From NCBI GenBank assembly GCA_030671985.1, contig DAOVHI010000028.1, forward strand, positions 1-12,925: a DNA stretch of 12,925 nt, read 5' to 3'. The position numbers and the translations under genes are program-made. This document shows, in pieces, positions 1 through 12,925 of the stretch. A model generated the notes under the pieces. The model saw nothing but the letters and a program-made list of their open reading frames with translations. It did not search any database and had not been told where the DNA came from. The first letter of the stretch is position 1; the number at the start of each line of letters is the position of its first letter. This DNA comes from JAHJDO01 sp030671985 [NCBI: bacterium]. GTDB lineage: Bacteria; JAHJDO01.

Positions 1-1385
1 AATGAATTACCCGCTAAATCCAGACCGCTATTTAACATCTGAATCATTTGAACAAGTCCAATGGAATCCACATCAAAGACGCCTGTGGCATAATCATAAT
101 TTCCAAGTTTTGGAGGATCGCCGGTAATCGCAAGAATGTTATTTAGCCCTAGAGCGTGCATTCCTATTAGATCAGATTGTAATCCAATGATATTCCTATC
201 TCTACAGCAAACATGTACTATCGGCTCAATAGTGGTTTTTCTCTTGATAAAGATAGCGAGTGTAATAGGATTCATTCTAGCTGTGGCTCTTGGACCATCA
301 GAAATATTAACAGCGTCTATGCCTGCTTTGGTCAAATTAACGGCATTTTCTATGACTTTGCTCGGATCAAGTCCATGTGGAGGATCCAACTCTACGCAAG
401 TTACAAATTGTTTTCCTAGTTTAGCTCCAAACGCACTTTTCTTTTCAGCTGGAATGGATATCAAATTCCTTTTTTTAGAAGCTCCTGCTTTCACAATAGG
501 TTTTAAGCTTTTGGTTTCAATCGGCTGAAGTGATTTAACGGCTTCACGGATAGCTTTAATATGTTCAGGTCCTGTCCCGCAGCATCCTCCAACAATCTGA
601 ACTCCGGACTGAACCAGACGCCTTGTAAATTCAGCCATATATTCGGGAGTTGTAAGATATAACGTTCTACCGTCAATGGTCTGTGGTTCACCTGCATTAG
701 GTTGCGCTGATAGAGGAATAGATACTTTATGAGATAAGTACTTAATGCCTTCAAGTATGCCATGCGGTCCAGCTCCGCAATTAAGTCCTATCACATCCGG
801 ATTGGTTCTAGCTGCAAGCGCTGCCATTCGGTCAAGAAAATCACTTTTAATTCTTTCTTCTTTAGGAACAGCAGCTTGAATAATTACAGGCAGATCACAA
901 ACACTGCGTACTGCATTCACCGCCATTTCCAGTTCAACAATGTCATGGAAAGTTTCAAGAAGAAGTAAGTCTGCACCGGATTTTGCCAGAATACCTGCTA
1001 TTTCCGCAAATGCTTTATGAACTTCATTCTTATTAATAACATCAAGCTTAATTGGAATACCTAAAGGGCCTATGGAGCCGGCAACGAAGCAATTAGATTT
1101 AGCCTCATTCTTTGCTAAACGCACACCTGTTTCTACAATATCAGATAACTTATCGACTAACCCATACGGCTTTAATTTGAATCTGTTAGCTCCAAATGTA
1201 TTGCTCTCCAGAATATCCGCCCCAGCTTCAATATATTCACGATGGATTTCTGAAACTAAGTAAGGAGTTGAAAGACTTGCTTCTTCAAAACAGCGGTTAA
1301 TAAATACGCCTTTAGTATATAAGCGCGTACCCATTGCCCCATCGCATACCAGTATCCGTTTTTTTAATTCAGTTCTAAAATCCAA
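1..1385 (-). CDS. bifunctional homocysteine S-methyltransferase / 5,10-methylenetetrahydrofolate reductase (partial, 3' end off window)
   Basis: Two-domain one-carbon enzyme of methionine synthesis, of the type represented by Bacillus YitJ. The reading frame is open from a TAA upstream of the start through base 1, giving 461 complete codons; relatives are about 600 residues, so roughly the last quarter is missing. Residues 1-290 are the homocysteine methyltransferase barrel: DGAMGT near residue 15, and the zinc-binding cysteines C203 (GLNCGAGP) and C268/C269 (GGCCGTGP). A linker of about 35 residues follows. The reductase barrel starts near residue 325 (CVELDPPHG, then ITGDPPK near 420). No B12-binding domain is visible, and the architecture matches the fused reductase form rather than MetH. 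No ATG fits: the only ATG near the front lies inside DGAMGT. TTG at 1385 is therefore the best start, with only a weak purine-rich stretch upstream. The gene lies just downstream of tRNA-Met and is probably co-transcribed with it. Confidence 0.9.
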   Translation of the reverse strand, partial: MDFRTELKKRILVCDGAMGTRLYTKGVFINRCFEEASLSTPYLVSEIHREYIEAGADILESNTFGANRFKLKPYGLVDKLSDIVETGVRLAKNEAKSNCFVAGSIGPLGIPIKLDVINKNEVHKAFAEIAGILAKSGADLLLLETFHDIVELEMAVNAVRSVCDLPVIIQAAVPKEERIKSDFLDRMAALAARTNPDVIGLNCGAGPHGILEGIKYLSHKVSIPLSAQPNAGEPQTIDGRTLYLTTPEYMAEFTRRLVQSGVQIVGGCCGTGPEHIKAIREAVKSLQPIETKSLKPIVKAGASKKRNLISIPAEKKSAFGAKLGKQFVTCVELDPPHGLDPSKVIENAVNLTKAGIDAVNISDGPRATARMNPITLAIFIKRKTTIEPIVHVCCRDRNIIGLQSDLIGMHALGLNNILAITGDPPKLGNYDYATGVFDVDSIGLVQMIQMLNSGLDLAGNS

Positions 1386-1402
1386 TGTTGCTCTATTCTC
1401 TC

Positions 1403-1417
1403 TCGCAATAATTGCGA
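1403..1417. repeat. 15-bp perfect palindrome upstream of the methyltransferase gene
   Basis: TCGCAAT-A-ATTGCGA is a perfect 7-bp inverted repeat around one base. It lies between the tRNA-Met 3' end and the TTG start of the methyltransferase gene, 18-32 nt upstream of that start. The one-base centre suits a dimeric DNA-binding protein better than an RNA hairpin. No U-tract follows on the transcribed strand, so it is not a standard terminator. A regulatory role is inferred only. Confidence 0.45.
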
Positions 1418-1434
1418 TTTATATATTGTTGTGT

Positions 1435-1515
<81 letters not shown>

Positions 1516-1536
1516 ACTCACGTAAGAACAGTTCAG

Positions 1537-1565
1537 ATTATATGGAAGATGAAAAATCCTGTCAA
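1537..1565 (-). promoter_or_regulatory. consensus sigma-70/A promoter for tRNA-Met
   Basis: On the minus strand, TTGACA (1565-1560), a 17-bp spacer and TATAAT (1542-1537) form an exact consensus promoter. The predicted transcript starts near 1530, about 18 nt before the tRNA. This strength fits a tRNA gene. The same transcript probably continues into the methyltransferase gene, because no terminator or good second promoter is seen between them. Confidence 0.88.
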
Positions 1566-1567
1566 GT

Positions 1568-1596
1568 TTGATTTTGAGTAGGGCTTGCTTTATAAT
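1568..1596 (+). promoter_or_regulatory. sigma-70/A promoter for purD-purE
   Basis: TTGATT (1568-1573), a 17-bp spacer and TATAAT (1591-1596) precede purD by 26 bp. The start of transcription is expected near 1603, leaving a leader of about 20 nt that holds the ribosome site GGAGG at 1614-1618. The leader is too short for a purine riboswitch. The promoter is back-to-back with the tRNA-Met promoter, with only two bases between their -35 boxes. Confidence 0.82.
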
Positions 1597-1622
1597 AAAT
1601 CCACAGACTATGGGGAGGGTTT

Positions 1623-2897
1623 ATGGAGGTTCTTGTTATTGGCAGCGGCGGAAGAGAGCACGCGCTTGTCTGGAAGATTGCGCAAAGTTCAAAAGTTTCT
1701 AAAATCTATTGCGCTCCGGGAAATGCGGGTATCAGTCAAAAAGCCGAATGTGTTCCGATAAAGGCTGAGAATATTCCTGAACTGATCCGTTTTGCAGAAG
1801 AGAAGGAAATTGGTTTGACTGTGGTTGGTCCTGAAGTGCCGCTTACAAAAGGCATAGTTGATGAATTTGAAAAAAGAAATTTGAGAGTTTTTGGTCCCTC
1901 AAAACAAGCCTCTCGGCTCGAAGGGAGCAAGGTTTTTGCGAAAGAAATAATGCTTGAAGCGGGAGTTCCAACAGGTAAGTGTGAAATATTCGAAGACCAT
2001 AACAAGGCCACGCAGTACATAAAATCACAACCTGTTCCCATTGTTGTAAAAGCTGACGGACTTGCTGCCGGCAAAGGTGTGATTGTTGCAAAAACAAAAG
2101 AAGAAGCTTTGGAAGCAGTTGAACTGATAATGGGTAAAAGGGCATTTGGGAAAGCAGGGGATAGAATTATGATTGAGGAATGCCTGGTTGGAGAAGAGGC
2201 GTCAATACTTGCATTTTGTGACGGGGAGAATTTTATCTCAATGGTCACGTCTCAGGATCATAAAGCAATTCATGACGGAGACAAAGGTTCTAATACAGGA
2301 GGAATGGGAGCGTATTCTCCTGCTCCGGTTATTAACGAACATATGATGGAAACGATATCCTTGCAAGTCTTTCAACCAATAATGAATAAGATGAAAGAAA
2401 AAGGCATGCCGTATAAAGGTGTTCTTTACGCAGGTCTTATGATTACAGAAAGCGGGTTGAAAGTCCTTGAGTTTAATGCGAGATTCGGAGACCCTGAAAC
2501 ACAGGTAATACTACCAAGGCTAAAAACAGATTTAATTGATATTATGGAATCCTGCATAGACGGGAAACTGAATGAAACAAATATTGAATGGGAAAATGAG
2601 GCGGCAGTATGTGTTGTGATAGCATCAGGAGGTTATCCTGGAAACTATAAAAAGGGAGAATTAATAACAGGTATTAAAGAAGCAGAGGCGATTGAGGATG
2701 TAATTGTGTTTCATGCGGGAACAAGTTTGGAAGGTGAAAATATATTAACTTTCGGCGGAAGAGTTTTAGGCGTAACATCTCTTGGAGCTAATATTGAACA
2801 GGCTATTGATAAAGCGTACGGAGCAGTTGGGAAAATACATTTTAATAAGATGTATTTTAGAAATGACATTGCAGATAAGGCGCTAAAATATTTATAA
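1623..2897 (+). CDS. purD: phosphoribosylamine-glycine ligase (GAR synthetase)
   Basis: This enzyme joins glycine to 5-phosphoribosylamine with ATP, the second step of purine synthesis, in the cytoplasm. Its 424 residues match the usual length for single-function bacterial PurD. GSGGREHA at 7-14 is the N-terminal phosphate-binding motif. The ATP-grasp core includes VVKADGLAAGKG (141-152), NTGGMGAYSP (224-233) and the metal/ATP site NARFGDPE (285-292). The C-terminal domain is complete. The ATG is preceded by GGGGAGGG, and a good promoter lies directly upstream. It is followed by purE after 15 bp, so the two form a small purine operon. No other purine genes are in the window. Confidence 0.97.
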   Translation: MEVLVIGSGGREHALVWKIAQSSKVSKIYCAPGNAGISQKAECVPIKAENIPELIRFAEEKEIGLTVVGPEVPLTKGIVDEFEKRNLRVFGPSKQASRLEGSKVFAKEIMLEAGVPTGKCEIFEDHNKATQYIKSQPVPIVVKADGLAAGKGVIVAKTKEEALEAVELIMGKRAFGKAGDRIMIEECLVGEEASILAFCDGENFISMVTSQDHKAIHDGDKGSNTGGMGAYSPAPVINEHMMETISLQVFQPIMNKMKEKGMPYKGVLYAGLMITESGLKVLEFNARFGDPETQVILPRLKTDLIDIMESCIDGKLNETNIEWENEAAVCVVIASGGYPGNYKKGELITGIKEAEAIEDVIVFHAGTSLEGENILTFGGRVLGVTSLGANIEQAIDKAYGAVGKIHFNKMYFRNDIADKALKYL

Positions 2898-2912
2898 AAA
2901 AGGAGACAAATC

Positions 2913-3410
2913 ATGGCTAAACCACAAGTAGGAATTGTAATTGGAAGTATCTCAGATAAAGAATATATAATGGAGACGTGTAAAATATTAGATTTCTTTG
3001 GTATTCAATATGAACTGACTGTATGTTCTGCGCATCGCACTCCTGCAAAAGCAGCAGAGTATGCCGGCAATGCTGCAAAAAACGGTCTGGAAATAATAAT
3101 AGCAGGCGCGGGCGCGGCGGCGCATCTTGGCGGAGTTTTGGCGTCTCATACTCTTCTTCCTGTAATTGGAGTTCCAATTCCAAGCTCTGCGTTGAAAGGC
3201 GTAGATGCTCTATATTCAACGGTGCAAATGCCGGGCGGAATTCCAGTTGCTACTATGGCTATTGGCAAAAGCGGAGCAAAGAACGCGGGTATATTTGCTG
3301 CGGAAATATTGGCTCTAAAAAACCCTTCTCTTATAAAGAAGCTCAAAGAGTATAGAAAAGAGCTTGCTGATAAAGTTGAGAAGGATAATAAGAAGCTAAA
3401 AAGTTCCTAA
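2913..3410 (+). CDS. purE: 5-(carboxyamino)imidazole ribonucleotide mutase, class I PurE
   Basis: PurE carries out the carboxyl transfer that makes CAIR in purine synthesis. The 165 residues cover the whole single-domain enzyme: GSISD at 11-15 binds phosphate, SAHRTP at 39-44 holds the catalytic histidine (H41), AGAGAAAH at 64-71 lines the active site, and QMPGGIPVATMAIG follows near 105-118. The SAHRTP form points to the class I enzyme, which uses N5-CAIR and needs PurK; purK is not in this window. A good ribosome site (AAGGAG) lies 8 nt before the ATG. The stop codon overlaps the stop of the convergent hydrolase gene by 4 bp, and the last codons lie in a repeat shared with the polX 3' end. 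Confidence 0.96.
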   Translation: MAKPQVGIVIGSISDKEYIMETCKILDFFGIQYELTVCSAHRTPAKAAEYAGNAAKNGLEIIIAGAGAAAHLGGVLASHTLLPVIGVPIPSSALKGVDALYSTVQMPGGIPVATMAIGKSGAKNAGIFAAEILALKNPSLIKKLKEYRKELADKVEKDNKKLKSS

Positions 3411-3420
3411 GAATGCAGTT
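3392..3420. repeat. left copy of imperfect direct repeat bracketing the hydrolase gene
   Basis: Bases 3392-3414 match 4502-4524 at 20 of 23 positions; all three differences are A/G. The exact core is AAGTTCCTAAG. After a 4-base gap in this copy, TGCAGTT (3414-3420) matches 4528-4534 exactly. This copy covers the purE stop codon and the 3' end of the hydrolase gene. Confidence 0.6.
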
Positions 3421-4453
3421 TTCGGATTTCTTTCATCATGACAGACCATGCCTCTTTAGCGTAGAAACGGTGACCTTCGCCTTCAATAACAAGATGGCAG
3501 TGCTCTATGGCGCCACAGGCTTTGTATATTCGCTGAAGATTTTTGAATGCCTTGCGAACTTCTCGGATGGGGAAAATCGGATCTTTTTCCCCTGCAACAA
3601 TTACTACTGGCTTTGGTGCAAAGAGACCCATGACGTCTGACATCTCGGCATATTTCAATAAACTTGGAACGTAGTTATCTGCACAGTGATAGATGGACAT
3701 GATCGAGCCATTGAATGTACAGAAAGAACATGAGGGCATAGTGAATGAGATGCGTTGTAGCAGTGCTGCAGAGAACAGGCTTATCGTTCCTCCTCCTGAA
3801 TTACCCATCACTCCGATCGACTTCATGTTAACGTCGCCGCGGGAAGCAAGGTAGTCGATTCCCCGGTCAACATCGTAGACACGTTCTCCAGTGAGTGTTT
3901 TGCCCAGCATAAGGGCGTGCATGACAGCATCATGGCATTGATGAGGAGAAACCTGTTTTTGTTTCTTCTCTCCTCGCTCACCAAAGGAGCGTTGCTCAAT
4001 ACACAGGGCCCCAATCCCACGACTCATGCAGCCGAGAGCAAAATCGCGATCTCTTGGAACCTTCAGTAGTTTTGTCTCGTCTTCCTGTTGGACTGCGATG
4101 GAATTGTGCATTCCAGTTGAATGCCCCTGAAGACAAATCATAAAGGTAAATGGAGGCTTGGTGTTTTTTGGCAAGCAGACATAAGCGGACACGTCACAAT
4201 ATGGCTCACTGGCGAAGATAATTTTCTCGATTTTGCCTAAAGGATGCATGTGCGTCCAGACATGCTTCACGTTTAACGGAATAGATTTCTCTGGCATATT
4301 TCCTATCAGTTGACGGAGTTTTCGACGTAGCCGCAGTTGCCAGTTTCTAACATCTCCGCCATCATACTTCAAAGATGGTACCATCTTTGCCATGACATAA
4401 TGATGATATTCAGACGGACTGAAATGAAAACCGCTTTTCTGTTTTTTTACCAT
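3407..4453 (-). CDS. alpha/beta hydrolase, dienelactone hydrolase / acetyl-xylan esterase-like
   Basis: A 348-residue serine hydrolase of the alpha/beta fold. S219 lies in the nucleophile elbow GNSGGG (217-222), preceded by the beta strand KSIGVM. D291 in GEKDPIFP and H328 in GEGHRF complete the probable triad. CLQGHSTG (108-115) looks like the oxyanion loop. The N-terminal 60 residues are charged and helical, and no signal peptide is seen, so it is probably cytoplasmic. The overall pattern resembles the large hydrolases of the ABhydrolase_7 type; the substrate is unknown, with a sugar or acyl ester plausible. The ATG has a strong ribosome site (AAGGAGAT). GC is about 50% in a sampled 120-bp stretch, against about 35% in a similar stretch of polX. 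Imperfect direct repeats flank the gene, which suggests it was acquired. Confidence 0.82.
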   Translation of the reverse strand: MVKKQKSGFHFSPSEYHHYVMAKMVPSLKYDGGDVRNWQLRLRRKLRQLIGNMPEKSIPLNVKHVWTHMHPLGKIEKIIFASEPYCDVSAYVCLPKNTKPPFTFMICLQGHSTGMHNSIAVQQEDETKLLKVPRDRDFALGCMSRGIGALCIEQRSFGERGEKKQKQVSPHQCHDAVMHALMLGKTLTGERVYDVDRGIDYLASRGDVNMKSIGVMGNSGGGTISLFSAALLQRISFTMPSCSFCTFNGSIMSIYHCADNYVPSLLKYAEMSDVMGLFAPKPVVIVAGEKDPIFPIREVRKAFKNLQRIYKACGAIEHCHLVIEGEGHRFYAKEAWSVMMKEIRKLHS

Positions 4454-4501
4454 GTACTTATCTCCTTCAGCAAATAATTAATTGTATTGAGAATATCATA
4501 C

Positions 4502-4534
4502 GAGGCTAAGAAGTTCCTAAGGATTTTTGCAGTT
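4502..4534. repeat. right copy of imperfect direct repeat bracketing the hydrolase gene
   Basis: This is the partner of the copy at 3392-3420, offset by 1,110 bp. It covers the polX stop codon and the last codons of polX. Relative to the left copy it holds four extra T bases before the shared TGCAGTT. Confidence 0.6.
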
Positions 4535-6230
4535 CATCTATATCAAGGCAGTTTATAACATCTTGTTTTTCGAGCCAGCCGCGTCTGGCAACTCCAATGC
4601 CAAACTTGGCGAAGTCTAGTTGTGAAATACTATGAGCATCTGTATTAATTGCGAATTTAGCGCCCTTTTCTTTCGCTTCCTGAAGATAAATATCAGCTAA
4701 ATCCAGACGCTCTGGGAATGCATTTATTTCAAGCGCAGTTCCTGTATCTCCAGCAGTTTTCAGAATAGCGGGAATGTCTATTTTATATCCTTCTCTTTTC
4801 CCAAGTAAGCGGCCTGTAGGATGAGCAATAATATCAACATAGTTATTTTCCATAGCTTTTATAATTCTCGATGTGTTTACATTTTCATCCTGAGAAAAAC
4901 CGGTGTGTATTGCGCCAACTACAACATCCAGAGTTTCAAGTACATCATCGCTGAAATCAAGTTCTCCATTGATATGTATCTCCAGTTCAACGCCCGATAA
5001 TATTTGAAAATTTCTGTATTTATTATTTAATTTATTAATCTCTTTCTGTCTCTCTACAAGTTGTTTCTCATCTAATCCACTTGCAATCTTCAGGCTTTTG
5101 GAATGGTCACATATCGCTATATACCGATATCCTCTCTCCATTGCAGCTTCTGCCATTTCTTCTATAGAATTTGTTCCGTCGCTCCAATTTGAGTGAACAT
5201 GTAAATCTCCTCTCAAGTTATCAATTTTTATTAATTTTGGAAGTGTGCCCGAAAGTCCTGCTTCAATTTCGCCGCGATCCTCTCTCATTTCAGGCGGAAT
5301 ATAAGGCATGCCAATACTTTTAAAGACATCAACCTCTTTACTGCCGCCAATTTTTTCGTCCTGTTCCTTGCCTCGTTTAAAAACACCATATTCATTAATT
5401 TTAAGGTTATTCTTAATGCCTAATTCTCTTATTCTTATGTTGTGAGCTTTTGACCCTGTAAAATAATGAAGCGCTGTGCCAAAAGAATCTTCTTGCACAA
5501 CTCGTATATCAACCTGTCTTCCGCCATCAATTCTGACGCTTGAACGCGTATTCCCTTTTGCCAGTATTTCTTCAACCTGAGGTAATGTCGTAAAAACGTT
5601 CATAACCTCTTCGGAGTTTTTAGAAGCAATCAATATATCAATATCGCCTATTGTCTCCCTGCGTCTGCGTAAACTGCCTGCAATGCTAATGTTCTGTACG
5701 GTCGGCACTTTTCTTAGTAGGCTAATTATGTTTTCTGCAATGACCTCTGCTTCATATATTGGAATTCGTTCCTTTGTTTCCCGCAGGATTTTAATTCCAT
5801 GGAGAATGTTTTCCTCTTTCTTCTCTCCCATTCCTGGGAATTTTGCCAATTTATGATCTTTTACTGCTTTCTCAAGCCCTTCAACGCTTGTTATATCAAG
5901 TTCCTTATAGATAAGGGCAACTGTTTTGGGCCCAACACTTGATATATTCAACATCTCCAGCAATCCGGAAGGCACACTCTTTCTAATCTCTTCATATTCT
6001 TTAAGTTTTTCTGTTTGTATAAGCTCTGATATTTTTCCGGCAATTCCCTCTCCAATACCCGGTATATCCGAGAGCTTGCCATTAGTATGGATATCTTTAA
6101 TAGATTGGGGCAAATCTTCGATTGTCTGCGCGGCTTTTCTATAAGCCCTTATTCTAAACGGATTTTCGGACTTAATCTCCAGAATGTCAGCTATAGAATG
6201 GAATATTTCGGCAATTTCTCTATTATTCAT
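4506..6230 (-). CDS. polX: family X DNA polymerase/3'-5' exonuclease PolX with PHP domain
   Basis: PolX fills short gaps during base-excision repair; bacterial forms add a 3'-5' exonuclease in a PHP domain. The length, 574 residues, is typical. Residues 1-150 contain the lyase-like domain and helix-hairpin-helix motifs (IPGIGEGIAGKI near 56-67, SSVGPKTVALIY near 97-108, FPGMGEKK near 131-138). The polymerase motif is GSLRRR (185-190) followed by GDIDILI, with catalytic D196 and D198, and third carboxylate D241. The PHP domain holds the expected metal ligands: HVH (344-346), D375/H376, E415, H442, H470 (AHPTGR) and D531/H533. All catalytic residues are present. Its ATG overlaps the ispF stop by 4 bp, so translation is probably coupled. 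It ends the long minus-strand operon. Confidence 0.96.
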   Translation of the reverse strand: MNNREIAEIFHSIADILEIKSENPFRIRAYRKAAQTIEDLPQSIKDIHTNGKLSDIPGIGEGIAGKISELIQTEKLKEYEEIRKSVPSGLLEMLNISSVGPKTVALIYKELDITSVEGLEKAVKDHKLAKFPGMGEKKEENILHGIKILRETKERIPIYEAEVIAENIISLLRKVPTVQNISIAGSLRRRRETIGDIDILIASKNSEEVMNVFTTLPQVEEILAKGNTRSSVRIDGGRQVDIRVVQEDSFGTALHYFTGSKAHNIRIRELGIKNNLKINEYGVFKRGKEQDEKIGGSKEVDVFKSIGMPYIPPEMREDRGEIEAGLSGTLPKLIKIDNLRGDLHVHSNWSDGTNSIEEMAEAAMERGYRYIAICDHSKSLKIASGLDEKQLVERQKEINKLNNKYRNFQILSGVELEIHINGELDFSDDVLETLDVVVGAIHTGFSQDENVNTSRIIKAMENNYVDIIAHPTGRLLGKREGYKIDIPAILKTAGDTGTALEINAFPERLDLADIYLQEAKEKGAKFAINTDAHSISQLDFAKFGIGVARRGWLEKQDVINCLDIDELQKSLGTS

Positions 6231-6706
6231 AGCTCTTTGACATGCAGACTAACAATTGCCTGTGCAGCGACAGCTTTTCCCTCTCCTATTGGTCCAAGCT
6301 GTTCGTATGTTTTAGCTTTTATGCTTATTGTATCTTTTTCAGTGTTTAATGCTTTGGCAATGTTCAATTTCATATTATCAATATAGGGCGACATCTTGGG
6401 CTTTTCTGCAAATATGATGGTATCAATATTGTTAATTTCCATGTTCTCCATGCGTAAGATAGGATCTATTTCTTCAAGGAATTTGAGGCTGGATATGCCT
6501 TCAAAAAGTGGGTCATCATCCGGAAAATGTTGACCAATGTCGCCTTTATTTAGTGCGCCAAGAATCCCGTCACATATGGCGTGAACCAGAACATCTCCGT
6601 CAGAGTGAGCTTCTAATCCGAATATAAAAGGAATCTTCACTCCGCCTATAATGAGATCACGGTTCATAACTAATTTGTGTATATCGTAGCCTATTCCGAT
6701 TCGCAT
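6227..6706 (-). CDS. ispF: 2-C-methyl-D-erythritol 2,4-cyclodiphosphate synthase
   Basis: IspF cyclises CDP-methylerythritol 2-phosphate, releasing CMP, in the MEP isoprenoid pathway. With the start at 6706 the protein has 159 residues, the family norm. The zinc ligands D8, H10 (GYDIH) and H42 (VLVHA) fall at the usual numbers, and the SDGDVLVHAICDGILGAL signature is present. TYEQLGPIGEG near the C-terminus is the conserved nucleotide-side loop. An in-frame TTG at 6712 is possible but lies only 3 nt from the ribosome site; the ATG at 6706 has a 9-nt spacing and gives the standard MRIGIGYD start. It overlaps ispD by 16 bp and polX by 4 bp. Confidence 0.97.
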   Translation of the reverse strand: MRIGIGYDIHKLVMNRDLIIGGVKIPFIFGLEAHSDGDVLVHAICDGILGALNKGDIGQHFPDDDPLFEGISSLKFLEEIDPILRMENMEINNIDTIIFAEKPKMSPYIDNMKLNIAKALNTEKDTISIKAKTYEQLGPIGEGKAVAAQAIVSLHVKEL

Positions 6707-7377
6707 TTGCAATTTCCTCCAAATAATTTAAATTGTTTTTGGTCTGTAATTTTTATGTTCGTCTCAGAGCCTGGAACTATCCTAACGGGATAGTTTAATT
6801 GTTCCACCAAAGAGGCATCGTCCGTTCCTGAAAACTTGTTTTTATTAGCTTTTTGATAGGCGGTTTTTATTAGATCATATCTAAATACCTGAGGAGTTTG
6901 AACCCGCCATAAATTATTTCTATCAACGGTTTTCTCAATGCAATTATCTTTAACCAGTTTTATTGTGTCGAATAAAGGAAGCCCTATTACCGCCGCGCCA
7001 TGCTTATGAGCGGCTTCTATTGATTTGCGAATAAGCTCAGACGTAATAAATGGTCTTACTGCATCGTGAATTAATATAATATCAGGCGTATTTTTAATAC
7101 CCATAAGTCCATTATAAACTGATTCCTGTCTTGTTTTGCCTCCGCAGACAATCTTCGAAACTTTTCTAATGTTGTGTTTTTGAATCAGCAAGCGCGATTT
7201 TTCTATGTATTTTTTACCTGAAATCAGAATGATTTCATCTATGCATTTCGTCTTATCGAGTATGTTTAGTGTGTGAATGAGAACAGGTTTGCTGCCTAGG
7301 TCAAGATATTGTTTTGGAAGGGCGGCTTTCATCCTTGCCCCAAAACCGGCATTAGGAACCAGTGCACATACTCTCAT
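6691..7377 (-). CDS. ispD: 2-C-methyl-D-erythritol 4-phosphate cytidylyltransferase
   Basis: IspD joins CTP and methylerythritol 4-phosphate, the third step of the MEP pathway. Its 228 residues match the family length. The N-terminal nucleotide loop is VPNAGFGARM (7-16) with R15, followed by K22 in LPKQYL; N9 stands where most relatives have alanine. CGGKTRQESV (78-87), IHDAVRPF (103-110, D105) and the TDD motif in FSGTDDASL are conserved. The start codon shares one base with the stop of the V-ATPase subunit D gene (TAATG), so the two are probably translationally coupled. The next gene is ispF, as in many bacteria. The remaining MEP genes are not in the window. Confidence 0.96.
   Translation of the reverse strand: MRVCALVPNAGFGARMKAALPKQYLDLGSKPVLIHTLNILDKTKCIDEIILISGKKYIEKSRLLIQKHNIRKVSKIVCGGKTRQESVYNGLMGIKNTPDIILIHDAVRPFITSELIRKSIEAAHKHGAAVIGLPLFDTIKLVKDNCIEKTVDRNNLWRVQTPQVFRYDLIKTAYQKANKNKFSGTDDASLVEQLNYPVRIVPGSETNIKITDQKQFKLFGGNCKCESE
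6716..6720 (-). promoter_or_regulatory. ribosome binding site that sets the ispF start
   Basis: GGAGG on the minus strand, inside the 3' end of ispD, ends 9 nt before the ATG at 6706 and only 3 nt before the alternative TTG at 6712. This spacing selects the ATG. Confidence 0.75.
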
Positions 7378-7997
7378 TATTTTGCCCGCGCAATATCCTT
7401 GATCTTCATTAACCGAACAATGTTTGCAAGCTCAAGTTCACCGAGCTTCATCGTAATATAGGTTATTGTCTCTTCCAGATTTGGGATTAGTATATATTCC
7501 AGCGCATTGACTCTTCTTCTGGTTTTCTTTATCTCATCTGCTATCAAATGTATAAGTTTTTCTATTTCTGCCAATTTTAACATTTCAGGAAGAAGTGCGC
7601 CAAGCATGCTTAATGTAATATCGAGATCCGGAGAGGCGTCTTTTAATCCATAAGAAAAAGGATTTCCTTGTTTGCTTATTTCAATGTGCGGCGCTTTTAT
7701 ATTGAGAACCGTTAGTTTCGACGAAAGAAACTCCGGTATCTCTTGAGGATATTTTATTGCAGAGTATAACGATTCTTTGTTCGTTCGAGAACATACTCCC
7801 AAATACAAATTAAATATTTTTCCAAGTTCCTCGTCAACTTTTTTGCGGAGTGCTTTGTTTTCGTCCAAAAATATCATAAACCTGCGCATAAGCTCATCCT
7901 GTTTATCCTTAAGCAGTTTGTGCCCACGCTTTGCAAGCGCAAGTCTCCGCCTAAGATTTAACACCTCCATCCGCGTTGGGCTTACCTGAAGTCTCAT
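7377..7997 (-). CDS. ntpD: V-type ATP synthase/ATPase subunit D
   Basis: Subunit D forms the central rotor shaft of V-type (A/V) ATPases and turns inside the A3B3 head. The 206 residues match the family. The N-terminal VSPTRMEVLNLRRRLALAKR and GHKLLKDKQDELMRRF (about 30-45) start the first long helix, and RRVNALEYILIPNLEETITYI near 160-180 is the C-terminal signature helix. Both ends are predicted coiled coil, as expected for the shaft. The family normally lies in an operon with the A and B subunits; here it sits between aroC (4-bp gap) and ispD (1-bp overlap) with no other ATPase gene in the window. It could be the only genomic copy, moved away from the cluster, or a second copy. Confidence 0.93.
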   Translation of the reverse strand: MRLQVSPTRMEVLNLRRRLALAKRGHKLLKDKQDELMRRFMIFLDENKALRKKVDEELGKIFNLYLGVCSRTNKESLYSAIKYPQEIPEFLSSKLTVLNIKAPHIEISKQGNPFSYGLKDASPDLDITLSMLGALLPEMLKLAEIEKLIHLIADEIKKTRRRVNALEYILIPNLEETITYITMKLGELELANIVRLMKIKDIARAK

Positions 7998-8001
7998 AGT
8001 T

Positions 8002-9048
8002 TCAAATCTTTCTCATCGCTCTCATGTAGGAATTGTAATTTCGTTTCATCTCTTTAATGCTGTCTCCGCCAAATTTTTCGCACATAGCGTTCGCAATTTC
8101 AAATGCCACGACTGCTTCGCCTACAACGCTTGCGGCATAAACCGCGCAAACATCGGAACGTTCTACCTTTGCCTTAACAGGTTTCTTTGTAATTATATCT
8201 ATTGAGTTGAGAGCTTTTTTAAGGGTTGGAATGGGTTTCATTGCTCCGCGAATAACTATATCCTCTCCGTTTGAAATGCCTCCTTCAATTCCACCTGCAT
8301 TATTAGTCTTACGTTCAAAATTGCAGTCATAAGTTATTTCATCGTGTACCTTAGAACCGGGGCTTTTTGATACAGCAAATCCAAGACCTATTTCAACGCC
8401 CTTTATTCCCTGAATGCTCATCAAGCATCGAGCCAGTCTTCCATCCAGCTTTCTGTCCCAATGCACATGAGATCCTAGTCCTACAGGGACATTCTTTACT
8501 GTTACTTCAAATATGCCTCCCAGGCTATCGCCGTTTTTTTGCGCGTGGTCTATTTTTTCTCTCATTAGTTCTTTATTTTCATCTACTCCGCCAATTTCGC
8601 ACACACAACTTGTAACCTCTATGCCGAATTTACTCAGCAGGTTTTTAGCGACAGCGCCAACTGCGACTCTGGCTGCCGTTTCGCGGGCGCTTGACCGTTC
8701 GAGGATATTTCTTATATCTAATTGATTGTACTTCAGCATACCCGCAAGATCTGCATGTCCCGGTCTGGGATTTGTTATGGGAGATTCATTTTTCCAGTTC
8801 TGCCAATCCTTGTTTTTTATAGTCATTGTAATCGGGGAGCCAAGCGTCAATCCTCTGCGCAGCCCGGAGGTTATTTGAACGGTATCATGCTCAATTTGCA
8901 TTCTTTTACCTCTGCCATATCCTGATTGTCTTCTTGCAAGTTCTCTATTTATCGCTGTCTTATTTATTCTCAATCCGGCTGGCATACCTTCAAGGATACT
9001 TGTAAGACTTTGTCCATGTGATTCACCCGCTGTTAGATAACGCAACAT
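8002..9048 (-). CDS. aroC: chorismate synthase
   Basis: AroC removes phosphate from EPSP to make chorismate, the last shikimate-pathway step, and needs reduced FMN. The chosen start gives 348 residues. [12 protein letters not shown] at the N-terminus holds catalytic H11; [21 protein letters not shown] and [14 protein letters not shown] are family signatures, and the second active-site region is in the C-terminal half. A longer frame reaches back to 9129, but that would add 27 unrelated residues and overlap pyrE; the ATG at 9048 is right because a strong ribosome site sits 7 nt upstream. It starts 17 bp after pyrE. The need for reduced flavin is notable given the flavodoxin two genes upstream, although no link is shown. 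Confidence 0.97.
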
Positions 9049-9055
9049 ATATATA

Positions 9056-9060
9056 CCTCC
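9056..9060 (-). promoter_or_regulatory. ribosome binding site that sets the aroC start
   Basis: GGAGG on the minus strand lies 7 nt before the ATG at 9048, within the short pyrE-aroC gap. It supports the conserved [12 protein letters not shown] start over the longer frame from 9129. Confidence 0.8.
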
Positions 9061-9065
9061 TAAAC

Positions 9066-9644
9066 TTATGTTTTCTTCCTGCTTCCCGGCTTTACTAAGG
9101 GAATTCCACCTTTTTCGCATATTGAACAATTATCAGAGTTATAATTTTTAAAAACCAGTTTAGCCAAACTCTTAAATTCTACAGGAAAGCTGATAGCTTT
9201 CTCGCTTCTGTCAATTATTGAGCCAACGCCAACAATACGGCATTTAAAATCTTTCAAAGCCGCAATAACTTCCCCGGTTGAACGGCCTGTAGTAACGATA
9301 TCTTCAATAATGAGTACCTGTTCTTCTTTTTTAATTTCAAAACCTCTACGAAGAATCATTTTACCGTCTTTTCTTTCGCAAAATACAGCTCTAATGCCTA
9401 GCGCTCTGGCAACTTCCTGTGCAATTATAATTCCTCCGATTGCAGGAGACACAACTACATCGCATTGTGTGTGTTGAAAAAGTTCTGCAATCGCTTTCCC
9501 AAGTTTAGTTCCATGCTCCGGATACTGAAGAACCTTAGCGCATTGAATATATTGGCTGCTGTGAAGACCTGAAGAGAGCAAAAAATGTCCTTCAAGAAGA
9601 GCCTCGCATTTTCTAAAGAGATCCAGAACTTCCGTTTGTTTCAT
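9066..9644 (-). CDS. pyrE: orotate phosphoribosyltransferase
   Basis: PyrE attaches orotate to PRPP, making OMP for PyrF, in pyrimidine synthesis. Its 192 residues are normal. [17 protein letters not shown] (19-35) begins the substrate region, CERKDGK near 89-95 is the flexible catalytic loop, and [13 protein letters not shown] (110-122) is the PRPP-binding motif. The C-terminal [18 protein letters not shown] extension is a form found in several deep bacterial lineages. It starts 2 nt after the stop of the PilZ-flavodoxin gene, with an AAGGA upstream inside that gene. pyrF lies just beyond, so the last two steps of UMP synthesis flank the PilZ-flavodoxin gene. Confidence 0.96.
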
Positions 9645-9646
9645 TA

Positions 9647-10495
9647 TTATAATATTCCTTCCATAAACTCGTTTACTCTATCATTAACATCCTGCGTATT
9701 TTTTAAGTCTCTTTGCGCAATTAATAAAGAATGCAGGGATTTTATTTTCTTATGTTCTAACATTTTGTTAACAATTCTCACGGCTCTACCCTTTCCCGTA
9801 CCGCTTCCGTATGTATAAAACGCTGCAACCTTTTTCCCATCAAGCCCGTAACATTTATCCAGATAGGTATTTAATGCCGGCGCCGGACTGAATGCCCAAA
9901 CAGGGGAGCCAAACCATATCATGTCATACATGCTCAGGTCACAATTAACATCACCGATATTCACTCTTTTTCTTTGCAGAGCGGTCATGCCCTGTCCTGC
10001 GAATGTACTGGCTCCGTCAACAGGTTCTAATCTCACTAAATCAACTTCAAAATTTTTATGTTTCAATTCTTGTGATATTATTTGAGCTAGCTGCTGTGTA
10101 TTTCCTGTTAATGAAAAATAGACTATGCATGCCTGCATTTTCTTCTCCAATTTCATTTTTAAGAATTTATTTAATCTTCTCTTAAAACGCGGATAAACTT
10201 TTTTAAATTCTACTCCTGTTAGATATCTGTTTTTCCCGATTTTTTCAACTCGTCTAACCTCTGATAGCGCATAAAAAGAGCGGGTTTCTTCTTTTGCTCC
10301 AAAGTCTTGCGGAAATTCCAGTTCAAGCTCTAATTCAGCCTCTACAGGATAGAGAATATCTGTTTTGAAACATAGTCCGATTTTACTAATATCTACAACA
10401 TTGCTGTCACAAAGATCCATTCTATATTCATGCTTAGCGCAGATCTTTAAATTTACGTTAATTCTTACGTGTTTTCGTTTCGGTGCTTCGTTCAT
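9647..10495 (-). CDS. PilZ-domain / flavodoxin fusion protein, with possible internal flavodoxin start
   Basis: A 282-residue protein of two parts in one uninterrupted frame. Residues 1-115 resemble a PilZ domain, the family that binds cyclic di-GMP: the RxxxR motif is RKHVR (7-11), and the D-x-S-x-x-G motif is DISKIG (35-40). A strand-rich region and GVEF (94-97) follow. Residues 120-282 form a complete flavodoxin: MQACIVYFSLTGNT holds the FMN phosphate loop SLTGNT (128-133), GSPVWAFSPAP near 197-207 and YTYGSGTGKG near 228-236 are cofactor-side loops. The two parts meet at a basic helix (about 99-119). An internal ATG at 10138, with GGAG six bases upstream, would produce a separate 163-residue flavodoxin. 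Its start overlaps pyrF by 38 bp; the RKHVR motif requires that start. Function of the fusion is unknown. Confidence 0.85.
   Translation of the reverse strand: MNEAPKRKHVRINVNLKICAKHEYRMDLCDSNVVDISKIGLCFKTDILYPVEAELELELEFPQDFGAKEETRSFYALSEVRRVEKIGKNRYLTGVEFKKVYPRFKRRLNKFLKMKLEKKMQACIVYFSLTGNTQQLAQIISQELKHKNFEVDLVRLEPVDGASTFAGQGMTALQRKRVNIGDVNCDLSMYDMIWFGSPVWAFSPAPALNTYLDKCYGLDGKKVAAFYTYGSGTGKGRAVRIVNKMLEHKKIKSLHSLLIAQRDLKNTQDVNDRVNEFMEGIL
10145..10148 (-). promoter_or_regulatory. internal ribosome binding site before the flavodoxin domain
   Basis: GGAG followed by AAGAAA and then ATG (10138) lies inside the PilZ-flavodoxin frame, exactly where a free-standing flavodoxin would start (MQACIVYFSLTGNT). 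Spacing is 6 nt. This is better than the site at the full-length start at 10495, where no clear Shine-Dalgarno is seen. It may allow a second product. Confidence 0.5.
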
Positions 10496-11201
10496 TAAGT
10501 TCTTTTATCACCTTTTCCATTGCGTGCTCGTGGTTGGAAGCTTTAGTAATAGATCTTCCAACTACTATTAAATCAGCGCCTTCATTAATAGCCTGCGCGG
10601 GAGAAGCTGTTCGTTTTTGATCGTCTTTATCCGAATCTTGAAATCTTATGCCCGGTGTAACGATCAAAAAGTCCTCTCCGCATATTTGCCTAATATATTT
10701 TATTTCTTCCGAAGATGCAACAACGCCATTCAATCCTGCTATTTTTGCCATTTTTGCAAGATGCGAAACATGTTCTTTTGTGGAAATTTCTATCTGTAGA
10801 TCATTTTTTAGAATTTCCTCATCTATGCTGGTGAGAACGGTAACGCCTAAAAGAATGGTTTGAGAATGCGCCGCTTCATACGCAGAACGCATCATCTCTA
10901 TTCCGCCGGATGCATGCATTGTAAGCATAAAAACGCCCATTTTAACGGCATTGCCAACTGCCAGTGCAACCGTGTTGGGAATATCATGAAACTTTAAGTC
11001 TAAAAATACCTTACAGCCTTTGTTATGAATAAAATCTATAATATCAGGTCCCTGGCTTGTAAATAGCTGACTTCCTACTTTAAAAACGGATACGTAATCC
11101 TTAAGTTCTTCCACAAGCATTTCAGCCTGTTTCGGATTATCTACATCCAGTGCTATAATCACAGGGGATTTTAAGGAATTTAATTCTTTTTTAGCTGTCA
11201 T
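10458..11201 (-). CDS. pyrF: orotidine 5'-phosphate decarboxylase
   Basis: PyrF decarboxylates OMP to UMP, the last step of pyrimidine synthesis. The 247 residues are of the normal bacterial size. IALDVDN (16-22) begins the barrel, FKVGSQLF holds K41, and LDLKFHDIPNT (67-77) carries the catalytic set D68, K70, D73. PGIRFQ near 190 and VVGRSI near 220 bind phosphate. The C-terminal tail (NERSTETKTRKN) is encoded in the 38-bp overlap with the PilZ-flavodoxin gene. No good Shine-Dalgarno precedes the ATG; a plausible promoter just upstream would give a leader of only about 8 nt. Confidence 0.96.
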   Translation of the reverse strand: MTAKKELNSLKSPVIIALDVDNPKQAEMLVEELKDYVSVFKVGSQLFTSQGPDIIDFIHNKGCKVFLDLKFHDIPNTVALAVGNAVKMGVFMLTMHASGGIEMMRSAYEAAHSQTILLGVTVLTSIDEEILKNDLQIEISTKEHVSHLAKMAKIAGLNGVVASSEEIKYIRQICGEDFLIVTPGIRFQDSDKDDQKRTASPAQAINEGADLIVVGRSITKASNHEHAMEKVIKELNERSTETKTRKN

Positions 11202-11215
11202 ATTCTTAAAAGTTT

Positions 11216-11245
11216 ATCATAACAATTTTTACTGTGCAACTTCAA
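11216..11245 (-). promoter_or_regulatory. possible internal promoter for pyrF
   Basis: TTGAAG (11245-11240), an 18-bp spacer and TATGAT (11221-11216) on the minus strand match consensus at 4/6 and 5/6. The transcript would begin near 11209, about 8 nt before the pyrF ATG, so pyrF would be translated almost without a leader. The match could be chance in AT-rich DNA. Confidence 0.3.
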
Positions 11246-11783
11246 ATCTCTGAAGCATATATTTTTCCAGTTTCAGCACGCCTAATCCGCAAAGTATTCC
11301 AACAACTGCGCCGGCAAAAACATCAAATGGATAATGCACTCCGACATAAACTCTGGATATGCCTACAACAAGCGCAATAAAGAAAAAGCAAAATCTAAGG
11401 TTTCTGTATTTGTTTGACAATATGGTTGCTATTCCAAATATATTAGCGGCATGAGATGAGGGAAGTGAATAGCTGGTTGAAGTTGGTACAAGGGTACGTA
11501 CGTTGGGAAGCGCATTGCAGGGACGTATTCTTGCAAAAAGAAATTTTAAAGGATAGCTATTGAAAAGGTCTATAAGTATAAGCGATACAAGGAGTACTAT
11601 TCCTGTTATTCTCCCCTTTTTCCCGCCAAATATCATCAAGCATAGCCATGCAGCCAAAAGAGGAATTTTCCAGTATTTTACTTCTGTTACAATTGGCATG
11701 ATCATGTCAAAGAACTTGTTTTGCCAACCATGATTTATAGCGTAAAATAAAACAGTATCTATATTTGCGAAAAAGCTGCACAC
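11229..11783 (-). CDS. PAP2-family membrane phosphatase
   Basis: An integral membrane phosphatase of the PAP2 superfamily; related proteins remove phosphate from lipids such as undecaprenyl pyrophosphate or phosphatidic acid. The three active-site motifs are intact: KFLFARIRP (80-88), SLPSSH (106-111) and SRVYVGVHYPFD (143-154), with H111, H150 and D154 expected to act in catalysis. The 184 residues hold several hydrophobic segments (about 41-53, 60-73, 131-143, 156-169), giving an inner-membrane protein. Translation begins at GTG (11783) with only a weak ribosome site. It lies 11 bp after the aldo/keto reductase. Exact substrate cannot be told from sequence; a cell-envelope lipid phosphatase is the best guess. 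Confidence 0.88.
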   Translation of the reverse strand: MCSFFANIDTVLFYAINHGWQNKFFDMIMPIVTEVKYWKIPLLAAWLCLMIFGGKKGRITGIVLLVSLILIDLFNSYPLKFLFARIRPCNALPNVRTLVPTSTSYSLPSSHAANIFGIATILSNKYRNLRFCFFFIALVVGISRVYVGVHYPFDVFAGAVVGILCGLGVLKLEKYMLQRFEVAQ

Positions 11784-11794
11784 TTATATATTTC

Positions 11795-12763
11795 TCACTT
11801 TAAAAGGGAAAGATTTCGTCGTAAATTTTTATACTCTCCGCCTGATTCTTCTTTTACTGAGGTATCAAACATGTCTGTTACTTCTTTATACTCTGGATCC
11901 GACAGGTTAAAATCAAATGCTTTTATGCCTTCTTTTAGCTGATTTAGGGAGCTGACTCCAACAATCGGACAGGTTATACCGCGAGATTTACGAACCCATG
12001 ATATAGCTAGTTGAGCAGGTGTTAGTTCGCGATCTTTTGCAAATTGGAAAAAATTCAATATTCCAACCTTATATCTTTCAAGCCATGTTGAAATCCGCCA
12101 GTCATTATATCCGCGTGAATCATCGGGTATAGGTTGTTCGGGCTTGTATTTTCCGGTTAGTAATCCAAGCGCCAGAGGCCTGTAACTAGTTATTGCTATA
12201 TTTTCCGCTGCTGCCTGCGGAAGTACTTCAACCTCAATTCCTCTCTCAATCAGGTTATAACAAACCTGATGATTGATGAATGTTTTCCATCCTCTCAATT
12301 TAGCAATGCAATTGGAATGCGTAAACAGCCATGCTGGATAATTAGAACAGCCTATAAAACGTGTTTTCCCGCTTTCAGTAACCTTGTTAAGAGCCTCCAT
12401 AATTTCTTCAGGATTCATCCCTTCTTTTGGCCAGTGGATCAAATACAGGTCAATATAATCTGTTTGAAGTCTCTTGAGGCTCTCATCTATGCTTTCAAGA
12501 ATGCTTTTACTATCTATTCCTTTGTGAACTTTTGTGGTTATAAAGAGATTTTTTCTCTTGTTTCCAATTATGCGTCCAAGTATTTTCTCTGTTTTTCCCT
12601 CGCCATACATCGCAGCAGTATCAATAAAATTAACTCCGCTATCCAGAGCAAATGATAGTATCCTGTCTGATTCTTTTTCATCACATCTTCTACCAAACAT
12701 CATCGTCCCAAGACACATCTCGGAAACTTGTTCCTCTGAACTTCCAAGCTTAACCTGTTTCAT
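11795..12763 (-). CDS. aldo/keto reductase
   Basis: A cytoplasmic NAD(P)H-dependent reductase of the TIM-barrel aldo/keto reductase superfamily. The catalytic tetrad is complete: D48, Y53 (in DTAAMYGEG), K78 (TTKVHKG) and H110 (YLIHWP). GCSNYPAWL near 148 and GVSSLNQLKEGI near 283-294 are the usual substrate-side and nucleotide-side motifs. At 322 residues it is of normal length and most resembles the general-stress or sugar-reductase-like branch. Substrate unknown. The ATG has AGGGG nine bases upstream. It is the first gene of the minus-strand operon, with a promoter 40-70 bp upstream, and diverges from a predicted heat-shock promoter. Confidence 0.93.
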   Translation of the reverse strand: MKQVKLGSSEEQVSEMCLGTMMFGRRCDEKESDRILSFALDSGVNFIDTAAMYGEGKTEKILGRIIGNKRKNLFITTKVHKGIDSKSILESIDESLKRLQTDYIDLYLIHWPKEGMNPEEIMEALNKVTESGKTRFIGCSNYPAWLFTHSNCIAKLRGWKTFINHQVCYNLIERGIEVEVLPQAAAENIAITSYRPLALGLLTGKYKPEQPIPDDSRGYNDWRISTWLERYKVGILNFFQFAKDRELTPAQLAISWVRKSRGITCPIVGVSSLNQLKEGIKAFDFNLSDPEYKEVTDMFDTSVKEESGGEYKNLRRNLSLLK

Positions 12764-12803
12764 ACATACGGTCCCCTATTACCCACCACGCTTTAGTTTA
12801 TGC

Positions 12804-12832
12804 AGTTTAACTTCTAGTGTATGTTTTGTCAA
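12804..12832 (-). promoter_or_regulatory. sigma-70/A promoter for the minus-strand operon
   Basis: TTGACA (12832-12827, exact), a 17-bp spacer and TAAACT (12809-12804, 4/6) lie on the minus strand. The transcript would begin near 12797, leaving a leader of about 34 nt before the aldo/keto reductase. It is the best candidate to drive the whole run of genes down to polX. Confidence 0.6.
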
Positions 12833-12840
12833 ACTAACGG

Positions 12841-12862
12841 AAATTAGAAGTGTCTCTAATTT
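12841..12862. repeat. 8-bp inverted repeat followed by a T-run in the divergent promoter region
   Basis: AAATTAGA-AGTGTC-TCTAATTT is a perfect 8-bp inverted repeat around six bases. On the plus strand it is followed by more T bases and so looks like a weak, AT-rich terminator, but no plus-strand gene lies to its left. It sits between two divergent promoters, so an operator role is equally possible. Confidence 0.4.
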
Positions 12863-12870
12863 TTTTCAGC

Positions 12871-12899
12871 TTGACAAAAGTCAATCCAATTGTTATTTT
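12871..12899 (+). promoter_or_regulatory. rightward sigma-70/A promoter, probably of a heat-shock operon
   Basis: TTGACA (12871-12876, exact), a 17-bp spacer and TATTTT (12894-12899, 4/6) point to the right, out of the window. The -35 box is also half of the short inverted repeat TTGAC-AAAA-GTCAA (12871-12884). A CIRCE half-site begins 10 bases after the -10 box, around the expected transcription start, which is where HrcA normally binds. Confidence 0.6.
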
Positions 12900-12909
12900 A
12901 TGCTCAAAT

Positions 12910-12925
12910 TTAGCACTCTCGGACT
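12910..12925 (+). promoter_or_regulatory. CIRCE (HrcA-binding) operator, left half, cut by the window edge
   Basis: TTAGCACTC (12910-12918) matches the left arm of CIRCE at 9 of 9 positions. CIRCE has a 9-bp spacer and then GAGTGCTAA; seven spacer bases are present and the right arm would fall just outside the window. The position, right after a TTGACA-type promoter, is as expected for HrcA-controlled genes such as hrcA-grpE-dnaK or groES-groEL. No coding sequence of that operon is visible. Confidence 0.65.

What the first reader, a model, noticed from the sequence alone, without database searches (positions are those of the whole stretch)
9647..10495. PilZ domain joined in frame to a flavodoxin, with a built-in second start site
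Seen: one 282-codon frame with RKHVR and DISKIG of a PilZ domain in the first 40 residues and a full flavodoxin from residue 120. An ATG preceded by GGAG at 6 nt sits precisely at the usual flavodoxin N-terminus. Known: PilZ domains bind cyclic di-GMP and flavodoxins carry electrons by FMN. Inference: the gene may yield both a cyclic di-GMP-sensing flavodoxin and a free flavodoxin, tying redox supply to second-messenger level. Its place between pyrF and pyrE, upstream of the reduced-flavin-dependent enzyme AroC, is also unusual.
Basis: partly seen in the sequence, partly recalled or inferred. Interest (0 to 1): 0.65.

Follow-up and report, generated by a model that had tools for sequence, protein, structure and literature searches.

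The report
PilZ-flavodoxin fusion with relic start codon
A gene in an uncultured bacterial genus joins a sensor domain for the signal molecule cyclic di-GMP to a small electron-carrier-like protein, suggesting that a lifestyle signal may directly control electron supply, though no one has tested it.

Summary
Window 9647-10495, minus strand, is one 282-codon frame: PilZ (residues 6-112) followed by a complete flavodoxin-type domain (120-282). The same fusion is in 5 of 5 genomes of the genus returned (76-87% identity, dN/dS about 0.2 in both halves), so it is no assembly error. The cyclic di-GMP motifs and the FMN phosphate loop are kept, and the genus encodes GGDEF cyclases. No other fusion appeared in 380 other genomes plus partly overlapping samples of 7, 5, 285 and 398. 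Its parts exist apart elsewhere: stand-alone flavodoxins whose start codon falls on Met120 in 20 of 23, and a stand-alone pilZ (G385) whose tail matches the fusion up to Met120. The join is thus pilZ tail directly onto a flavodoxin start codon. Whether Met120 still starts a free flavodoxin is unproven: GGAG lies 6 bases upstream in 5 of 5, but within PilZ-tail codons, and about 10% of internal Mets have such a site. PilZ is a portable module in this genus, joined also to an ABC ATPase, PTS EIIA, Ser/Thr kinase and FHA. Most likely a cyclic-di-GMP-responsive flavodoxin: a new variant of a known kind (PilZ-effector fusion); biochemistry untested.

The parts
9647..10495 (-). PilZ-flavodoxin fusion gene, 282 codons
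   Evidence: ORF; Pfam; open in 5 of 5 genus genomes returned
10160..10480 (-). PilZ domain, residues 6-112
   Evidence: PF07238, 30.1 bits, above cut-off. In the genome search the fusion's PilZ was listed in G001-G004; the window's own was not among the 7 listed for G000
10463..10477 (-). RxxxR motif (RKHVR, residues 7-11), c-di-GMP switch motif
   Evidence: sequence; kept in the 4 genomes where this part is present
10376..10393 (-). DxSxxG motif (DISKIG, residues 35-40)
   Evidence: kept in 5 of 5
10136..10225 (-). codons 91-120: stretch of low synonymous change up to and including the internal ATG
   Evidence: permutation P 0.0046, uncorrected, not unique in the operon
10145..10148 (-). GGAG, possible ribosome-binding site for the internal start; overlies codons of the PilZ tail
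   Evidence: present in 5 of 5, GGAGGAG in G002; tail homologous to stand-alone PilZ of G385
10136..10138 (-). internal ATG, Met120
   Evidence: kept in 5 of 5; on the start codon of 20 of 23 stand-alone relatives
9650..10138 (-). flavodoxin-type domain, residues 120-282
   Evidence: PF12682, PF03358, PF00258 above cut-off; stand-alone relatives, best E 2e-45
10097..10114 (-). FMN phosphate-binding loop SLTGNT, residues 128-133 (motif function recalled)
   Evidence: kept 5 of 5; S128 23/24, G131 23/24, T133 24/24 with stand-alone relatives
9878..9910 (-). subfamily signature GSPVWAFSPAP, residues 196-206
   Evidence: P198 and W200 in 24/24
9782..9811 (-). subfamily signature YGSGTGKGRA, residues 229-238
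   Evidence: G230, S231, G232 each 23/24, G234 24/24
10458..11201 (-). pyrF, orotidine 5'-phosphate decarboxylase, overlaps the fusion by 38 bases
   Evidence: PF00215; same order in G002, G003, G004
9066..9644 (-). pyrE-type phosphoribosyltransferase
   Evidence: PF00156; follows the fusion in G001-G004
8002..9048 (-). aroC, chorismate synthase
   Evidence: PF01264; AGGAGGT six bases before its ATG

Best explanation
It is a genuine fusion protein in which an N-terminal PilZ domain binds cyclic di-GMP and, through the PilZ tail that runs straight into the flavodoxin, alters the availability, partner choice or location of the attached FMN-carrying domain. It arose when a stand-alone pilZ frame lost its stop and was joined directly to the start codon (Met120) of a complete flavodoxin gene. 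Shown: the fusion, its conservation in the genus, purifying selection on both halves, intact binding motifs, GGDEF genes in the genus, unfused counterparts of both halves elsewhere, and the match of Met120 to their start codons. Inferred: binding of cyclic di-GMP and FMN, and coupling between them. A second, free flavodoxin from Met120 is possible but unproven.
For: Fusion without a stop in 5 of 5 genus genomes returned. dN/dS 0.195 for PilZ residues 16-112 and 0.180 for the flavodoxin part, against 0.12-0.16 for pyrF, pyrE and aroC. RxxxR and DxSxxG kept. GGDEF family matches in 5 of 5 genomes, GG[DE]EF intact in 9 of 10 loci scanned. PilZ joined to other effectors in the same genus. Met120 column is Met in 18 and GTG-coded Val in 2 of 23 stand-alone relatives. 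Stand-alone PilZ of G385, 33-39% identical over 87-90 residues, ends in MELEKLIEK where the fusions read MELEKK-Met120 or KLEKK-Met120; it lies beside a PAP2 gene 46% identical to the window's. The fusion is the only Flavodoxin_4 match in 5 of 5 genomes and the only Flavodoxin_1 match in 4 of 5.
Against: No biochemistry. The structure prediction was too poor to use (pLDDT 45.6, 3 sequences), so neither binding site was modelled. The flavodoxin part scores far below the NCBIfam cut-offs for named flavodoxins, so its electron-carrier role rests on family resemblance. The end of the flavodoxin part is less constrained (dN/dS 0.33-0.46 in its last two blocks, mainly through G002). G004 has a separate 157-residue flavodoxin frame. 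Known only from one genus of 5 metagenome-assembled genomes.
Confidence: 0.6

Rival explanations
1. Two-product gene (a stronger form of the best explanation): translation from the first ATG gives a PilZ-flavodoxin and from Met120 a free flavodoxin, so that a cell has a regulated and an unregulated pool.
For: Met120 sits on the ancestral start. GGAG at 6 nt in 5 of 5, GGAGGAG in G002, while the fusion's own first ATG has no such site in the window, G003 and G004. The stand-alone PilZ of G385 encodes the same tail residues L-E-K without GGAG (CTT GAA AAA). Codons 91-120 have low synonymous change, 1.67 against 4.98 expected, P 0.0046 uncorrected; 20- and 25-site windows there rank first of 1580 and 1540. 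No second copy of this flavodoxin subfamily in the genus.
Against: 55 of 569 internal Mets have a site of 4 or more bases. GGAG overlies PilZ-tail codons, so it is not an inherited flavodoxin leader. The PilZ part as a whole also changes little (P 0.009), polX ranks first for 15-site windows, and aroC and polX stretches come close in the others. GGAG is unpaired in the predicted fold in 4 of 5, paired in G002; in the window the local fold (-7.1) is no more open than the internal-Met median of -6.5. Invariance of one Met among close relatives says little.
Confidence: 0.27
2. The PilZ part still binds cyclic di-GMP but only tethers the flavodoxin, or has no effect on it; the internal start is a dead relic.
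For: Met120 is what a gene join would leave behind. No redox partner gene is shared by the neighbourhoods scanned.
Against: Both halves and both PilZ motifs are under purifying selection and stay joined in 5 of 5 genomes.
Confidence: 0.3
3. Assembly error or frameshift joining two genes.
For: All five genomes appear to be metagenome-assembled (contig counts; two record titles say MAG).
Against: Same frame in five genomes, 76-87% identical to the window, with a one-codon indel in the linker that keeps the frame in G002.
Confidence: 0.02
4. The flavodoxin part supplies reduced flavin to chorismate synthase AroC encoded one gene further downstream.
For: Gene order fusion-pyrE-aroC is kept in G001-G004; chorismate synthase needs reduced FMN (recalled).
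Against: pyrF, pyrE, an ATP-synthase subunit D gene, ispD, ispF and polX lie in the same run of genes, so the order alone points to no single partner (ispD, ispF and polX named from recall). Stand-alone relatives examined have other neighbours.
Confidence: 0.08

Closest known systems
PilZ-domain effector fusions (BcsA cellulose synthase; CsdK1/CsdK2 PilZ-DnaK of Myxococcus xanthus)
   Same: A PilZ domain with the RxxxR and DxSxxG motifs in one chain with an effector. PMC10313047 (abstract and passages seen) calls the PilZ-DnaK chaperones unusual; PMC10333796 (passages seen) says PilZ domains are often fused into multidomain proteins such as enzymes.
   Different: The effector here is a flavodoxin-type domain. 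I found no PilZ-flavodoxin in the held papers.
Stand-alone flavodoxins of the same subfamily (Flavodoxin_4 / FMN_red superfamily)
   Same: Phosphate loop SxTGNT, VWAFSPxPA and TYGSGxGK signatures, about 160 residues, 31-44% identity over the domain. Closest solved chain by sequence 2mwm/3edo.
   Different: The fusion carries a PilZ domain before the ancestral start codon. The domain scores well below NCBIfam cut-offs for named flavodoxins.
Stand-alone PilZ of G385 (L169 6013-6468)
   Same: Best PilZ match outside the genus, tail alignable up to Met120, PAP2 gene beside it.
   Different: Has its own stop and no flavodoxin on the 8.9 kb contig; the PAP2 neighbour is divergent, and pyrF, pyrE and aroC are absent from that contig.
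Flavodoxin-ferredoxin (EFR1-type) fusions
   Same: A flavodoxin domain joined to a second domain; frames of this look (CxxCxxC clusters, named by eye) occur in L131, L135 and L137-L140.
   Different: The partner is a C-terminal iron-sulfur domain, not an N-terminal PilZ.

Membership tests
PilZ domain (PF07238) | Profile score above the curated cut-off | tested here: met
   30.1 bits against 22.5; fusion's PilZ above cut-off in G001-G004
PilZ domain (PF07238) | RxxxR and (D/N)xSxxG motifs | tested here: met
   RxxxR in 4 of 4 genomes where that part is on the contig, DxSxxG in 5 of 5. Motif definition seen in passages of PMC10333796
PilZ domain (PF07238) | Binds cyclic di-GMP | not testable with these tools
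   GGDEF genes in the genus make the ligand plausible only
Flavodoxin-type proteins | Profile score above cut-off and complete domain | tested here: met
   FMN_red 32.4, Flavodoxin_4 31.9, Flavodoxin_1 32.1 bits; stand-alone relatives align over the domain. With PF00258 the truncated-contig genome G001 is below cut-off (19.2 bits)
Flavodoxin-type proteins | FMN phosphate loop (S/T)x(S/T)GxT | tested here: met
   SLTGNT at 128-133, kept 5 of 5
Flavodoxin-type proteins | Flavodoxin fold in a confident model | tested here: inconclusive
   AlphaFold with 3 sequences, pLDDT 45.6
Flavodoxin-type proteins | Binds FMN and carries electrons | not testable with these tools
   needs purified protein
Named flavodoxin models of NCBIfam | Score above curated cut-off | tested here: not met
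   best PRK07116.1 44.7 bits against 198; flav_short 44.2 against 123
Gene with internal translation start | In-frame start codon with ribosome-binding site at a domain boundary, above chance | tested here: inconclusive
   GGAG at 6 nt, 5 of 5; background 55 of 569; synonymous-change P 0.0046 uncorrected

The most novel reading that the evidence does not exclude
A single gene gives two forms of one electron carrier: a cyclic-di-GMP-gated PilZ-flavodoxin and, from the retained ancestral start at Met120, a free flavodoxin. In a genus where PilZ has also been joined to a lipid-transport-type ATPase, PTS EIIA, Ser/Thr kinase and FHA modules, cyclic di-GMP would act directly on core redox and transport metabolism rather than only on motility and surface life.
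Probability: 0.2. Interest if true: 0.75.

Novelty: new variant of a known kind. Interest (0 to 1): 0.5.

Why it matters
Cyclic di-GMP is best known for switching bacteria between swimming and surface life. A conserved PilZ-flavodoxin would be a direct wire from that signal to electron flow. The genus offers several parallel PilZ fusions, so the idea that PilZ is a portable control module for metabolism can be tested with purified proteins. The exact join of a pilZ tail to a flavodoxin start codon gives a clear case for asking whether gene fusions keep making the unfused product.

Tried and rejected
Assembly artefact: rejected, fusion in five genomes. Split genes in near relatives: none in the genus. 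The search for relatives goes from same genus straight to same domain, so no sister genus could be examined.

Fusions elsewhere. Outside the genus the complete lists hold no match that covers both domains in one open frame. Long frames were looked at: 12 with 240 or more residues (11 fetched, one held as L007), one of 240, 10, and L031 (363 residues). A frame of 252 residues in G094 (E 9.5e-4) was not fetched. Seven further loci whose match runs upstream of residue 100, most of them through stops, were fetched. A PilZ HMM built from genus sequences found PilZ in 3 of 85 loci outside the genus (L110, L017, L018, each brought in by a PilZ-part match and without a flavodoxin match in the stretch) and in 0 of those 7; the control fusion locus was found. 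Matches weaker than the E limits, and PilZ joined to an unrelated flavodoxin type, would be missed.

Functional partner by neighbourhood: 62 of 98 frames listed for 23 stand-alone loci (the 98 include the flavodoxins) were scanned with Pfam and showed no shared redox partner; the table shows 25 of its 47 families. Seven loci share an upstream gene; the 4 scanned match TIGR00375 below its cut-off.

Internal start: SD scan, synonymous change and folding give a suggestive, not significant, picture. Window against relatives, synonymous difference in codons 91-120 is 0.06-0.19, in the other 30-codon blocks 0.23-0.69. Background frames are any frame of 200 or more residues and may include non-genes. 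PADLOC: only weak Csm6 matches, E 0.002-0.003. Plasmids: 30 records with a partial match, none covering 80% of the query.

For these I lowered the two-product rival from 0.30 to 0.27 and the novel case from 0.22 to 0.20. The phylum of the window and of G288 is not named by any search.

Full report
The sequence. Window 9647-10495 on the minus strand is one frame of 282 codons. Pfam places PilZ at residues 6-112 and flavodoxin-type families within 124-261, above their cut-offs. pyrF overlaps the gene start by 38 bases; pyrE and aroC follow.

Conservation. The window lies in a 1.25 Mb assembly of 152 contigs. The four other genomes of its genus returned by the search carry the fusion, 76-87% identical to the window over 267-280 residues; in G001 the contig ends inside the PilZ part. 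Contigs of the same length as two of them are public MAG records named CSMAG, a prefix used by a cold-seep catalogue (PMC10491686, passages seen). The order pyrF-fusion-pyrE-aroC is kept in G002, G003 and G004, and fusion-pyrE-aroC in G001. Pairwise codon comparison gives dN/dS 0.195 for PilZ residues 16-112 and 0.180 for the flavodoxin part, somewhat above pyrF, pyrE and aroC (0.12-0.16), with the flavodoxin's last two blocks looser at 0.33-0.46. Both halves are kept as protein.

Motifs and signal. RxxxR is present in 4 of 4 genomes where that part is on the contig, DxSxxG in 5 of 5. Of 21 PilZ sequences aligned (19 of the 49 PF07238 matches, plus two of the flavodoxin fusion), RxxxR is in 21 and (D/N)xSxxG in 18. 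GGDEF matches occur in 5 of 5 genomes; 9 of 10 loci scanned show an intact GG[DE]EF.

PilZ as a module. One search lists 5 to 13 PilZ matches per genome; it did not list the window's own PilZ, which passes the cut-off, so these are lower bounds. Pfam confirms four further architectures on one example each: PilZ plus ABC ATPase, PTS EIIA plus PilZ, protein kinase plus PilZ, and FHA plus PilZ. The PilZ-ABC fusion is found in 5 of 5 genus genomes (83-85% identity), while in the rows listed for other genomes only the ABC part matches. It lies on the same contig as a GGDEF gene in 5 of 5, about 3.5 to 15 kb apart, and in G000 among genes that look like MlaE and MlaD (names recalled). So the flavodoxin fusion is one of a set.

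Where else. A profile of the five fusions searched in 385 genomes (325 genera) covered both domains only in the five of the genus, 0 of 380 others. Further samples gave 0 of 7, 0 of 5, 0 of 285 and 0 of 398 (the sets overlap in part). The flavodoxin subfamily itself is common as a stand-alone gene: 97 of 285 genomes of one large phylum have a match at E up to 1e-6, the best at 2e-45, and those with E below 1e-20 lie in frames of 157-215 residues. Longer frames elsewhere carry no PilZ. The fused domains form one clade with support 1.000 in a FastTree of 28 sequences and are 31-44% identical to 23 stand-alone relatives.

The unfused PilZ. G385, of the small phylum of G254, has a 152-residue stand-alone PilZ frame. 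It is 33% (window) and 39% (G003) identical over 87-90 residues to the fusion's PilZ, and its last residues MELEKLIEK align with MELEKK before Met120 of the fusions, ending within about four residues of the join. A PAP2 gene, 46% identical over 168 residues to the one two genes upstream of the fusion in the window, lies divergently beside it. No flavodoxin, pyrF, pyrE or aroC match lies on that 8.9 kb contig, and no flavodoxin match appeared in that genome (84% complete) at E up to 0.001. I read it as a likely unfused counterpart; PAP2 is a common family and the order is not the same, so this is not proven.

The internal start. Against 23 stand-alone flavodoxins the Met120 column holds Met in 18 and GTG-coded Val, taken as the start, in 2; two have their ATG one codon earlier and one is cut by its contig. 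With the PilZ evidence, the join is pilZ tail directly onto a flavodoxin start codon. GGAG lies 6 bases before Met120 in 5 of 5; G002 has a one-codon insertion giving GGAGGAG. GGAG overlies the PilZ-tail codons for L-E; G385 encodes the same residues as CTT GAA, without GGAG. Against a strong claim: 55 of 569 internal Mets in the genus loci examined have a site of 4 or more bases, compared with 29 of 97 first ATGs. Codons 91-120 vary less at synonymous sites than expected (1.67 against 4.98, P 0.0046 uncorrected), and 20- and 25-site windows there rank first among 1580 and 1540 over 8 genes; but polX leads for 15-site windows, aroC and polX come close in the others, and the PilZ part as a whole is low too (P 0.009). 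GGAG is unpaired in 4 of 5 predicted folds; the fold around the start is open in four genomes and ordinary in the window. I put a live second start at about 0.27.

Free flavodoxin. PF12682 finds only the fusion in 5 of 5 genomes; PF00258 finds only the fusion in 4 of 5, and a further 157-residue flavodoxin frame in G004. If the genus needs a free flavodoxin of this kind, the internal start would be its only source found in four of the five, though ferredoxins or other flavodoxin-type families may serve instead (not searched).

Mechanism. The reading I favour: cyclic di-GMP binds the N-terminal PilZ, whose C-terminal helix runs directly into the first strand of the flavodoxin (secondary structure from a low-confidence model), so that binding could shield or expose the FMN edge or a partner surface. 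Fusion, conservation and motifs are shown; ligand, cofactor and coupling are inferred. No redox partner could be named from gene context.

Literature. Searches for PilZ with flavodoxin found no such fusion in the held library (listings); one co-occurring paper mentions flavodoxin only in its references (PMC9765421); the other co-occurring papers were seen as listings only. PilZ-DnaK chaperones (PMC10313047, abstract and passages) and statements on PilZ in multidomain proteins (PMC10333796, passages; PMC12564702, passages) are the nearest precedents. Subscription papers and domain databases were not searchable, so absence from print is limited to these searches.

Verdict. A real, genus-wide fusion and a new variant of a known kind. 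The dual-product idea is plausible and testable but not established.

Noticed in passing
L069 5223-6380, minus (G000:C87): PilZ domain fused to the N-terminus of an ABC ATPase (MlaF-like by recall) in 5 of 5 genus genomes, on the same contig as a GGDEF gene in 5 of 5; only the ABC part matches in the listed rows of other genomes.
   Followed up: partly
L067, L078-L080, L073, L075: Other PilZ fusions in the same genus: PTS EIIA-PilZ, Ser/Thr kinase-PilZ, FHA-PilZ; one example of each checked with Pfam.
   Followed up: partly
L169 6013-6468 minus and 6579-7184 plus (G385:C19): Stand-alone PilZ gene beside a divergent PAP2 gene, both similar to genes of the window; likely unfused counterpart of the fusion's PilZ half.
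   Followed up: partly
L034 5941-6048, L035 2781-2888, L037 10966-11073: In three relatives the fusion frame stays open 36 codons further upstream; the DNA there has paired TTCGGATTT-like repeats, also seen in L081 before another gene, so it may be untranslated spacer.
   Followed up: partly
L118-L121, L123, L125, L129: Seven stand-alone flavodoxins of the large phylum lie directly after a conserved 400-430-residue gene; the 4 scanned match TIGR00375 (171-210 bits, cut-off 326.6).
   Followed up: partly
L084, L085: Two stand-alone relatives lie beside a response-regulator-like gene and a DUF520/YajQ-like gene (L084 scanned, L085 by eye); YajQ proteins have been reported as cyclic di-GMP effectors (reference title seen).
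   Followed up: no
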